64,000 bases of DNA from Bacteriovoracaceae bacterium (lineage in GTDB: Bacteria; Bdellovibrionota; Bacteriovoracia; Bacteriovoracales; Bacteriovoracaceae). The position numbers and the translations under genes are program-made. The notes below the pieces were generated by a model. That model had not been told where the DNA came from. It did no database searches and was given only the letters and a program-made list of their open reading frames with translations. The stretch is from assembly GCA_019752535.1 (NCBI GenBank), contig JAIEMA010000042.1:1-64000 (forward strand), written 5' to 3'. This document shows, piece by piece, positions 1 to 64,000 of this stretch; position 1 is the first letter of the stretch, and each line of letters opens with the position of its first letter.

Positions 1-159
1 CTCTTCAAGATCGACATTTGGTCCGTCACCTTGAGGCTGAGAGGCTTCACGACGAGCTGGCTTTTTGTCATTTCCGCGAGCTCCACGCTTGCCTCCACGA
101 CCCTTTTTCTCTTCGCCTTCGTTGCTTTCTACTACTTCATTTGTGTTTTCATCAGACAT
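1..159 (-). CDS. rpsE: 30S ribosomal protein S5, N-terminal part (cut by window edge)
   Basis: Only the first 53 codons are inside the window; the frame runs open through base 1. The ATG at 159-157 follows the rplR stop by 11 bases. S5 helps decoding fidelity and lines the mRNA entry side of the 30S subunit. The visible part is almost wholly a charged tail: an acidic run (ESNEGEE) followed by a Lys/Arg/Gly run. The conserved S5 core would begin beyond the edge. The assignment therefore rests on position, since rpsE follows rplR in spc operons, and on the tail being compatible with extended S5 proteins. Confidence 0.8.
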   Translation of the reverse strand, partial: MSDENTNEVVESNEGEEKKGRGGKRGARGNDKKPARREASQPQGDGPNVDLEE

Positions 160-170
160 GTCAGCCTCTC

Positions 171-545
171 TTACAGTTGGATGCCATTCTCGCGAATTGA
201 ATCCGCAAGAACTTTAATCACGCCGGTGTATTGCTTTCCGCTTCTATCAAAAACTGCGACAGAAACTTTTGCTTTTTTAAACTCAGATGCAACAGCTGCT
301 CCGAGCTTCTTAGCTCCTTCAGCATTACCACAATCTGCAACTTTTGTTTTTCCGTATGTTTGCACAGAAAATAAAGTCTTATTAGTTAAGTCATCAATGA
401 CTTGAACACGAAGATGCTTGTTTGTCTTAGTCACGCAAACACGTGGACGTTCAGCAGTCCCTTCAACTTTCTTTCTAATAGAAAGACGGCGACGGTATTC
501 TTTTGCTTTCGTCGGATTCTTAATTTTACCGAGTACTTTTCTCAT
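171..545 (-). CDS. rplR: 50S ribosomal protein L18
   Basis: Encodes 124 residues, slightly longer than the roughly 117 of E. coli L18. L18 binds 5S rRNA and anchors it in the central protuberance with L5. The basic N-terminus (RRRLSIRKKVEGTAERPRV) and the later IDDLTNKTL and GKTKVADCGNAEGAKKLG segments match the family, and the end resembles the usual GRVKALADAARE-type tail. It lies 21 bases after rplF and 11 before rpsE in standard spc order, inside one leftward transcript. Nothing is missing. Confidence 0.97.
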   Translation of the reverse strand: MRKVLGKIKNPTKAKEYRRRLSIRKKVEGTAERPRVCVTKTNKHLRVQVIDDLTNKTLFSVQTYGKTKVADCGNAEGAKKLGAAVASEFKKAKVSVAVFDRSGKQYTGVIKVLADSIRENGIQL

Positions 546-566
546 TTGTTCACCACCTGCAATTAA

Positions 567-1103
567 TTACTTTTTAGCGCCAGTCTTACCGGCTTTACGA
601 ATAACTTTCTCGCCAACATACTTAAGTCCTTTGCCCTTATAAGGCTCATGAGGACGGTAAGCACGAATTTGAGCCGCAACGAAACCAACGAGCTCTTTAT
701 CAGAGCCATTAACTTCGATTACGTTTTTATTAACAGTAACAGCTATACCCTTAGGCAACTTGTAATCAATTTGGTGCGAATAGCCCAAGTTCAATTGCAA
801 TGTTTGGCCAGTAACCGCAGCTTTATAACCGACACCAGTGAACTCAAGCTCTTTTTTGAAACCTGAAGAAACACCAGTCACCATATTGCTAACGATGGTA
901 CGAGTAAGTCCCCACAAAGAGCGACCAACACGATCTGTGCTGCCAACAACTTCAATGGCTTTATCTTTCTTTTCTACTTTTACACCGTCATTCACGACGT
1001 ATGAAAGCGTGCCTTTTGGCCCTTTAATTTCAACAGAGTTTCCAGCAATCTTAACTTCAACTTTCTCAGGAAGTGCGATTGGTTTTTTTCCAATACGAGA
1101 CAT
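567..1103 (-). CDS. rplF: 50S ribosomal protein L6
   Basis: Encodes 178 residues, the normal length. L6 sits near the factor-binding site at the base of the L7/L12 stalk. MSRIGKKPI at the start and the C-terminal RPHEPYKGKGLKYVGE signature are diagnostic. The two repeated alpha/beta halves of the family are present. It is 11 bases downstream of rpsH. A GAGAGGAATTT Shine-Dalgarno region precedes the ATG. Confidence 0.98.
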   Translation of the reverse strand: MSRIGKKPIALPEKVEVKIAGNSVEIKGPKGTLSYVVNDGVKVEKKDKAIEVVGSTDRVGRSLWGLTRTIVSNMVTGVSSGFKKELEFTGVGYKAAVTGQTLQLNLGYSHQIDYKLPKGIAVTVNKNVIEVNGSDKELVGFVAAQIRAYRPHEPYKGKGLKYVGEKVIRKAGKTGAKK

Positions 1104-1114
1104 AAATTCCTCTC

Positions 1115-1498
1115 TTACCAGACGTTTGCGATTACTTCACCACCAAGCTTCATAGCCTTTGCTTTACGCGAAGACATGAGACCAGAGGAAGTAGATACGA
1201 TTGATAAACCAAGTCCACTTAGGACTCTTGGCATATCTTGATACCCCTTATAAACACGTAAGCCAGGCTTAGAAACTCTTTCTAAACCAACTAACGCGCC
1301 TTCTTTAAGGGCGACTTTAATTGTTATATCAGCAGGACCTTTTGCAATAATTTTGAAAGACTTAATAAAACCTTCGTCTTTTAGAACCTTGCAAATTCCA
1401 GCTTTAATTTTGCTGGCAGGAATTTCAACTTTATCTAACCCAGCTTTGTTCGCATTGCGAATGCGGGTTAACAAGTCAGAAATAGGATCAGTCATCAT
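1115..1498 (-). CDS. rpsH: 30S ribosomal protein S8
   Basis: Encodes 127 residues, a full-length S8, which binds the central domain of 16S rRNA and in E. coli represses the spc operon. The N-terminal DPISDLLTRIRNAN and the C-terminal LSIVSTSSGLMS are the conserved rRNA-contact motifs. Two ATG codons are adjacent; AGGAG seven bases upstream favours the first. It lies between rpsN and rplF as in other bacteria. Confidence 0.98.
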   Translation of the reverse strand: MMTDPISDLLTRIRNANKAGLDKVEIPASKIKAGICKVLKDEGFIKSFKIIAKGPADITIKVALKEGALVGLERVSKPGLRVYKGYQDMPRVLSGLGLSIVSTSSGLMSSRKAKAMKLGGEVIANVW

Positions 1499-1511
1499 AC
1501 AATCTCTCCTC

Positions 1512-1817
1512 TTACCAGCTAGCTTTGGTCACTCCAGGGATCAACCCCTGAAGAGCCAATTCTCTAAATTTGTTTCTGCACAACTTGAAATCGCGATAAA
1601 CACCACGAGAGCGACCAGTTAATTCGCAACGGTTACGTACGCGATTAAGGTTTCCGCCTCTTGGCATTTTTTGCAATTTTGCACGGGCAGCTTCTCTTTC
1701 AGCTTCTGAAAGCTTCAAATCAACTGACTTAGCTCTTAGCTCTAAGCGCTTTGGCTCAAGCTTAATTGCAAGTTTTTCTCTTTTCTTGTTTTTAATCACT
1801 GAACTTAATTTAGCCAT
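1512..1817 (-). CDS. rpsN: 30S ribosomal protein S14, long zinc-free form
   Basis: Encodes 101 residues. S14 helps assemble the 30S head. The protein has the long form without the paired CxxC zinc ribbon: it reads [21 protein letters not shown] with two widely spaced single cysteines. This is the zinc-independent type, so ribosome assembly here would not depend on zinc for S14. It follows rplE by seven bases and precedes rpsH. Confidence 0.97.
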
Positions 1818-1824
1818 TTCTTCC

Positions 1825-2370
1825 TCACTTCTCGCGGAAAGGCATGCCGAATAGCTTTAATAGCTCACGGCCTTCTTCGTTATTCTCAGCAGTGGTAACA
1901 AAGCTAATGCCCATTCCACGCACCTTATCGATTCGGTCATAATTGATCTCTGGGAAAATAATTTGTTCCTTGAGACCCATCGTGTAGTTACCTTTTCCAT
2001 CAAATCCCTTTGGAGAGAGACCACGAAAGTCTTTCACGCGAGGAAGAGAGAAGTTGATCAAACGATCAAGGAACTCATACATGCGCTCTCCGCGCAATGT
2101 TACGAATGCACCAATAGCCTGGCCTTCACGAAGTTTAAAAGAAGCAATTGATTTCTTTGCGCGAGCAACAACAGGCTTTTGACCTGTCACAGTTGCAACT
2201 TCATCAACAACCAAGTCTACTACTTTACCGTTACTAACAGCATCTCTAGTGATGCTATTAACAATGATCTTTTCGAGCTTAGGAACTTGATGCACGTTCG
2301 CGTATTTGAACTTTTCCTGCATCTTCTTTTTTAGCTCTGCTTGATACAGAGACTTAAGACGTGCCGTCAT
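1825..2370 (-). CDS. rplE: 50S ribosomal protein L5
   Basis: Encodes 181 residues against about 179 in E. coli. L5 binds 5S rRNA and touches the P-site tRNA. Conserved pieces visible are [16 protein letters not shown] near residue 40, [21 protein letters not shown] in the middle, [18 protein letters not shown] and the [10 protein letters not shown] segment before the C-terminus. It starts 11 bases after rplX ends. Canonical order and full length leave no doubt. Confidence 0.98.
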
Positions 2371-2381
2371 TTTTTACTCCA

Positions 2382-2690
2382 TCACTTAATATCCGCGCCA
2401 GATTTAGCGACGCGAATTTTTTTTCCGTTTTTCTCAGTTACTTTTACTCTCGTTGCTTTTCCTGATTTTGGATCAGTTACAGCAACGTTGCTCACATGAA
2501 GAGCTTTCTCAATATCAACTAGTCCACCCTGAGGATTTTGTTGATTTGGCTTCATTGTTTTCTTAACAACGTTTACACCCTCAACAACAACTCTGTTTGT
2601 CTTCCAGTTGATGTTTTTAATTTTTCCTTGTTTGCCTTTATCTTTTCCGGCTAAGACAACCACATTGTCGTTTACTTTAAGCTTTTGCAT
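2382..2690 (-). CDS. rplX: 50S ribosomal protein L24
   Basis: Encodes 102 residues. L24 is an early assembly initiator that binds the 5' domain of 23S rRNA near the exit tunnel. The N-terminal KOW motif is clear (VVVLAGKDKGKQGKI), followed by the NVVKKTMKPNQQNPQGG segment typical of the family. Its ATG lies ten bases after the rplN stop region in spc order. Confidence 0.97.
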   Translation of the reverse strand: MQKLKVNDNVVVLAGKDKGKQGKIKNINWKTNRVVVEGVNVVKKTMKPNQQNPQGGLVDIEKALHVSNVAVTDPKSGKATRVKVTEKNGKKIRVAKSGADIK

Positions 2691-2700
2691 TGTGATCCCC

Positions 2701-3069
2701 TTATAGTACTTCGTGAGCTAGAGAACAAATTTTAGTGAAATTTTTGTTTCTCAATTCGCGAGCAACTGGTCCAAAAATACGAGTTCCAATTGGCTCATTT
2801 TCGTTAGCAAGAAGGACACATGAGTTTTCGTCAAAAGAAATTGTCGTTCCGTCTTCACGTTTGATCGGGAATACAGTTCTTACGATCACAGCTCTTTTAA
2901 CATCGCCCTTCTTAACTTTTCCACCAGATATAGCCTGTTGAACCGCTACGACGATAATATCGCCAATATTTGCATTCATTCGCTTAGATCCGCCAAGTAC
3001 CTTGATACATTGAACAGTTTTTGCGCCTGAATTATCTGCTACAATTAAATTCGATTGTTGCTGGATCAC
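2701..3069 (-). CDS. rplN: 50S ribosomal protein L14
   Basis: Encodes 122 residues, the usual length. L14 contacts L19 and forms an inter-subunit bridge with 16S r[20 protein letters not shown] at the start and the [18 protein letters not shown] segment near the end are near-invariant family motifs. It is the first gene of the classical spc operon but here continues from rpsQ with only 13 bases between, so the S10 and spc units appear joined. Confidence 0.98.
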
Positions 3070-3082
3070 TGGATACCTCGCC

Positions 3083-3337
3083 TTACTTCACAATGTTCAA
3101 AAGTTCCCAACGCTTCAGAGCAGAACGTGGACGAGATTCAATAATCGTCACAGTGTTGCCAATCTGAGCCTTCTCACTTTCATCGTGAGCATGGAACTTT
3201 TTAGAGTTAGTTACAAACTTGTGGTATTTTGGGTGCATTGTTTTGCGCTCAACTTTAACCACGATAGTTTTTGTTGCTTTATCGCTAACGACTACGCCAG
3301 TTAGCTTTCTTTTCGTTTTTTTTGTTTCTTCACTCAT
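3083..3337 (-). CDS. rpsQ: 30S ribosomal protein S17
   Basis: Encodes 84 residues, exactly the E. coli length. S17 is a primary 16S rRNA-binding OB-fold protein. The motif [20 protein letters not shown] followed by HPKYHKFV and the C-terminal [14 protein letters not shown] are diagnostic. It follows rpmC by nine bases, the normal end of the S10 operon. Confidence 0.98.
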
Positions 3338-3346
3338 GTTGCCGCC

Positions 3347-3538
3347 TTAATTCTTTTTGCTATTTAACGCTGTTAAAAGACGAGCGATATCTTTTTTAAG
3401 AGCACGCTTCGTGTGTGACTTTTCAACACCAACTGTGTGCTTCGAAAACTTTGCGTTAAACATCTCAGTCTTCAATACAGCGACTTTCTCTTTGATGTCT
3501 TTAGCGCTTAATTTCGCTGCTTCAGAATACTTAATCAT
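3347..3538 (-). CDS. rpmC: 50S ribosomal protein L29
   Basis: Encodes 63 residues from the ATG at 3538, which has GAGGTAT six bases upstream; the frame stays open 12 codons further upstream but those lie inside rplP's end and have no ribosome site. L29 is a two-helix protein at the tunnel exit near L23. The family core appears as FNAKFSKHTVGVEKSHTKRALKKDIARLLT. It lies between rplP and rpsQ. Confidence 0.95.
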   Translation of the reverse strand: MIKYSEAAKLSAKDIKEKVAVLKTEMFNAKFSKHTVGVEKSHTKRALKKDIARLLTALNSKKN

Positions 3539-3551
3539 GAAATACCTCAGC

Positions 3552-3998
3552 TTATTTTGCACGAGGAGGCACATGCCCCTCGCGCTCTAAATCTTCTTTT
3601 GAAACAAATCTTGTACGTACTGGTAACTTATACTTAGCGAGACGAAGCGCAGCTTCAGCATCAGCTTTTGTCATTCCACCAACTTCAAAAAGTACGCGGC
3701 CAGGCTTAATAACAGCTACCCACTCTTCAGGCGAGCCTTTTCCTTTACCCATACGTACTTCCGCAGGTTTCTTAGTTAATGACTTGTCTGGAAATACTTT
3801 AATCCACATATTTCCGCCTTTCTTCGTTTCGCGAGATATTGCGATACGAGCAGCTTCAATCTGGCGATTTGTAATAAATCCGCAAGAAAGGGCCTGAAGG
3901 GCGAAATCACCAAAAGTAATTCCGTTACCAGTATGAGCAGCTCCAGTCATACGACCTTTCTGCATTTTTCTAAACTTAACTCTTTTTGGGCTTAACAT
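3552..3998 (-). CDS. rplP: 50S ribosomal protein L16
   Basis: Encodes 148 residues, about 12 more than E. coli L16. L16 organises the A-site region of the peptidyl transferase centre. [42 protein letters not shown] and [14 protein letters not shown] are the family hallmarks. The extra residues are a charged C-terminal tail after RTRFV. It follows rpsC by 15 bases. Confidence 0.98.
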
Positions 3999-4013
3999 AA
4001 AAACCTCTGATCC

Positions 4014-4640
4014 TTACTTGTAAATTTCACCCTTGTATACCCAAACCTTAACACCAATTATTCCGTATGCTGTTTGAGCAGTAGCAGTTGAATAATCGAT
4101 ATCAGCACGAAGTGTATGCAAAGGAACTTTTCTCTCAGAGTAACCTTCGGTACGAGCAATCTCTGCTCCACCTAGGCGACCTGAACACTTAACCTTAATA
4201 CCCTTAACTCCAGATCTGAATGCTGATGTCATCACCTTTTTCATGGCACGACGGAAGGCAACACGCTTCTCAAGTTGTTGAGCAATATTTTCTGCAATTA
4301 ACTTAGCTTCTGCGTCAGGACGCTTTACCTCAGCAATATTGAAAAATAAAGGACAGTTTGTGATTTTTTTAAGATCGTTGCGAATCTTCTCAATACCAGT
4401 GCCTTTTTTACCGATAGCAACACCTGGTTTTGCTGAATAAACAGTAACCTTGACTTGATCAGCAGTTCTTGTGATCTCAGTCTTAGCAATCGATGCAGAA
4501 GCAAGTTCCTTATCGATATAATTTCTAATCGCTAAATCTTGTTGAAAAATTGTTGCGTAGTTATTTTTTACGTACCAGTTTGAATGCCAGGTCTTGATAT
4601 AACCAAGGCGGAAGCCGGTAGGTTGTACTTTTTGTCCCAT
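4014..4640 (-). CDS. rpsC: 30S ribosomal protein S3
   Basis: Encodes 208 residues, shorter than the 233 of E. coli because the variable basic C-terminal tail is absent. S3 forms part of the mRNA entry channel and its helicase. [13 protein letters not shown] opens the protein, a KH domain with [16 protein letters not shown] lies near residue 75, and the C-terminal [13 protein letters not shown] closes it. It sits between rplV and rplP. Confidence 0.98.
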
Positions 4641-4656
4641 GATCAGTTTCCCCTTA

Positions 4657-4989
4657 TTACGCTTCTTTTAAACCAATAGTTACGTAGCTTGACTTCTTAA
4701 TGATGCGGTATGCGCGGCCCTGGGCACGTGGCATAATTCTCTTCAACTGAGGACCCTCATCAACCTTAACAATATCAACAGTTAAGTTATCAAGATCATA
4801 TTTCTTAGTTTCAGAAGCGATCGCAAGACCGCTGTTAATTAGCTTAGAAAGAATAATCGCAATCTCTTTTTTCTCAGAGAATCGAAGTATTTTTAAAGCT
4901 TCTTCAACCTTCTTGCGACGGATGAGATCAGCAACACCACGAACTTTGCGAGCCGTTATTCCAACATTGTTGTTTTTTACTGTAATCAT
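4657..4989 (-). CDS. rplV: 50S ribosomal protein L22
   Basis: Encodes 110 residues from the ATG at 4989, the E. coli length. An in-frame GTG four codons upstream overlaps the rpsS stop and would sit on the ribosome site (GTGAGGACTGAC), so the ATG is preferred. L22 lines the exit tunnel. Visible motifs are [19 protein letters not shown] and the tip loop [19 protein letters not shown]. No macrolide-type deletion is seen in the loop. Confidence 0.96.
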
Positions 4990-4997
4990 GTCAGTCC

Positions 4998-5288
4998 TCA
5001 CTTCTTCGCTTCTTCGGCTTTCTTATCAGACGCAGTGTGGCCCTTGAAAGTGCGAGTTTCTGCGAATTCTCCAAATTTATGACCGATCATATTGTCGGTT
5101 ACATAAACTGGAATAAATTTCTTTCCGTTATGAACAGCAAAAGTTAATCCAATGAAGTCAGGAGTGATCATTGAGCGACGAGACCAAGTCTTGATGACCT
5201 TGTTGCCTTTTTGATCTTTCTTAGCTTCAGCTGCCTTGTCGTAGAGGTAAGCGTCTACGAATGGGCCTTTCTTTAGTGAACGTGCCAT
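4998..5288 (-). CDS. rpsS: 30S ribosomal protein S19
   Basis: Encodes 96 residues. S19 is in the 30S head and contacts A-site tRNA and S13. [15 protein letters not shown], the [14 protein letters not shown] segment and the [15 protein letters not shown] motif are diagnostic. It follows rplB with 14 bases between, in S10-operon order. Confidence 0.98.
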
Positions 5289-5302
5289 TTTAGTTTCCTC
5301 TC

Positions 5303-6127
5303 TTACTTACGACGTTTGACAATAAACTTGTCAGTACGTTTGTTTTTACGAGTTTTATAACCACGAGTAGGTAATCCCCAAGGCGATACAGGGTGACGAC
5401 CACCTGAAGTACGACCTTCACCACCACCATGTGGGTGATCAACTGGGTTCATAACTACACCGCGAACTGCTGGACGAATGCCACGGTGACGTGACTTACC
5501 AGCTTTACCAACTTTCTCAAGTTCATGCTCAATCTTACCTACCTGACCAATTGTGGCTCGGCAGTTTGACTTAACCTTACGAAGCTCTCCCGAAGGAAGG
5601 CGAAGAAGAGCAAACTCTTCTTCCTTGGCCATGAGCTGAGCATAAGCTCCTGCTGAACGTGCCATTTGTCCGCCAGCATTTGGTGACAATTCTACGTTGT
5701 GGACCAAGGTTCCGATTGGAATATCACGAAGAAGTTTTGCATTCCCTGCTTTGATATCTGCTGAATCAGAAGAGATAATTACATCTCCAACCTTCATCCC
5801 AACAGGTGCAATAACGTAATTCTTAACACCATCGGCATAAGTTATCAGCGCAATATTGCATGTACGGTTAGGATCATGCTCAATTGACTGAACTGTAGCT
5901 GGGATATCAAGCTTGTTACGTTTAAAATCGACCAAGCGATATTTTTGTTTCGCTCCACCACCATGATGTCTAACAGTGATGCGGCCATGACTGTTACGCC
6001 CAGCCTTTGATTTTTTTGGGAATAGCAAACTCTTTTCAGGTGCTACTCCACGAGTGACTTCACCGGTCACAACAACCATAGCTCGGCGAGCTGGTGTTAT
6101 CGGTTTAAATTTCTTTAGGGTCGTCAT
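5303..6127 (-). CDS. rplB: 50S ribosomal protein L2
   Basis: Encodes 274 residues, against 273 in E. coli. L2 is a primary 23S rRNA binder needed for subunit association and peptidyl transfer. [19 protein letters not shown] near residue 50 and the C-terminal [27 protein letters not shown], which carries the conserved HPHGGG histidines, are intact. It follows rplW by 15 bases. Confidence 0.99.
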
Positions 6128-6142
6128 ATCTCAACCTTTTCC

Positions 6143-6439
6143 TTAAATGCCTTTAAAGAATTCAATCTTCTGTCCATCCTGAATTTGTACCCATGCTTTC
6201 TTAGAAGACTGGGACTTCTTCATTCCACCTTTAGAACCTGAACGCTTTGGCTTTCCAGGGACAACAGATGTGCGAACATTTAAAACTTTCACATCGAAAT
6301 ATTTTTCAACAGCAAGTTTGATCTGATTTTTATTTGCTTTCACGTTCACAGCAAAGCTGTATCTGTTACTCACTTCCGTCTCTTTCGAGCTTTTTTCTGT
6401 CATCAATGGTTTGATGAGAACATTTTCTAAACCTGTCAT
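6143..6439 (-). CDS. rplW: 50S ribosomal protein L23
   Basis: Encodes 98 residues. L23 is the docking site for trigger factor and SRP at the tunnel exit. Motifs seen are IKPLMTEKSS at the start, RYSFAVNVKANKNQIKLAVE in the middle and VNVRTSVVPGKPKR-type residues afterwards. It starts immediately after the rplD stop (one base between), indicating translational coupling. Confidence 0.97.
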   Translation of the reverse strand: MTGLENVLIKPLMTEKSSKETEVSNRYSFAVNVKANKNQIKLAVEKYFDVKVLNVRTSVVPGKPKRSGSKGGMKKSQSSKKAWVQIQDGQKIEFFKGI

Positions 6440-6440
6440 G

Positions 6441-7058
6441 TTACACCAGCCTGCTGAGAAGTTTTTCCAAAGCGGCTTTCTCGATAATCAGATTTTCAAA
6501 TTTCACTGCTTCATAAACAGAGAAACCAGATACTGGTGCATACTTAGCGCGAGCCAAGTTGCTAATCGCGAAATCAACTTTGTCATTTTGTTCAGTTGTA
6601 ATCACTAGTGCCGGCAATAAATTGCGAGTGCTAAGTGCTTTGAACATATCTTTTGTCTTGCCTGTTGATTCAAGTTTTTCAACTACAGTGAGTTTTCCAG
6701 CTTGAAGCTTGTCCGCAATAATTGAATGAATGGCACCATTCATTACTTTTTTATTCACTTTTTGAGTGTAGTCACGTGGCTGAGGACCGAAAGTTGTTCC
6801 TCCACCTGGCATAAGAGGTGATCTCTTAGAACCTTGACGTGCATTACCAGTGCCCTTTTGTTTGAATGGCTTTTTACCGCCGCCCGAAACAAGAGCTTTG
6901 TTCTTTGTTGCTGCTGTACCTTGACGGCGACCCGCAAGGAGAGCTTTCACAACTTGGTGAACAACTGGAACATTGATTTTTTCTGCTGAAAGATCGATCG
7001 TAGCCTTTAGAGCTCCCGATTTTTCAAATTTTGTGTTTAGTACTGCTATATCAGTCAT
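6441..7058 (-). CDS. rplD: 50S ribosomal protein L4
   Basis: Encodes 205 residues from the ATG at 7058, which has GGGAGACAACC just upstream; an in-frame start five codons earlier overlaps the rplC stop and lacks a site. L4 reaches into the exit tunnel and, in E. coli, controls the S10 operon. The tunnel loop (GRRQGTAATKNKALVSGGGKKPFKQKGTGNARQGS) and PRDYTQKVNKK are conserved. Confidence 0.97.
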   Translation of the reverse strand: MTDIAVLNTKFEKSGALKATIDLSAEKINVPVVHQVVKALLAGRRQGTAATKNKALVSGGGKKPFKQKGTGNARQGSKRSPLMPGGGTTFGPQPRDYTQKVNKKVMNGAIHSIIADKLQAGKLTVVEKLESTGKTKDMFKALSTRNLLPALVITTEQNDKVDFAISNLARAKYAPVSGFSVYEAVKFENLIIEKAALEKLLSRLV

Positions 7059-7069
7059 GGTTGTCTCCC

Positions 7070-7723
7070 TCACGCCTTCTTGACCGCTTTCGCGATCTTA
7101 ATGAAGCCGTTCTTAGACCCTGGAACTGAACCCTTGATCAGCATATAGCCGTCTTTAGTATTCACTTCTAGAACTTGGATATTTTGAACAGTTACAGTTT
7201 CATTACCCATCTGGCCTGGCATCTTCTTCTCAGCAAATACCCTTGCTGGAGTTGCACGGCAGCCGATAGAACCTGGACGGCGGTGAAAGTGAGATCCATG
7301 AGCAGCTGGACCGCCCTGGAAATTGTATCTCTTCATTACGCCTTGAAAGCCCTTACCCTTAGAAGTTCCAGTAACGTCTACAAAAACGTTAGCTTTGAAC
7401 TCTTCAAGACCAACTTCCTTGCCCAAAGCTTCAGCTACAGGAGCTTCCACTTTGATTTCAGAAAACTGAGTAAGATTTTGTGAAATACCAGCTTTCTTAA
7501 GCGTCCCTTTCACAGGCTTCGTAAGCAAACTTTCACGCTTCTCATGGAACGCTACTTGGTATGCACCATAGCCATCTTTATCTTGGGTTTTAACTTGAGA
7601 TATGACATTTGGAATTAATTTTACGACAGTCACAGGAATATGATTCCCGCTCGCATCAAAAATTCTTGTCATGCCTGCCTTGATTCCATAAATGGCAGGC
7701 AGACTAATTGTAGCCTCTGACAT
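7070..7723 (-). CDS. rplC: 50S ribosomal protein L3
   Basis: Encodes 217 residues. L3 is an assembly initiator whose long arm reaches the peptidyl transferase centre. GIKAGMTRIFD near the start, then GTSKGKGFQGVMKRYNFQGGPAAHGSHFHRRPGSIG and KKMPGQMGNETVT, are family signatures. The leader of about 80 bases between rpsJ and rplC (7724-7803) has two inverted repeats and could be a regulatory site. Confidence 0.98.
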   Translation of the reverse strand: MSEATISLPAIYGIKAGMTRIFDASGNHIPVTVVKLIPNVISQVKTQDKDGYGAYQVAFHEKRESLLTKPVKGTLKKAGISQNLTQFSEIKVEAPVAEALGKEVGLEEFKANVFVDVTGTSKGKGFQGVMKRYNFQGGPAAHGSHFHRRPGSIGCRATPARVFAEKKMPGQMGNETVTVQNIQVLEVNTKDGYMLIKGSVPGSKNGFIKIAKAVKKA

Positions 7724-7803
7724 CGGACCTCCACAGCATCACCCCGTCACAGGGATGCATTCATGGTTAATAAAATGTATCGAACTCGAGAACGAGCTTT
7801 ATA

Positions 7804-8112
7804 CTAGTACTTAATTTCTACGTCAACACCCGCAGAGAGATCGAGCTTCATTAGGCTGTCGACCGTCTGTTGTGTGGGCTCAATGATATCAACGAGGCGC
7901 TTATGCGTGCGCATCTCAAATTGCTCACGAGACTTTTTATCAATGTGTGGTGAACGGAGAACGGTGTAACGATTGATCTCTGTAGGAAGAGGGATCGGTC
8001 CGGCTACTCGTGCGCCTGTGTTCTTAGCTGTTTGTACGATTTCCTGGACGGATGCGTCAAGGATGTTGTAATCATAAGCGCGCAGCTTAATTCTCAGCTT
8101 ATTGGTCTTCAT
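7804..8112 (-). CDS. rpsJ: 30S ribosomal protein S10 (NusE)
   Basis: Encodes 102 residues from the ATG at 8112, preceded by GGGAGCTAGC; an upstream in-frame start adds only MGAS. S10 is a 30S head protein and, as NusE, joins NusG/NusB in antitermination. [49 protein letters not shown] and [16 protein letters not shown] are classic. It heads the S10 series, about 100 bases after fusA; tuf, which often lies between, is absent here. Confidence 0.98.
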
Positions 8113-8191
8113 GCTAGCTCCCAAATTTGTGTCTCGGAAAAGTAATGGAACGACTGGCCTTTGTAAAGCCCCATCCGAGTATTTTTTATTG

Positions 8192-8209
8192 AGGCCAAAA
8201 ATTTGGCCT
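8192..8209. other. Inverted repeat between fusA and rpsJ
   Basis: AGGCCAA pairs with TTGGCCT around a four-base loop, directly after the fusA stop on the leftward transcript. The bases following it leftward are CAATAAAAAA rather than a T-run, so it does not look like an efficient intrinsic terminator for fusA. It may stabilise mRNA ends or attenuate slightly between the str and S10 units. Confidence 0.5.
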
Positions 8210-8214
8210 TTTAG

Positions 8215-10299
8215 TTAAGTAAATATGCCTCTTTTCTGGAGGACTTCTTTGGTCAAATTAGGGGTTAACTTCTCGTAACGACGGAAAGTCATTGTAAAGC
8301 TGGCCCTACCTTGAGTCTTTGAACGAAGTTGCGTGCTATAGCCGAACATTTCAGACAGAGGAACCTCGGCTTTTAAAATATCTTTGGCAGCTTTGGGCTC
8401 AATTCCTAAGATTTGACCTCTTTTTGCATTAACATCAGCAATCACATCGCCGGCGAAATCTGATGGAGTTGTCACCTCTAAAGCCATCATTGGCTCCATG
8501 AGAACAAGACCGGCTTTTTGGCATGCCTCCTTAAAGGCTTGAGAGGCAGCAATTACGTAAGCAACATCATTCGAATCTGTTTCGCTATACTTCACTTCTT
8601 CGACAGTTATTTTAATTGCAATAAAGGGATAGCCTGCAAGAGCTCCACCAGGAGCTGAATCTAAAATTCCTCGCTCTACTGCTTCGTAAAACTCAACCGG
8701 AACTCCTCGTTCTTTCTTTGGAATTTCTACTTTGATTTCAGCAGCACCTTCAAGCGGCTCTACCTTAAGTCGACAGTGACCATATTGATTTTTACCCTGA
8801 ATTTCGCGATTAACGACTTGCTCAGCATGCGCACTACCTGTAACTGATTCGCGATAGGCAACCTGAGGTGAACCAACGTTCACTCCGACTTTAAATTCAC
8901 GAGCAAGACGATCACAAATAATTTCTAAATGAAGTTCACCCATACCAAATATGAGTAGCTGACCAGTTTCTTTATTTTGTTGAAACGTAAAACTAGGATC
9001 TTCTATCCGAAGATATTCGAGAGTGGTTTGTAATTTTTCTTCGTCTGCAGTTGTTTTCGGTTCAATAGCGACTGAAATAACTGTCGCAGGAAATTCCATC
9101 AAGTCATAAATAACAGGCTTATGATCAGCACATAAGGTTTGACCTGTTGTTGTAAACTTTAATCCTGAAATGGCGACAATATCACCTGCTCCTGCTTCTT
9201 CAATTTCGGTTCTTTTGTTTGCATGCATTTGCAGAAGTTTATTAATTCTTTCTTTCTTTTTTTCGAGAGGATTAAGTACTTGCTGACCGACCTTGAGTGT
9301 TCCGGAGTAAATCCGCACGTAAGTTATTCTTCCTACAAATGGATCTGAAGCAATTTTAAAAGCTAAACCACTAAAGAGTTCCTCATCATCAGGCTTTCTC
9401 TCAACCATAACTTCATAATCTTTAGCATCATGAGCTTTCGTTGATCCAATATCTAAGGGAGAAGGAAGATATTTTACGATGGCATCAAGCAAAGGCTGAA
9501 CACCTTTATTCTTAAATGCAGATCCACATAATACAGGAATGAATCCATGCTTAATTGTAGCCGTTCTAATTGCATTCTCTACTTCAATAGAAGGAATTTC
9601 CTCACCATTCAAGTAGCGATCAGCAAGCTTGTCGTCATAGTCAGCTAGGTGCTCAAGAAGCTCGTCACGATAGAGTTTCGCTTCATCGAGTTCTTCCGTC
9701 GTGAGCTCTCTTGTCTCGAAAGCTTCACCCATACTTCCATCTTTCCATTCAAGAGCTTTCAAATTAATCAGATCAATCATGCCTTTAAAGTTTTCTTCCG
9801 ATCCAATCGGCATCTGAAGAGCGGCAGATTTTTTTCCAAGTTTCTCTCTGATTTCAGAGATCACACTTAAAAAGTCAGCACCCGTGCGATCCATTTTGTT
9901 AATGAATGCAATCCGAGGAACTTTGTATTTATCGCCTTGAGCCCACACTGTTTCTGATTGAGGCTCAACTCCACCAACGGCACAAAATACCCCTACTGCG
10001 CCATCAAGAACACGAAGTGATCTTTCTACTTCAATAGTGAAGTCGACGTGGCCAGGAGTATCGATAATGTTAATGACGTGACCATTCCAGGCACAAGTTG
10101 TGGCCGCAGCAGTGATAGTTATCCCGCGCTCTTGCTCCTGGATCATCCAATCCATAGTGGCGGTCCCTTCATGGACTTCACCAATTTTATAATTTTTGCC
10201 GGTATAGTAGAGGATTCGTTCTGAGGTAGTCGTCTTACCGGCATCAATGTGAGCCATGATGCCGATATTACGAATTTTATTTATATCTCTTCCCTTCAT
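8215..10299 (-). CDS. fusA: Translation elongation factor G
   Basis: Encodes 694 residues, close to the 704 of E. coli. EF-G drives ribosomal translocation and recycling by GTP hydrolysis. The G domain shows [14 protein letters not shown] at residues 17-30, RGIT in the switch region, DTPGHVDF and NKMD. Domain IV and V motifs include [12 protein letters not shown] and [16 protein letters not shown]. It follows rpsG by 19 bases. No fusidic-acid-type change was looked for in detail. Confidence 0.98.
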
Positions 10300-10318
10300 G
10301 GGATTAAAAAGAAAGTGA

Positions 10319-10792
<474 letters not shown>

Positions 10793-10806
10793 CTACTCCA
10801 AATCTC

Positions 10807-11181
10807 TTATTTCTTAGGTTTCTTAGCGCCATAGAGAGAGCGACGCTTGCGACGCTTTTCTACGCCTGAAGCATCAAGGGCTCCACGGACTGTATGGTAA
10901 CGAACACCTGGTAAGTCTTTTACACGACCACCACGGATAAGAACGATACTGTGCTCTTGCAAGTTGTGTCCTTCACCACCGATGTACGAAATAACTTCGT
11001 AACCAGATGTGAGCTTCACTTTACAAACTTTACGTAAAGCTGAGTTCGGTTTCTTAGGTGTAGTTGTATATACGCGAGTACATACGCCACGACGCTGAGG
11101 ACAGTTTTCTAAAGCCGGAGCCTTAGTTCTGTACTGGGTTTGTGTTCTGCCCTGACGGACAAGTTGGTTAATTGTTGGCAT
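10807..11181 (-). CDS. rpsL: 30S ribosomal protein S12
   Basis: Encodes 124 residues, the E. coli length. S12 sits at the decoding centre. The two lysines changed in streptomycin-resistant mutants are both wild type here: [13 protein letters not shown] and [11 protein letters not shown]. It opens the str unit about 80 bases after rpoC; that gap holds a 7-bp hairpin and no T-run, so read-through from rpoC is likely. Confidence 0.98.
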
Positions 11182-11215
11182 TGCTACCTACTCCTTACTA
11201 CTTCTAGGAAAGTGA

Positions 11216-11241
11216 CCTGGGGTTCTAACATGGCCCCCAGG
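11216..11241 (-). other. Hairpin between rpoC and rpsL
   Basis: CCTGGGG and CCCCAGG form a perfect 7-bp stem around a 12-base loop in the leftward transcript between rpoC and rpsL. No uridine run follows, so it is unlikely to be an intrinsic terminator. It could be an RNA-processing site or a leader element for rpsL. Confidence 0.5.
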
Positions 11242-11263
11242 CAACTATCAAGACGTTTTATTT

Positions 11264-14200
11264 TTAAAGACTCATCATGAAAGGATTTTCTTCCTTCACT
11301 GTTTCCGCATCAAAACTTGCATAACGCGGCAAGCCGGTTCCTGCAGGTATCAAACGGCCCATCAATACGTTTTCCTTAAGACCTAGCAACGTGTCCTTCT
11401 TCCCTTCCAATGTGGCCTGAGTAAGAACTTTCGTAGTCTCTTGGAACGACGCAGCTGACAGGAAACTCTCAGTAGTCAATGACGCTTTAGTGATACCCAA
11501 TAGCAAAGACTTAGCTTGTGCTGGCTGGAGACCTTGAGCGATTAAGCGTTCATTCTCTTCGGCCAACTCTGCCTTAGTGATTGAATCGCCCTGAACAAAC
11601 ATTGAATCACCGGGTTCAGTGATTTCATTTTTCTTCAGCATCTGACTAACAATAACTTCAATGTGTTTATCATCGATCTTCACACCTTGGAGACGGTAAA
11701 CCTCTTGGATTTCGTCTACGATGTAACGAGCGACGGCTTTTTCTCCCAGAACGCGCAAGATGTCATGTGGATTCGTTGGGCCATCCATAATTTGGTCGCC
11801 TGGACGAACATAGTCACCTTCGTTAACAACAACGTAACGACCCTTAGGAATCGTGTACACGATTGTTTCGCCGCCATCTTCTGGCTTAACAAGAATCTTA
11901 CGAGAACCGCGAACTTCTGGACCGTATTCAACAGTACCCGCGATATCAGCAATCTGTGAGCTGTTACCTGGCTTACGTGCTTCAAACAATTCAGCAACTC
12001 TTGGTAGACCACCGGTGATATCTTTAGTCTTGGTCGATTCGCGCTGAACCTTCGCCATGACCACACCACCATCAATCTTATCTCCTGGATTCACAACAAC
12101 GTTAGATCCAACTGGGAGTCCGTAAGAAGCGATACGCTTAGTACCTGGGATAGTAATCGGGTTACCAGCATCATCACAAATGATAAGGCGTGGCTGCTTC
12201 GAGATATCTTCTTTGGCTTTTGCTTCAGTCACAACTCTGTGTGAGAGACCAGTTACTGAGTCGACAACTTCAGTGAAAGTTGCGCCTAGAACTAGATCTT
12301 CATACTTAATTGTTCCAGCAACGTCAGAGATGATTGGCATCGCAAATGGATCCCATTCAAGAATCTTGTCACCTACGTTAATGGTTTGACCGTCTTTAAA
12401 GAAGATAGTCGCACCATAAACTGCTGGATAACGTTCTTTTTCAATGCCGTCAGCTGTCTTAATAACGATCTCACCAGTTTTGTTCATGATAATTGAAGCG
12501 CCGTCGGCACGACCGAACACCTTAACATTATCAAAGTTCACAACACCGGCAGTCTTAGCTTCAGTTTTGTTTACTTGAGCACCAGCAGTTGCTGTACCAC
12601 CGATGTGGAATGTACGCATTGTTAGCTGAGTTCCTGGCTCACCGATTGATTGAGCTGCGATAATACCAACAGCCTCACCGTTCGATACTAATTTACCACG
12701 AGATAAATCGCGGCCGAAACAAAGTGCGCAATAACCGTACTTCTCTTTACAAGTAAGAACTGAGCGAACTTTAATTTGGTCAACTTCATTATCAAGAAGT
12801 GATTGAACATCCTTCTCGATGAATAAATGATTTCTCTTAAAGATTGATGAACCGTCTTTTCCTTTCACGTCTTCAAGCGCTACGCGACCAAGAACACGAT
12901 GTGCAACGTGCTCAACGATCTCACCAGCTTCGATGCGTGAAGTTTGCATGATTCCGTCTTCAGCTCCGCAATCTGGATTGCGGATAATTCCGTCTTGAGC
13001 CACATCAACCAAACGACGAGTGAGGTATCCCGAGTTAGCTGTTTTAAGAGCTGTATCGGCTAGACCCTTACGAGCACCGTGTGATGAAGCAAAGTATTGA
13101 AGAACTGTTAAGCCTTCACGGAAGTTTGAGGTAATTGGAGTTTCAATGATCTCGCCAGAAGGCTTCGCCATCAAACCTCTCATACCAGCAACCTGACGAA
13201 TCTGAACGTTCGAGCCTCGGGCACCAGAATCGGCCATCATAAAGATAGCGTTGAAAGATGGAGCCTTTGTTTTGTCTTTTCCAGACTCAGAAACGAATTC
13301 TTGCTTAGAGAGACCTTCAATCAACACTTTAGAAAGTTTTTCGTTGGTTTGAGCCCAAACGTCGACAATCTTGTTGTATCGCTCACCGTTAGTGATTGAT
13401 CCTTCGTTATATTCGTTCGTGATTTTTTCAACTTCGCCCTGGGCAGTAGCAATAATTTCGGCTTTCTCTTTTGGAATCACCATATCTTTGATGTTGATTG
13501 AGATACCGGCTTTCGTTGCATATTCGTAACCCATCTTCATGATCGAGTCGGCGAAAATCACAGTTTCTTTCTCTGTGCCTTTTCTGTAAGCCTTATCAAT
13601 CAATTTCGCGAGTTCTTTCTTATTCAAGATCTTGTTGATGTCTTCGTAAGCAAGACACTTAGGCAAGATATTGTAAACGAAAGTACGACCCACAGTTGTC
13701 TCAATCATCTTGCCTTCGATACGAATCTTGATCGGGGCTTGAAGGTGAAGATTTCCTGTGTGGTAAGCGAATTGAGCTTCTTCTTTAGAAGCAAAGTCTT
13801 TTCCGTATCCACGAGCGAATGGACGAACGCGAGTCATGTAGTACATTCCCAAGACGATATCTTGAGAAGGAACGATGATTGGAGTTCCGTCTTTTGGAGA
13901 AAGGATATTGTTCGTCGACATCGCCAATACGCGAGCTTCAATTTGAGCTTCGATTGACAATGGAACGTGAACGGCCATTTGGTCACCGTCGAAGTCAGCG
14001 TTGAACGCTGTACAAACGAGTGGGTGAAGTTGAATAGCTTTACCTTCAATAAGGATAGGTTCAAAAGCTTGAATACCTAAACGGTGAAGCGTAGGAGCAC
14101 GGTTAAGAAGAACTGGATGCTCTTGAACGACATCTTCAAGAATATCCCAAACTTCCTGGCGTTGCTGATCAACCATCTTCTTAGCCACTTTAATCGTTGT

Positions 14201-15382
14201 ACAGTGACCTTTTTCGATCAACTTGTTGTAGATGAATGGCTTGAAAAGTTCCAAAGCCATAAGCTTTGGAAGACCACATTGGTGAAGCTTCAAGTTAGGA
14301 CCCACAACGATAACCGAACGACCAGAATAGTCGACACGCTTACCAAGTAGGTTTTGACGGAAGCGACCTTGCTTACCTTTTAACATGTCTGAAAGTGAGC
14401 GCAATGGACGCTTGTTAGCACCAGTGAACACTTTTCCACGACGGCCGTTATCAAAGAGAGCATCAACAGCTTCTTGAAGCATACGCTTCTCGTTGCGGAT
14501 AATGATTTCTGGAGCGTTCAATTCCTTGAGGCGCTTCAAACGGTTGTTACGGTTAATCACACGACGGTAAAGGTCGTTCAAGTCAGAAGTTGCGAAACGG
14601 CCTGCTTCCAATGGAACCAACGGACGAAGATCCGGTGGAAGAACTGGAATAACATCCATCATGAACCAGTCAGGCTTGTTTGAACTCTTAAGAAGAGATT
14701 CAACAACCTTAAGGCGCTTAATAATTTTTGCACGAGAAAGATCCGTGGTTGCATCTTTCAATCCGCGACGAAGCTCTTTATTGAGGATATCAAGATCAAC
14801 TTTTGAAAGAAGATCTTTAATAACTTCTCCGCCCATTCCAGCTTTGAAATCAATTCCACCCTGCTTAAGCTCGAAATATCTCTGCTCAGTCAAGATTGAA
14901 CCAAGTTCTACTCCGCCCTCTTGGCCTGCAGTCGCAGACTGCATCACAATGTAAGCTTCGTTATAAAGAATGCGCTCAAGATCTTTCAAAGAAAGATCAA
15001 GAAGAGCACCAATACGGCTTGGAAGTGAACGCAAGAACCAGATGTGAGCAACTGGAGTAGCAAGCTCAATGTGGCCGCAACGCTCGCGACGAACTTTAGA
15101 AAGAGTGACTTCAACGCCACACTTTTCACAAACAACACCACGGTGTTTCATACGCTTGTACTTACCGCAGATACATTCATAGTCCTTTATTGGTCCAAAA
15201 ATTTTGGCACAGAAAAGACCGTCACGCTCTGGCTTGAAAGTACGGTAGTTAATAGTTTCCGGTTTCTTTACTTCACCGAATGACCATTCACGGATTGTGT
15301 CAGGACTAGCCATCTTAATAGAGATGGCTTGAACGCTGACGGGGTCTTTGGGCTTATCAAAAAAGTTTAGCAAGTCTTTCAT
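11264..15382 (-). CDS. rpoC: RNA polymerase beta' subunit
   Basis: Encodes 1372 residues. Beta' carries the catalytic magnesium site and the clamp. An N-terminal zinc site has [20 protein letters not shown] near residues 70-88. The active-site loop [12 protein letters not shown] supplies the three aspartates. The second zinc cluster (CGAEDG, then [13 protein letters not shown]) and the bridge/trigger helix segments ([18 protein letters not shown]) are intact. It begins 25 bases after rpoB and is transcribed with it. Confidence 0.99.
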
Positions 15383-15407
15383 GTGACCTAGCTCCTCTCA
15401 ACAATCA

Positions 15408-18400
15408 TTAAAGAATAGTTTCAGTATTCGGTTCTTCTAGCTTCACATCAAGCGCCAATGCCTGAAGTTCGCGAATGAGAACGTTGAAAGACTCAGGCAA
15501 TCCTGGCTCAAGGACTTGCTCGCCTTTAACAATCGACTCATACATACGAGTTCTTCCGACAACGTCGTCCGACTTCACAGTCAAGAATTCTTGAAGAGTG
15601 TAAGCAGCACCGTAAGCTTCAAGTGCCCAAACTTCCATCTCTCCGAGACGCTGACCACCAAACTGCGCCTTACCACCAAGCGGCTGCTGGGTAACAAGTG
15701 AGTAAGGTCCAGTTGAACGTGCGTGAATTTTCTCATCAACCAAGTGATGAAGCTTCAACATATACATGGATCCAACGGTAACTTCTTCAGAGAAGGCTTC
15801 GCCGGTGATTCCATCAAATAATGTTGTCTTACCACTACGATCGAGATCAGCTAGCTCTAGCATTTCTTCGATGTCTTCCTCAGTTGCACCGTCGAACACT
15901 GGACTTGCGAAACGAACACCTGAATAAAGTTGCTCACACAGGCGAGTCACTTCATCATCTTTCGCTTTCTTAAGCCATGCATCCGCTTCAGGAGACTTGT
16001 AGATCTTGCTGAGAAGGTCCTTCAAACGAGAAAGATCTTGTTTTTGCTCCATCATGGTCGCAATTTTTTCACCAAGTCCACGACCAGCCCAACCCAAGTG
16101 CAACTCGAAGAGCTGACCGATGTTCATACGCGATGGAACGCCTAGTGGGTTCAACACGATTTCAACCGGCTGACCGTCTGCCATGTAAGGCATATCTTCA
16201 AGAGGAAGAACACGCGAGATAACACCTTTGTTACCGTGGCGACCTGCCATCTTATCACCTGGCTGAAGTTTTCTCTTAATTGCGATGTAAACCACAACTT
16301 TCTTAATGACTCCAGGAGGTAACTCGTCACCTTTGTGAAGCTTAGCAATTTGCTCATTGGCCTTAGAGCGAACACGGTTGATACGGTTTCTGATATCAGC
16401 GAAGTATTCAGAAAGACGTTCTTCCTGCTCAGCCTTAAGTGGCAAGTAACCGATCAACTCGAATGGAATGCTGTAAAGCACTTCTTCTGTGATCTTAGTT
16501 CCTTTCTTAAGAAGTTCTGATGAACCATCTTCAGAAACGAGCTTATCTTCAGTAAGAGCTCCGCCAAGCATTTCAGCAATTTTCTTAATAGCTGAGCGCT
16601 GGATAGCTTTTACTTCGATGTTTTCATCACGACGAACGAGTGTGGTTTCGCGCTCGATGATTGCTTTAGAGCGAGCATCAAGTTCAACACCTTCACGAGT
16701 AAAGACGTGAGCATCAATAACAGTTCCGCGAACCGATGAAGGAACGCGAAGAGATGTATCCTTAACGTCTCCAGCTTTATCACCGAAGATAGCTTTTAAG
16801 AGCTTCTCTTCTGGAGAAAGCTGAGTCTCACCTTTTGGAGTGATCTTACCGACCAAGATATCTCCTGGCTTAACGATCGCACCTACGCGAATAATACCAG
16901 CTTCATCAAGGTCCTTAAGGGCCTCTTCTGAAACGTTTGGAATATCGCGAGTGATTTCTTCTTTTCCTAATTTTGTATCACGGGCTTCAACTTCATAGTT
17001 CTCGATGTGAACAGTTGTGAACACATCTTGAGCAAGCATCTTCTCGTTAATAAGAATCGAGTCTTCGTAGTTGTAACCACCCCATGGCATGAATGCCACA
17101 AGGATATTATGACCCAAGGCCAAGTCACCATACTGAGTAGCCGGACCATCTGCAATCACATCACCAAGACGGACAACATCACCCTCTTTAACAAGAGCAC
17201 GTTGGTTGGCACATGTGTTTTGGTTAGTGCGCTGATACTTAACAAGCTTGTAGATATCTACGCCTGACTCGTCTTCTTTAAAGTTATCACGTTGGATAAC
17301 AATACGATTTGAGTCAACGAAGATTACGCGACCGTCATGTTCAGCCACTAGAATTGCACCTGAATCGTGAGCGATTACGTTCTCAATTCCTGTACCAACA
17401 ATTGGAGCGTCAGTTTTAATTACTGGAACCGCTTGGCGCATCATGTTTGATCCCATCAAGGCACGGTTGGCGTCATCGTGCTCGAGGAATGGAATCAAAG
17501 AAGTTGCGATCGAAATCATCTGAGAAGGCGACACGTCCATAAGATCAACTTCTGATGCATCAACGAGAGCAAGTTCACCCTGCTTACGTGCTGGAATCAT
17601 ATGACCAGAGACTTTGTTGTCCTTAATAGAGGCACGATCTGCTTGAGCAATAATCTTTCCTTCTTCTTCGAAAGAAGAGAAGTAGCGGACTTTTTTCTCA
17701 ATTGAGCGGTCTTCATTAATAACTCTGTATGGAGTTTCAATAAATCCGTACTCAGAAACTTTTGCATAAGTTGAAAGAGAAGTGATCAAACCAATGTTTG
17801 GTCCTTCTGGTGTCTCAATCGGACACATACGACCGTAGTGAGTAGCGTGAACGTCGCGGACTTCAAATCCAGCGCGCTCGCGAGTCAAACCACCTGGCCC
17901 AAGTGCTGAGAGACGACGCTTATGCGTGACTTCAGAAAGTGGGTTCGTCTGATCCATAAATTGTGACAATTGGCTTGAGCCAAAGAATTCTTTAATAGCT
18001 GCTGCCACTGGCTTTTGGTTAACCAAATCATGAGGCATCATCGTATCAAGCTCTTGAATCGACATACGCTCTTTTACAGCGCGCTCCATACGAACCAAAC
18101 CGACACGGAATTGGTTTTCAAGAAGCTCACCTACAGCGCGAACACGGCGGTTACCCAAGTGATCGATATCATCAACTTGACCCTTACCATTGTTCAAATC
18201 AACCAAGTACTTAACAGTCATCAAGATATCGTCTTTAGTGAGAATTGTGTTCTCTACTGGGATATCTAATCCGAACTTGTAATTGATTTTCATACGGCCA
18301 ACACGAGATAAGTCGTATTTAGCTGCTGTGAAGAATAATCCATCGAACAATTGAGTTGAAGCTTCAATTGTAGGAGGTTCACCTGGACGAAGACGTTCAA

Positions 18401-19529
18401 ATACTTTGAGAAGAGCTTCTTCAGTAGAGTTTGTCTTATCAAGATAGAGTGTATTACGGATCTGATCACTGTAATTGACGTTATCAATGTAAATAACTTG
18501 AACTTTCTTGTTACCTGCATTGATGAGTTCAAAGATTTTAGCTTCTGTTAAAGCTTCGTTGGCAGCGATAAGAACTTCACCAGTCGATTTGTCGAAAATA
18601 TCATCAGCAACGACTTTGCCAACAACATCTTCTAGCTTCGCTGGAAGAGTTTTCATTCCTGACTGCTTCAACTTTTGAACTGCAGCCTTTGTGATTTTCT
18701 TCCCTTTCTTAATGATCACTTCGCCAGATTTTGGATGAACAATGTCATCTTCAACGCGAGCACCAGTCAAAAGGTCGAAATCAAGTTCTCTCTCATAGCC
18801 TTTCTCAGACAAATGAAGTGTCTCAAGAGGATAGAACGATTTTAAAAGCTCTGAAACGCTGTAGCCCATAGCTTTAAGGACAACAGTAGCGTGGAATTTA
18901 CGCTTACGATCGATTCGAGCGTAAAGAATATTTTTATGATCAAACTCAAAATCTAACCAAGAACCACGATGAGGAATAATGCGAGCTGAATAAAGAAGCT
19001 TTCCAGAAGAATGCTTCTTACCAGAATCATGCTCAAAGATGATACCAGGTGAACGGTGAAGCTGAGACACGATAACACGCTCAGTTCCGTTAAAGATAAA
19101 TGAGCCTGTAGGGGCCATGAGTGGAATGTTACCGAGGTAAACTTCCTGCTCTTTGATAGATGAGATTGTTCTTGAGCCATCTTCTTTCTCAACAGTGAGA
19201 TCAAAGAAAATCAAACGAACTGTCACTTTTAGTGGTGATTCGTAAGACATGCCTCGAGCGCGACACTCAGCCACGGTATATTTCGGCTCTTCAAGTGTGT
19301 ACGAAACAAACTCGAGAGAGACGGTTTTGTTAAAGTCAAAAATTGGAAAAATGGACTTAAAGACGGCTTGTAAGCCTTTGTCTTCACGCTTTGCAGGTGG
19401 AATATCCTTCTGCAAAAAATCTTCATAAGAGCTAATCTGTAGCTTCATGAGACTAGGTGGGGAGATGACGTAGTCATTCTTACTGAAACTTCTCCGCGTC
19501 CAGGCGTTGGGGGCGAAAACTTTTGTCAT
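15408..19529 (-). CDS. rpoB: RNA polymerase beta subunit
   Basis: Encodes 1373 residues, slightly longer than E. coli RpoB. It forms the pincer and rifampicin pocket of the core enzyme. The rifampicin region reads [16 protein letters not shown] then [13 protein letters not shown], with Asp, His and Ser at the usual resistance positions unchanged, so the sequence predicts a sensitive-type pocket. [23 protein letters not shown] and the C-terminal [15 protein letters not shown] are also present. It sits 109 bases after rplL behind an attenuator-like hairpin. Confidence 0.99.
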
Positions 19530-19575
19530 TGCTGACTCCTCAATATCTTCATTTAAGACGCTAATTTAGAAACGC

Positions 19576-19609
19576 AAAAATGGAAGCGCGCTTTTAAGGC
19601 ACGCTTCCA
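19576..19609 (-). terminator. Attenuator-like hairpin between rplL and rpoB
   Basis: On the leftward strand TGGAAGCG pairs with CGCTTCCA, with a C/A mismatch and two more GC pairs inside and a TTAAAAG-type loop. The stem is followed by ATTTTTG. This is a weak intrinsic terminator placed where E. coli has its partial rplL-rpoB attenuator. A partial stop here would lower rpoBC expression relative to the ribosomal proteins. Confidence 0.75.
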
Positions 19610-19638
19610 TGTAAAATTCCCCGAACTTAAACAAGGGA

Positions 19639-20010
19639 TTACTTAACCTCAACCTGGCCGCCAGCAGCTTCAAGTTTCTTCTTGATTTCTGCAGCTTCTT
19701 CCTTAGTTGCGCCCTCTTTAACAGTCTTAGGTGCGCCTTCAACAAGATCTTTAGCTTCTTTCAAGCCAAGACCAGTGATAGCACGGACTTCTTTAATAAC
19801 GTTGATTGGGCTTGCGCCTTTGCCAGTAAGTACTACTGTGAACTCAGTTTGTGCTTCAGCAGCAGGACCAGCAGCGGCAGCGCCGCCAGCTACTGCAACA
19901 GGAGCTGCAGAAACGCCGAATTTTGTTTCAAGCTCTTTAACCAAGTTAGCAAGGTCAAGAACTGACATTTTTGATACGTGTTCGATTAATTGATCGTTAG
20001 TGATAGACAT
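19639..20010 (-). CDS. rplL: 50S ribosomal protein L7/L12
   Basis: Encodes 123 residues. L7/L12 dimers form the stalk that recruits elongation factors. The N-terminal dimerisation helix is followed by an alanine-rich hinge ([13 protein letters not shown]) and the C-terminal domain with [27 protein letters not shown]-type sequence. It follows rplJ by 30 bases. Confidence 0.98.
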
Positions 20011-20040
20011 ATAAAACTCCTTAAAATCTCTAAATTTAAA

Positions 20041-20541
20041 TTATGCTTGTGTTGTTTCTTTTTGTTTTGCAACTGCATCCAATACGCGAACAAACGCTCC
20101 AACTGGAGCATTAAATGTAGCAAGCAATGTTGCCAACATTTGATCGCGACTTGGAAGCTTAGCTAAAGCTACAACTTCAGCCTTGTTGAGTTTTTGAGCG
20201 CCAAGCATGCCGCCCTTAACAACAACAATGTTCTCAAATTCACCTGCAGCATCGTTTACAACTTTCGCTACAGCAGCAGCGTCATCATAAGCAAATGCAA
20301 CAGCGTTATTGCCTACCAAATCCTTTAGAAGCGGCTCTGCGTAGGTTCCCTTAGCAGCACGAGCAAAAAGTGTGTTCTTGGTGATAGCCATGAACCCTTT
20401 AGCTTCGCGCACGCCCTTACGAATGCGAACAGCATCGTTTGAGGGAATTCCCACGAGATTCGTCAAGAAGACAGCTTGTGACTTCTCGATTTTCTCCTTC
20501 AGGGAGGTAACAACAACGTCTTTTTCAGCACGTGTCATCAT
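20041..20541 (-). CDS. rplJ: 50S ribosomal protein L10
   Basis: Encodes 166 residues. L10 anchors the L7/L12 stalk and, in many bacteria, represses its own operon by binding a structured leader. The N-terminal half shows SQAVFLTNLVGIPSNDAVRIRKGVREA and KNTLFARAA; the C-terminal helix binds L7/L12. Two adjacent ATGs follow a strong GGAGG; the first is spaced eight bases. Confidence 0.97.
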   Translation of the reverse strand: MMTRAEKDVVVTSLKEKIEKSQAVFLTNLVGIPSNDAVRIRKGVREAKGFMAITKNTLFARAAKGTYAEPLLKDLVGNNAVAFAYDDAAAVAKVVNDAAGEFENIVVVKGGMLGAQKLNKAEVVALAKLPSRDQMLATLLATFNAPVGAFVRVLDAVAKQKETTQA

Positions 20542-20640
20542 ATCTAGTTCCTCCTAAAATTTCGGAGGGGAGTTTCGGCAGGCTTTACACTTCACTGTGA
20601 AGAAACCGGCTGTCTTCAACCCCTTCGTGGTAATACAAAA
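20542..20640 (-). promoter_or_regulatory. Candidate L10 leader (rplJL autoregulatory RNA)
   Basis: The 106-base rplA-rplJ gap contains a CTTCA-CAG-TGAAG hairpin flanked by further complementary pieces (AGCCGGTTTC and GCCTGCCGAAAC) before GGAGG. The position, length and stacked helices resemble known L10 leaders. I cannot confirm the kink-turn or the exact fold by eye. Confidence 0.4.
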
Positions 20641-20647
20641 ATACTAA

Positions 20648-21352
20648 TTAAGCAGAAAAGTTAGCAGCGTCCGTAGCATCGATTCTGATGCCTGGGCTCA
20701 TCGTCGCACTCATCGTGAGTGACTTTACGTATGTACCCTTAGATGAAGCAGGCTTCGCGCGGAATATAGCGCTACAAACAGCTTTCATGTTTTCAGACAG
20801 TTGCTCTTCAGTGAACGACTTTTTGCCGATTGGAACATGAACGATGCCGTTCTTGTCTGTACGGTATTCAACCTTACCGGCTTTTTGCTCTTTAACAGCT
20901 TTTTCGATTTCATTTGTTACTGTACCAAGCTTTGGGTTTGGCATGAGTCCGCGTGGGCCCAAGATACGAGCGATCTTACCGATCTTACCCATCATATCTG
21001 GAGTCGCGATCACGCGATCAAAATCCATCCAGCCGCCAGCGATTTTGTTAATGATGTCTTCACCACCAACAACATCAGCTCCAGCTTTCTCAGCTTCGTT
21101 CATTTTTTCACCTGCAGTGATAACCACTACAGTTGTCTTTTTACCTGTTCCTGCTGGCATAACGATCGCTCCACGAACCATTTGGTCAGCGTGGCGTGGA
21201 TCAACACCAAGGCGGAAAGCAAGGTCTACAGTTTCATCAAATTTTGCGTACGTGATGTCTTTAAGAAGCTTTACGGCTTCAGTTACAGTGTAGAGCTTTG
21301 TGGGCTCAACTTTTTTTGAAGCATCAACGTATTTGCGAGATGGCTTTTTCAT
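20648..21352 (-). CDS. rplA: 50S ribosomal protein L1
   Basis: Encodes 234 residues, the E. coli length. L1 forms the mobile stalk that releases E-site tRNA, and represses translation of its own mRNA in many bacteria. Motifs seen are [40 protein letters not shown] and the C-terminal [20 protein letters not shown]. It follows rplK by 50 bases, including a hairpin. Confidence 0.98.
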
Positions 21353-21374
21353 TTTTTATCCTTCCGGTTCAAAC

Positions 21375-21401
21375 GATCTCTAGTGAGATCTCCCGTTAAT
21401 T
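21375..21401 (-). promoter_or_regulatory. Hairpin in the rplK-rplA gap, sharing a prefix with the rplK leader
   Basis: GATCTC pairs with GAGATC around four bases. On the leftward strand it is preceded by AATTAACGGGA. The same AATTAACGGGA block precedes a different stem in the nusG-rplK gap, so the two look like copies of one RNA element. A ribosomal-protein (for example L1) binding role is inference. Confidence 0.4.
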
Positions 21402-21402
21402 C

Positions 21403-21846
21403 TTATTTCTTAGTGTGTTCTTTATAAGCGAGATTCAAACCCATAGAGCGGATTGAACCTTCAACCGTACGTTTTGCAGCATCCATTGAAGCGGCAGTAA
21501 TGTCAGGCATCTTAACCTTAGCTACTTCCTCAACAACTTTCTCTTGAACCGTTCCAGCTACTTCGTGACCTGGTTTTTTTGAACCAGACTCGAGCTTGAT
21601 TTTGTCTTTCACAAGATACGTGACTGGTGGAGTCTTCGTAACGAAAGTGAAAGTACGGTCAGAGTAAACAGTGATGATCGTCGGAAGAGTCACACCATTG
21701 TCTTTCTGCGTACGAGCGTTGAACGCCTTACAAAATTCCATAATGTTCACACCTTTTTGACCCAAAGCTGGACCAATTGGTGGTGACGGATTGGCTTTTC
21801 CGCCTGGAATTTGCAACTTAATAAAGCCAGTTACTTTTTTGGCCAT
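21403..21846 (-). CDS. rplK: 50S ribosomal protein L11
   Basis: Encodes 147 residues. L11 forms the GTPase-associated centre with 23S rRNA and is needed for RelA activation. The N-terminal domain reads [20 protein letters not shown] then [12 protein letters not shown], with the conserved thiostrepton-site prolines. The C-terminal rRNA-binding domain ends [10 protein letters not shown]. It follows nusG by 51 bases. Confidence 0.98.
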
Positions 21847-21867
21847 GTTTTTCTCCTCGGTACTAGC

Positions 21868-21895
21868 GACACCACTGTGGTGTCTCCCGTTAATT
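21868..21895 (-). promoter_or_regulatory. Hairpin in the nusG-rplK gap (rplK leader)
   Basis: GACACCA pairs perfectly with TGGTGTC around CTG, preceded on the leftward strand by AATTAACGGGA, the same 11 bases found before the rplA leader hairpin. The stem sequences differ while the prefix is kept, which suggests selection on structure rather than chance. Confidence 0.45.
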
Positions 21896-21897
21896 AA

Positions 21898-22482
21898 TTA
21901 ATTTACTTTTTCTACTTGTGAGAACTCGAGCTCAACTGGCGTTGGACGACCAAAGATTGAAACTTGAACTTTCACTTTGCCTTTATCGCTAATGGCTTCA
22001 ACAACACCAACAAATGAAGCGAATGGCCCTTCAATAACCTTCACGCTGTCACCTTCAGAGAAGTTTGCAACAGAACGAGTGCGCTTAAATCCATCAGCCA
22101 TACTGTTTGTTAAAGCTGCGGCTTCATCATCAGAGATAGGCATTGGCTTATCTTTTGTACCGCCGATGAATCCAGTGATCTTGTCTGTGTCTTTTACCAA
22201 GTGCCACGTCTTATCATTCATAATCATTTTGATAAGAATATAACCTGGGAAGAATTTCTTCTTCATGCTGCGTTTTTTGCCATTAACGTTAGCAATCACG
22301 CTTTCTTCTGGAACCAAAATCTCAGCAAAGAATTCAGTCATGTTATGGTTAACAATTCTTTCTTTGAGAGTTTTAGTCACACGGTTTTCAAAGCCACTCA
22401 AAACATGAGCAACAAACCACTTAAAATCAGGTGTATCACCCAATGCTAAAATTCTTTCTTCTGTCTGTACTTGTTCAGTCAT
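21898..22482 (-). CDS. nusG: Transcription antitermination factor NusG
   Basis: Encodes 194 residues, some 13 more than E. coli. NusG binds the RNA polymerase clamp and links it to Rho or to ribosomal S10. The NGN domain (WFVAHVLSGFENRVTKTLKERI, then KKKFFPGYILIKM) is followed by a KOW domain (FSEGDSVKVIEGPFASFVG) ending ELEFSQVEKV. It follows secE by eight bases. Confidence 0.98.
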   Translation of the reverse strand: MTEQVQTEERILALGDTPDFKWFVAHVLSGFENRVTKTLKERIVNHNMTEFFAEILVPEESVIANVNGKKRSMKKKFFPGYILIKMIMNDKTWHLVKDTDKITGFIGGTKDKPMPISDDEAAALTNSMADGFKRTRSVANFSEGDSVKVIEGPFASFVGVVEAISDKGKVKVQVSIFGRPTPVELEFSQVEKVN

Positions 22483-22490
22483 AATTACTC

Positions 22491-22880
22491 TTATTTGTTG
22501 ATGAGGCTTAAAAGGTAGACGGCCCCAAAATCAAAAAATCCAAAAATAAAACCCATGATTGTTACACCAATCATAATGAGTACTGTGTATTTCCAAGTTT
22601 GATTACGATCTGGCCAAACGACTTTAAGAGTTTCTTCAAAAACATCATCAAGGAACGTTGATGAAATTGGGTTTCTTAAAATCATTATGTAAGTGATAAG
22701 TCCGGCTAGAACGCCAATGCCTTGAGAGATACCATAGAAGTATGGAATTTTTGCTTCAAGCAAAAACCATTCCGCCATTTTCTCAAGAAAAGAAACTACA
22801 ACATAGCCTAAAAAAATGCAGGTTAAAGCCAAGCTGGCCTGAATCCACTTCTTGCCTTCTTTACTAGAAGTCATTGACAT
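22491..22880 (-). CDS. secE: Preprotein translocase subunit SecE
   Basis: Encodes 129 residues with three predicted membrane segments (about 15-35, 47-67 and 97-125), the longer E. coli-like architecture. SecE clamps SecY in the protein-export channel. The conserved cytoplasmic stretch before the last helix reads FLDDVFEETLKVVWPDRNQTW. GAGG eight bases upstream selects the first ATG. It sits between tRNA-Trp and nusG. Confidence 0.95.
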   Translation of the reverse strand: MSMTSSKEGKKWIQASLALTCIFLGYVVVSFLEKMAEWFLLEAKIPYFYGISQGIGVLAGLITYIMILRNPISSTFLDDVFEETLKVVWPDRNQTWKYTVLIMIGVTIMGFIFGFFDFGAVYLLSLINK

Positions 22881-22969
22881 GAGAAATCCCTCAAAATTTG
22901 CAAAAGGAACAATTATGAAAAAAAGCGTGTTTTGTCCACAAATGATTTATTTCTGCTGCGCGTTGCTTT

Positions 22970-23046
22970 TGGCGGGTGCAGAGGGACTCGAACCCCCAAC
23001 CTAGTGATTTGGAATCACTCGCTCTAACCATTAGAGCTATACACCC
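22970..23046 (-). tRNA. tRNA-Trp (CCA anticodon)
   Basis: Acceptor GGGTGTA pairs with TGCACCC and the 3' CCA is encoded. The anticodon stem AGTGA/TCACT encloses TTCCAAA, giving anticodon CCA for tryptophan. The T arm has GGTTCGAGTCC. It lies between the tuf terminator and secE, a common site for this tRNA. Confidence 0.96.
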
Positions 23047-23054
23047 GAAAAAAC

Positions 23055-23091
23055 AAAAAAAAAGCCAACCAGGCGGTTAAACCTGGTTGGC
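23055..23091 (-). terminator. Intrinsic terminator of tuf
   Basis: On the leftward strand GCCAACCAGG pairs with CCTGGTTGGC over ten base pairs around an eight-base loop and is followed by nine T residues. It lies 14 bases after the tuf stop and before tRNA-Trp. It should end most tuf transcripts. Confidence 0.95.
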
Positions 23092-23105
23092 TTCTTATTT
23101 AGCAA

Positions 23106-24293
23106 TTATTCTACGATGTCTGAAACTGTACCAGCACCGATAGTACGTCCACCTTCGCGAATCGCGAAACGAAGACCTTTTTCCATCGCTACAGGAGCAA
23201 TCAATTCAACACCGAAAGAAGTGTTATCACCTGGCATGATCATTTCAACGCCATCATTCAAAGTAATTGCACCAGTCACGTCAGTTGTACGGAAGTAGAA
23301 CTGTGGACGGTAGCCTTTGAAGATAGGAGTGTGACGACCACCCTCATCTTTAGTGAGGATATAAACTTCACAACGGAACTTTTTGTGAGGCTTAACTGTG
23401 CCTGGCTTAATCAAACACTGACCGCGCTCGATATCTTCGCGCTTTGTACCGCGGAGAAGAATACCAGCGTTATCGCCCGCTTGACCTTCATCAAGGAGCT
23501 TACGGAACATTTCGATACCAGTAACAGTTGTTTTTTGGATGTCGCGGATACCGATGATTTCGATTTCTTCGCCAACCTTAACAATTCCACGCTCGATACG
23601 ACCAGTAACAACAGTTCCGCGACCAGAGATCGAGAAAACGTCCTCTACCGGCATCAAGAATGACTTATCAACGTCACGTGTAGGAGTTGGGATGTAGCGA
23701 TCTACTTCTTCCATCAACTTCACGATTGCGTTTTCGCCCAACTCAGCGTTTGTGCCTTCAACAGCAGCAAGAGCAGAACCCTTAACGATAGGAATATCGT
23801 CACCAGGGAATTGGTACTTAGAAAGAAGTTCACGAACTTCCATCTCAACAAGATCCGCTAATTCAGCATCAGCGATATCGATTTTGTTCATGAATACAAC
23901 TAGAGCTGGAACACCTACTTGGCGAGCAAGAAGAATGTGTTCGCGCGTCTGAGGCATAGGGCCGTCAGTTGCAGCAACAACTAGAATTGCTCCGTCCATC
24001 TGAGCAGCACCTGTGATCATGTTCTTCACATAATCGGCGTGTCCCGGACAGTCTACGTGAGCGTAGTGACGGTTAGCAGTTGTGTATTCCACGTGTGCTG
24101 TATTGATAGTAATACCGCGAGCTTTTTCCTCTGGTGCAGAATCGATATCCGCATAAGATTTAGCAGCTCCACCGTACTTCTTCGCCATTGTCATGGTGAT
24201 AGCAGCAGTTAAAGTGGTTTTACCGTGATCGACGTGACCGATAGTACCGATGTTAACATGCGGCTTACTACGATCAAATTTTTCCTTAGCCAT
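23106..24293 (-). CDS. tuf: Translation elongation factor Tu
   Basis: Encodes 395 residues. EF-Tu delivers aminoacyl-tRNA to the ribosome. The G motifs GHVDHGKT (19-26), [12 protein letters not shown] and NKID are intact, as are the RGITI switch and the beta-barrel segments [13 protein letters not shown] and [23 protein letters not shown]. It is the only tuf in the window. GAAGGAGACC precedes the ATG. The 140-base leader separates it from tRNA-Thr(GGU). Confidence 0.99.
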
Positions 24294-24357
24294 GAATGGT
24301 CTCCTTCAAGAAGTGTCCGGGAAAAACGTTATTAAATTATGTTTATAGTGCGCACCG

Positions 24358-24387
24358 AGTATGCTTCAAATTGCGCTCTACTGACAA
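24358..24387 (-). promoter_or_regulatory. Candidate internal tuf promoter
   Basis: On the leftward strand TTGTCA and CATACT are spaced by 18 bases in the leader between tRNA-Thr(GGU) and tuf. If used, it would give tuf expression independent of the tRNA promoter. Confidence 0.35.
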
Positions 24388-24433
24388 TACAAAATTACTA
24401 ACTCACAACTATCAAGCCCAAGCGCTCAAAAAA

Positions 24434-24508
<75 letters not shown>

Positions 24509-24546
24509 CAAATACTTTTATCAAGCACCTAGCAGTTCTTTTTTAA

Positions 24547-24622
24547 TGGAGCGGGCGAAGAGGTTCGAACTCTCGACTTCCAGCTTGGAAGGCTGGCGCT
24601 CTACCAACTGAGCTACACCCGC
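24547..24622 (-). tRNA. tRNA-Gly (UCC anticodon)
   Basis: Acceptor GCGGGTG pairs with CGCCCGC with one G-T type pair, CCA encoded. The anticodon stem CCAGC/GCTGG encloses CTTCCAA, giving TCC. It is the third tRNA of the cluster in transcription order. Confidence 0.95.
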
Positions 24623-24634
24623 TCATTAAAAAAG

Positions 24635-24720
24635 TGGTGGTGCGGGGTGGATTCGAACCACCGAAGGCTGACGCCGGCAGATTTACAGTCTGCTCCCTTT
24701 AGCCACTCGGGAACCACACC
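24635..24720 (-). tRNA. tRNA-Tyr (GUA anticodon)
   Basis: An 86-base class II tRNA with a long variable arm. Acceptor GGTGTGG pairs with CCGCACC, discriminator A, CCA encoded. The anticodon stem GCAGA/TCTGC encloses CTGTAAA, giving GTA. Confidence 0.96.
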
Positions 24721-24724
24721 ACAA

Positions 24725-24800
24725 TGGAGCTGCCCACAGGAGTCGAACCTGCGACCGTCGGTTTACAAAACCGATGCTCTACCAACTGAGCTAGGGCAGC
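24725..24800 (-). tRNA. tRNA-Thr (UGU anticodon)
   Basis: Acceptor GCTGCCC pairs with GGGCAGC, CCA encoded. The anticodon stem TCGGT/ACCGA encloses TTTGTAA, giving TGT. It is first in the tRNA-tuf cluster. Confidence 0.96.
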
Positions 24801-24835
24801 ACATCTCATAAGTTTCTAGCAAAATGAGTTTTGAA

Positions 24836-24864
24836 TTTATAAATGCGGGGCCTTATGTTTGCAA
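24836..24864 (-). promoter_or_regulatory. Predicted promoter of the tRNA-tuf operon
   Basis: On the leftward strand TTGCAA and TATAAA are separated by exactly 17 bases, with a GC-rich spacer. Transcription would start about 29 bases before tRNA-Thr(UGU). Confidence 0.6.
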
Positions 24865-24874
24865 CAACAAACTA

Positions 24875-25639
24875 TTAAGTACGTGCAGGAAAACATAGCT
24901 GCAGCGCAAGCGTGGCAGCTGCCGAGACGTTTAATGACTTAATTTGGCCCTGTGAACTTAATGAAAGGGTCTTAGACACCGTGCGCATCACGCTATTTGA
25001 TAAACCTTCATCTTCAGATCCTAAAACTAAGCAGATTTTTTGCTGGGCCAGATCTTCACTTGTAAGCGGACTCTCCGAATGCTCAGAAAGACCCCAGACT
25101 TGAACGCCTTCATCTTTTAATAAGGTTAATGTGCGCGTGAGATGAGATGAGCGAACGATACTTAAATATTCAGTCGCACCAGAGGCAATTCGAAAGAATG
25201 AGGGACTCATGCCAAAGGATTTCTCCTGAGGAAGAATCACAATATCAATGCCAAAAAAACTCGCAGTTCTCAGAATAGCCGCTCCGTTATTGACGTCTGA
25301 GACTTGATCGAGAGCGAGGATACGAATTTTTTGGCTTTCTTGAATTTTTTGGCGCAACCATCCCGGATCAAAAGCTTCGAGTGGCTCACTCATTAAAAGA
25401 ACGCCACCTGGAATTCTTTGAAATTCGACGTCGTGCTCACGATAGATGAGTCGAGCTTCCTCTTGAAGAGCATGTGGAGCGAGAAGGCGTGGCTGAATTT
25501 TCAGTTTGCGAGTATCAAACTTGGTGCGTTTTACAAAATCATTCCATCCATCATCTGTCGCCAGAAGCTCAATGTGCGAGCGCCTAGGATTTAACAAGGC
25601 GGCGGCAATGGAATGGCTTCCAATAATAAGATCGCTCAC
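24875..25639 (-). CDS. SpoU/TrmH-family 23S rRNA methyltransferase (RlmB-like)
   Basis: Encodes 254 residues. The family moves a methyl group from S-adenosylmethionine to a ribose 2'-OH. An N-terminal substrate-binding part (IGSHSIAAALLNPRRSHIELL) precedes the SPOUT knot domain: LDQVSDVNNGAAILRTASFFGIDIVIL, then LVLGSEDEGLSNSVMRTVSKTLSLSSQGQIKSLNVSAAATLAL, which forms the trefoil-knot cofactor site. The GTG start overlaps the proS stop (GTGA), so it is coupled to proS. RlmB is the closest guess; a tRNA target cannot be excluded. Confidence 0.85.
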   Translation of the reverse strand: MSDLIIGSHSIAAALLNPRRSHIELLATDDGWNDFVKRTKFDTRKLKIQPRLLAPHALQEEARLIYREHDVEFQRIPGGVLLMSEPLEAFDPGWLRQKIQESQKIRILALDQVSDVNNGAAILRTASFFGIDIVILPQEKSFGMSPSFFRIASGATEYLSIVRSSHLTRTLTLLKDEGVQVWGLSEHSESPLTSEDLAQQKICLVLGSEDEGLSNSVMRTVSKTLSLSSQGQIKSLNVSAAATLALQLCFPART

Positions 25640-27366
25640 GCGTATTTTCCTAAGCTTTGAAGTTTCTCTTTAATCGTTGCAATTAGAGCCTCGCGCTTCA
25701 CTTTAAGTGTTTCGCCAGTTTTTCTTACTTTGATTTCAATTTCACCTGTCGCTTGAAAATCACGTTCTCCAAGGATAACACGGACGGGAAGACCAATGAG
25801 GTCGGCATCCTTAAACATTCCTCCTGGGCCCATTCCACGGTCATCAAAGAGCACTTCTAAGCCGGCATCTAAGAATGATTTATATATTTCTTCAGCGATG
25901 GCTTTTGTTTCATCGGCTTTAGCGATCATGCCAAAATAAACATCATAAGGTGCAATCGCTGCAGGCCAGATAATTCCGTCTTTATCGTGATTTTGCTCGA
26001 TGGCAGCGGCAAGCGTTCGGGTCACACCAATTCCATAGCAGCCCATTTGAGGGGTGATTGCCTTGCCTTGGGCATTCAGAACCGTTGCTCCCATGCTCTT
26101 AGTGTATTTATCTCCAAGCTGGAAGACGTGGCCGACTTCGATGCCTTTCTTTAAGACGATCGGCTGGCCGTTCATAACATCACCTTCTTTAGCGAGTCGA
26201 AGATCCAATTGTTTGAAGGTTAGTTTTGTATCACGTGAAGGCACAAAACCCTTCATATGATGTTCAGCCTCATTAGCCCCAACAACATAAGATGAATTGA
26301 GATCGACAGTAAGATCATAAAGTACAGAGAGCTTTTCAGCTTGTGCTGTAGGACCCATGAAGCCTTTTATAAGGCCTAATTTTTCAAGTTCATTGGCCTG
26401 GGCTGGTCTCACATGATCGGCATTCATCGCATTTTTAAATTTCACTTCATTTAACTGATCATCTCCTAAAAGCATGACCATATAAAAATGCTCTTTCTCC
26501 CCACGAAGCACGTGCATAATGAGAGATTTGAGAGTGTGAGTGATATCAAATCCGTGAGCTGCCGCCACTTCTTCACAGGTTTTCTGATTGGGTGTGGAAA
26601 TCTTGGTGAGATCACTGGCCGCTTGAGGCTTAAGATTGGCGCGAGTGGTAGGCGCTTTCTCGATGTTGGCCGCATAACCTGTGGCCGGAACAGTTACTAA
26701 AGTATCTTCGCCATTATCAGCTATGAGTTGGAATTCATGGGTCTTAGCCCCCCCCGAAGCCATGGCTCCCCCATCTGCTTCGACAGAGATAAAATCGAGA
26801 CCCATGCGTTTAAAAATCGCATTATAAGCGCCATAAATTTTTTCATAAAAAGTATCAAGACAGGCCTTATCCATATGGAGTGAGTAGCCATCTTTCATAG
26901 TGAATTCACGACCACGCAGAAGACCAAAGCGAGGGCGGATTTCATCACGGAATTTCGTATTGATTTGGTACAGACAAACTGGAAGTTGCTTATAGGAATT
27001 GATCGTTTTGCGGAAGACATCCGTCACCGTTTCTTCATTGGTAGGACTCACGCAAAGCTCTCGCTCAGCACGATCTTTAATTCGCAGCATTTGAGGACCC
27101 ATCACATCCCAGCGTCCAGTCTCTTTCCAAAGTTCAGCAGGTGTAATCACACTCATTTGAACTTCAAAACATCCAATACGATCATGCTCCTCACGAATAA
27201 TTTTTTTAATTTTTTGAAGAGAGCGAAAAGCCATCGGAAGATACGTATAAAGCCCACCTGCAGTCTTATGAATAAGACCAGCTCGCATCATGAGTTGATG
27301 AGAGGGAATCTCAGCATCATTGGGAATTTCTTTTAAAGTTTGCCAAAATCCTTGGGACAAGCGCAT
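25636..27366 (-). CDS. proS: Prolyl-tRNA synthetase, bacterial type
   Basis: Encodes 576 residues, the usual length for bacterial ProRS with the editing insertion. It charges tRNA-Pro. Class II motifs are visible: TAGGLYTYLPM in motif 1, FRDEIRPRFGLLRGREFTMKDGYS in motif 2 and MGCYGIGVTRTLAAAIEQ in motif 3. The YbaK-like editing domain occupies roughly residues 225-400, and the anticodon domain ends the protein. It precedes the SpoU methyltransferase with a 4-base overlap. Confidence 0.97.
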   Translation of the reverse strand: MRLSQGFWQTLKEIPNDAEIPSHQLMMRAGLIHKTAGGLYTYLPMAFRSLQKIKKIIREEHDRIGCFEVQMSVITPAELWKETGRWDVMGPQMLRIKDRAERELCVSPTNEETVTDVFRKTINSYKQLPVCLYQINTKFRDEIRPRFGLLRGREFTMKDGYSLHMDKACLDTFYEKIYGAYNAIFKRMGLDFISVEADGGAMASGGAKTHEFQLIADNGEDTLVTVPATGYAANIEKAPTTRANLKPQAASDLTKISTPNQKTCEEVAAAHGFDITHTLKSLIMHVLRGEKEHFYMVMLLGDDQLNEVKFKNAMNADHVRPAQANELEKLGLIKGFMGPTAQAEKLSVLYDLTVDLNSSYVVGANEAEHHMKGFVPSRDTKLTFKQLDLRLAKEGDVMNGQPIVLKKGIEVGHVFQLGDKYTKSMGATVLNAQGKAITPQMGCYGIGVTRTLAAAIEQNHDKDGIIWPAAIAPYDVYFGMIAKADETKAIAEEIYKSFLDAGLEVLFDDRGMGPGGMFKDADLIGLPVRVILGERDFQATGEIEIKVRKTGETLKVKREALIATIKEKLQSLGKYA

Positions 27367-27422
27367 GGATATCTCCTGATTGAGAATTAGGAATACCGCG
27401 TCTTATGGGTTTTTGGCAAAAA

Positions 27423-28340
27423 CTAATGGGCTAGAGCGATGCCTTGAGGTAATTGAAAGGCGTCACGGGCCTCTGATTTTAAATTTGAAGCGGAAACGAT
27501 TTCATAAGCCGAAGGCGTTTCCAGAAGTTTGCGGCAAAGAAGGTTATGAAGATTATGACCTGATTTAAATGTCGTGATCTTTCCCGCGATCTCATGACCT
27601 AAAAGACTTACGTCGCCTAGAGTATCTAAGATTTTGTGACGAACGAACTCAGTCGCGAAACGCAACCCTTCAGGATTGATGACTTTAAAATCATCCATCA
27701 CAACTGCGTTATCGAGCGATCCACCTTTAATGAGGCCTTTGCGCTTGAGCATATCCACATCTTTGGCAAAACCAAATGTGCGCGCACGTGCAATCTGATT
27801 AATGAAATTTTCACAGGTAAATTCGAAAATCTCCTGCTGCGTTTTAATCACGGGATGAGCAAAGACGATCGTTGAATCGATCACCAAATTATGGTGCGGA
27901 TCGAACTGAGCCCATTTGCCATCTTTCTCCACGCGAACTGTGTCGAGGATGACGATAAATTTTTTCGATTTATTGAGATTTCTAAGACCGGTTTCTTTTA
28001 AAAGGAAAACGAAAGAGGCGCCAGAGCCGTCCATAATAGGAACTTCTGGACCGTCGATTTCAATGTGCGCATTATTAATTCCGAGTCCATAAAGCACGGC
28101 CAGTAGATGTTCAACGGTATGAATCGCCCCACGGCCTTCACCAATAGTGGTCGCATTTTCAGTCGCGCCTACACTTTGAGCATCGGCACGCATGGGCTTT
28201 GAGCCTGGAATATCAGTGCGTTGGAATTGAAATCCATGATCGGCCTCGGCCGGCTGGATCTTCATTGTGACCTTACGCCCAGAGTGGAGACCAATCCCGG
28301 TCACTTTCACTTCTCTGGCTATGGTTCTCTGATAAATCAT
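27423..28340 (-). CDS. lpxC: UDP-3-O-acyl-N-acetylglucosamine deacetylase
   Basis: Encodes 305 residues from the ATG at 28340. LpxC performs the committed step of lipid A synthesis, so the cell has an outer membrane with lipopolysaccharide. The zinc ligands H78 (HTVEH), H235 and D239 (RHKILDTLGD) and the catalytic-side H262 (SGHNLHN) are all present, as is the GLHSG motif near residue 17. An in-frame start ten codons upstream lacks a ribosome site. It stands alone between ruvB and proS. Confidence 0.96.
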   Translation of the reverse strand: MIYQRTIAREVKVTGIGLHSGRKVTMKIQPAEADHGFQFQRTDIPGSKPMRADAQSVGATENATTIGEGRGAIHTVEHLLAVLYGLGINNAHIEIDGPEVPIMDGSGASFVFLLKETGLRNLNKSKKFIVILDTVRVEKDGKWAQFDPHHNLVIDSTIVFAHPVIKTQQEIFEFTCENFINQIARARTFGFAKDVDMLKRKGLIKGGSLDNAVVMDDFKVINPEGLRFATEFVRHKILDTLGDVSLLGHEIAGKITTFKSGHNLHNLLCRKLLETPSAYEIVSASNLKSEARDAFQLPQGIALAH

Positions 28341-28441
28341 CTCACTCTCTTTACGGCTTAAAGATAGCAATTAGTATAAAACAAAAATGTTTTAATTTCT
28401 TGATAAAATTGTGCAGGTTGTACTTTTCCCGACTCTTTCGG

Positions 28442-29428
28442 TCAACGGCTTTCGATATGGCGATTGGCTTCCTCAGACAAAACACGCCCTCGAGGAGTCC
28501 GTAAAATGAGGCCCTGTTTTAAAAGATAAGGCTCATAAACTTCTTCAATCGTCTGCTTATCTTCGCCCAAGGTGGCACTTAAAGCTTCAATTCCCACTGG
28601 TCCGCCGCTGTAGAATTTCTTCATGACATTCAGAATTTTGCGATCCATCGAATCTAATCCTAACTCATCAATATCCATCAGTTGCAGGGCCTGCTGGACG
28701 TCAATGAGTTCGGCTTTCTGCTTCTTGGCCACCAAAACATAATCACGCACACGACGCAAAATTCTGTTTGCTATTCGAGGTGTCCCGCGGGCACGACGAG
28801 CGATTTCAAATTTTGAATCGGGATGAAGATCCATATTGAGTTTTTTAGCGTTGGTTTCAATGATTTTTGCCAAAGTTTCGGCAGGATAATAATCAAATGA
28901 GAGATGACCCATGAAGCGATCACGCAAAGGATTCGAGAGAAGCCCTGAGCGTGTGGTCGCGCCAATTAATGTGAATGGAAGAAGATCAATTTGCATGGTG
29001 CGGGCACTAGCGCCTTGGCCGATCAAAATATCGAGACGAAAATCTTCCATCGCAGAATAGAGAATTTCTTCAACAGCAATGTGCATGCGATGAATTTCAT
29101 CAATAAAGAGCACGTCACGAGGCTTTAAGTTCGTCAGAACGGCGGCAAGATCCCCTTTCTTTTCAATCGCGGGACCTGAGACCAGATGCATCTCACTTCC
29201 AAGGGCATCGGCAATGAGCATGGCTAGAGAGGTTTTCCCAAGACCCGGAGGACCTGAGAGGAGCACATGATCCATGGCCGATTGACGAATTTTTGCTGAC
29301 TCAACCATGACAGAAATATTGGCCACGACTTTCTCTTGGCCCACAAATTCTTTAAAACTTTTAGGACGCAAAGCCGTCTCTTGATCACGCTCTTGTGGAT
29401 CTGTTTGTCCTGACACAACTCGATCCAT
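28442..29428 (-). CDS. ruvB: Holliday junction branch-migration ATPase RuvB
   Basis: Encodes 328 residues. RuvB hexamers drive branch migration with RuvA. Walker A is GPPGLGKT at 59-66, Walker B is DEIHR, sensor 1 lies in GATTRSGLLSNPLRDRF, and the winged-helix tail has GPVGIEALSATLGED and EPYLLKQGLILRTPRGR. It starts two bases after the ruvA stop, with GAGGTAGCT upstream. Confidence 0.98.
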   Translation of the reverse strand: MDRVVSGQTDPQERDQETALRPKSFKEFVGQEKVVANISVMVESAKIRQSAMDHVLLSGPPGLGKTSLAMLIADALGSEMHLVSGPAIEKKGDLAAVLTNLKPRDVLFIDEIHRMHIAVEEILYSAMEDFRLDILIGQGASARTMQIDLLPFTLIGATTRSGLLSNPLRDRFMGHLSFDYYPAETLAKIIETNAKKLNMDLHPDSKFEIARRARGTPRIANRILRRVRDYVLVAKKQKAELIDVQQALQLMDIDELGLDSMDRKILNVMKKFYSGGPVGIEALSATLGEDKQTIEEVYEPYLLKQGLILRTPRGRVLSEEANRHIESR

Positions 29429-29430
29429 AG

Positions 29431-30039
29431 CTACCTCAATTCACGAAGAAGACCCTTAAGTAGATCTTCGGCAGTTTGATAATCTCTCTCACCCAAAAGT
29501 TTGTTCATCACAGGGAGAATTTGACTCTCCTTGTAACCGAGTTCACTGCAGGCCTGAAGAGTTTCTCCCATCAGTTTAGAGAGGGATGAATCCATGGAAG
29601 ATTTTTTGACTTCCGGTTTTCCAAGAGGAAGCGAGAAGCCAACTGCAAGCTTTTGAACTTTATCTTTAAGTGAGAGAACGATTTGTTCGGCGCTCTTTTT
29701 TCCCACGCCAGGAGCTTCTTTCAGCATGTTAGCATTCTCTAAAGTAATGGCCTGAATCACACCCGAATGACCTAAGTGAGCAATAAGACCAAAAGCACTT
29801 TTGGGTCCGATGCCATTGACGTCAATGAGCATTTCAAAAAGACGTTTTTCATCTAAAGTCAAAAAGCCAAATAAAGACTGCGCATCTTCCCGCACTATAT
29901 GAGTGGTAAAAAGAGCGACATTTTTTCCTGGAAGATGAGCAGTAGGAACATGCACTTCATAACCTAGACCTTGTGCTGTCAGCACAATGATTCTCTGGGG
30001 TTCGCTTGAAACGACGTTGCCTTCAATATAACCAATCAT
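29431..30039 (-). CDS. ruvA: Holliday junction DNA-binding protein RuvA
   Basis: Encodes 202 residues. RuvA tetramers hold the four-way junction. The OB-fold start MIGYIEGNVV, the acidic-pin region, helix-hairpin-helix motifs (DVNGIGPKSAFGLIAHL and EAPGVGKKSAEQIVLSLKDK) and the RuvB-binding C-terminal domain (KESQILPVMNKLL) are all present. Its ATG overlaps the ruvC stop in TGATG. Confidence 0.97.
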   Translation of the reverse strand: MIGYIEGNVVSSEPQRIIVLTAQGLGYEVHVPTAHLPGKNVALFTTHIVREDAQSLFGFLTLDEKRLFEMLIDVNGIGPKSAFGLIAHLGHSGVIQAITLENANMLKEAPGVGKKSAEQIVLSLKDKVQKLAVGFSLPLGKPEVKKSSMDSSLSKLMGETLQACSELGYKESQILPVMNKLLGERDYQTAEDLLKGLLRELR

Positions 30040-30596
30040 CAGTTCATTTCCTTCACTCTATGGGCTAAAGAAGCGGCGAGCCCTTTGCCTTTTTTGGGCG
30101 ATTTTTTTTGCGGCATCATAGGTACTGCGGATGTTTTGTGTAGCATATGACAAAACGCAATTGCGACGGCATCGGATTCATCATGAGTTTTAAATTCAAT
30201 CGGGCCCATGTGAAGACGAAGAAGCTTTTGCATGCCTTCCTTATCTGTTCCACCATGTCCTGCGACAGTGGCTTTAACGGCCGTCGGTGCATATTCATGA
30301 ACTGGACAGCCCGTCTGAGTCAGGGCAGCAAGCATCGCTCCCCGCGCTTGAGCTAATTTCATGAGAGAGGTGGGAGATTTAACGTAAATCAAACCCTCAA
30401 CCGCAATCTCGTCTGGTTGATGCTCGGTCAAAAGACGAAGGGATTCTTCGTAAATAAATTTTATTCTTTCAAGGAAATCATCTTTAGCATTGAATTTAAG
30501 AACGCCTGAGGTGATGTAGTGCATTTTTCGGCCCTGCAATTCGCAAACTGCAAAACCCGCAAACACAGAGCCTGGATCGATGGCCAATATTTTCAT
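30039..30596 (-). CDS. ruvC: Holliday junction resolvase RuvC
   Basis: Encodes 185 residues. RuvC cleaves Holliday junctions with a four-acid metal site: D7 (LAIDPGS), E67 (AVEGL), D139 and D142 (HDESDAVAIAFCH). The C-terminal tail is longer and lysine-rich (PQKKSPKKGKGLA). No Shine-Dalgarno sequence precedes the ATG; the upstream bases are CTCC-like. First gene of ruvC-ruvA-ruvB. Confidence 0.96.
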   Translation of the reverse strand: MKILAIDPGSVFAGFAVCELQGRKMHYITSGVLKFNAKDDFLERIKFIYEESLRLLTEHQPDEIAVEGLIYVKSPTSLMKLAQARGAMLAALTQTGCPVHEYAPTAVKATVAGHGGTDKEGMQKLLRLHMGPIEFKTHDESDAVAIAFCHMLHKTSAVPMMPQKKSPKKGKGLAASLAHRVKEMN

Positions 30597-30635
30597 TAAG
30601 GAGATTAAAACAGCTCTCTGCAGCGTTCGTCCACT

Positions 30636-30818
30636 CTAAGAGCCGGCGTATTTACCTTTTAAATAGGTTCCGACGTAAAAAGAAAAAGAACCGAGGACAA
30701 GTTGCGCAAGCTCAAGGCGGCCATAATCTCCGCTGCGAAGTCCCGCAAACAAACAAAGACCGACTGCGGCCATTCCGAAAAGTTGCATCCCGAGAGCGAC
30801 ATAAAAGAGAGCTTTCAT
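30636..30818 (-). CDS. Small two-helix membrane protein, unknown
   Basis: Encodes 60 residues from the ATG at 30818, preceded by AGAGACGTT. Two hydrophobic segments (about 4-24 and 34-50) flank a short polar loop (RSGDYGRLE). It lies 39 bases upstream of ruvC on the same strand and is divergent from folD. I do not recognise the family. An upstream in-frame start would add ten residues reaching into the folD leader. Confidence 0.55.
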   Translation of the reverse strand: MKALFYVALGMQLFGMAAVGLCLFAGLRSGDYGRLELAQLVLGSFSFYVGTYLKGKYAGS

Positions 30819-30872
30819 AACGTCTCTTCTAGCAAATTCACTGCCCAAAGACTAGGATGGGGGCATATTACT

Positions 30873-31742
30873 ATGACACTTCTTCTTAAAGCCCAACCTT
30901 TGGTCGATATCCGCATTGCTCAGATGCAAGAGACTTGTCTCAAGCTGAAAGCTCAAGGCGTTGATCCCAAATTGGTAGTTGTTCTTATTGGAGATAACCC
31001 CGCTTCAATTAGCTATGTGACCAATAAGCGCCGACTCTGTGAAAAAGTCGGAGCGTCGTTTGAACTCAAGCAATTACCCCATTCCACAAGTGCGAGTGAT
31101 TTTAAAAAAATCATGAAGGCGATCAATACGGACACTAGTGTTCATGGGTGCATCATCCAGCTGCCTGTCTACGGTGAAACCAAAGCCTTACGTCTTGAAG
31201 CGATGGTTGATCCAGCTAAAGACGTGGATGGATTTCATCCTGAAAACACAGCGAATCTTTATTTAGGACGTGTCGAAGAGAAGTCTCTTCTGCCTTGTAC
31301 GCCAAAGGGTATAATGTCTCTTCTTAAATATTATAAAGTTGAGCTCAAAGGAAAAAATGCGGTGGTCATTGGGAGAAGCCAAATTGTGGGCAAACCCATC
31401 TCTTTAATGCTCAATCTTGCGGGCGTGACAGTCACGATGTGTCATTCGGAAACCAAAGATTTGAAAGAACACACCCAAAGAGCCGACATTGTGGTGAGTG
31501 CTGTAGGTAAAGTGAATTTATTAGGTGCAGAGCACTTCGATATAAAGAGAAAGACTGTTGTGATTGATGTGGGAATGAATAAAAACGCTGAAGGAAAATT
31601 GGTTGGCGATTGTGATTTCAAATCTGTAGCCCCTGTCGTTGGCGCGATTACACCAGTTCCAGGTGGCGTGGGTCCCATGACTGTGCTCTCTCTCATTGAG
31701 AATTTGCTTACGGCCGCTCAAAATCAAAAGGATCATGTGTGA
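30873..31742 (+). CDS. folD: Methylenetetrahydrofolate dehydrogenase/cyclohydrolase
   Basis: Encodes 289 residues from the ATG at 30873; a much longer upstream frame is an artefact opposite the small membrane gene. FolD interconverts 5,10-methylene- and 10-formyl-tetrahydrofolate. YVTNKRRLCEKVG has the catalytic lysine, CIIQLP and DVDGFHP are substrate motifs, and VVIGRSQIVGKP binds NADP. It overlaps gcvT by four bases, linking one-carbon units to glycine cleavage. Confidence 0.96.
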   Translation: MTLLLKAQPLVDIRIAQMQETCLKLKAQGVDPKLVVVLIGDNPASISYVTNKRRLCEKVGASFELKQLPHSTSASDFKKIMKAINTDTSVHGCIIQLPVYGETKALRLEAMVDPAKDVDGFHPENTANLYLGRVEEKSLLPCTPKGIMSLLKYYKVELKGKNAVVIGRSQIVGKPISLMLNLAGVTVTMCHSETKDLKEHTQRADIVVSAVGKVNLLGAEHFDIKRKTVVIDVGMNKNAEGKLVGDCDFKSVAPVVGAITPVPGGVGPMTVLSLIENLLTAAQNQKDHV

Positions 31743-32797
31743 CACTTCGCACCTCTCTTTATCAAAAGCATGTTGATCTTAAGGCTAAAATTGTCGATTT
31801 CGCTGGTTGGGATATGCCCGTTCAATACACTTCCGTTAAAGATGAAACTTTAGCCGTTAGAAAAAAAGTGGGCGTTTTTGATGTCTCTCACATGGGTGAG
31901 TTTTTTGCGGAAGGCCCGGATGCCATCAAATTCATTGATTCACTCGTAACGAATGACATTGCTTCAGCTGCGATGGGTAAGGCCATCTATTCGCCACTTT
32001 GCCGTGAAAACGGAACAGTTGTAGATGATTTGATTGTTTATAAGCTCGCGGAACAGAAGTTGCTTATTTGCGTTAACGCTTCCAATATTCAAAAAGATTT
32101 CGAATGGATGAACGCACACGCCGGAAAATACGATGTGCGTTTCACTAATAAGTCAGAACACTATTCTCTATTAGCTCTTCAGGGCCCTGAATCTGAAGGC
32201 ATCTTGAAAAAATTCATCCCAAACCTTCCGTCACTAGAATATTACAGTGTCTGGGAATCTGGACAAACGATCATCGCTCGCACGGGTTACACTGGTGAGG
32301 ATGGTTTTGAGATTTTTGGCTCACATGAATATATTGGAAAACTTTGGGATCAATTGATTGCGGCCGGAGTCACTCCGTGTGGCTTAGCTTCACGTGATGT
32401 CTTGCGCTTAGAGGTTTGCTATCCTTTATATGGCCATGAACTCAATGATGAGATCACACCACTTGATGCAGCTCTGGCCTGGACGGTGAAACTCAATAAA
32501 ACATCTTTTATTGGGAAGACTGCCCTCACCGATTACAAACCCAAGTATAAGCTCGTAAAGCTTTTGGTTGAGAAAGCTATCCCACGTGAGGGTTATCATG
32601 TTGTTGATGAGAATGATGGCGTGATTGGCGTAGTCACTTCTGGAACGATGTCCGTCGTTTTGAATCAAGGTGTAGCCTTTGCGCGCATCTCGAGTGATAA
32701 ATTCTCTAAAGGCCAAAATTATTTTATTGATATAAGACAAAAGAAGTATCCCGCAACTCTCGTTACAAAACCATTTGTTCAAGGAGGACATAAATAA
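31739..32797 (+). CDS. gcvT: Glycine cleavage system T protein (aminomethyltransferase)
   Basis: Encodes 352 residues from a GTG that overlaps the folD stop. GcvT moves the one-carbon unit from the lipoyl arm of GcvH to tetrahydrofolate. FDVSHMGEF, the GTVVDDLIVYKL segment, ARTGYTGEDGFEI and the C-terminal GVVTSGTMS are family motifs. The gcvT stop overlaps the gcvH ATG by one base (TAATG). No gcvP gene follows in this window. Confidence 0.96.
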   Translation: MTLRTSLYQKHVDLKAKIVDFAGWDMPVQYTSVKDETLAVRKKVGVFDVSHMGEFFAEGPDAIKFIDSLVTNDIASAAMGKAIYSPLCRENGTVVDDLIVYKLAEQKLLICVNASNIQKDFEWMNAHAGKYDVRFTNKSEHYSLLALQGPESEGILKKFIPNLPSLEYYSVWESGQTIIARTGYTGEDGFEIFGSHEYIGKLWDQLIAAGVTPCGLASRDVLRLEVCYPLYGHELNDEITPLDAALAWTVKLNKTSFIGKTALTDYKPKYKLVKLLVEKAIPREGYHVVDENDGVIGVVTSGTMSVVLNQGVAFARISSDKFSKGQNYFIDIRQKKYPATLVTKPFVQGGHK

Positions 32798-33186
32798 TGT
32801 CTACTCAAATACCTAAAAATCTCAAATACACAAAAGAGCACGAGTGGATTCTTATTGAAGGAGACACTGCAACTGTTGGAATTACTGACTTTGCGCAATC
32901 CGCATTAGGAGACATCGTTTTTTGTGAAACACCTGAAGTGGGAACTGAGCTCGCTCAAGGAAAAACGTTTGGTGTTGTTGAATCTATCAAGTCAGTAAGT
33001 GATCTTTACTCACCAGTCTCTGGCACGGTTATTGAAAAAAACTCTGATGTTGAAGGATCACCTGAAAAAATCAATTCAAATGCTTATGAATCGTGGCTCA
33101 TCAAAGTCAAGGTAAAAAATCCTGGAGAAATTTCTCAATTAATGACTGCTGAAGCCTACGACCAATTCTGCCAAACCTCTGCGTAA
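32797..33186 (+). CDS. gcvH: Glycine cleavage system H protein
   Basis: Encodes 129 residues. GcvH carries the lipoyl arm. The lipoylation lysine is K65 in VESIKSVSDLYSPVSG. The N-terminal KYTKEHEWI and C-terminal ESWLIKVK stretches are typical. It is the last gene of folD-gcvT-gcvH and is followed within six bases by a strong terminator. Confidence 0.97.
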   Translation: MSTQIPKNLKYTKEHEWILIEGDTATVGITDFAQSALGDIVFCETPEVGTELAQGKTFGVVESIKSVSDLYSPVSGTVIEKNSDVEGSPEKINSNAYESWLIKVKVKNPGEISQLMTAEAYDQFCQTSA

Positions 33187-33191
33187 TCATA

Positions 33192-33220
33192 CTCGGCGCA
33201 GAAGATGCGCCGAGTTTTTT
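33192..33220 (+). terminator. Intrinsic terminator of folD-gcvT-gcvH
   Basis: CTCGGCGCA pairs with TGCGCCGAG over nine perfect base pairs around GAAGA and is followed by TTTTTTCTTTTTTT. The rest of the gap to 33387 is AT-rich and shows no clear gene; it should hold the promoter of the next gene. Confidence 0.95.
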
Positions 33221-33387
33221 CTTTTTTTATTTACGTCTGTGCGAATCTATCCCTAGCAAAAAAAACACTACAAAATTTTTATCTTAAATTCGAAGAACGC
33301 TTTACTAAGTCACCTCAGATGAAGATACTGCACCTCTGATTTTTTCGTTTTTATGTTTTTTGTTTTCGACTGAGGAATAGCTGCACT

Positions 33388-33672
33388 ATGGAATCAATCC
33401 AACTTCTCAACACCGCCATCATCAAGAGTAAAGAAAAGAAAATTTCTCACTCTTATGAAGAACGCTTGATGAAACTTAGCAACTCTCCGGTGATTGAACA
33501 CATTAACAAATCCATTGCTCAACTTTCTGAATCACAGAAAATCTCAAAAGACCAAGCTGCGCTTATGGTGATTGAAGCCATCAGAGAACTTGATTCTATT
33601 TGGTCTGATTATGTGGTGATGGAAGGTATCGATCGTTTGAAAGGTATTTTGCGCCAATCAAACATGCAATAG
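33388..33672 (+). CDS. Unknown small helical protein
   Basis: Encodes 94 residues, acidic-to-neutral and predicted mostly helical (RELDSIWSDYVVMEGIDRLKG). No signal peptide or membrane segment is visible and I do not recognise the family. GAGGAA lies eleven bases before the ATG. It has its own AT-rich upstream region after the gcvH terminator. Its stop directly abuts the stop of the convergent TonB-like gene. Confidence 0.6.
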   Translation: MESIQLLNTAIIKSKEKKISHSYEERLMKLSNSPVIEHINKSIAQLSESQKISKDQAALMVIEAIRELDSIWSDYVVMEGIDRLKGILRQSNMQ

Positions 33673-34569
33673 TTAGCTCTTTACGACAAAACCCCATTCA
33701 ATAGTCGCTCTACCATTCACAAGCATGCCGCTTGGTGGATTTGGAAATGGTCCAGCTTGATTAAATGATTCGATCGCCGCATCGTCGAGCTCACGCACTC
33801 CACTCGAACTCTTCACCTTTACGCCAACGATCTCACCTTTCTCATTCATCGTGATAAGGAGTGCTGTCGTGTATTGATCTTCACTGGCAATAGAGCGACC
33901 AGATTTATAAATCGCATCGGCTTTCTCGCGAAGCGTGCGACCCCAATACTGCTCTAACTTTCCACGGATGCGGTTAAAGAAGCCATAATACTTGTACTCA
34001 ACAGTATTGAGCTGAGTGAAATCACCAAGGCTTACGTGTTCAATATAATCATTCGTACTTGAGAGTCCTTGAGATTTCTCATCGCCATTAGCTAGGCCCT
34101 TTTTGGCAAAAGAAGCGGGAGCTCTTTGAATTTGTGGAGCACCCACGGCCGAGACGCCGATATCACTGAGTTTCAAATCTTTGATCGCTTTCTTCTTGGC
34201 CTGAGTTTTTTGTGGTTTTGAATCAAGAGAATCAATGGCCGAATTGCCTTTAGCCGCTTTGTTGAATGTATCAATCTTGCGAGCAACTGTTTGGCGATCA
34301 TAGCTCATGTCTTTTTCACCAAGAAACGCCGTATCCTTAGGCTTTTCATGCTTTCCGGTATCATCATTTTGAACAATTTGATTTTTAGCTTTGAACTTAC
34401 TCCACTCTTCATCGGTCATAGGAATGACTTTCACTTCGGTGGGCTCTGAGATCACGGGAGTATAAGCAGTTTGAATAGAGTTCTTTATCTCTGTCCAAAA
34501 GGACATCAAATGCACGGCCAAGACCAAAGCCAGGAGTGCGAGCAGTCTGCGATCAATTTGTAGGGCCAT
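33673..34569 (-). CDS. TonB C-terminal domain (AgmX/PglI-like) envelope protein
   Basis: Encodes 298 residues. One N-terminal membrane helix (about 8-25) anchors a long charged periplasmic linker. The C-terminal 90 residues resemble a TonB domain: YTTALLITMNEKGEIVGVKV, then LDDAAIESFNQAGPFPNPP. TonB-type proteins pass energy to the outer membrane, but no ExbB/ExbD genes are adjacent, and a role in envelope assembly or gliding-like systems is equally possible. The stop abuts the convergent small gene. Confidence 0.75.
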   Translation of the reverse strand: MALQIDRRLLALLALVLAVHLMSFWTEIKNSIQTAYTPVISEPTEVKVIPMTDEEWSKFKAKNQIVQNDDTGKHEKPKDTAFLGEKDMSYDRQTVARKIDTFNKAAKGNSAIDSLDSKPQKTQAKKKAIKDLKLSDIGVSAVGAPQIQRAPASFAKKGLANGDEKSQGLSSTNDYIEHVSLGDFTQLNTVEYKYYGFFNRIRGKLEQYWGRTLREKADAIYKSGRSIASEDQYTTALLITMNEKGEIVGVKVKSSSGVRELDDAAIESFNQAGPFPNPPSGMLVNGRATIEWGFVVKS

Positions 34570-34657
34570 AGAGGAGTCCTTTTTCCGTGGATCTCACTCT
34601 ATTTTTTCGGTCAAATTCAGACTAAATTTTAGATCTCTTTACACCGGCAAGATTGGC

Positions 34658-37345
34658 CTACTGATTCATGTAATAATCGCCATCTTCAATAGCCGTGGGT
34701 TTTGCTTCCTCGCCATCCGGGGTGTTAACTGCTTGATTCGCCTTGGGGCCAGATAATGGATCCATTCCCTCTGCAAAAGACTCCATAAAGCCTGCAGTCT
34801 CTCCGTTACGAAGCGGTTTGCCCGTTTCTTTGTTGATAAGAATATTTACAATACCCTCAGGGGCCACAAATTCAGGGTCTCCGTACTTCGCAATCGCAGA
34901 ATGCATAAAATCACTCCAGATTGGAAGCGCAGTCTTGCCGCCCGTCTCACCATAACCAAGAGTTTGATTGTTATCAAAACCAACCCACGCTGCCGCCACG
35001 ATATTAGGTGAGAAGCCTGCAAAAAGAGCATCAACGTAATTATTTGTCGTTCCTGTTTTTCCAGCAATGTGAGCTGAAACGCCTCTTGCTGCCGTGGCAG
35101 TTCCAAATTGCACAACACCTTGAAGTAAGCGAGTCATGATGAAAGCTAATCTTGGATCATAAACTTGAGAATCATTTAGTGTCATTCTGTAGGGATTTTC
35201 TTGTAACGGACTCACACTCTCAGTCGCTTCTTCAGCTGTCGGTTCAGTTGCAACAGCGGGCTCTTCTGGATTAATTGAATATTTTTTTCCTTCACGATCT
35301 TTAACAGAGATGATGGTTTGTAATTTAACTCTTTTTCCCCCATTGGCAAAAACAGCATAGCCTTTAACAAGTTCAATAAGGCTTATTCCGAATGACCCTA
35401 AACCAATGCTCATATCTTTCGGAAGCTGCACCTTCACACCTAGGCGCTCTACAAAAGATGTAATTGAAGAGACGCCCAAGTCTTGAACAAGCTTAATCGT
35501 AGGAATATTTCGACTCACCTCTAGTGCTTTTCTAAAAGTCATCTGGCCCATGAATTCGCCATCATAGTTTTTAGGCTTCCAGCTTAAACTCTCGTTCACG
35601 CCACCCAAGGCTTGAGGAGTATCCAAAATAATTGTGCTGGGGTTATAGCCCTCTTCTAAAGCTGCCGCATAAATGAATGGCTTAAACGATGATCCTGGTT
35701 GTCTTGCGGCTTGAAGAGCACGATTGAATTGACTCTTTCCAAAATCAACTCCTCCCACCATTGTCATCACATTTCCAGTTTTAGGATCAAGGGCCACGAT
35801 GGCTCCCTCAGCTTCTGGTCGCTGATCTAGCTCAGCTACAATCATTTTCTGAGCTTGAATAAATTTTACAATAGAGACATCTATCTTCTTTTTTTTGTAA
35901 TCAGCAGAGAGCTGAGACCAAATGTTTTGATTCTCACCAGTCACACGAATTTGAATTTGATCACCAGGTTTTAAAATGAGTGAAGGCTTTGTTAGAGGGG
36001 GAAACCATTTAGGCTCCTCGTCCAATTTCCTTGCATGGGCCCAACTAAATCCAATCTCTGGAATTATGACCCTAGCCCCTCCCACAGACGCATAGATTGC
36101 TTTCTGAGAATCATCAACGCTGAGGACGATGGCGGGGTAAGTTTCATTCTTTTTTATGAGATCAACGAGTCGATCATCAGAATTATTTCCCGCGACCCAA
36201 TCTTTTTTGTCTTCAAGGGTTTGATAATATTTTTGAATATCCTGCCACTCATTTTCAATTGGAGAAAACTCAAATCGATTTTGACCATCCACTCCGAAGT
36301 AAAAATACGAAGAGACATCTTTGTAAATTCTTTGTCTCTGTCTCTCTAATTCTTGATCAATGGCCACTTGGTCGGGGAGATGACCCAAAGGCCCTTTGTA
36401 TCCTTGTCTTTTATCTAGTTCTTTGACGTGTTGGACGACAGCTTTTTCGGCCCTCTCCTGAAGACTCCAATCAAGAGTGGTAACGACTTCAAATCCCTCA
36501 GTCAAAAATTCTTCTTCTCCAACCTTGGCAATGACTTGCTGTCTTACCCAATCCGTAAAGTGGCCACCCTTCATGCCTGCAGTCGAGCGAAGACGCATTT
36601 TGATGTCTTCTTTTTTAGCTGCCTCATACTCTTCTTCAGTAATTTTGTTAGTCTCGTACATACGTTTCAGAACATAGAGCTGTCTGCGTTTGGCATACAT
36701 CGGACTGACATAGGGAGAATAGCGACCTGGGGCCACAAGTAATCCCGCAATCAATGCACTTTCAGCGACCGTGGCATCCTTGAGTTCCTTTTCAAAATAG
36801 CCATTAACAGCGGATTTGACTCCGTAGTAGCCACCACCCAAATAAATCTGATTCAAGTAGAGGAAGAGAATGTCTTCTTTTGAAAATTTCTCTTCAATTT
36901 TTTGGGCCAAGAGAAAATCCTTAATCTTTCTTGAAAGAGTTCTCTCTTTTGAAAGGAGTAATGATTTTGCAACCTGCTGAGTAATCGTTGATCCACCCTG
37001 AACGAGTCGACCTTCCTTGAGGTTCACCATAAAGGCGCGCGCAATACCAAGATAATCAACACCGGAGTGATTATAAAAGTTATCATCTTCGGCAGCGAGA
37101 AAAGCCCCCACAACTCTGGCCGGTATATCTTTAAAAGGGACAACGTCGCGAGTTTCTTTTCCTATTTCAAGTAAAACAGTTCCATCTCTTGCCACAATTT
37201 TAGAATTCATAGGTGGGCGATAATCTGCCAGAGAGTTAATTTGTGGAAGATCTGAGGCGACCCAACCGATCATACCCACCAATGCACCTACTCCAAGTAA
37301 GCCCAATGCGGCCAAAACCATAATAACTTTCAACAATCGCTTCAC
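34658..37345 (-). CDS. Class A penicillin-binding protein 1A
   Basis: Encodes 895 residues with one N-terminal membrane helix (about 5-29). PBP1A polymerises and cross-links peptidoglycan. The glycosyltransferase domain has AAEDDNFY with catalytic E86, QGGSTITQQ and YLNQIYLGGGYYG. The transpeptidase has SSFK (nucleophile S552), SRN (611-613) and KTG (763-765). A region around 310-500 between the domains is long and matches the OB-like insertion of PBP1A. A Pro/Glu/Thr-rich loop lies near 693-715. Confidence 0.95.
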   Translation of the reverse strand: MKRLLKVIMVLAALGLLGVGALVGMIGWVASDLPQINSLADYRPPMNSKIVARDGTVLLEIGKETRDVVPFKDIPARVVGAFLAAEDDNFYNHSGVDYLGIARAFMVNLKEGRLVQGGSTITQQVAKSLLLSKERTLSRKIKDFLLAQKIEEKFSKEDILFLYLNQIYLGGGYYGVKSAVNGYFEKELKDATVAESALIAGLLVAPGRYSPYVSPMYAKRRQLYVLKRMYETNKITEEEYEAAKKEDIKMRLRSTAGMKGGHFTDWVRQQVIAKVGEEEFLTEGFEVVTTLDWSLQERAEKAVVQHVKELDKRQGYKGPLGHLPDQVAIDQELERQRQRIYKDVSSYFYFGVDGQNRFEFSPIENEWQDIQKYYQTLEDKKDWVAGNNSDDRLVDLIKKNETYPAIVLSVDDSQKAIYASVGGARVIIPEIGFSWAHARKLDEEPKWFPPLTKPSLILKPGDQIQIRVTGENQNIWSQLSADYKKKKIDVSIVKFIQAQKMIVAELDQRPEAEGAIVALDPKTGNVMTMVGGVDFGKSQFNRALQAARQPGSSFKPFIYAAALEEGYNPSTIILDTPQALGGVNESLSWKPKNYDGEFMGQMTFRKALEVSRNIPTIKLVQDLGVSSITSFVERLGVKVQLPKDMSIGLGSFGISLIELVKGYAVFANGGKRVKLQTIISVKDREGKKYSINPEEPAVATEPTAEEATESVSPLQENPYRMTLNDSQVYDPRLAFIMTRLLQGVVQFGTATAARGVSAHIAGKTGTTNNYVDALFAGFSPNIVAAAWVGFDNNQTLGYGETGGKTALPIWSDFMHSAIAKYGDPEFVAPEGIVNILINKETGKPLRNGETAGFMESFAEGMDPLSGPKANQAVNTPDGEEAKPTAIEDGDYYMNQ

Positions 37346-37403
37346 GTGAGCCCTTTGATAAGTGACAACATATTATAGAGGGGGATTGTGATGGGGCGAA
37401 GAG

Positions 37404-37625
37404 CTATTCTTCCCACTCTTCTTCTTTTAAATCATCAGTGAGAATTTTGATCTTCTTTTCTGCATCACTTAGAGATTCTCTGCAGGATCTGTAGAGTTTT
37501 ACTCCAGTTTCAAATTTCTTCAAACTCTCATCCAAACCGAGTTGACCCTTTTCTAATTCCTGAACAATCTTCTCAAGATTCGTCAGCGACTCTTCAAGGG
37601 GCATAATTTCTGTTTTTTTAGACAT
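37404..37625 (-). CDS. xseB: Exodeoxyribonuclease VII small subunit
   Basis: Encodes 73 residues from the ATG at 37625, which has GAGG six bases upstream; a longer in-frame version extends 27 codons without a site. XseB pairs with XseA to degrade single-stranded DNA. LEESLTNLEKIVQELEKGQLGLDESLKKFETGVKLYRSC is the family core. It is 58 bases upstream of the PBP1A gene on the same strand. No xseA is visible. Confidence 0.9.
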   Translation of the reverse strand: MSKKTEIMPLEESLTNLEKIVQELEKGQLGLDESLKKFETGVKLYRSCRESLSDAEKKIKILTDDLKEEEWEE

Positions 37626-37744
37626 CTTGGACCTCAGCGTCGGAGATTTGACGTAAAATTTCTTCACTATCAAACCACGGTTTGGATCGATTCTCAAGAT
37701 TTCCAATGTTTAACTCTATGCTCTGGGGGGAAAAAAAGTTCCGG

Positions 37745-37766
37745 GGGTGTTGGTGGGACCACACCC
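37745..37766 (+). other. Strong hairpin in the xseB-flgF intergenic region
   Basis: GGGTG pairs with CACCC and TGGT with ACCA, with one bulged T and a GGG loop. It lies 59 bases before the flgF start. It has no T-run rightward. It may be an operator or an RNA leader element. The 199-base gap otherwise holds the GGA-rich flgF leader. Confidence 0.5.
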
Positions 37767-37780
37767 GACGTACAATTTTG

Positions 37781-37824
37781 CCTAGGGACTAGGATGGTCT
37801 CTGCTCGTTAGGTCATGGAGGACC
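37781..37824 (+). promoter_or_regulatory. GGA-rich flgF leader, candidate CsrA-binding region
   Basis: Four GGA triplets (37786, 37792, 37817, 37820) lie within 37 bases. The first is the loop of a perfect CCTAG-GGA-CTAGG hairpin; the last two overlap the flgF ribosome site, itself inside a GGTC-ATGGAG-GACC hairpin. The block ACTAGGATGG resembles the known CsrA SELEX consensus. csrA and fliW lie at the end of the same locus. Binding is inference. Confidence 0.45.
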
Positions 37825-38664
37825 ATGAAGAATATTTGGGTACCACTATCCGGACAAATTGCTCAGCAACGCAAAGTTGAAACCATTGCCAACAATGTGG
37901 CCAATGCCAACACGCCTGGATTTAAAAAAGATCAACTCGTCTTTAAGGAACACCTCACCTCTCTAACGAAGGGAAGTGATGACATTCATATTCCACGCAA
38001 AGAATTTTCGCCAGATGATTTCTATCACACTCAAGGTGGCGAGAATGCTTTTGTGGCCGTTGATGGATCCTACACCAATCATGAACAGGGCCAATTAGTT
38101 CCGACGAGTAATCCACTTGATGTCGCACTTAATGGCCCAGGATTTATTGAAGTCCTTACGCCCCAAGGCGTGCGCTACACAAGAACAGGGAATTTTACAC
38201 TTTCAAGTAATGGCGAACTGGTTACTCTTCAAGGCTTTAAAGTTTTGATGCCAATTGAAATGAGACCCGATGAGCTTCGAGGTCCAGCTGCACTTGGAGT
38301 TCCTGCACCAGAAGATCGTGTGCTCCGTCTTCCTCACAATCAACCCGTGACAATTAGTCGTGAAGGCGAAGTTCTCACCCGCGAAGGAAGTATTGGAAAG
38401 ATCTCTGTCGTTGAGTTCGCAGATAAGCAAGCTCTTAAGAAAGAAGGGAATAATCTCTTTATTAATCCAGAAGAAGCCAATTCGAAGCGAGTGGATTTAA
38501 AAACTACTGTCGCTCAAGGATTTATCGAAAGTTCTAACGTGAATGCGATTGAAGAGATGTCTGAACTTATTAAAGCGCATCGCCATTTTGAATCAATTCA
38601 AAAAGCTATTAATGCATATGACAGTATTACTGGTAAGGCCGTTAACGACCTGGCCAAGTTTTAA
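37825..38664 (+). CDS. flgF: Flagellar proximal-rod protein FlgF
   Basis: Encodes 279 residues. FlgF forms part of the proximal rod of the basal body. It has the rod-family N-terminus (QRKVETIANNVANANTPGFKKD), the central FlgE/F/G domain (NGPGFIEVLTPQGVRYTRTGNFTLSSNGELVT) and the C-terminal GFIESSNVNAIEEMSELIKAHRHFE. It is the first gene of the flagellar series, with GGAGG only three bases before ATG. FlgG follows nine bases later. Confidence 0.9.
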   Translation: MKNIWVPLSGQIAQQRKVETIANNVANANTPGFKKDQLVFKEHLTSLTKGSDDIHIPRKEFSPDDFYHTQGGENAFVAVDGSYTNHEQGQLVPTSNPLDVALNGPGFIEVLTPQGVRYTRTGNFTLSSNGELVTLQGFKVLMPIEMRPDELRGPAALGVPAPEDRVLRLPHNQPVTISREGEVLTREGSIGKISVVEFADKQALKKEGNNLFINPEEANSKRVDLKTTVAQGFIESSNVNAIEEMSELIKAHRHFESIQKAINAYDSITGKAVNDLAKF

Positions 38665-38673
38665 GGGGGATAA

Positions 38674-39459
38674 ATGATTCGTGCACTTCACACCGCTGCA
38701 ACAGGTATGGCTTCTCAGGAAGCTAACGTGAACACCATCTCCAACAACCTTGCTAACGTGAATACAACGGGCTTTAAAAAAGCACGCACAGAGTTTGATG
38801 ATCTCCTGTACGAAACAGTTCAAGAAGCAGGTGCAAGATCTTCAGCTGACTCTGAATACAACGTGGGCATTCAAGTGGGAACCGGCTCAAAAGTTTCGGC
38901 CACAAGAAAAGTTCACACGCAGGGCTCTCCTCAAATGACCAATAACCCCTATGACTTAATGGTTAACGGCGAAGGTTTTTTTGGTGTCATTGGCAACAAT
39001 GGTGAGATGAAATACACAAGAGATGGAAGCTTTAACGTAGATGCTCAAGGAAATTTAGTCACTCGCGCAGGAAACCGCGTTTTTCCAGGAGTGGCCGTTC
39101 CACCAAATATCATGAGTATTAACATTGCCGAAAACGGCGTCGTAGAAGCATTTTTAAGAAACTCTCCAGAGCCCATTAATCTTGGTCAAATTCCTGTTTT
39201 CACCTTCGTGAATCCAACAGGCATGCGCTCTGAGGGGGGAAATTTGCTTGCGGCCACTCAGGCCAGTGGTCAGGCCATTCAAGGTGTCGCCGGAACTGAT
39301 AATGCTGGAATTATTATGCAAGGAGCGATTGAGTCCTCAAACGTCAACGTGATGAATGAGATGACTGATCTGATTAAAGCCCAACGTGCTTATGAGATGA
39401 ACTCTAAAGTCATGGGTGTTGCTGATCAAATGCTTCAAACTGTGAACAACGTACGTTAA
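38674..39459 (+). CDS. flgG: Flagellar distal-rod protein FlgG
   Basis: Encodes 261 residues, the E. coli length. FlgG builds the distal rod. MIRALHTAATGMASQEANVNTISNNLANVNTTGFKKARTEFDDLLYE is the classic start, NGEGFFGV the middle and ESSNVNVMNEMTDLIKAQRAYEMNSKVM the end. AGGGGGATAA is the ribosome site and contains GGA. It precedes flgA by six bases. Confidence 0.98.
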   Translation: MIRALHTAATGMASQEANVNTISNNLANVNTTGFKKARTEFDDLLYETVQEAGARSSADSEYNVGIQVGTGSKVSATRKVHTQGSPQMTNNPYDLMVNGEGFFGVIGNNGEMKYTRDGSFNVDAQGNLVTRAGNRVFPGVAVPPNIMSINIAENGVVEAFLRNSPEPINLGQIPVFTFVNPTGMRSEGGNLLAATQASGQAIQGVAGTDNAGIIMQGAIESSNVNVMNEMTDLIKAQRAYEMNSKVMGVADQMLQTVNNVR

Positions 39460-39465
39460 GGAATT

Positions 39466-40335
39466 ATGAGAATTATTTTCGCTATAATTGTTTTGTTTAG
39501 CTTCATCGATGGCTGGTCTTGTGAATTAAACATTCCAAATCATGTTATCGTTGTAGGTGAATCGAATGGAAGCTGGCCTTTTGAGTCGAAAGACTGCAGC
39601 GCTGATTCTATTAATGAAGTTTACAATGTTCTTAGAGATCAGAAGGGGTTAATCCCACTTTCAAGAATTACAGCTGCTATAAATGAATCAACAAAAATCT
39701 TCTCTGACTCTCAAACAATCACGGTTGAGAATATCTATGATCTCATACAAAAAAACTTTACTGAGATTGAAGACGCGCAATCAGTCGTCACAAGTCCTTT
39801 CCAGGGCAATCTTATCGCTGTAGAAAATGAATCTAATGTGGCACTCCATTGTCACCCTTGCCAATTTGTAGGCGAAGAAGTTTTGCGCCTTAATGTGAAA
39901 AATTTTAAAAGCGGTGAAAAGAATTATAGCTTTCCTGCGAAGTTCACTCGTTATGTCGAGGCTTTTAAGATCAAACAATCCCTACCTGCCTTTACCAAGA
40001 ATCTTAGTCCAGAGATGTTTGAGAAAGTTCGAGTGCCCTCTAGCGCCTACGCTCAATATCTAACTGATCTCTCAAAGCTTAATTTCTATAAAACCAATAA
40101 ATCTCTTCGAGCTGGCGAAATAATTCGCACCTCAGATCTCTCTCCACAAACTCTTGTTAATGCCGGAGAGCAAGTTGAGCTTATTTTCGAAAGTAGTCAG
40201 ATCGTTCTTAAGTCCCATGCTCTCTCAAGGCAAAATGGTGGACTTGGGGACAGCATAGAGGTTTGGAATCAGACAACGGGAAAGAAATATTCAGGAAAAG
40301 TTATTGATCATAAGCGTGTGTCGGTGGATCTATGA
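39466..40335 (+). CDS. flgA: Flagellar P-ring assembly chaperone FlgA
   Basis: Encodes 289 residues with an N-terminal signal segment (IIFAIIVLFSFIDGWSC). FlgA helps FlgI form the P ring. The C-terminal half has SAF-domain features: LRAGEIIRTSDLSPQTLVNAGEQVELIFESSQIVLKSHALSRQNGGLGDSIEVWN. It overlaps flgH by four bases (ATGA). Confidence 0.88.
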   Translation: MRIIFAIIVLFSFIDGWSCELNIPNHVIVVGESNGSWPFESKDCSADSINEVYNVLRDQKGLIPLSRITAAINESTKIFSDSQTITVENIYDLIQKNFTEIEDAQSVVTSPFQGNLIAVENESNVALHCHPCQFVGEEVLRLNVKNFKSGEKNYSFPAKFTRYVEAFKIKQSLPAFTKNLSPEMFEKVRVPSSAYAQYLTDLSKLNFYKTNKSLRAGEIIRTSDLSPQTLVNAGEQVELIFESSQIVLKSHALSRQNGGLGDSIEVWNQTTGKKYSGKVIDHKRVSVDL

Positions 40336-41081
40336 AATTTATTTTTATTCTTTTTTTTCTCACAAGCTGTGCCTCTTACGTCAATAGTATGCACCGAAAA
40401 ATTGACCGCGAAGAAGCTAGAAACAGTGGAAGATCGTTGAATGACCCCTATTCTGCTTACCGCGAGCAAGGCTTCAAAAGAAAGGGCGTGGATAAACGCG
40501 CCATTCAAAACCCGAACTCAATCAGCAACATGAATCCGACGAATAACAACGAAGTGACTCCACCAGTGAAGCGAGACTATCGCTCGACCGGACAGCGTTC
40601 TAGTGCAAGAGATTTTCAAGACAATGGCTCGAGCGGAAGTTTGTGGGTTAATGCTCCAGGTGGATCTTTATTCACTACAGAAATTACAAAGCGCGTGGGT
40701 GATATCGTTATCATCAACGTTCTCGAAAGCTTGAGAGGCCAAATCTCTGGAGAGCTCAAAAGAGCTTTTCCCGATTCGGCGCCAAAGAAAACTGCTGCTA
40801 AGGCCGGCGCTAAAGGCGCAGCCCCAGCACCAGCCCCGGAGCCCGCTCCAGCTGACAAAGGGGATGAACTTGACACTAAGGTTTATGACAAAATCTCAGG
40901 TGTTGTAGCTGAGGAAATCAATAAGGACTTCTTCTTATTGAGAGGAAAGAAGGAAGTTGTTTTCCGTAAGGAAAAAAGGTTCATAGAAGTACAGGCCCTT
41001 GTGGCCCGCAAAGACATTACAGATAATGATTCTATCAACTCTGACCTACTTGTTGAGTCAAGAGTGATAATATTGAGGTGA
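40332..41081 (+). CDS. flgH: Flagellar L-ring lipoprotein FlgH
   Basis: Encodes 249 residues with a lipoprotein signal (FILFFLTSC). FlgH forms the outer-membrane L ring. GSLWVNAPGGSLFTTEITKRVGDIVIINV and the C-terminal VRKDITDNDSINSDLLVESRVIILR-type stretch match the family. Between them a low-complexity Ala/Pro/Lys region (about 152-178) replaces part of the usual sequence. Between flgA and flgI. Confidence 0.93.
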   Translation: MKFIFILFFLTSCASYVNSMHRKIDREEARNSGRSLNDPYSAYREQGFKRKGVDKRAIQNPNSISNMNPTNNNEVTPPVKRDYRSTGQRSSARDFQDNGSSGSLWVNAPGGSLFTTEITKRVGDIVIINVLESLRGQISGELKRAFPDSAPKKTAAKAGAKGAAPAPAPEPAPADKGDELDTKVYDKISGVVAEEINKDFFLLRGKKEVVFRKEKRFIEVQALVARKDITDNDSINSDLLVESRVIILR

Positions 41082-41084
41082 TCA

Positions 41085-42086
41085 ATGTTTAAGACCCTGC
41101 TCATTGCCACATTAATTTTGCCGACACTCTCTTATGCGAATTCCAATCGCTTAAAGGATTTGGTCAGTGTTAAAGGTGTGCGCGACAACCCTATCATTGG
41201 GTATGGTTTAGTTATCGGCCTTAACGGAACGGGTGATGGAGGTGGTGAAATTACCAATACATCTCTAAAGAAGATGTTCCAAACTTTGGGACTCAATACT
41301 CAAAAAGAAATCACATCAAAAAATGTCGCGGCAGTTATTGTGACGGCTAAACTTCCAGCTTTTGGTCGTGTTGGACAAAAGATGGATGTTATTGTGTCTT
41401 CAATCGGTGATGCCAGCTCTCTGGCCGGAGGAACACTCCTTGTGACACCTCTTAAAGGCGGAGATGGTAACATTTATGCCGTAGCTTCTGGACCGCTTTC
41501 CATTGGTGGAATGAATAAAGGAAAAAAGAACGGCACTACGGGAAGAATAAGTGATGGGGCCGTTGTTGAGCGCGAATTAGAAATTGCATTTAACGATAAA
41601 AAGTCATTGCGTCTTGCTCTTAAAAAGCCTGATTTCACGACAGCTGCTCGAGTTGAGAAAGTCATCAATCAAGAATTGGGGGGCAAATACGCCACTGCAG
41701 CTGATGCGACCACGATTGATCTGATCATCCCCACGCAATATGAAAAGAAGGTTGTGGAACTTATCGCCCAAGTTGAAAACTTTCGCGTGATAGCTGACTC
41801 ATCTGCTCGGATAGTCATCAATGAGCGTACCGGCACGATTGTGGCCGGAGGGGACATTGTCTTGAAAAAAGTGGCCCTAAGTCATGGAGATCTTGTTTTG
41901 GAGGTGAAAGGTGGGGAGAATGCTTCAGGCAAGCCTCAGGCCATTCATTTGATCGATAAAAGCACAACACTCAACGATTTGGTCAAAGCTTTAAATGTTA
42001 TTGGGACTAGTCCCGAAGATTTGATTTCAATTTTTCAGGCTTTAAAAGAAAACGGAGCATTGGTAGCGGATATAGAACTGATCTGA
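41085..42086 (+). CDS. flgI: Flagellar P-ring protein FlgI
   Basis: Encodes 333 residues, near the usual 345-365 size, with a signal peptide (LLIATLILPTLSYA). FlgI forms the periplasmic P ring around the rod. RLKDLVSVKGVRDNPIIGYGLVIGLNGTGDGG and the later RIVINERTGTIVAGGDIVL and LVKALNVIGTSPEDLISIFQALKENGALVADIELI are diagnostic. It follows flgH by three bases. Confidence 0.98.
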   Translation: MFKTLLIATLILPTLSYANSNRLKDLVSVKGVRDNPIIGYGLVIGLNGTGDGGGEITNTSLKKMFQTLGLNTQKEITSKNVAAVIVTAKLPAFGRVGQKMDVIVSSIGDASSLAGGTLLVTPLKGGDGNIYAVASGPLSIGGMNKGKKNGTTGRISDGAVVERELEIAFNDKKSLRLALKKPDFTTAARVEKVINQELGGKYATAADATTIDLIIPTQYEKKVVELIAQVENFRVIADSSARIVINERTGTIVAGGDIVLKKVALSHGDLVLEVKGGENASGKPQAIHLIDKSTTLNDLVKALNVIGTSPEDLISIFQALKENGALVADIELI

Positions 42087-42168
42087 CCGGTCAATTTTAC
42101 ACTGTTGCCAGGGGACTGGCGCCTGACCATGCCCCTATGTTACAATATTAATAAGGTGTCCAAGATGG
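42084..42168 (+). promoter_or_regulatory. flgI-flgJ gap with hairpins and an extended -10
   Basis: The gap opens with a perfect palindrome TGACCGGTCA over the flgI stop, then a GCCAG-GGGA-CTGGC hairpin (42107-42120) with GGA in its loop. TGTTACAAT (42138-42146) fits an extended -10 promoter. A second transcript could thus start before flgJ-flgM, the point where late flagellar control begins. Confidence 0.4.
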
Positions 42169-42549
42169 ATGCCCGTCGCAACAACCAGGATGGTATTCGT
42201 GACGATAAATTCAGCTCATAATAACAAAGGATTAAAGCCGATTTCCCGCGAGGAAATGCTTAAGCCTTACGTTGAGGTCGCTGAAGGTATGGAAACTCAA
42301 TTCTCAAATCACATGATTGAGCAAATGAGAAAGTCTATTCCTCGCGAAAAAGAACTGAGTTCAGCAGAATCTTATTATGAATCACTTATGGATAACGAAC
42401 GGGCCAAATCTATGGCACAATCAGATACAGGGCTGGGCTTAAAGCGAGTGATCTTAGATCAAATCGTCCCAGCACATTTGAAACAGCAACCTTCAGCGCA
42501 ACAAGCTCGTAGCGCTTATAAGGCTAACGTCAAAGGAGTTGACGAATGA
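42169..42549 (+). CDS. flgJ: Rod-binding protein FlgJ (N-terminal domain only)
   Basis: Encodes up to 126 residues; it lacks the C-terminal muramidase domain of enteric FlgJ and would act only as a rod cap. PYVEVAEGMETQFSNHMIEQMRKSIP and YESLMDNERAKSMAQ match the rod-binding domain. The start is unsure: ATGs at 42169 and 42190 are in frame, while the ATG best spaced from AAGG is at 42165 in another frame. It overlaps flgM by four bases. Confidence 0.85.
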   Translation: MPVATTRMVFVTINSAHNNKGLKPISREEMLKPYVEVAEGMETQFSNHMIEQMRKSIPREKELSSAESYYESLMDNERAKSMAQSDTGLGLKRVILDQIVPAHLKQQPSAQQARSAYKANVKGVDE

Positions 42550-42872
42550 GCAGCAACATCGATACCCGCTCGCCATTCTTTCCCAAGAGCCGCAGCTCTC
42601 AGGTCGATCAGTCACGCACAACTGGAGTTGGCGGAACTGAAAGAAACACTCCTGATCGCTCTGGTGAAATCTCAAGCCGAACATCTGGAGACGCAAAAGT
42701 TAGCATCCCAGAAGGTGTGAGAGATTTTTCAAGAATTAAAAAAGTCGCAGACTCTGCTCCCGAAGTCGACAACTCAGAAAAGATCGCAAGACTTAAGGCG
42801 CAGATTCAAGCTGGAACTTACGAGGTAGATTACGACGGACTTGCTGACAAGATGTTGCAATCCGAGTTTTAA
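42546..42872 (+). CDS. flgM: Anti-sigma-28 factor FlgM
   Basis: Encodes 108 residues. FlgM holds FliA (sigma-28) inactive until the hook-basal body is complete. The C-terminal sigma-binding region reads KIARLKAQIQAGTYEVDYDGLADKML, a close family match. The N-terminal half is disordered, Ser/Arg/Thr rich. It overlaps flgJ by four bases and precedes flgN. No fliA gene is in the window. Confidence 0.92.
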   Translation: MSSNIDTRSPFFPKSRSSQVDQSRTTGVGGTERNTPDRSGEISSRTSGDAKVSIPEGVRDFSRIKKVADSAPEVDNSEKIARLKAQIQAGTYEVDYDGLADKMLQSEF

Positions 42873-42894
42873 ATTTTAGAGAAGGAATAAGTCC

Positions 42895-43392
42895 ATGAAG
42901 GACGAATTACTACGCCTACAACATCATTCAGCGGTAGAAATCTGGGAGCATTTTTGTAGATTGCACCATGATCTCTATGAGCTCACTTGTGATGAATACC
43001 AAACACTACTTTCTGGTGAAATTGAAGGCCTTGAGGCAATCATCGAGCGCAAAGAAGTGGTGATGAATGAAATTGCTAAATGGGAGGGCTACAGAGCGTC
43101 TCTTATTTCTGATTTAAACAAAGCCAATGTTTCTGAGCAGCCTATTACAAACGTCAAAGATTTACTCGCTGTTCTTCAACCTGCTGAAGAGAAATTACCG
43201 ATCCCTGCTTTAAGAAATTTGAATTCATTACTCATTGATGTGATCACTCGAATTCAAGAGCAAAATAAAAGAAACCAAGTCTTTTTGAATAAGGCCATGT
43301 CGTCTCTTCGCGAGTTACGTGAAGGATTTAGTGGCAAGAAGCAATATACAACCTACGGCGCGAACGGGATGACTCGTTCAGCGGCTCGGTAG
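42895..43392 (+). CDS. flgN: Flagellar export chaperone FlgN-like protein
   Basis: Encodes 165 residues, mainly long helices, between flgM and flgK, where FlgN is expected. FlgN binds FlgK and FlgL before export. The LSGEIEGLEAIIERKEVVMNEIAKWEGYR and LNSLLIDVITRIQEQNKRNQVFLNKAMSSLREL stretches fit the family's coiled helices. The call rests on position plus helical profile. Confidence 0.83.
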   Translation: MKDELLRLQHHSAVEIWEHFCRLHHDLYELTCDEYQTLLSGEIEGLEAIIERKEVVMNEIAKWEGYRASLISDLNKANVSEQPITNVKDLLAVLQPAEEKLPIPALRNLNSLLIDVITRIQEQNKRNQVFLNKAMSSLRELREGFSGKKQYTTYGANGMTRSAAR

Positions 43393-43409
43393 GCTAAAGG
43401 GAGAAGCTT

Positions 43410-44879
43410 TTGTCAGCCGATTTACTCAATATTGGTAAATCAGGTCTCTTTACAGCTAAGAAGTCCATGGCGACTACTTCGCATAATATTGCCAACGCTA
43501 ATACCGAAGGTTTCTCACGCCAGGAAGTAAGAACAAAAACTGGAATTACCATTAATGAAGGTCCCTATGTCACTGGGACTGGTGTTGATATTCAAACCAT
43601 CAAACGTGGCCATGATGAGTTGGTTGAAAAGAAGCTGAACAATAGTTTGAGCCAACATCACTTCAATGAAGAGCGCACAACTCAGCTTGGTCACATTGAA
43701 GAAATTTTCAATGAAATCAACTCTGAGGGAATGAATAAGATTCTCAATCGTTTTTTTAACTCATTTAGAGAACTCTCCAATCGCCCTGAAGATGAGACTG
43801 TAAGAGGTCTCGTGAGAGAGAATGCAAAGATAGTCGTCGATGACTTTCATCGTGTTCAAAAAGACATCGATCAAACTCGTGGATCTATTAACAAAAAAAT
43901 TAGCCTTATTGTTGATGATATCAACCATTTGGCAAAAAATATCTCAAAGCTTAATCGCGAAATTGCACAGAATGAAGTTGGTGGAGCTGAAGCGAATGAT
44001 CTTCGTGATCAGCGCGACAGTGCTCTTCGCCAACTAGCCGAGCACTTCCCTGTTCAGGCCTACTACGATGAACAGAATCGCTTTGTCGTAAACGTTGATG
44101 GTCTCGGCACCCTCGTCTCGGGTGATGTTGAGCAACAGCTCATGGTCGGCAATCGCATCTCTGGTGAGGGTTCAGATAAACAGAAGCCGAACCTTGAGAT
44201 TTATTTTAAATCGCGTCCTTCTGAGAACGTTTCAAATCGCTTCAAGGGCGGAACTCTTGGAGCTTTGCTTAAATCGAGAAACGAAGATTTAAACGCTGTT
44301 GAATCACAGCTTGATGAACTTGCCCATGGATTGGCCAATGCGACCAATGCTGTTCACCAGCGTGGTTATGCAAATAAAGTTGTTCCTGTTGATGAGAGAA
44401 CTGGCATGCCAATGCCTGGTCTTGTGGATGGTCCAGTCACAGGAATCAATTTCTTTAAGCCGCCTTCTGAGAAAAATCGTGCTGCAGAATATTTGCAGTT
44501 ATCAGATGAAGTCCTTGCCGATGTAAATAACATCGCCACAGGCCTTGAACCCAATAAGCCCGGTGACAACAGAGTCGCTATTGCGATCTCTCGTCTTCAA
44601 CATGAGAAAGTACTTGGTAATGGTACTGTAACTTTTGAAGAGCACTATTTAAAAACTGTCGGCAATGTCGGCATGCAGTCTGCAAAATCTAAGATCGATA
44701 CTGAGCAATCAGAAGGAATCTTAGCGCAGGCCCGTTCGATTAAAGAAAGAATTTCAGGCGTCTCTTTAGATGAAGAGAGTGCCAACATGGTAAAGTATCA
44801 GAACGCCTATGAAGCTTCAGCAAAGGTAATTAAAGCCTCTGATGAAATGTTCAAAGCGGTTCTGAATCTTTTAAGTTGA
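43410..44879 (+). CDS. flgK: Flagellar hook-associated protein 1 FlgK
   Basis: Encodes 489 residues from a TTG start with AAGGGAGAAG upstream. FlgK is the first hook-filament junction protein. LLNIGKSGLFTAKKSMATTSHNIANANTEGFSRQEV opens it; the C-terminal GVSLDEESANMVKYQNAYEASAKVIKASDEMFKAVLNL is typical. GGAEANDLRDQRDSALRQLAE in the middle is also conserved. Followed by flgL after eight bases. Confidence 0.97.
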   Translation: MSADLLNIGKSGLFTAKKSMATTSHNIANANTEGFSRQEVRTKTGITINEGPYVTGTGVDIQTIKRGHDELVEKKLNNSLSQHHFNEERTTQLGHIEEIFNEINSEGMNKILNRFFNSFRELSNRPEDETVRGLVRENAKIVVDDFHRVQKDIDQTRGSINKKISLIVDDINHLAKNISKLNREIAQNEVGGAEANDLRDQRDSALRQLAEHFPVQAYYDEQNRFVVNVDGLGTLVSGDVEQQLMVGNRISGEGSDKQKPNLEIYFKSRPSENVSNRFKGGTLGALLKSRNEDLNAVESQLDELAHGLANATNAVHQRGYANKVVPVDERTGMPMPGLVDGPVTGINFFKPPSEKNRAAEYLQLSDEVLADVNNIATGLEPNKPGDNRVAIAISRLQHEKVLGNGTVTFEEHYLKTVGNVGMQSAKSKIDTEQSEGILAQARSIKERISGVSLDEESANMVKYQNAYEASAKVIKASDEMFKAVLNLLS

Positions 44880-44887
44880 GGTAGACA

Positions 44888-45895
44888 GTGAGTCGTGTTT
44901 CTGAAAATAGCTCGATCCACGCCATTAACTACTCTGTAGGTAAAACGAAGAGTAAGGTTGAGGATTTGCAGATCAAGGGATCAAACATGAAGCGCATTCA
45001 AAAGCCTTCTGATGATCCTATTGGTAACGTTGATCTTTTACAGATCCGCTCGCAAAACATTGATGCTCAACAATATCTTCGTAACGTTAGTTTTGCTCAA
45101 ACCCAATTGGGATTCACCGAGACTGTCCTTGAAGAAATCACAGATATTTTAACCAAGGCAAAAGAGCTCGCCATTGGACAGGCTTCTGATATTTACAATC
45201 CAGAGGTACGCCAAGGTGTCGCCAAAGAGATTCATCAACTTCGCCTTCAGGCTTTAAGTCTAGCTAACAAACGTAATGGTAATCGTTATCTCTTTTCTGG
45301 TCAGAAGCTTTTAACCAAGCCCTTTGACATGGAAGGAAAGTATAGCGGTGATACGAGTAAAATCTTTATTGAGATCAACAAAGATGTTTTCATTCCGATA
45401 AATATCACCGGAGCTGAGCTCTTCTTTGATAAACAGTCTCGTCCAAGCTCTAAGCTTGTTCTTCCAGATGCTCCAGGCCAGATCCCTACTCAAGTCGATG
45501 CAGCTCTTCCTAATCGCGCTCCGGCCAATTCTGCAGCAGGAGAGGGTGGAGAAAATATTCGCTCGAGCATTTTTGATGAACTCACCTCTTTAGAGAACGC
45601 GCTTTTAACCAATAATCCGGATATTGTGCAAAACCTCTTGGAGCAGATGGATCGCTCTATTGATCGTGTCGTTGCACACAGAACCCAAATCGGTGCTCTT
45701 GCCAACAATATCAGTAACGCTGAAAACAGCATTGAGAAGATGAAACTTCTCAATGAAGAATATAAGACCAAAGTTGAAGATGCAGATGTCACTGAACTCT
45801 TCTCAAACTTGCAGAAAGAGCAGAACATTCTCAAGGCGACCTACCAGGCCAGCGGTACGCTTATGAATCAACAACTCATGGACTTCCTGCGTTAA
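44888..45895 (+). CDS. flgL: Flagellar hook-associated protein 3 FlgL
   Basis: Encodes 335 residues from a GTG start. FlgL is the second junction protein, related to flagellin. The helical N-terminus (IQKPSDDPIGNVDLLQIRSQ and NVSFAQTQLGFTETVLEEITDILTKAKELA) and the C-terminal TELFSNLQKEQNILKATYQASGTLMNQQLMDFL are diagnostic. It is followed by the csrA leader (45896-46033). Confidence 0.96.
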   Translation: MSRVSENSSIHAINYSVGKTKSKVEDLQIKGSNMKRIQKPSDDPIGNVDLLQIRSQNIDAQQYLRNVSFAQTQLGFTETVLEEITDILTKAKELAIGQASDIYNPEVRQGVAKEIHQLRLQALSLANKRNGNRYLFSGQKLLTKPFDMEGKYSGDTSKIFIEINKDVFIPINITGAELFFDKQSRPSSKLVLPDAPGQIPTQVDAALPNRAPANSAAGEGGENIRSSIFDELTSLENALLTNNPDIVQNLLEQMDRSIDRVVAHRTQIGALANNISNAENSIEKMKLLNEEYKTKVEDADVTELFSNLQKEQNILKATYQASGTLMNQQLMDFLR

Positions 45896-46017
45896 TTTCA
45901 CACTATCCAAACTCAATCTTGTCTAAAGCTGTAAATTAATCTTGCAAATCCTGACAAGCAGTCATATATGATGCTTCGGCTCTCGCATGAAGAGTGTCGT
46001 TGTCATCAAGTTGACAC

Positions 46018-46030
46018 CAATCAAGGATTG
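46018..46030 (+). promoter_or_regulatory. csrA leader hairpin hiding its ribosome site
   Basis: CAATC pairs with GATTG around AAG, so AAGGA, the csrA Shine-Dalgarno site, straddles loop and stem. CAAGGATTG resembles the CsrA-binding consensus. Structure of this kind is known where CsrA represses its own translation; here it is inferred. Confidence 0.5.
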
Positions 46031-46033
46031 AAC

Positions 46034-46264
46034 ATGCTCGTTCTAACAAGGAAGCTTGGAGAAAGCATCGCTATCGACGATAACATCAAGATAGTGGTCG
46101 TACAGATTAAGGGTAAACAAGTTCGCTTGGGCATCAAGGCTCCTAAAGAGACTAAGATTCATCGAGAAGAGGTTTACCAAGCGATACACGATCAAAACGT
46201 TGCTGCCGTGCAAGCTAATATGGATGACATCACTCGATTGGGCGAAGAGCTCAAAAAGAAATAA
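46034..46264 (+). CDS. csrA: Carbon storage regulator CsrA
   Basis: Encodes 76 residues from the ATG at 46034; an upstream in-frame extension of 22 codons lacks a site and would run through the leader hairpin. CsrA binds GGA-containing hairpins and blocks translation, for example of flagellin in Bacillus. MLVLTRKLGESIAIDDNIKI and GKQVRLGIKAPKETKIHREEVY are near-invariant, including the RNA-binding RREEVY-type stretch. FliW follows 87 bases later. Confidence 0.97.
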   Translation: MLVLTRKLGESIAIDDNIKIVVVQIKGKQVRLGIKAPKETKIHREEVYQAIHDQNVAAVQANMDDITRLGEELKKK

Positions 46265-46309
46265 TTTCCTCCTTGATCTAACTTCTCGTTGACTGCTACG
46301 ATCTGAATG

Positions 46310-46329
46310 GTAAGGTAAAAATACCTTAC
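46310..46329 (+). other. Hairpin in the csrA-fliW gap
   Basis: GTAAGGTA pairs perfectly with TACCTTAC around AAAA, 22 bases before the fliW start and just upstream of GGAGG. It has no T-run. A TTGACT box at 46289-46294 precedes it. It may be a separate promoter region or an mRNA element that tunes fliW translation. Confidence 0.45.
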
Positions 46330-46351
46330 TATTTCATTTCGGAGGCTGGCC

Positions 46352-46906
46352 TTGAAAGTCAAAACCACGAGATTCGGGGAACTTGAAGTCAACCCTACTG
46401 ATATCATCAACTTTGCTGATGGTTTATTAGGTTTTGACCAACTCAAAAAGTATTTTGTCGTCGATCCGGGTGATAGCACTCTGATTCTTTGGCTACAATC
46501 TATTGAAGACGAGAAGGTCGCTTTCCCTATAATCGAACCTAAAATCTTTAAGCATGATTACATTGCTAAACTTCTTCCAGCAGACCTCAATGGTTTGGAA
46601 TTGGATTCTCTTAGCACTGCAAAACTTTACAGTATCCTTACTATCCCAGCGAACGTGACTGAGATGAACGCTAACTTGAAGGCACCTATTGTTATCAATA
46701 GCGCCAAGAAAGTTGGAAAACAAATCGTTCTCGCTGATAGCAAGCTCACTGTTAAGCATGAAATGTATAAAGAGCTTAAGACTTATATTGTGAATTTCTC
46801 TTCTGATGATTCAAAGAGAACAACTTACTCTCCGAGTATCACTCTTGAAGCTGGCGATCTTCGTACAACGAAAGATAGCTACACAAGACTCGCTAACGAA
46901 ATTTAA
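46352..46906 (+). CDS. fliW: Flagellar assembly factor FliW
   Basis: Encodes 184 residues from a TTG with GGAGG nine bases upstream. FliW binds CsrA and flagellin, so that free flagellin releases CsrA repression. The family core is visible: VNPTDIINFADGLLGFDQLKKYFVVDPGDSTLILWLQSIEDEKVAFPIIEP and ILTIPANVTEMNANLKAPIVINSAKKVGKQIVL. It ends the flagellar locus before a bidirectional terminator. Confidence 0.95.
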   Translation: MKVKTTRFGELEVNPTDIINFADGLLGFDQLKKYFVVDPGDSTLILWLQSIEDEKVAFPIIEPKIFKHDYIAKLLPADLNGLELDSLSTAKLYSILTIPANVTEMNANLKAPIVINSAKKVGKQIVLADSKLTVKHEMYKELKTYIVNFSSDDSKRTTYSPSITLEAGDLRTTKDSYTRLANEI

Positions 46907-46925
46907 TTCATTCTACGAGTTCAAA

Positions 46926-46957
46926 TAAAAAAGCCCTCTTCAAGAGGGCTTTTTTTA
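46926..46957. terminator. Bidirectional terminator between fliW and the TPR operon
   Basis: AGCCCTC pairs with GAGGGCT around TTCAA (longer stem possible) with an A-tract on the left and TTTTTTT on the right. It serves both convergent operons. Confidence 0.93.
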
Positions 46958-46962
46958 TTATC

Positions 46963-47694
46963 TTAAATTGAAATATTTGTTTCGGTTGCTGTGCGAGAGA
47001 GCTGCAAATACATTTGCGCTTCTTGGTGAGAAGGCTCCCTGGCGATAACTCCCTGCCACTCTGATTGAGCTTCAATAATATTACCGTTTCCGTAATAAAG
47101 AAGCCCTAGGGCCATGCGAGAAGGAACGTAGTGAGGATGCTCCGTCTTTAAGCGCTTCAATTCTTCAAAGGCCTTAGAGGTGAAACCCTTTTTTGAATAA
47201 AGCTTAGCAATCTTAATGCGAATTTCTAAATTATCTGGATCTAGGCCAATCGCTTTGTTGTATTCAAAAAGAGCTTCATCCCAGCGCTGGTAGGAGCCGT
47301 ACATTTCCGCCAGCTCATAATGCTTAAGAGAAAACTTTTTGTTTACGTGAGGCTCGGCCAATCCTTGCTGAGGTGACATCTTCACGTGCTGGTTGGCTTT
47401 ATCGAAAACGGCCTTGGCTTCTTCGTACTTACCTATGTCATTGAGTATGACTGATAAAGAGATAGAAGCGTCAGTGTGGTTGGGATCTAGCTCTAATACG
47501 CGATTAAATCCTCTTACCGCTTTTCCAAGCTCTCCACGCATATGAAAGATGTTAGCGAGATAGAAATAAGCCTCAGTGGCATTAGGATCACTATCAATAA
47601 TTTCGTTAAAGAAAAGAGAGGCAGTTTTTAGGTCATTTTTTTGGAAAGCTTCTTTAGCTTTCCGCATGAGATCACTGAGCTTTAGGTTTTCCAA
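46963..47694 (-). CDS. TPR-repeat protein
   Basis: Encodes 243 residues with about five tetratricopeptide repeats, such as TEAYFYLANIFHMRGELGKAVRGFNRVLELDPNHTDA and WDEALFEYNKAIGLDPDNLEIRIKIAKLYSKKG. No signal peptide, so probably cytoplasmic. TPR proteins scaffold other proteins; the partner is unknown. It is last in a five-gene leftward operon, eight bases after the BamD-like gene. Confidence 0.85.
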   Translation of the reverse strand: MENLKLSDLMRKAKEAFQKNDLKTASLFFNEIIDSDPNATEAYFYLANIFHMRGELGKAVRGFNRVLELDPNHTDASISLSVILNDIGKYEEAKAVFDKANQHVKMSPQQGLAEPHVNKKFSLKHYELAEMYGSYQRWDEALFEYNKAIGLDPDNLEIRIKIAKLYSKKGFTSKAFEELKRLKTEHPHYVPSRMALGLLYYGNGNIIEAQSEWQGVIAREPSHQEAQMYLQLSRTATETNISI

Positions 47695-47702
47695 GCTGTC
47701 TC

Positions 47703-48452
47703 CTAGCGGGTTTCATGACGTTTACAGAGTTTCTCCCATGATCGTATCTCTTCAGCAGTCTCCTTGTCGACAAGGGTCTGGAATTTTTCCGCATAAATTA
47801 AACACTCTTCCCATTTTTTCATCTGGCAAGAGCTGGCCACTACTCTCAACATAGAATGTTGACGAAGTTTTACCTTGTCAGCATGGTGAGTGAGTATATC
47901 GATATACCAGTAACGTGTGGCCTCCCAAACTTCGGTCTTGTAGTAGAAATCGGCAATATATTGATCTTTTTCACGCAACATTTTTTGAATTTTATCAATT
48001 TGCGTTTTAGCCTTTTCCACATATTCAGAATTTGGATACTTAGCAACTATCTCTTCATAAAACTTAATGGCTTCATTTCCAGACTCTAAATCGCGATCAA
48101 TCGTCGATGGCAGTTGCATAAAATAACTCTCGCCAATCATGTAGACGACGTAAGCAATTTTTTCATGTTTGGGGTGAAAATCTCTAAACAAAAGAAATGA
48201 AGCGGCAGCTTCTGGAAAGCTTTCTTGCTTAAATTGAACCTCGGCAAGCAAAAGTTCTGCAGGAGTAGCAAAAAAGCTATAGGGATGTTCTGTCTTAATT
48301 TGTTGAAGCTTTTCAGTCGCAAGGATAAATCTATCACTTTCTGCCAACTCTTGCGCCTCAAGATATAACTTTTCAGCTTCAGATTTGCCTTTATTTTTGT
48401 CGCTGGAGCAGCTTGAAATAAGTACAAAAGCTATGAGTAATAAATATTTCAT
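47703..48452 (-). CDS. bamD: Outer-membrane assembly lipoprotein BamD-like
   Basis: Encodes 249 residues with a lipobox (LISSC, C15). BamD is the essential lipoprotein partner of BamA in outer-membrane barrel insertion. Repeats such as AEKLYLEAQELAESDRFILATEKLQQIKTEHPYS and YVVYMIGESYFMQLPSTIDRDLESGNEAIKFYEEIVAKYPNSEYVEKAKTQIDK follow the BamD pattern closely. The ATG overlaps the permease stop by four bases. Confidence 0.85.
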   Translation of the reverse strand: MKYLLLIAFVLISSCSSDKNKGKSEAEKLYLEAQELAESDRFILATEKLQQIKTEHPYSFFATPAELLLAEVQFKQESFPEAAASFLLFRDFHPKHEKIAYVVYMIGESYFMQLPSTIDRDLESGNEAIKFYEEIVAKYPNSEYVEKAKTQIDKIQKMLREKDQYIADFYYKTEVWEATRYWYIDILTHHADKVKLRQHSMLRVVASSCQMKKWEECLIYAEKFQTLVDKETAEEIRSWEKLCKRHETR

Positions 48453-49495
48453 CGCTGATTCTCCACATAAAGTGATTTGTGAACGTCCTGAATCACAAGT
48501 TTAAGAAATGTGGCAACAGGAACGCTTACAATCATGCCAACCAATCCACCGATTTCAGAACCAAGAATAACTGAAGCAACAACAATCAGGGGATGTAAAT
48601 TGACAATTTTAGACACTAGCAAAGGGAAAACCAAGGCCATATCTACAAAGTTTGCGATCATATAGACAACGGTCATTGCCAACAGAGAGCTGCTTCCATC
48701 GGCTTGCATGATGCCAACAAGAAGCGCTGAGCCCCACCCAAGTATTGGACCCACATACGGGACAATATTTGTGACTCCACCGACTATTCCTAAAAGTAGA
48801 GCGTAGGGAAAATCAATAATAAGAAGACCAACAAATAGCAGTACGCTAAGAATTGTAGCTTCAATTGTTTTCGCCACGATATAGCCACCAAAGCGGCCAT
48901 TAAATTGGTAGAGAAGCATATATGTTCTCTCAAGCCATGAGTTGGGAACGAGAAGCAAAAATGATTTTTTGAGACCACTACTCTCGGACAGGAAAAACCA
49001 GGTAAACACTGGTGTTAAAAGTAGCCATTCAATAACATTTCCCATGACCTTTGGAACATCGACAATGAGGCTTCCACCATCTTTTCGCAATTTCTTAATC
49101 AACATCTCAATCGGATCAACATCCATTTTCAATTTAAAATTAACCAGGAGCAAATCCCTGATCATTATAAATTTTTGCCTTAGCAGATACTCTAGTCTGG
49201 GAAGACTCGAGCTTAATTCTGAAACTTCGACACCGATTCGCCCTGTGAGTGAGACCAAAGGCCAAATGAGTAAAGCGAGAAGTCCAATCATGAGGATACT
49301 TATGATGAAACGCTCAATACGAGATTGGGATTTAAAAAAATCTTGAGCCGGTTTTAAAACTAGAGCGGCAACATAAGCTGAGGCAATAGGAAATGAGAGT
49401 CTTGGAAATAAGGCCAAGATAATAAAAGCGAAAACGACAACAAGACCGAAAAAGTAGGCTTGAGCCTTTTGACTAGAAGGTTGGGCGGTATTCAA
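48449..49495 (-). CDS. AI-2E family (PerM-like) membrane protein
   Basis: Encodes 348 residues with about seven membrane segments. The family exports varied substrates; autoinducer-2 transport is proved for only some members. LLGIVGGVTNIVPYVGPILGWGSALLVGIM and VVASVILGSEIGGLVGMIVSVPVATFLKLV are family hallmarks. It overlaps both neighbours by four bases, so expression is coupled. Confidence 0.88.
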   Translation of the reverse strand: MNTAQPSSQKAQAYFFGLVVVFAFIILALFPRLSFPIASAYVAALVLKPAQDFFKSQSRIERFIISILMIGLLALLIWPLVSLTGRIGVEVSELSSSLPRLEYLLRQKFIMIRDLLLVNFKLKMDVDPIEMLIKKLRKDGGSLIVDVPKVMGNVIEWLLLTPVFTWFFLSESSGLKKSFLLLVPNSWLERTYMLLYQFNGRFGGYIVAKTIEATILSVLLFVGLLIIDFPYALLLGIVGGVTNIVPYVGPILGWGSALLVGIMQADGSSSLLAMTVVYMIANFVDMALVFPLLVSKIVNLHPLIVVASVILGSEIGGLVGMIVSVPVATFLKLVIQDVHKSLYVENQR

Positions 49496-50100
49496 ACGAT
49501 TGCTCCATTTTCGCCAAGGCTATGCCTTAGAGTGGATATCTCTTGCATGAGCCCTCCTACTCTTTGAGCTAAAATAAGTGAAATTTCTCTCATGAATTTA
49601 GCGCCCACGACTGGATAGCGATCAAGTAGGGCTTCAAGATCAGGCTTAAACAAACCTAACAGTATGGTATTTTCAAGACAGATGGCACTCGCATTTCTGC
49701 GATTGTATTCCTCAAGCAAACCCATTTCTCCGAAATATTGTGAACGTTCAAGTTTGGCCACAGTGTGCTCTTTGAGATCGGCCCCCTTGCCTGTTAAATG
49801 AATAATTCCCACTGAACCTGAAAAAACAAAGTAGAAGCCATAGCCAGCGTCTCCTTGCTTAAAAATGTATTCATCCCTAGAGAATTGTCTTTTATGCAAA
49901 AACTTTGAAAATATTCTTAGTTCATTATCAGTGAATTCGTTGAGAGCACTCACTTTTGTCAGAAAGCGTGGAATGCTATCTTCTTTATTGATATTGAATG
50001 GACCGGCCTGCCAAAGATATTTTAAAAGACCAATATCCAATTTATCTGGAATATTTTCATTTTTTAAAACTTTGGCCTTCACATCATTTTCATAACTCAT
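49492..50100 (-). CDS. Cyclic-nucleotide-binding-domain protein
   Basis: Encodes 202 residues from the ATG at 50100 (GGGGAG upstream). A cNMP domain spans about 70-175: FLHKRQFSRDEYIFKQGDAGYGFYFVFSGSVGIIH, then YFGEMGLLEEYNRRNASAICLENTILLGLFKPDLEALL. There is no helix-turn-helix DNA-binding domain, unlike Crp. It may sense a nucleotide or act as a scaffold. It starts two bases after the neighbour's stop. Confidence 0.85.
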   Translation of the reverse strand: MSYENDVKAKVLKNENIPDKLDIGLLKYLWQAGPFNINKEDSIPRFLTKVSALNEFTDNELRIFSKFLHKRQFSRDEYIFKQGDAGYGFYFVFSGSVGIIHLTGKGADLKEHTVAKLERSQYFGEMGLLEEYNRRNASAICLENTILLGLFKPDLEALLDRYPVVGAKFMREISLILAQRVGGLMQEISTLRHSLGENGAIV

Positions 50101-50102
50101 CT

Positions 50103-50783
50103 TTATTCTCCCCAAAGAAGGCCGGCTTTATTTTTCATTTCTTCTTGTGAAATCCAAAGTAGCTGCGAATTTTCATCATAGACTTTGATCCAATTGTCAT
50201 CCTTCCATCCTAAAAACCTCAAACCTGGTTGCAAGGTTCTTCCCGTTGCAAAAATCTCCGAAGGTCCTTCAAAAACATTCATTGTCTCAAAACTAATCGC
50301 TGCAATTGTTTGGGTTTGAATATAAATCAAAGCCAAACAAGGAGCTAAAATTGAGAAAAGTGTGAAAGCAATTTTCTTAGGGCCCCAGGTTTTTTTTATT
50401 AAGAGTAAAAGCGTCGCAATAAACAATAGATTCACACACCATAACTTGATTGGCCCAAGAGAAATCGCCATATCGACAATGTTTGCTTTGAGAGATGAAT
50501 TGGACTGGATTGAGAGTTTCTCTCTGACTTGATCCAATTGTTTTTCCGTTGCGTCAGAGTAAAGCGTCAAGTATCTGGATTTCTCAAATGAGTAGCGCGC
50601 CTTTGAAAATTCACCCGTTTGCAATTGAGCATAGCCCAAATTGTACCAGTAAACGTAAGGATCAATTTGGTCCTTCGCGCTCTGTAATTTTACTATTGCA
50701 GCTTGATAATCTGCTTTATTGAGAGCGTCTGTGATTGTTGTAAGAGCGTCAGTGATGGTGCTATCCTCCGTCCAGGGAACCAT
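50103..50783 (-). CDS. TPR/SH3-like membrane protein (BatE-like)
   Basis: Encodes 226 residues if it starts at ATG 50783 (GAGG three bases upstream); a TTG at 50810 with GGGAAG would add nine residues. TPR-like repeats (DPYVYWYNLGYAQLQTGEFSKARYSFEKS) are followed by two membrane helices (about 120-165) and a C-terminal SH3-like segment (NVFEGPSEIFATGRTLQPGLRFLGWKDDNWIKVY). This order recalls BatE, but no BatA-D genes are near. Function unknown. Confidence 0.7.
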   Translation of the reverse strand: MVPWTEDSTITDALTTITDALNKADYQAAIVKLQSAKDQIDPYVYWYNLGYAQLQTGEFSKARYSFEKSRYLTLYSDATEKQLDQVREKLSIQSNSSLKANIVDMAISLGPIKLWCVNLLFIATLLLLIKKTWGPKKIAFTLFSILAPCLALIYIQTQTIAAISFETMNVFEGPSEIFATGRTLQPGLRFLGWKDDNWIKVYDENSQLLWISQEEMKNKAGLLWGE

Positions 50784-50835
50784 TATCCTCTTCGGACTTT
50801 GGTAAATCAAGAATGCTTCCCAATCAAAGGTCTAC

Positions 50836-51624
50836 ATGACACTCGGAGTAACAAATTCTGCCCAGGCAGACCGGGACATTGTTTTCTCGCAGCGCTTGCG
50901 CCTAAACGCTCATAGTCTTGAGCTTAAATCGCTTATGTCCGCTTCTAAAGACTGGGATTATGGTCAAGGCATAAGAAAAGCAGTTGGTGAAAGTTACTTT
51001 TGGGAGCTTTCATCTGAAGATTTTCTCCCCCTTGGACTCAATCACCCATTGTTTCTCAAAAATCTTGATACTCAGACCCCTGTTGAAATTGTGGCGAGAC
51101 ACTTTCCGACCTTTCTCAATTCAAAATTTTTGGAGCTGAAAGACTGGACTTGGAATCTTTTAGCCTCAGAACAAGTGAATGAACTTAAAATAACGAATAA
51201 TTGTTTTGAAGAAGATGCAACAATCAAGTGCCAAAATTCTTGGATTGGATTTACTAAACTAAGGGATCATGACTACTGGATTGTTAAAATTAATAACGAG
51301 CTCTCTTGGGTTGCGAGCAGCAAACTTCTTCCCCTAAGTACTATTTCATCCCCCGAGATTCGTGCTGTGTTCAATCTATTTTTTACTGAAGACATTATGG
51401 GTGAAGGCGGAAGAGTCCAAGAGTTGAATTCAAAGCTTCAAGCTCTGTTTCCTGAGTTTCAAGTCGAAGGATTGAATGTTTTTATAAATGGAAAATCGGC
51501 GAATGATCTCTCCTTAAAAGGCATCTCATGTGATGACTTAGGTGATAAAGAGATAAGACTTTGTTTTCCAACATCAGTATTACAGGCCGACCTTGAAGGA
51601 ATCAGAGAGATTATTTCTCAATAG
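50836..51624 (+). CDS. Unknown protein upstream of astA
   Basis: Encodes 262 residues with AAAGG before the ATG. No membrane segment and no family I recognise. Two SH3-like stretches may occur (CQNSWIGFTKLRDHDYWIVKINNELSWVASSKL). It is divergent from the BatE-like gene, with only 25-52 bases between starts, and followed 11 bases later by the AstA-like gene, so the two are probably co-transcribed. An AstA-linked role is only a guess. Confidence 0.65.
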   Translation: MTLGVTNSAQADRDIVFSQRLRLNAHSLELKSLMSASKDWDYGQGIRKAVGESYFWELSSEDFLPLGLNHPLFLKNLDTQTPVEIVARHFPTFLNSKFLELKDWTWNLLASEQVNELKITNNCFEEDATIKCQNSWIGFTKLRDHDYWIVKINNELSWVASSKLLPLSTISSPEIRAVFNLFFTEDIMGEGGRVQELNSKLQALFPEFQVEGLNVFINGKSANDLSLKGISCDDLGDKEIRLCFPTSVLQADLEGIREIISQ

Positions 51625-51635
51625 GACTCAATTTT

Positions 51636-52655
51636 ATGCTTATTCTTAGATCTGTTTCAGAAAGCGATTTACGTGATCTTCATCGATTGAGCGAAATGGT
51701 GCTATTTATAAATCTTCCCCCTGATGAAGATATTATTGAAAGCAAGATCGCAAGCTCACTTCAAGCCTTTAAAAACCCAAGTCCTAATTTATGGGAAAAC
51801 TATTACATCTTTGTTCTAGAGGATAGTGAGAGTGGCGAAGTGCTCGGTGTATCTATGATCCATGCACAGCATGGTACTGAGGAAGAGCCACATTTTTATC
51901 TGAAAGTCGGCCAGGAACATAAATTTTCTCAAACAATCAACACTGGCTTTATTCATGGAACTTTAAAGCTTGGACTTGAAATGAATGGCCACACAGAAAT
52001 TGGTGGACTCGTTCTCAATCCAGAATTCAGAGGCTCTAAGCAAAAACTAGGGAAGCAACTCTCATTTGTACGTTTTCTCTATATGGCGATGAATCCCAAT
52101 CGCTTTAAACCATTAGTTCACTCAGAACTTATGCCTCCTTTTGACAAAGACGGGAACTCACCCCTTTGGGAAGCCATTGGCAGAAGATTTATGAACATGG
52201 GCTATCACGATGCAGACGTTTTAAGCAGAAGCAACAAAGAATTTATTACGAGCCTTTTTCCTTCAGAAAACATTTATCAAACACTGCTTCCTATTGATGC
52301 TCGCGATGCCATCGGTAAGGTGGGTAAAGATACAGAGCCTGTCAGAAAAATGTTAGAGAGTATTGGCTTTAAATACACTCAAGAAGTTGACCCTTTTGAT
52401 GGTGGTCCTCACTATCGTTGTCCGCTTAATGAGATTAAACCTATTAAGAATAAAATTTCTGGCGTACTTGCATTTGAAGGATTTGATTCGAAATCTTCGA
52501 AAGAGATGCTTGTGGCTATTCCACAAAAGGATCACGACTTTTTTGCCCTCAAGCTTAAAGTCTGTGCTGAAAATGGAAAAATACTTTTAGATAAAAATGA
52601 TGTGGCTAAACTTGATATCCCATGGGGAGTCGAGACTGTGGCGATTCCGTTCTAA
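51636..52655 (+). CDS. Arginine N-succinyltransferase family protein (AstA)
   Basis: Encodes 339 residues, the AstA size. AstA succinylates arginine in the AST degradation pathway. EIGGLVLNPEFRGSKQKLGKQLSFVRFLYMA, SELMPPFDKDGNSPLWEAIGRRFMNMGYHDADVLSRSNKEFITSLFP and IGKVGKDTEPVRKMLESIGFKYTQEVDPFDGGPHY match the family. No astB, C, D or E is in the window, so the substrate may differ. Its stop overlaps the convergent gene's stop. Confidence 0.88.
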   Translation: MLILRSVSESDLRDLHRLSEMVLFINLPPDEDIIESKIASSLQAFKNPSPNLWENYYIFVLEDSESGEVLGVSMIHAQHGTEEEPHFYLKVGQEHKFSQTINTGFIHGTLKLGLEMNGHTEIGGLVLNPEFRGSKQKLGKQLSFVRFLYMAMNPNRFKPLVHSELMPPFDKDGNSPLWEAIGRRFMNMGYHDADVLSRSNKEFITSLFPSENIYQTLLPIDARDAIGKVGKDTEPVRKMLESIGFKYTQEVDPFDGGPHYRCPLNEIKPIKNKISGVLAFEGFDSKSSKEMLVAIPQKDHDFFALKLKVCAENGKILLDKNDVAKLDIPWGVETVAIPF

Positions 52656-53203
52656 GCTTGCTTTTTATCTACAAGAACGCCAGTAACGGATGTAATGCGA
52701 GTTTTCTCTTTGCCTAATGTATCTGTTTCAGTCACTCGATAAATTTTTAAATCTGAATTTTTTTGATAACTGGCGAGACCATTTTGTTTAAAGATTTTTT
52801 CTTCTGAATCCCTAAATCTCTCTCTCTCTGTAAGCATAAGATCAAGTGTGTCGGGCTTGGATTTTTCATATTCTTCATGAGCTGCTTTCTTAAGTTCAGC
52901 TTGCTTGCTAGCAGAAAGTATTCCAATGGCTTCAAGTGGAGATTCATCGGCTATAAACTCATGAGCTGCCACAGACTTATTCTCATCAGGATTTTGTTCG
53001 GCCTGCTTATGAGGAAAGTTTAAAACTTTGGCCCCTTTGGGCTCAGGGGCTTCAAAAGAATCGTCTTCCCACAGCAGCATTTCACCGCCCGCTGCTTGTT
53101 TCATGGCGGGCATTTTTACTTTTGCGCCGTCAGACAAACGCTTTAAGTCATGAGGCGAAAACAACCCCAAAACACTTAAAATTATGGATTTTACAGCTCC
53201 CAA
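52652..53203 (-). CDS. Unknown charged protein
   Basis: Encodes 183 residues, strongly charged and probably partly disordered. A short hydrophobic N-terminus (IILSVLGLF) could be a weak anchor. EELKKAAHEEYEKSKPDTLDLMLTERERFRDSEE-like helix follows. I do not recognise the family. Its stop overlaps that of the AstA gene. The 143-base region upstream, to tRNA-Asn, holds a TATAAT at 53255 on the other strand. Confidence 0.55.
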   Translation of the reverse strand: MGAVKSIILSVLGLFSPHDLKRLSDGAKVKMPAMKQAAGGEMLLWEDDSFEAPEPKGAKVLNFPHKQAEQNPDENKSVAAHEFIADESPLEAIGILSASKQAELKKAAHEEYEKSKPDTLDLMLTERERFRDSEEKIFKQNGLASYQKNSDLKIYRVTETDTLGKEKTRITSVTGVLVDKKQA

Positions 53204-53346
53204 AATTCACCTTCTCTTGAGCTTATCGGTCAACTAAGAGCAAAACTTGAGCTTTATAATAAAGATTCATGAAGGGGTATTTATAAATGCCGCTAGACAA
53301 AGAGAGAGCCTGGCCCTATAAATCTAGGCTTGTGATATTCACATGT

Positions 53347-53422
53347 TGGGGTGTGGCGCAGTGGTTAGCGCAGTAGACTGTTAATCTATTGGTCGTCGGT
53401 TCAACTCCGACCACCCCAGCCA
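53347..53422 (+). tRNA. tRNA-Asn (GUU anticodon)
   Basis: Acceptor TGGGGTG pairs with CACCCCA, discriminator G, CCA encoded. The anticodon stem GTAGA/TCTAT encloses CTGTTAA, giving GTT. The T arm is GTCGG-TTCAACT-CCGAC. It is the only rightward tRNA here. Confidence 0.96.
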
Positions 53423-53429
53423 TTTTTTT

Positions 53430-54077
53430 CTATTTATTCCATTCAATAGAACACGATTTGCGATTAAAACTCAGAGATGAGTAATCGCTAATCGCGTGCT
53501 CACAATTGAGTTCTTCTTTTTTGAAACTGGATAAAACGCCAATCACTTTCATGCCTGCATTTTTCCCGGCAGAAATACCCGCGGGAGTATCTTCAAAGAC
53601 CACACAGGCAGAAGGCTGAACTTTCAATTTTTCTGCGGCCATTAAATATCCCTCAGGATCAGGCTTACCTTTTTTTACATCATTGATTGAAATGAGAAGC
53701 CTTGGTAACGAGAGGCCAGCAAGACCTAAGCGGTGATGAGCAAGGCTTCGGTCAGCAGATGTCACAATCGCCCATGGATGATCACCCAAAGAAGAAAGAA
53801 GGCGACTCGCACCCTTAATTGATTCTACACCTTCACACTCACTCAATTCTTTCTCGAGCATCCACTGCTCTTCAGCTTTCGCATCCAAATGAGGAGCAAA
53901 ATGCTTAATTGAATCTCTCGCCGGTTTGCCGTGAATATAATTTAAAACTTCAGGGATAGAGAAATTATTTTTCTTAGCCCATGCGCTCCAGGCCCTATCA
54001 ACAGCTCCAATGGAGGTGACAAGAGTTCCATCCATATCGAAAAGAAGTGCACCTACGTTCTCAATGACATTTTTCAT
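53430..54077 (-). CDS. HAD-superfamily sugar-phosphatase-like hydrolase
   Basis: Encodes 215 residues if the start is ATG 54077. The HAD nucleophile motif is LLFDMDGTLV (D14, D16); motif II is AIVTSADRSLAHHR and motif IV is VFEDTPAGISAGKNAGMKVIGV. This subfamily (PgmB/GPP/deoxyglucose-6-phosphatase type) removes phosphate from small sugars. A start at 54137 would overlap the divergent gene; neither has a clear ribosome site. The product is cytoplasmic. Confidence 0.85.
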   Translation of the reverse strand: MKNVIENVGALLFDMDGTLVTSIGAVDRAWSAWAKKNNFSIPEVLNYIHGKPARDSIKHFAPHLDAKAEEQWMLEKELSECEGVESIKGASRLLSSLGDHPWAIVTSADRSLAHHRLGLAGLSLPRLLISINDVKKGKPDPEGYLMAAEKLKVQPSACVVFEDTPAGISAGKNAGMKVIGVLSSFKKEELNCEHAISDYSSLSFNRKSCSIEWNK

Positions 54078-54093
54078 AGAAATGTCATAGCAT

Positions 54094-55299
54094 ATGAAAA
54101 TGATAAATTCTTCAAAATCATGGGTTGATAAATGCATAAGGCAAAATCAATTGCTTTACTCTCAACTCACCTTGAAGCTGCCGCCAGCACTTAAATCAAC
54201 GGCCATCTCTGGTCTAAAGAGTCACTGTTCATGGGAGTTTAAACATTTCTGGATTGAAAATATAAAACTATGGATTCGCCAATCAGAGAGAACTAAAAAA
54301 TTAAGTCGAGAATGGTCTGATATAAATGATCTCATTTTAGATGATTGGAATAAAAGCGAATACTCTTCGACTTTCATGAAGGCATTGAATAGAGGGGTGA
54401 GTTTTAAAAAATCATCTGAGCTCGCCCTCAGTGATTTAAAATTTCAAATGATTCAGATGGGAGTACGTTATTTTGGTACACCTGGTAAATTGAACCGCAA
54501 TTATAAAAAGTTGTTTGAACTTGGTGAATTCGAAAAAAAAATATCTTTTAGTGAAGTTATTTATTTAAATGATAAAACGGTAGATTTTTATTCTTGGGAT
54601 AAAAAAAATTTCTCCCTCCATCTCCATTCAATACTTAAGGCCCTTACTGTTATCAAATCTAATTCTCCTGACTCCTTTGAATATTTTAAAACATTTACAA
54701 AAAGAATTATTCCCATAAATCAACGCGAGTTTGTGAGTTACTCACTTCAAACTTTACCTGGTCACTCTTTCATTAACTTATACAATAGAGACTTTTTAGA
54801 TCTCATAGATGATTTATTACACGAGAATGGTCATCATCATTTAAATTATTTTCTCATTCTCGAGAACCCACTAAATGAAGATGATGAACTCATTTACTAT
54901 TCGCCCTGGAGAAAAACTCTCAGGCCAATTAGAGGGATTTATCACGCTCATTTAACTTTTTATTTTGCGCTCAAAATCTATCATGACCTCGCATTAAAAC
55001 TAAAAAGCGATGATTTGTCCTGGCCAGGAAAGATAAGTGATAAGCAGATACAAAAAATTTATGGCCGGTTTTTAGAGGAGTGGTACATGCTTGAATATAC
55101 CTCTCATGATTTGAAATTGGCTTACAAAAGAGGACAAATCAAAAAATGTGGTTTTGATTTGTTTAATGAATTTGAAATTGAAAGAAAATCATTTTCATCC
55201 ATGGTTAAATATGCTGAAAAAAAATTAGTCAATAAAAGCAAGATAAATTCAATTCGTAAAACGTTGGATGATCAAAGGGAAATTACTTATTTGAATTAA
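54094..55299 (+). CDS. HExxH-motif putative peptide-modification protein (aKG-HExxH hydroxylase-like)
   Basis: Encodes 401 residues. The centre matches the HExxH peptide-modification family: HENGHHH at 243-249 (H243, E244, H247), then YYSPWR at 268-273, RP at 277-278 and GIYHAH at 281-286, in the family's order and spacing. Members, some now known as alpha-ketoglutarate-dependent beta-hydroxylases, usually modify ribosomal peptides beside a radical SAM enzyme. No precursor or radical SAM gene is visible here. The gene is AT-rich (three sampled 60-base lines are 22-35% GC) and overlaps the convergent ygfZ gene by 17 bases. The start lacks a clear ribosome site. Confidence 0.65.
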   Translation: MKMINSSKSWVDKCIRQNQLLYSQLTLKLPPALKSTAISGLKSHCSWEFKHFWIENIKLWIRQSERTKKLSREWSDINDLILDDWNKSEYSSTFMKALNRGVSFKKSSELALSDLKFQMIQMGVRYFGTPGKLNRNYKKLFELGEFEKKISFSEVIYLNDKTVDFYSWDKKNFSLHLHSILKALTVIKSNSPDSFEYFKTFTKRIIPINQREFVSYSLQTLPGHSFINLYNRDFLDLIDDLLHENGHHHLNYFLILENPLNEDDELIYYSPWRKTLRPIRGIYHAHLTFYFALKIYHDLALKLKSDDLSWPGKISDKQIQKIYGRFLEEWYMLEYTSHDLKLAYKRGQIKKCGFDLFNEFEIERKSFSSMVKYAEKKLVNKSKINSIRKTLDDQREITYLN

Positions 55300-56764
55300 T
55301 GAGACTTTGCATCTCATTGGCCGGCATCAGTTCACCTTTTTTCGCCGCAATCTTAACGCCTCTAGACCAAATTTCTTTGGCTTGATCCTTAAAGCCTAGG
55401 CCGACAAAAGCTTTGCCGAGAGCTAAATAAGCGACAGCATAATTGGGGTCACAGCGAATAACATTTTCTAGGTAGTCTTTTGCTTTGGAGAACTCCCCTC
55501 TTTCAATACAAAGACTTCCAAGGCCAAAATTCGCTAAAGAATCCTCGGAGTCAATTTCTAAGACCTGAAGAAACATCGCCTCTCTTTCATTTTGCTTCTC
55601 AATTTCTCGACGCTGCTTTTCTTTCATTTCTTTCTCAGTCTGAGATTTTTTACCAAAAACAGCGAACTGAGCAACCGTTGCCTTAGACTTATGATCCTCC
55701 GCCTCTTGTATGCGATCCATTTTCATCAAAAACAAGGACAGATTAGTGTGGGCCATCACTGAGGTTGGATCAACCTCAAGCAGCTTTCTCATCCATCCCT
55801 CAGCTTCTGGATACTTGTTTTGTCGGCCCAAAAGAACTCCTATGGCCTCATAAGAGTCAAAGAATGCGGGGTCAAATTGAATAGAGTTCTTCCACAATTT
55901 GAGGGCCTCATCTTCATCACCCTTGGCAAAGAGATCAACTCCACGATGATAGAGCTCTTTTGCAATCTCAGATTTAGACGTACTCCAGCGAGGATAAAAC
56001 TTCACCCGATAGCGCCCACTGATTTCAATCCCCTCAACCCTAAAGTCTCTCAATATCTCAGCTTGAATGAATTGTTCGTCTTGATTTTTTTTTAATTTCG
56101 CTATGATTTGACCATCTATCTCAATCACATCCGCCTGTTCTGCAGAAGATATTTTTTCTAACAAAACGGGGTACCATGCAGCTCCACGATTATGATAGAT
56201 TTTTGCCACGACTTCTTGACCGGGAAAACACCCTTTCTTTAGATCAACGGCAGAATCAAAAAGACGGGTTTGATTAATAATCACACCAACGTCTTGAGAA
56301 GCACTCAACGATGGAAGCCCTTGCCAAGAAAGATAACTTTCAAGTTCAGCGGCGGCTCTATGTGGAACGTCGATTTGCGCAGTTTGAGAAAGCCAAGCTT
56401 TCTGACCTCCCAAATTTCCGATATGCCCTTCTAGATCATCATGTCCACCGCTGGCGATCCACCAATCACTGCCTGTGAGTTCATTTAAGGTCACATCTTC
56501 AGAGATGACGAATTTTTCAAAGCGTAATTTTAAATTTTCTTTTAACTTCTCGTTCAGGAGAATGGTGACATCCTGATTATTTTTCCACGCAATAAAATAA
56601 CATTCGATTTTTCCACTACGATCGAGAAATGAATGGATAGACCAGCTCTCAGTTAATTTCTGAGTGCTCTGACCCTGAATGAATTCACAAGCGTCACTTC
56701 CGGACGCGAGGAAATGGCTAAATTCTATTTTGCTTTGTGCTGGAGTAATTCTAAAGGGAGACAT
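55283..56764 (-). CDS. YgfZ-type Fe-S maturation protein fused to TPR domain
   Basis: Encodes 493 residues from the ATG that overlaps the iscA stop (TGATG); a GTG one codon up also exists. Residues 1-260 are YgfZ/GcvT-like with the signature KKGCFPGQEVVAKIYHNRG near 178-196. YgfZ uses folate to help A-type carriers load iron-sulfur enzymes such as MiaB. Residues about 270-490 form two groups of TPRs separated by a Lys/Glu/Arg helix (QTEKEMKEKQRREIEKQNE). The fusion is unusual; coupling with IscA supports the function. Confidence 0.88.
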   Translation of the reverse strand: MSPFRITPAQSKIEFSHFLASGSDACEFIQGQSTQKLTESWSIHSFLDRSGKIECYFIAWKNNQDVTILLNEKLKENLKLRFEKFVISEDVTLNELTGSDWWIASGGHDDLEGHIGNLGGQKAWLSQTAQIDVPHRAAAELESYLSWQGLPSLSASQDVGVIINQTRLFDSAVDLKKGCFPGQEVVAKIYHNRGAAWYPVLLEKISSAEQADVIEIDGQIIAKLKKNQDEQFIQAEILRDFRVEGIEISGRYRVKFYPRWSTSKSEIAKELYHRGVDLFAKGDEDEALKLWKNSIQFDPAFFDSYEAIGVLLGRQNKYPEAEGWMRKLLEVDPTSVMAHTNLSLFLMKMDRIQEAEDHKSKATVAQFAVFGKKSQTEKEMKEKQRREIEKQNEREAMFLQVLEIDSEDSLANFGLGSLCIERGEFSKAKDYLENVIRCDPNYAVAYLALGKAFVGLGFKDQAKEIWSRGVKIAAKKGELMPANEMQSLINSNK

Positions 56765-57099
56765 CACACTGAAAACGATTCACCACATCCACAGGTGTTT
56801 TTAGCATTTGGATTTTCAAAAATAAAACCCTTACCGTTTAATCCATCCTGAAAGTCTAAAGTGATACCTTTGAGATAAATTGATGATTTTGGGTCGATAA
56901 AAACTTTCACATCATCATAAACAAGAACATTGTCTTTTTCTTTTGGAGCAGAAAATTCAATTTTATAGGATAGGCCAGAGCAACCACCGCCAATAACAGC
57001 TACTCTCAAGCCAGAATCGCTTGAAGGGTTCTCGCTAGTCTTGATTGAGCGAATTTGTTGAAGGGCTTTGTCTGTAATACTAATAAGCTGAGAATCCAT
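56764..57099 (-). CDS. A-type iron-sulfur carrier (IscA/ErpA)
   Basis: Encodes 111 residues. A-type carriers pass clusters to target enzymes. The three cluster cysteines are C40 (GGGCSGLSY), C103 and C105 (TCGCGESF). FIDPKSSIYLKGITLDFQDGLNGKGFIFENPNA is typical. The ErpA/IscA choice is not possible by eye. It is translationally coupled to the ygfZ-TPR gene and divergent from grxB. Confidence 0.93.
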   Translation of the reverse strand: MDSQLISITDKALQQIRSIKTSENPSSDSGLRVAVIGGGCSGLSYKIEFSAPKEKDNVLVYDDVKVFIDPKSSIYLKGITLDFQDGLNGKGFIFENPNAKNTCGCGESFSV

Positions 57100-57168
57100 A
57101 CTTTCCTCTCTGATTTACTTATATAGGATTCTAACAGATTCATGGCAAGTCCTGACCCTTTTTCAACC

Positions 57169-57197
57169 TTGGATTTGGCCCCTTCAGGCCTTATAAT
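57169..57197 (+). promoter_or_regulatory. Predicted grxB promoter
   Basis: TTGGAT and TATAAT are spaced by 17 bases, 31 bases before the grxB start. A perfect -10 and a four-of-six -35 make this one of the best promoters in the window. Confidence 0.7.
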
Positions 57198-57227
57198 GGG
57201 CTAAGTCCCCAAAAACTGGATTTTTAA

Positions 57228-57863
57228 GTGAAAATTGACCTCTATCATTATGTCCATTGCCCCTACTGCATAAGAGTGAGGATGGCCCTTGGCTTACTTG
57301 GCCTAGAGTATGCTTCTCATGTTTTAAGTTACGAGGATGAAGCCACCCCGACTCAATTAATAGGCAAAAAAATGCTGCCGATAATCCGCGTCGATAACAA
57401 GGTGATGAATGAAAGTTTAGATATCATCAGAGTTTTAGACGTTAATGATGTTCTGCAGTCAACTACATGGGGAAATACTGAACATTTCTTGAACGAAATA
57501 GGGGAAATCGTTCATAATCTAGTTATGCCTTATTGGATTTGGACACCAGAATTTAGCCCTAAAGCGCGAGACTATTTCGTAATGAAAAAGTCACAAAAGC
57601 GTGGACCATTTCCATTGCTTGCGAAAAGAAGACAGGAGTTTGAAGAGAAACTAAAACCCCTAATTGAAAAAGTTGAATCTCAGCTTCATCCTTTTTGGAA
57701 TTCAAGCACTCTAACAATTAGAGATATCGGTTTGGCCGCACATGTTTGGGGATTGTTTGTTCTTCCTGAATTTCAATTCTCGACAAAAATGTATAATTAC
57801 CTCATGAATGTCAAAAGTCTCACTCACTTTGATTATCATGCGGATTTTTGGAAAGAGACATGA
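57228..57863 (+). CDS. grxB: Glutaredoxin 2 family protein
   Basis: Encodes 211 residues from a GTG, near the 215 of E. coli Grx2. The active site is CPYC (C11, C14) in LYHYVHCPYCIRVRMALGLLG; GKKMLPII provides the cis-proline for glutathione binding, and the C-terminal GST-like helical domain follows. Grx2 reduces mixed disulfides with glutathione. It lies opposite iscA, a redox neighbour, and overlaps the FHA gene by four bases. Confidence 0.93.
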   Translation: MKIDLYHYVHCPYCIRVRMALGLLGLEYASHVLSYEDEATPTQLIGKKMLPIIRVDNKVMNESLDIIRVLDVNDVLQSTTWGNTEHFLNEIGEIVHNLVMPYWIWTPEFSPKARDYFVMKKSQKRGPFPLLAKRRQEFEEKLKPLIEKVESQLHPFWNSSTLTIRDIGLAAHVWGLFVLPEFQFSTKMYNYLMNVKSLTHFDYHADFWKET

Positions 57864-58663
57864 AAGTCATTTTAAAATCAAAATCACCCCAGAAAGAAGT
57901 TTTGTTTGAAGTTTCAAGCATTCATGTCTCTCTCGGTCGTGGCGATAAAGCTCATGTGCAAGTTTTGGATGAAAATTGCTCCCGCGTTCACTGTAAATTT
58001 TATGTTGAAGACAACAAATTATGGATTGAGGATGCCGCCTCAAAAAATGGAACTTATGTTAATGGTGTGAGAATCCAGCGCAGTCAGCTTTTTTTGCAAG
58101 ATAAAGTTTTAGTGGGAGATACTGAGATTTTTATTCCCTCAGAAAAAAATGCTCCGGCAATTGTTAAACTACTTGAGTTTCACGGAAACACAGAAGACAG
58201 GCAGAGAAAGGGCCTTGAGGTTGACGACCAAAATGAAATCATGACTCAGATAAGAATGAATCCCATCTCTGCGATTAAGGCCCCAAGTCTTGCGACAAAC
58301 AAATCGAAGAGACAGCTGGCCTCAAATGCCATGTTTAAAGATTCAATGAATCCCACTATCCCAAAAGAAGACGAAGATCCACGCCTTCAGCAAAAATGGC
58401 GCTTTGTGATGGCTTCACTGATTGATAATTTAGGGATTTTACTTGCGATGGGAATTGCCCCATTTGCTTTTTACGTTATGGGCTTCACGAAAACCAAAAC
58501 AGAATCAGCGGGATTTTCAGACATAAAACTTCTGACTCTTCTTGCAGGAGCTTCCCTCGTTTTAGGACTTATCTTTTGGTTGATAAATACTAAAAACTCT
58601 GGCGGAACAATTGGTGAACGTTTATCAGGTGTAGCGGACGCTATTAAAAACTCAAAGAGCTAA
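57860..58663 (+). CDS. FHA-domain membrane protein
   Basis: Encodes 267 residues from the ATG at 57860 in the ATGA overlap with grxB. The FHA domain, which binds phosphothreonine, fills residues 1-95: SLGRGDKAHVQVLDENCSRVHCKF and SKNGTYVNGVRI hold the conserved GR, SxxH and NG. A linker is followed by two membrane helices (about 185-210 and 222-246). A kinase partner is not visible. Its stop overlaps the pduO-type gene's stop. Confidence 0.88.
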   Translation: MKVILKSKSPQKEVLFEVSSIHVSLGRGDKAHVQVLDENCSRVHCKFYVEDNKLWIEDAASKNGTYVNGVRIQRSQLFLQDKVLVGDTEIFIPSEKNAPAIVKLLEFHGNTEDRQRKGLEVDDQNEIMTQIRMNPISAIKAPSLATNKSKRQLASNAMFKDSMNPTIPKEDEDPRLQQKWRFVMASLIDNLGILLAMGIAPFAFYVMGFTKTKTESAGFSDIKLLTLLAGASLVLGLIFWLINTKNSGGTIGERLSGVADAIKNSKS

Positions 58664-59235
58664 TCTTTCTTCCAGATCGTTTCCCCTCTATTCATTTTTT
58701 TGTTCACGTAACGGGCGAGTACAAAAAAATAATCTGATAAGCGATTGAGAAATTCTAGACCACAGGTCGGCAATTCTTCTTTTGTCTGCAAATGATAATC
58801 CACCAGGAGTCTTTCGACCTTGCGACTTGAAGTGCGGCAAAGATGGATGGCGGCTGCCGAAGGATGCCCGCCTGGCAATATGAAATTACTAAGTGGTTCA
58901 AGCTTATCATCAAAAAAATCTATATAGGATTCAATTTTTGTCACTTGCTCTACTTTAATTTGAGGAAGTTTCCATTCATTTCTCTTCTCTGACTCACACG
59001 CAAGGTTCGATCCTAAATCAAAGAGACGACACTGAATATCTTCTAGCTGAGCCATTTCAGTATCAAAAACTTTTAGATCTCTCATCATAGAGACGGCAAA
59101 ACCAATTCGACTATTGAGCTCATCGACTTCACCATATAAATCGATTCTTAAATCTGACTTATGAATTCGAGTTCCACTCACAAGCCCCGTCTCACCCCTA
59201 TCACCTGTTTTGGTATAAATCTTCGACTTCTTCAC
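58660..59235 (-). CDS. Cob(I)alamin adenosyltransferase, PduO/MMAB type
   Basis: Encodes 191 residues. It makes adenosylcobalamin from ATP and cob(I)alamin. The N-terminal ATP site reads YTKTGDRGETGLVSG; CRTSSRKVERLLVDYH and FLNRLSDYFFVLARYVN are the C-terminal signatures. Its ATG overlaps the icmF stop by four bases, supplying cofactor for the mutase. Confidence 0.95.
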   Translation of the reverse strand: MKKSKIYTKTGDRGETGLVSGTRIHKSDLRIDLYGEVDELNSRIGFAVSMMRDLKVFDTEMAQLEDIQCRLFDLGSNLACESEKRNEWKLPQIKVEQVTKIESYIDFFDDKLEPLSNFILPGGHPSAAAIHLCRTSSRKVERLLVDYHLQTKEELPTCGLEFLNRLSDYFFVLARYVNKKMNRGETIWKKD

Positions 59236-62200
59236 ATGTTTCTCCGGTAGCGCCCACCGACTTCATAGAGCACTTTTGTAATTTCTCCGAGACTGCAATC
59301 TCTGACTGTAGAGAGAAGTTCTTCAAATATATTGCCATTAGACAATGCCACTTCTTTTAAGCGCTTAAGCTTGGCATCAGATTTTTGAGCATGCGCCTTG
59401 TGGAAATTTTCTAGGCGTGTGATTTGTGCATTTTTCTCTTCATTACTGGCCCGAGAGAGCTCAATTGGCTTCCACTCAGCATGAACCTCAGGAAGATAGG
59501 TATTAACGCCAATTATTGGTAGCTCGCCTGAATCTTTCAGTGTCTCGTAATAAAGGGATTCTTCCTGAATTTTCCCTCTCTGATACATGCTCTCCATCGC
59601 TCCGAGTACACCGCCCTTATCTGAGATTCTTTCGAATTCAGTCAAAACAGCATCCTCCACGATGTCTGAGAGCTCATCAACGATGAAGCTTCCCTGAAGA
59701 GGATTATCTGTTTTATTGAGACCATATTCTCGATTAATGATCATCTGAATCGCCATTGCGCGCCTTACTGACTCAGTGGTCGGTGTTGTGATGGCCTCAT
59801 CATAGGCATTCGTATGAAGTGAGTTGCAGTTATCTGAAAGAGCTAAGAACGCTTGCAGTGTTGTACGAATATCATTGAAATCAATTTCCTGTGCGTGCAA
59901 AGAGCGGCCAGAAGTTTGAATGTGGTACTTAAGTTTTTGACTTTTCTCACTCGCGCCATAGCGCTCTTTCATGGCCACAGCCCAAATTTTTCGTGCCACA
60001 CGTCCAAGGACTGTGTATTCAGCATCTAGACCATTAGAGAAGAAGAAGCTGAGATTGTCGGCAAAATCATCGATCTTAAGACCACGTGAGAGATAATACT
60101 CAACGTAAGTAAAACCATTTGAAAGTGTTAGAGCGAGCTGAGTGATGGGATTCGCCCCCGCCTCGGCGATGTGATAACCAGATATTGAAACTGTGTAGTA
60201 ATTTTTTATCGCGTGCTTGCAGAAATATTCCTGAACATCACCCATCATCTTGAGTGCAAATTCTAAAGAAAAGATACAAGTGTTTTGAGCTTGATCTTCT
60301 TTGAGAATATCGGCCTGAACAGTGCCTCGAACCTGACGCATAATCTCAATGCGCTTCTGCTCATTTTCTACATCATTTCCAGTCAGAACCTGATTAATCG
60401 CCGTGTTCATAAACATGGCCAGAATGATGGGAGCAGGGCCATTGATTGTCATCGAGACGGAAGTATTGGGCTGTGTAAGGGCGAACCCCTTATAGAGCTC
60501 TTGCATATCCTCGATCGTACAAATTGATACTCCCGACTCACCAATTTTTCCATAGATGTCAGGACGAGTCGCCGGGTCCTCACCGTACAATGTCACTGAA
60601 TCAAAAGCTGTTGAAAGTCTTTTTGCATTATCGTTTTTAGATAAAAAATGAAACCGCGCATTTGTTCGACCAGGACCACCCTCCCCGGCAAACTGACGCT
60701 TAGGATCTTCATCTGCACGCTTAAATGGAAAAACTCCAGCAGCGTAAGGAAAGAAGCCTGGAAGATTTTGTGAGCGCACAAATTGGTATTTATCTGAGGC
60801 ATAGTGGAAGTGAGGAACACCCACTTTTCCAATTTGTGATTGTGACAGGCTTGTAAACTGACTTGCGACTTCGATCTTTTTTCCTCTTACCTCATAGCTG
60901 TATTTACCTGAACGGTATTGATTAGCTATATCATCAAAGACTGCGACTTCTGAGAGCGCTGAAGAAACTTCTTTTTCAACTTCTTGTAATTTGCTTTTTA
61001 TTTCTGAACTAGAAATTAATTTCGATGTCGCTTCAAGGGATTCCCATTGGCGAATCTTTGCAATGATCTCAAGTGTCTTCTCGTTATATTGACGACAAGT
61101 TTCGGCAATATCTCGAAGATAGGAAATTTTTCCAGGCGGAATCATCGCCCCTTTAATTTTAGGAACCTTCTCGCATTTCACCAGAACATCTTCTTTGGCA
61201 GATGGCATACCCAAAGCGCTAGAGAGATCCTTATAGAGTGCATTCACTCCAACGTCGTTAAACTTTGAAGCCATCGTTCCATAAATCGGAAGATCCTCAT
61301 CGGTTGGCGATCCTGGATGACCAGCAAAAAGGTTTTTATTCCTGCGGTACTGTTTTCTCACATCACGAAGTGCATCTTCAGAGCGAGGCTTTTCAAATTT
61401 GTTAAGGGCCACAAAATCAGCGACCTCAAGCATTTCAATTTTTTCAAGTTGTGTGGCGGCTCCATATTCCGGAGTCATCACATAAAGTGTTTTATCTGCG
61501 ATCTGTGTGATGGCATCGGCCGCCTGACCAATTCCCGATGTTTCAACAAGAACTAAACCAAAGTCGCGAGACTTTAAAAACTGGACGACTTTTTGAATTC
61601 CCGGCGAGAGCTCATTACCCGAGTCTCTGGTCGCGAGTGATCGAATGTAAAATTGATCAAAGGTAGCTGAACCAAGACGAATTCTGTCTCCCAGTAGAGC
61701 CCCCTGATTCTTTTTCTTTGAGGGGTCAATACTGACAAGGGCGATTTTCAATTCGGGATGCGAGCGATGAAACCTTAGAAGAAGTTCATCAATCAAGGAT
61801 GATTTTCCCGCTCCTCCAGTTCCTGTTATTCCTAAAACTGGTACCGATTTAGGTTTCACTTCGAATGGAAATTCATTTTTATCTTCAATAAAAGTTACAA
61901 CTTTTGCGATTTCAAATGAGCTTAAGGTTTTCGTTTTAAAACCATCCCATTTAATATTTTCCAATACGTCGTATTGAGCCTTGGCAATCATGTCGTCAAT
62001 GATTCCCACTAAACCAAGTTGAGTTCCCTCAGCTGGCCCATAAATACGAGTGATTCCACGCTTGTGAAGTTCCTCCGCTTCGGGAGGAGTAATGACTCCA
62101 CCACCGCCGCCAAAAATGCGAATCGCCTTTCCACCGGCTTCATCCAACAATTGTCTAACGTAAGTGAAATACTCCATATGTCCGCCCTGATAGGAACTCA

Positions 62201-62390
62201 GAGCAATGGCGTGGGCATCTTCCATTAGAGCTGCATCCACAACTTCCTTCGCTGAACGGTTGTGACCGAGATGAATGACTTCAACCCCCTTAGATTGCAG
62301 GAGACGCCGCATGATGTTGATTGAAGCATCATGGCCATCAAATAAACTCGCGGCCGTAACAAAGCGAAGGGGACGACTAAGGTTTGACAT
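59232..62390 (-). CDS. icmF: Fused isobutyryl-CoA mutase with GTPase chaperone (IcmF)
   Basis: Encodes 1052 residues in the known order of IcmF. A B12-binding domain has DGHDAS (H20 as lower ligand) and SSYQGG (about 65-70). A MeaB-like GTPase has Walker A GTGGAGKS at 190-197 and later NKFEKP. The mutase domain has PYAAGVFPFKR and QTSGRSLHAQE. IcmF interconverts isobutyryl- and butyryl-CoA with its own chaperone in one chain. It is coupled to the adenosyltransferase gene. Confidence 0.96.
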   Translation of the reverse strand: MSNLSRPLRFVTAASLFDGHDASINIMRRLLQSKGVEVIHLGHNRSAKEVVDAALMEDAHAIALSSYQGGHMEYFTYVRQLLDEAGGKAIRIFGGGGGVITPPEAEELHKRGITRIYGPAEGTQLGLVGIIDDMIAKAQYDVLENIKWDGFKTKTLSSFEIAKVVTFIEDKNEFPFEVKPKSVPVLGITGTGGAGKSSLIDELLLRFHRSHPELKIALVSIDPSKKKNQGALLGDRIRLGSATFDQFYIRSLATRDSGNELSPGIQKVVQFLKSRDFGLVLVETSGIGQAADAITQIADKTLYVMTPEYGAATQLEKIEMLEVADFVALNKFEKPRSEDALRDVRKQYRRNKNLFAGHPGSPTDEDLPIYGTMASKFNDVGVNALYKDLSSALGMPSAKEDVLVKCEKVPKIKGAMIPPGKISYLRDIAETCRQYNEKTLEIIAKIRQWESLEATSKLISSSEIKSKLQEVEKEVSSALSEVAVFDDIANQYRSGKYSYEVRGKKIEVASQFTSLSQSQIGKVGVPHFHYASDKYQFVRSQNLPGFFPYAAGVFPFKRADEDPKRQFAGEGGPGRTNARFHFLSKNDNAKRLSTAFDSVTLYGEDPATRPDIYGKIGESGVSICTIEDMQELYKGFALTQPNTSVSMTINGPAPIILAMFMNTAINQVLTGNDVENEQKRIEIMRQVRGTVQADILKEDQAQNTCIFSLEFALKMMGDVQEYFCKHAIKNYYTVSISGYHIAEAGANPITQLALTLSNGFTYVEYYLSRGLKIDDFADNLSFFFSNGLDAEYTVLGRVARKIWAVAMKERYGASEKSQKLKYHIQTSGRSLHAQEIDFNDIRTTLQAFLALSDNCNSLHTNAYDEAITTPTTESVRRAMAIQMIINREYGLNKTDNPLQGSFIVDELSDIVEDAVLTEFERISDKGGVLGAMESMYQRGKIQEESLYYETLKDSGELPIIGVNTYLPEVHAEWKPIELSRASNEEKNAQITRLENFHKAHAQKSDAKLKRLKEVALSNGNIFEELLSTVRDCSLGEITKVLYEVGGRYRRNM

Positions 62391-62441
62391 AACACACCGT
62401 AAAGACTAGGTTTTTAACAAGATTACAAGCCTGTCGATGCT

Positions 62442-62470
62442 AGCACAAAAGAATCGATTAATGCTATAAT
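62442..62470 (+). promoter_or_regulatory. Predicted ferredoxin promoter
   Basis: A perfect TATAAT at 62465-62470 lies 22 bases before the ferredoxin ATG. The -35 (AGCACA) is weak with a 17-base spacer. Confidence 0.5.
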
Positions 62471-62492
62471 GGGCATCTGTAATGAGGGTTCT

Positions 62493-62876
62493 ATGAGCGA
62501 TATTAAAATTGAAGATAAAAATCACTCGGCGCGCTTTAAACCTGTGCGTAAAGGTAAGAAGCCACCGAAGCTTCTGGCCGTCGTTCATCAAAGTGGATGC
62601 ACTGGTTGTGAAGTTTGCATTGCTGGATGTCCAGTTGATTCAATTGAATTAGTGCCAGGTCCAGATCCACTAAATCCTGGTTATCAGCAAATGGTTGAGA
62701 TTGATCTTGCTCGCTGTATCGGTTGCCAAAACTGTTCTCAGGATTGTCCTTGGGAAACGATTTCAATGTACCAACACGATGATGCTTTCATCGCTTGGGG
62801 AAATGAGACTTTGGCTTCAAAACTCTATATTGATCCGCCACCTGTAGAAGAAAAGAAAGACGAAGAAATAGCTTAA
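62493..62876 (+). CDS. Two-cluster [4Fe-4S] ferredoxin
   Basis: Encodes 127 residues from the ATG at 62493 with GAGGG upstream; an in-frame ATG eight codons earlier has no site. Two CxxCxxCxxxCP motifs, SGCTGCEVCIAGCP and ARCIGCQNCSQDCP, bind two [4Fe-4S] clusters. A basic N-terminus (RFKPVRKGKKPPK) and a Lys/Glu tail are extra. Divergent from icmF. Electron partner unknown. Confidence 0.92.
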   Translation: MSDIKIEDKNHSARFKPVRKGKKPPKLLAVVHQSGCTGCEVCIAGCPVDSIELVPGPDPLNPGYQQMVEIDLARCIGCQNCSQDCPWETISMYQHDDAFIAWGNETLASKLYIDPPPVEEKKDEEIA

Positions 62877-62877
62877 T

Positions 62878-62908
62878 AAAAGGGCCTCTTCATGAGGCCC
62901 TTTTTTTA
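62878..62908. terminator. Bidirectional terminator after ferredoxin and barrel genes
   Basis: AGGGCCTC (62881-62888) pairs with GAGGCCCT (62894-62901) around TTCAT, with A-tract on the left and TTTTTTT on the right. Confidence 0.92.
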
Positions 62909-62909
62909 T

Positions 62910-63464
62910 TTAAATTGTGAAAGGTAAGCTTAGACCTAACATGATCGAAGAGTAATCGACTGACTTCTCATTGGTTGTAGTACCTGATTTCCATTCACTA
63001 AATGAACCCGCGCGATATTCAAGATTAATATTAACAAACGGAAGACCGGTGAAACCAATTCCAGCTTTATAGCCTGATCCTTTGTTCAATTCGACATCAG
63101 TACCAGATGATTTCGTTGTCCCTGTGGCACTGAAAATATATCCCGCATAGACTCGGAGAAGAACCGGAAATTTAAAGCCAGCAAACGCGCCCCATTCACT
63201 CGTATCGACATTTTTGTCTAGAGCACTATCGTTCATATCAATACTACTTTTAAGATAATCTAGCCCAAGCTGAAGACCTAAGTTTTGATAACCAAGACGT
63301 CCACCATATGAAGCCCCCTTGCCGCCAGTATAATCAGAGCCACCCTCAAAGCTAAATTTAGTTCCAAGGTTGAATCCAACCGCTGGCTCAATCAAAAGAT
63401 CGGCTTGAGCAGCAAATGAAAATAAGAGTGTAAAAATGATTGCGAGTGAAACTTTGAGTTTCAT
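62910..63464 (-). CDS. Small outer-membrane beta-barrel protein
   Basis: Encodes 184 residues with a clear signal peptide (VSLAIIFTLLFSFAAQA). Alternating amphipathic strands (GASYGGRLGYQNLGLQLGLDYLKSS; VLLRVYAGYIFSATG; VNINLEYRAGSFSEW) and a C-terminal SIMLGLSLPFTI pattern fit an eight-strand barrel. Function unknown; OmpW/OmpA-like folds look similar. An AGAGATA-GGGGAATACT-TATCTCT hairpin lies in its leader. Confidence 0.8.
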   Translation of the reverse strand: MKLKVSLAIIFTLLFSFAAQADLLIEPAVGFNLGTKFSFEGGSDYTGGKGASYGGRLGYQNLGLQLGLDYLKSSIDMNDSALDKNVDTSEWGAFAGFKFPVLLRVYAGYIFSATGTTKSSGTDVELNKGSGYKAGIGFTGLPFVNINLEYRAGSFSEWKSGTTTNEKSVDYSSIMLGLSLPFTI

Positions 63465-63481
63465 AAGTGAGCCTCCTTGGC

Positions 63482-63505
63482 AGAGATAAGTATTCCCCTA
63501 TCTCT
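63482..63505 (-). promoter_or_regulatory. Hairpin in the barrel-gene leader
   Basis: On the leftward strand AGAGATA pairs with TATCTCT; the loop GGGGAATACT holds a GGA. It lies 17 bases before the ATG of the barrel gene and could bind CsrA or block the ribosome. Confidence 0.4.
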
Positions 63506-63533
63506 ATTTTAAGGCCCACTTAGATTTAGATCA

Positions 63534-63995
63534 TTATTTTTTTAACCGACCGACAAGCTCATCAATTGGAATCAAGATGACTTCTTGACCATTTGCGCCT
63601 GTTTTCAAAGCAATATGGCCTTCAGGCACCTCAACAACTGTTTCACTGGCAATACTTCTTCCTAAACTTCCATCTCTCGTCTGGGCAATCACTTCCCCTG
63701 GGAGGGCCAAAACTTCCCCTAATGTGCCTCTACCAAAAAGAAGAAGATCTCCCTCTTGAACAGGGTGAGCACACGCAACACAATTATAGCGATTATCCAC
63801 TACAATAGTTTTTCCAGCAGTGAGCTTAAAGGCTTGTGCGCCTTCTTTTAGTTTTGTGATTGAGAACATATTGAGATCCGTTTTAATCACAACACCAAGA
63901 ATTAAAACAGTTGTTATCGCTTGATAAAATTTTGCTTTTTGCAAAATGGAGTCTTCATATTCAATATCTCTCAATTTACTTCCATCATCTTGCAT
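63534..63995 (-). CDS. Signal-peptidase-I-like protein lacking catalytic residues
   Basis: Encodes 153 residues if the ATG at 63995, five bases from the edge, is the start; more may lie outside. One membrane helix (about 26-40) is followed by EGDLLLFGRG, GEVLALPGEVI and EVPEGHIALKTG, which parallel boxes C, D and E of signal peptidase I. The box B serine and the box D lysine (KRVVGLPG in active enzymes) are not present. It is probably a non-peptidase relative. Confidence 0.5.
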   Translation of the reverse strand: MQDDGSKLRDIEYEDSILQKAKFYQAITTVLILGVVIKTDLNMFSITKLKEGAQAFKLTAGKTIVVDNRYNCVACAHPVQEGDLLLFGRGTLGEVLALPGEVIAQTRDGSLGRSIASETVVEVPEGHIALKTGANGQEVILIPIDELVGRLKK

Positions 63996-64000
63996 CTGCT

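Follow-up and report, generated by a model that had tools for sequence, protein, structure and literature searches.

The flgF leader heads a run of flagellar genes that closes with csrA and fliW, and the question raised by this locus is whether CsrA acts on a rod-gene leader beyond flagellin. CsrA and FliW have been described chiefly as a brake on flagellin; in other bacteria the FliW protein counteracts CsrA. The stretch of DNA analysed here (64,000 nucleotides, hereafter the window) belongs to a genome of 3.49 Mb in 76 contigs, and its forward strand carries the genes in the order flgF, flgG, flgA, flgH, flgI, flgJ, flgM, flgN, flgK, flgL, csrA, fliW. FlgF, FlgM and FliW were named by Pfam and CsrA by a 92.3-bit match, with the remaining names inferred from gene order and sequences. 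The first gene, flgF (37825-38664), encodes a rod protein with the Pfam domains Flg_bb_rod, LlgE_F_G_D1 and Flg_bbr_C. At the far end lie the one csrA of the genome (46034-46264) and, adjoining it, fliW (46352-46906; Pfam FliW, 4.5e-34), as the sequence-only reading had stated. The best solved match to the window CsrA was 5dmb_D, which we take to come from a FliW complex structure; query residues 4-76 were aligned, through the C-terminal extension, giving a CsrA with the FliW-binding C-terminus. Both csrA and fliW were found in 119 of 129 family genomes (E up to 0.001), and the same ten genomes, most of them incomplete, lacked both, which made the presence or absence of csrA useless as a test. 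A hairpin-like stretch 3' of fliW (46895-46982), with several sub-threshold leader or small-RNA matches in Rfam, is probably a terminator.

That reading had drawn attention to a leader packed with GGA, and four GGA triplets do occur within 37 bases (37786-37788, 37792-37794, 37817-37819 and 37820-37822), two of them overlapping the Shine-Dalgarno region upstream of the ATG at 37825, while CTAGGATGG at 37789-37797 resembles CsrA sites as had been proposed. At least four GGA in the last 44 nt were found in 8 of 553 leaders of the same genome (seven with four, one with five; leaders taken from crude gene calls, ORFs of at least 80 aa with a Shine-Dalgarno match), so that the GGA density of the flgF leader is only mildly unusual. 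Folded as a whole (37778-37870), the leader is about as stable as shuffled sequences (z -0.30), an uninformative result. The perfect CCTAG-GGA-CTAGG stem on which the idea had leaned is present in the sequence (37781-37793, forward strand, -3.4 kcal/mol) but is not the conserved structure: among the five members of the genus its loop reads GGA in one, AGG in one and AGA in one, and the stem is absent from two. It was rejected as a functional structure.

Two other hairpins emerged when the five genus leaders were read side by side. The first, H1 (37785-37801, forward strand), consists of GGGACU (37785-37790), the loop AGGAU (37791-37795) and GGUCUC (37796-37801), and is mutually exclusive with the CCTAG-GGA-CTAGG stem; its loop can be drawn as AGGAU with a U-G closing pair or as the 7-nt UAGGAUG, and its pairing probability is 0.98-1.0 in a fold of 37784-37842. 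H1 is found in all five genus members, with one internal mismatch in two of them, and reads GAGACU-AGGAU-GGUCUC in G002 and, with one mismatch, GGGGUAUC-AGGAU-GAAACCCC in G001. The second, H2 (37811-37824, forward strand), abuts the start codon and consists of GGUC (37811-37814), the loop AUGGAG (37815-37820) and GACC (37821-37824), an ANGGAX hexaloop set directly on its stem and containing the Shine-Dalgarno GGAG (37817-37820), four bases 5' of the ATG. In G001 and G003 it reads GAUC-ACGGAG-GAUC, a change from GGUC/GACC to GAUC/GAUC by one compensatory pair. Both loops thus hold the A(N)GGA core of a CsrA site on stems kept by compensatory change, and their GGAs lie 25 nt apart in the window, within the bridging range of one CsrA dimer. 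Rfam 15 gave no match at the flgF leader with E up to 5.

H2 competes with an alternative, H2alt (37813-37828, forward strand; UCAUGG-AGGA-CCAUGA), which pairs the start codon and also loops a GGA; at -6.0 versus -3.9 kcal/mol, H2alt is the form predicted for the window by the same fold (0.97-0.99). In G001 and G003, one H2alt pair is broken and another turned into G-U, and because the changes within the genus fit H2 better, evolution appears to favour H2. The closing of the start codon by H2alt, and the fact that H2 loops hold the Shine-Dalgarno sequence by necessity, would both suit a weak Shine-Dalgarno hairpin that has no dedicated binder and serves either to adjust how readily ribosomes bind or as a temperature switch, with GGA there only as the ribosome site. 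We regard this as very unlikely: H1, which lies upstream of the ribosome site, retains AGGA in relatives whose stem has wholly changed, and fliW leaders have a GGA Shine-Dalgarno in 86 of 86 cases without such hairpins.

How far the CsrA-type hairpins extend was read from the leaders of all 119 family genomes (of 129, many of them incomplete drafts) in which FlgF was found. Start codons were placed by alignment to the window proteins or, for fliM, fliF and flhG, by taking the start that lay closest and had the best Shine-Dalgarno match; where no start codon stood at the aligned position, the leader was excluded. For H2, flgF leaders were anchored on the Shine-Dalgarno GGA with the stem ignored, one leader was taken per genus (41 genera) and the arms were re-paired 5000 times. 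Full 4-bp stems were found in 16 of 41 genera (4.2 expected) and full 5-bp stems in 13 (1.8 expected), neither count being reached in any of the 5000 re-pairings. By this comparison the H2 stem has been rewritten across the family while its pairing persists, with variants including CACC/GGUG, CAUC/GAUG, GCC/GGC, GUC/GAC and GACC/GGUC. Among the control genes, fliW had 4-bp stems in 2 of 39 genera (1.9 expected), flgL (25 genera) and flgM (10 genera) gave no signal in this test, and flgG (19 genera) and flgK (16 genera) gave weaker, mild signals, as they also did in the anchored re-pairing of H1. At flgF that H1 test gave full 5-bp stems in 7 of 20 genera (0.8 expected; 0 of 3000 re-pairings). 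Re-pairing ignores the tree, and kinship is addressed by the use of one leader per genus and by a control with slid arms.

By a strict definition (an A(N)GGA(N) hairpin of at least 4 bp), 50 of the 119 flgF leaders carried a site, compared to 2.4 in shuffles; more than half had none, including most of those in genus g14. A strict H1 was found in 12 of 118 leaders (2.7 by chance), a weaker signal than at fliM. In genus g24, 15 of 26 flgF leaders carry a different hairpin, CUCC-AUCAGGAYRAA-GGAG, whose stem contains the Shine-Dalgarno sequence and whose loop displays AGGA.

A scan of the window's own genome (450 kb, then 850 kb) indicated fliF, fliM, flgE, flhA, flhG, flgM and the flagellins, where flhG is a MinD-like gene named, presumptively, from its MinD/ParA-type domain and its position after flhA. 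Leaders from relatives were taken for fliM (30 of 47 genomes with a match), fliF (30 of 47), flhG (30 of 30, 29 usable) and flgE (30 of 45). With the same anchored re-pairing, 6-bp H1 stems were found in 12 of 20 genera at fliM (0.9 expected), 9 of 14 at fliF (0.9 expected), 13 of 18 at flhG (1.3 expected) and 5 of 20 at flgF, the expectation over the four genes being 0.4-1.3 and none of 3000 re-pairings equalling the count at any of them. Sliding the 3' arm by 1-3 nt lost nearly all H1 stems (5-bp stems). The upstream hairpins of fliM, fliF and flhG differ wholly in their stems between genera, for example GCGGGAAU/GUUCCCGC, GUCUGUGC/GCACAGAC and UUAAAUCAC/GUGAUUUAA, around a fixed AGGA loop. 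When hairpins of at least 6 bp with any loop were sought upstream of the Shine-Dalgarno sequence, GGA was looped in 16 of 27 at fliM, 9 of 18 at fliF, 16 of 26 at flhG and 9 of 36 at flgF, and in 0 of 56 at fliW, 0 of 27 at flgL, 2 of 31 at flgG and 1 of 10 at flgK (41 of 71 for fliM, fliF and flhG versus 3 of 124 for the four controls).

Both hairpins occur together in 9 of 118 leaders at flgF, 13 of 30 at fliM, 11 of 30 at fliF and 4 of 29 at flhG (shuffles average at most 0.02), with 20-41 nt between the GGAs of these 37 two-hairpin leaders. The pair was missing from the leaders of csrA (0 of 88), fliW (0 of 86), flgL (0 of 94), flgH (0 of 29) and flgI (0 of 33), and was seen once at flgG (1 of 104) and once at flgK (1 of 40, GGAs 79 nt apart). 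The H2 stem of fliM is nearly invariant (97 of 3000 re-pairings equally good) and so adds little covariation. Of four further fliM leaders from family members, three had a site and in the fourth the start was misplaced. A strict site was found in 1 of 16 fliM and flgF leaders from phylum outgroups, so that the element looks family-wide, not phylum-wide. Over 14 fliM, fliF and flhG loci, Rfam (E up to 1) returned one sub-threshold match, at a locus end only.

The one -10-like hexamer seen at the flgF leader is TACAAT (37771-37776, forward strand), which is kept in all five genus members; the sigma-70 scan listed no promoter there. Transcription from this box would begin near 37783, and such a start would retain H1 and H2 in the transcript and cut the CCTAG-GGA-CTAGG stem. 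As the flgF repeats lie within about 50 bp of a probable promoter, they might be thought to act as DNA, as half-sites of a promoter or operator that flank the start of transcription. This is extremely improbable, since the elements at fliM, fliF and flhG lie directly 5' of start codons with a spacing that varies, H2 shares bases with the ribosome site, and arms that vary freely around a fixed loop are the reverse of what an operator would show. A sigma-54-type -24/-12 site is present in 39 of 119 flgF leaders in the family (3 of 614 control leaders) and is absent from the flgF leader of the window. Upstream of the TACAAT box, an inverted repeat at 37751-37761 (TGGTGGGACCA; CGGTCGGACCG in G001) is a possible activator site, because the sigma-54-like site of those 39 relatives is missing here.

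The display of a purine-rich ribosome site in a loop is also suited to loop-loop pairing, and a small RNA that has multiple targets and a UCCU-type loop, or an RNA-binding protein other than CsrA, could in principle read the AGGA loops, the more so as CsrA is assigned to these leaders from sequence comparison. We consider this unlikely. Only about four positions of the loop are constant, the fifth being U, A, C or G, which is short for RNA pairing; the same hairpin is present in csrA leaders and flagellin leaders; and an A before GGA, displayed on a hairpin, is the CsrA code as described in passages of PMC4005645 and PMC7652899.

The likeness to known CsrA sites extends to the form of the loops. 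According to the passages of PMC4005645 that bear on RsmE, the ANGGAX hexaloop set directly on its stem is the high-affinity CsrA/RsmE form and a pentaloop lacking the N lowers affinity; in these terms the window has an ANGGAX hexaloop in H2 and an AGGAX-type pentaloop without N in H1, although the RsmZ loops belong to a decoy RNA whereas those described here lie in mRNA leaders. At E. coli glgC an upstream hairpin is described as tethering CsrA, with bridging by one dimer to the Shine-Dalgarno site proposed (PMC7652899, in part). The flgF leader has the same upstream hairpin site and Shine-Dalgarno site, but differs in that its Shine-Dalgarno site also lies in a hairpin loop and in that covariation is seen in both hairpins. 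With the glgC layout and the high-affinity form at the ribosome site, CsrA would most likely block flgF translation. The B. subtilis Hag-FliW-CsrA system shares the extended C-terminus of CsrA, the FliW antagonist and flagellin mRNA as target, but hag is the target described in that part of PMC7652899, and here genes for the rod, the rings, the hook and number control also have sites in front of them.

That CsrA targets basal-body genes is not in itself new, since C. jejuni CsrA co-purifies with and shifts flagellar RNAs including flaA, flaG, flaB, flgI, flgA and flgM, with flgH and flgE enrichment also tabulated (PMC4894983, in the passages considered here and below). FliW is the antagonist there too, and some of the bound RNAs have GGA near the Shine-Dalgarno sequence; CsrA there acts chiefly on flaA, with weaker binding of flaG, flaB and flgI (Kd above 350 nM), and FlgI levels were without substantial change on csrA deletion. 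Those C. jejuni passages share with our system several flagellar mRNAs as targets but do not mention flgF, and here fliM, fliF and flhG carry covarying paired hairpins family-wide. What appears to be new, on the alignments, is the covarying two-hairpin element common to basal-body genes across a family, of which we found no description in the open-access literature.

From the sequences, their compensatory changes, the constancy of the loops, the distribution of the element over genes and the presence of csrA and fliW, we consider it likely that the flgF leader is a CsrA-type two-hairpin site through which CsrA represses flgF, and that CsrA-FliW acts on much of flagellar assembly. H1 would present AGGAU and H2 AUGGAG, with the ribosome-binding GGAG, both in loops; one CsrA dimer could hold the two, given the distance between their GGAs, and would cover the flgF ribosome site. 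We infer binding and bridging by CsrA with repression, rather than activation, of flgF translation, perhaps also of that of the genes behind it, and relief when FliW removes CsrA. This action would extend over much of the family's flagellar assembly, as the two-hairpin form also precedes fliM, fliF and flhG, and a single hairpin stands in front of flgE, most flagellins and, in many relatives, csrA.

The idea that CsrA acts on a rod-gene leader beyond flagellin is well supported by comparison, even though the stem first proposed for it is not conserved: covarying GGA-loop hairpins lie at the flgF Shine-Dalgarno sequence, the same type is found at fliM, fliF, flhG and flgE, and again in the leaders of csrA and of flagellin genes, both of them known classes of CsrA target. 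CsrA regulation thus probably reaches much of flagellum building, not the filament protein alone. A broader proposal, to which we give even chances, is that in this predatory-type family, which is related to Bacteriovorax and Halobacteriovorax, CsrA-FliW serves as a master checkpoint for translation of the entire flagellum. If it holds, fliF (MS ring), fliM (C ring), flhG (number control), flgF (rod), flgE (hook), filament and csrA would all be CsrA-controlled, and in each life cycle a single small protein could turn the building of flagella off and on, while FliW would signal how far export has advanced. CsrA-type hairpins are strongly conserved on the flagellar genes for the earliest parts; should CsrA bind them, the order of assembly would be controlled post-transcriptionally, beginning at the base, and the stop and restart of flagellum building would be testable with few leaders and one protein.

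At flgE, where the one-hairpin form occurs, 25 of 30 leaders had a site (0.73 expected), mostly a near-invariant GUCU-AGGAG-GGAC. The consensus fold of these leaders gave one upstream hairpin and the Shine-Dalgarno hairpin only, the outer stems not being recovered by alignment. Most of the 30 relatives (L393-L422, e.g. L412 at about 1391-1503) have a conserved structured stretch upstream of flgE, GGCUGGUCC-UUUCCGGAAGCC, with compensatory changes (GGCU/AGCC, GACC/GGUC, GGUU/AACC), which continues into a variable stem around AGYCYGUAGU, in places within an outer stem. The stretch has the appearance of a leader RNA not described before, perhaps with a three-way junction; Rfam gave no match at threshold in 12 flgE loci.

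Strict sites were found in 32 of 88 csrA leaders, 28 of 88 with the H1-type (1.2 expected), in the form GAAUC-AGGAA-GGUUC or relatives of it; the csrA leader of the window is among those without a strict site. The GAATC-AGGAM-GGTTC hairpins occur in many genera (L153, L159, L166, L176, L203, L220 and others), preceded by a conserved TTGC...TAATATATGA stretch that the window's genus and g24 lack. This conservation suggests that csrA has its own promoter and CsrA autoregulation in those genera.

In the window's own genome, 28 of the 553 leaders had a site (shuffles 2.55, maximum 7) and four had two (shuffles 0), three of these four being flagellar; by reading of the gene list, 19 of the 28 are not leaders of flagellar genes. 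The only non-flagellar leader with two strict GGA-loop hairpins precedes a 104-aa gene with no Pfam match (L254, 7347-7658, minus strand). Among flagellins, 5 of 7 leaders carried a site (0.29 expected), the seven genes lying over five contigs (C1, C6 with three, C8, C10 and C17). A candidate hairpin over the flgM Shine-Dalgarno sequence, CGUCAA-AGGAG-UUGACG (42528-42544, forward strand), was seen in the window. No flagellin and no FlgF was found in five family genomes (G031, G035 and G108-G110), the first two of which also gave no FliM, FliF or FlgE match. In all five, csrA and fliW are adjacent, with a FlgM-domain gene in front (L423-L427), and lie at the position occupied by flgF-flgL in relatives.
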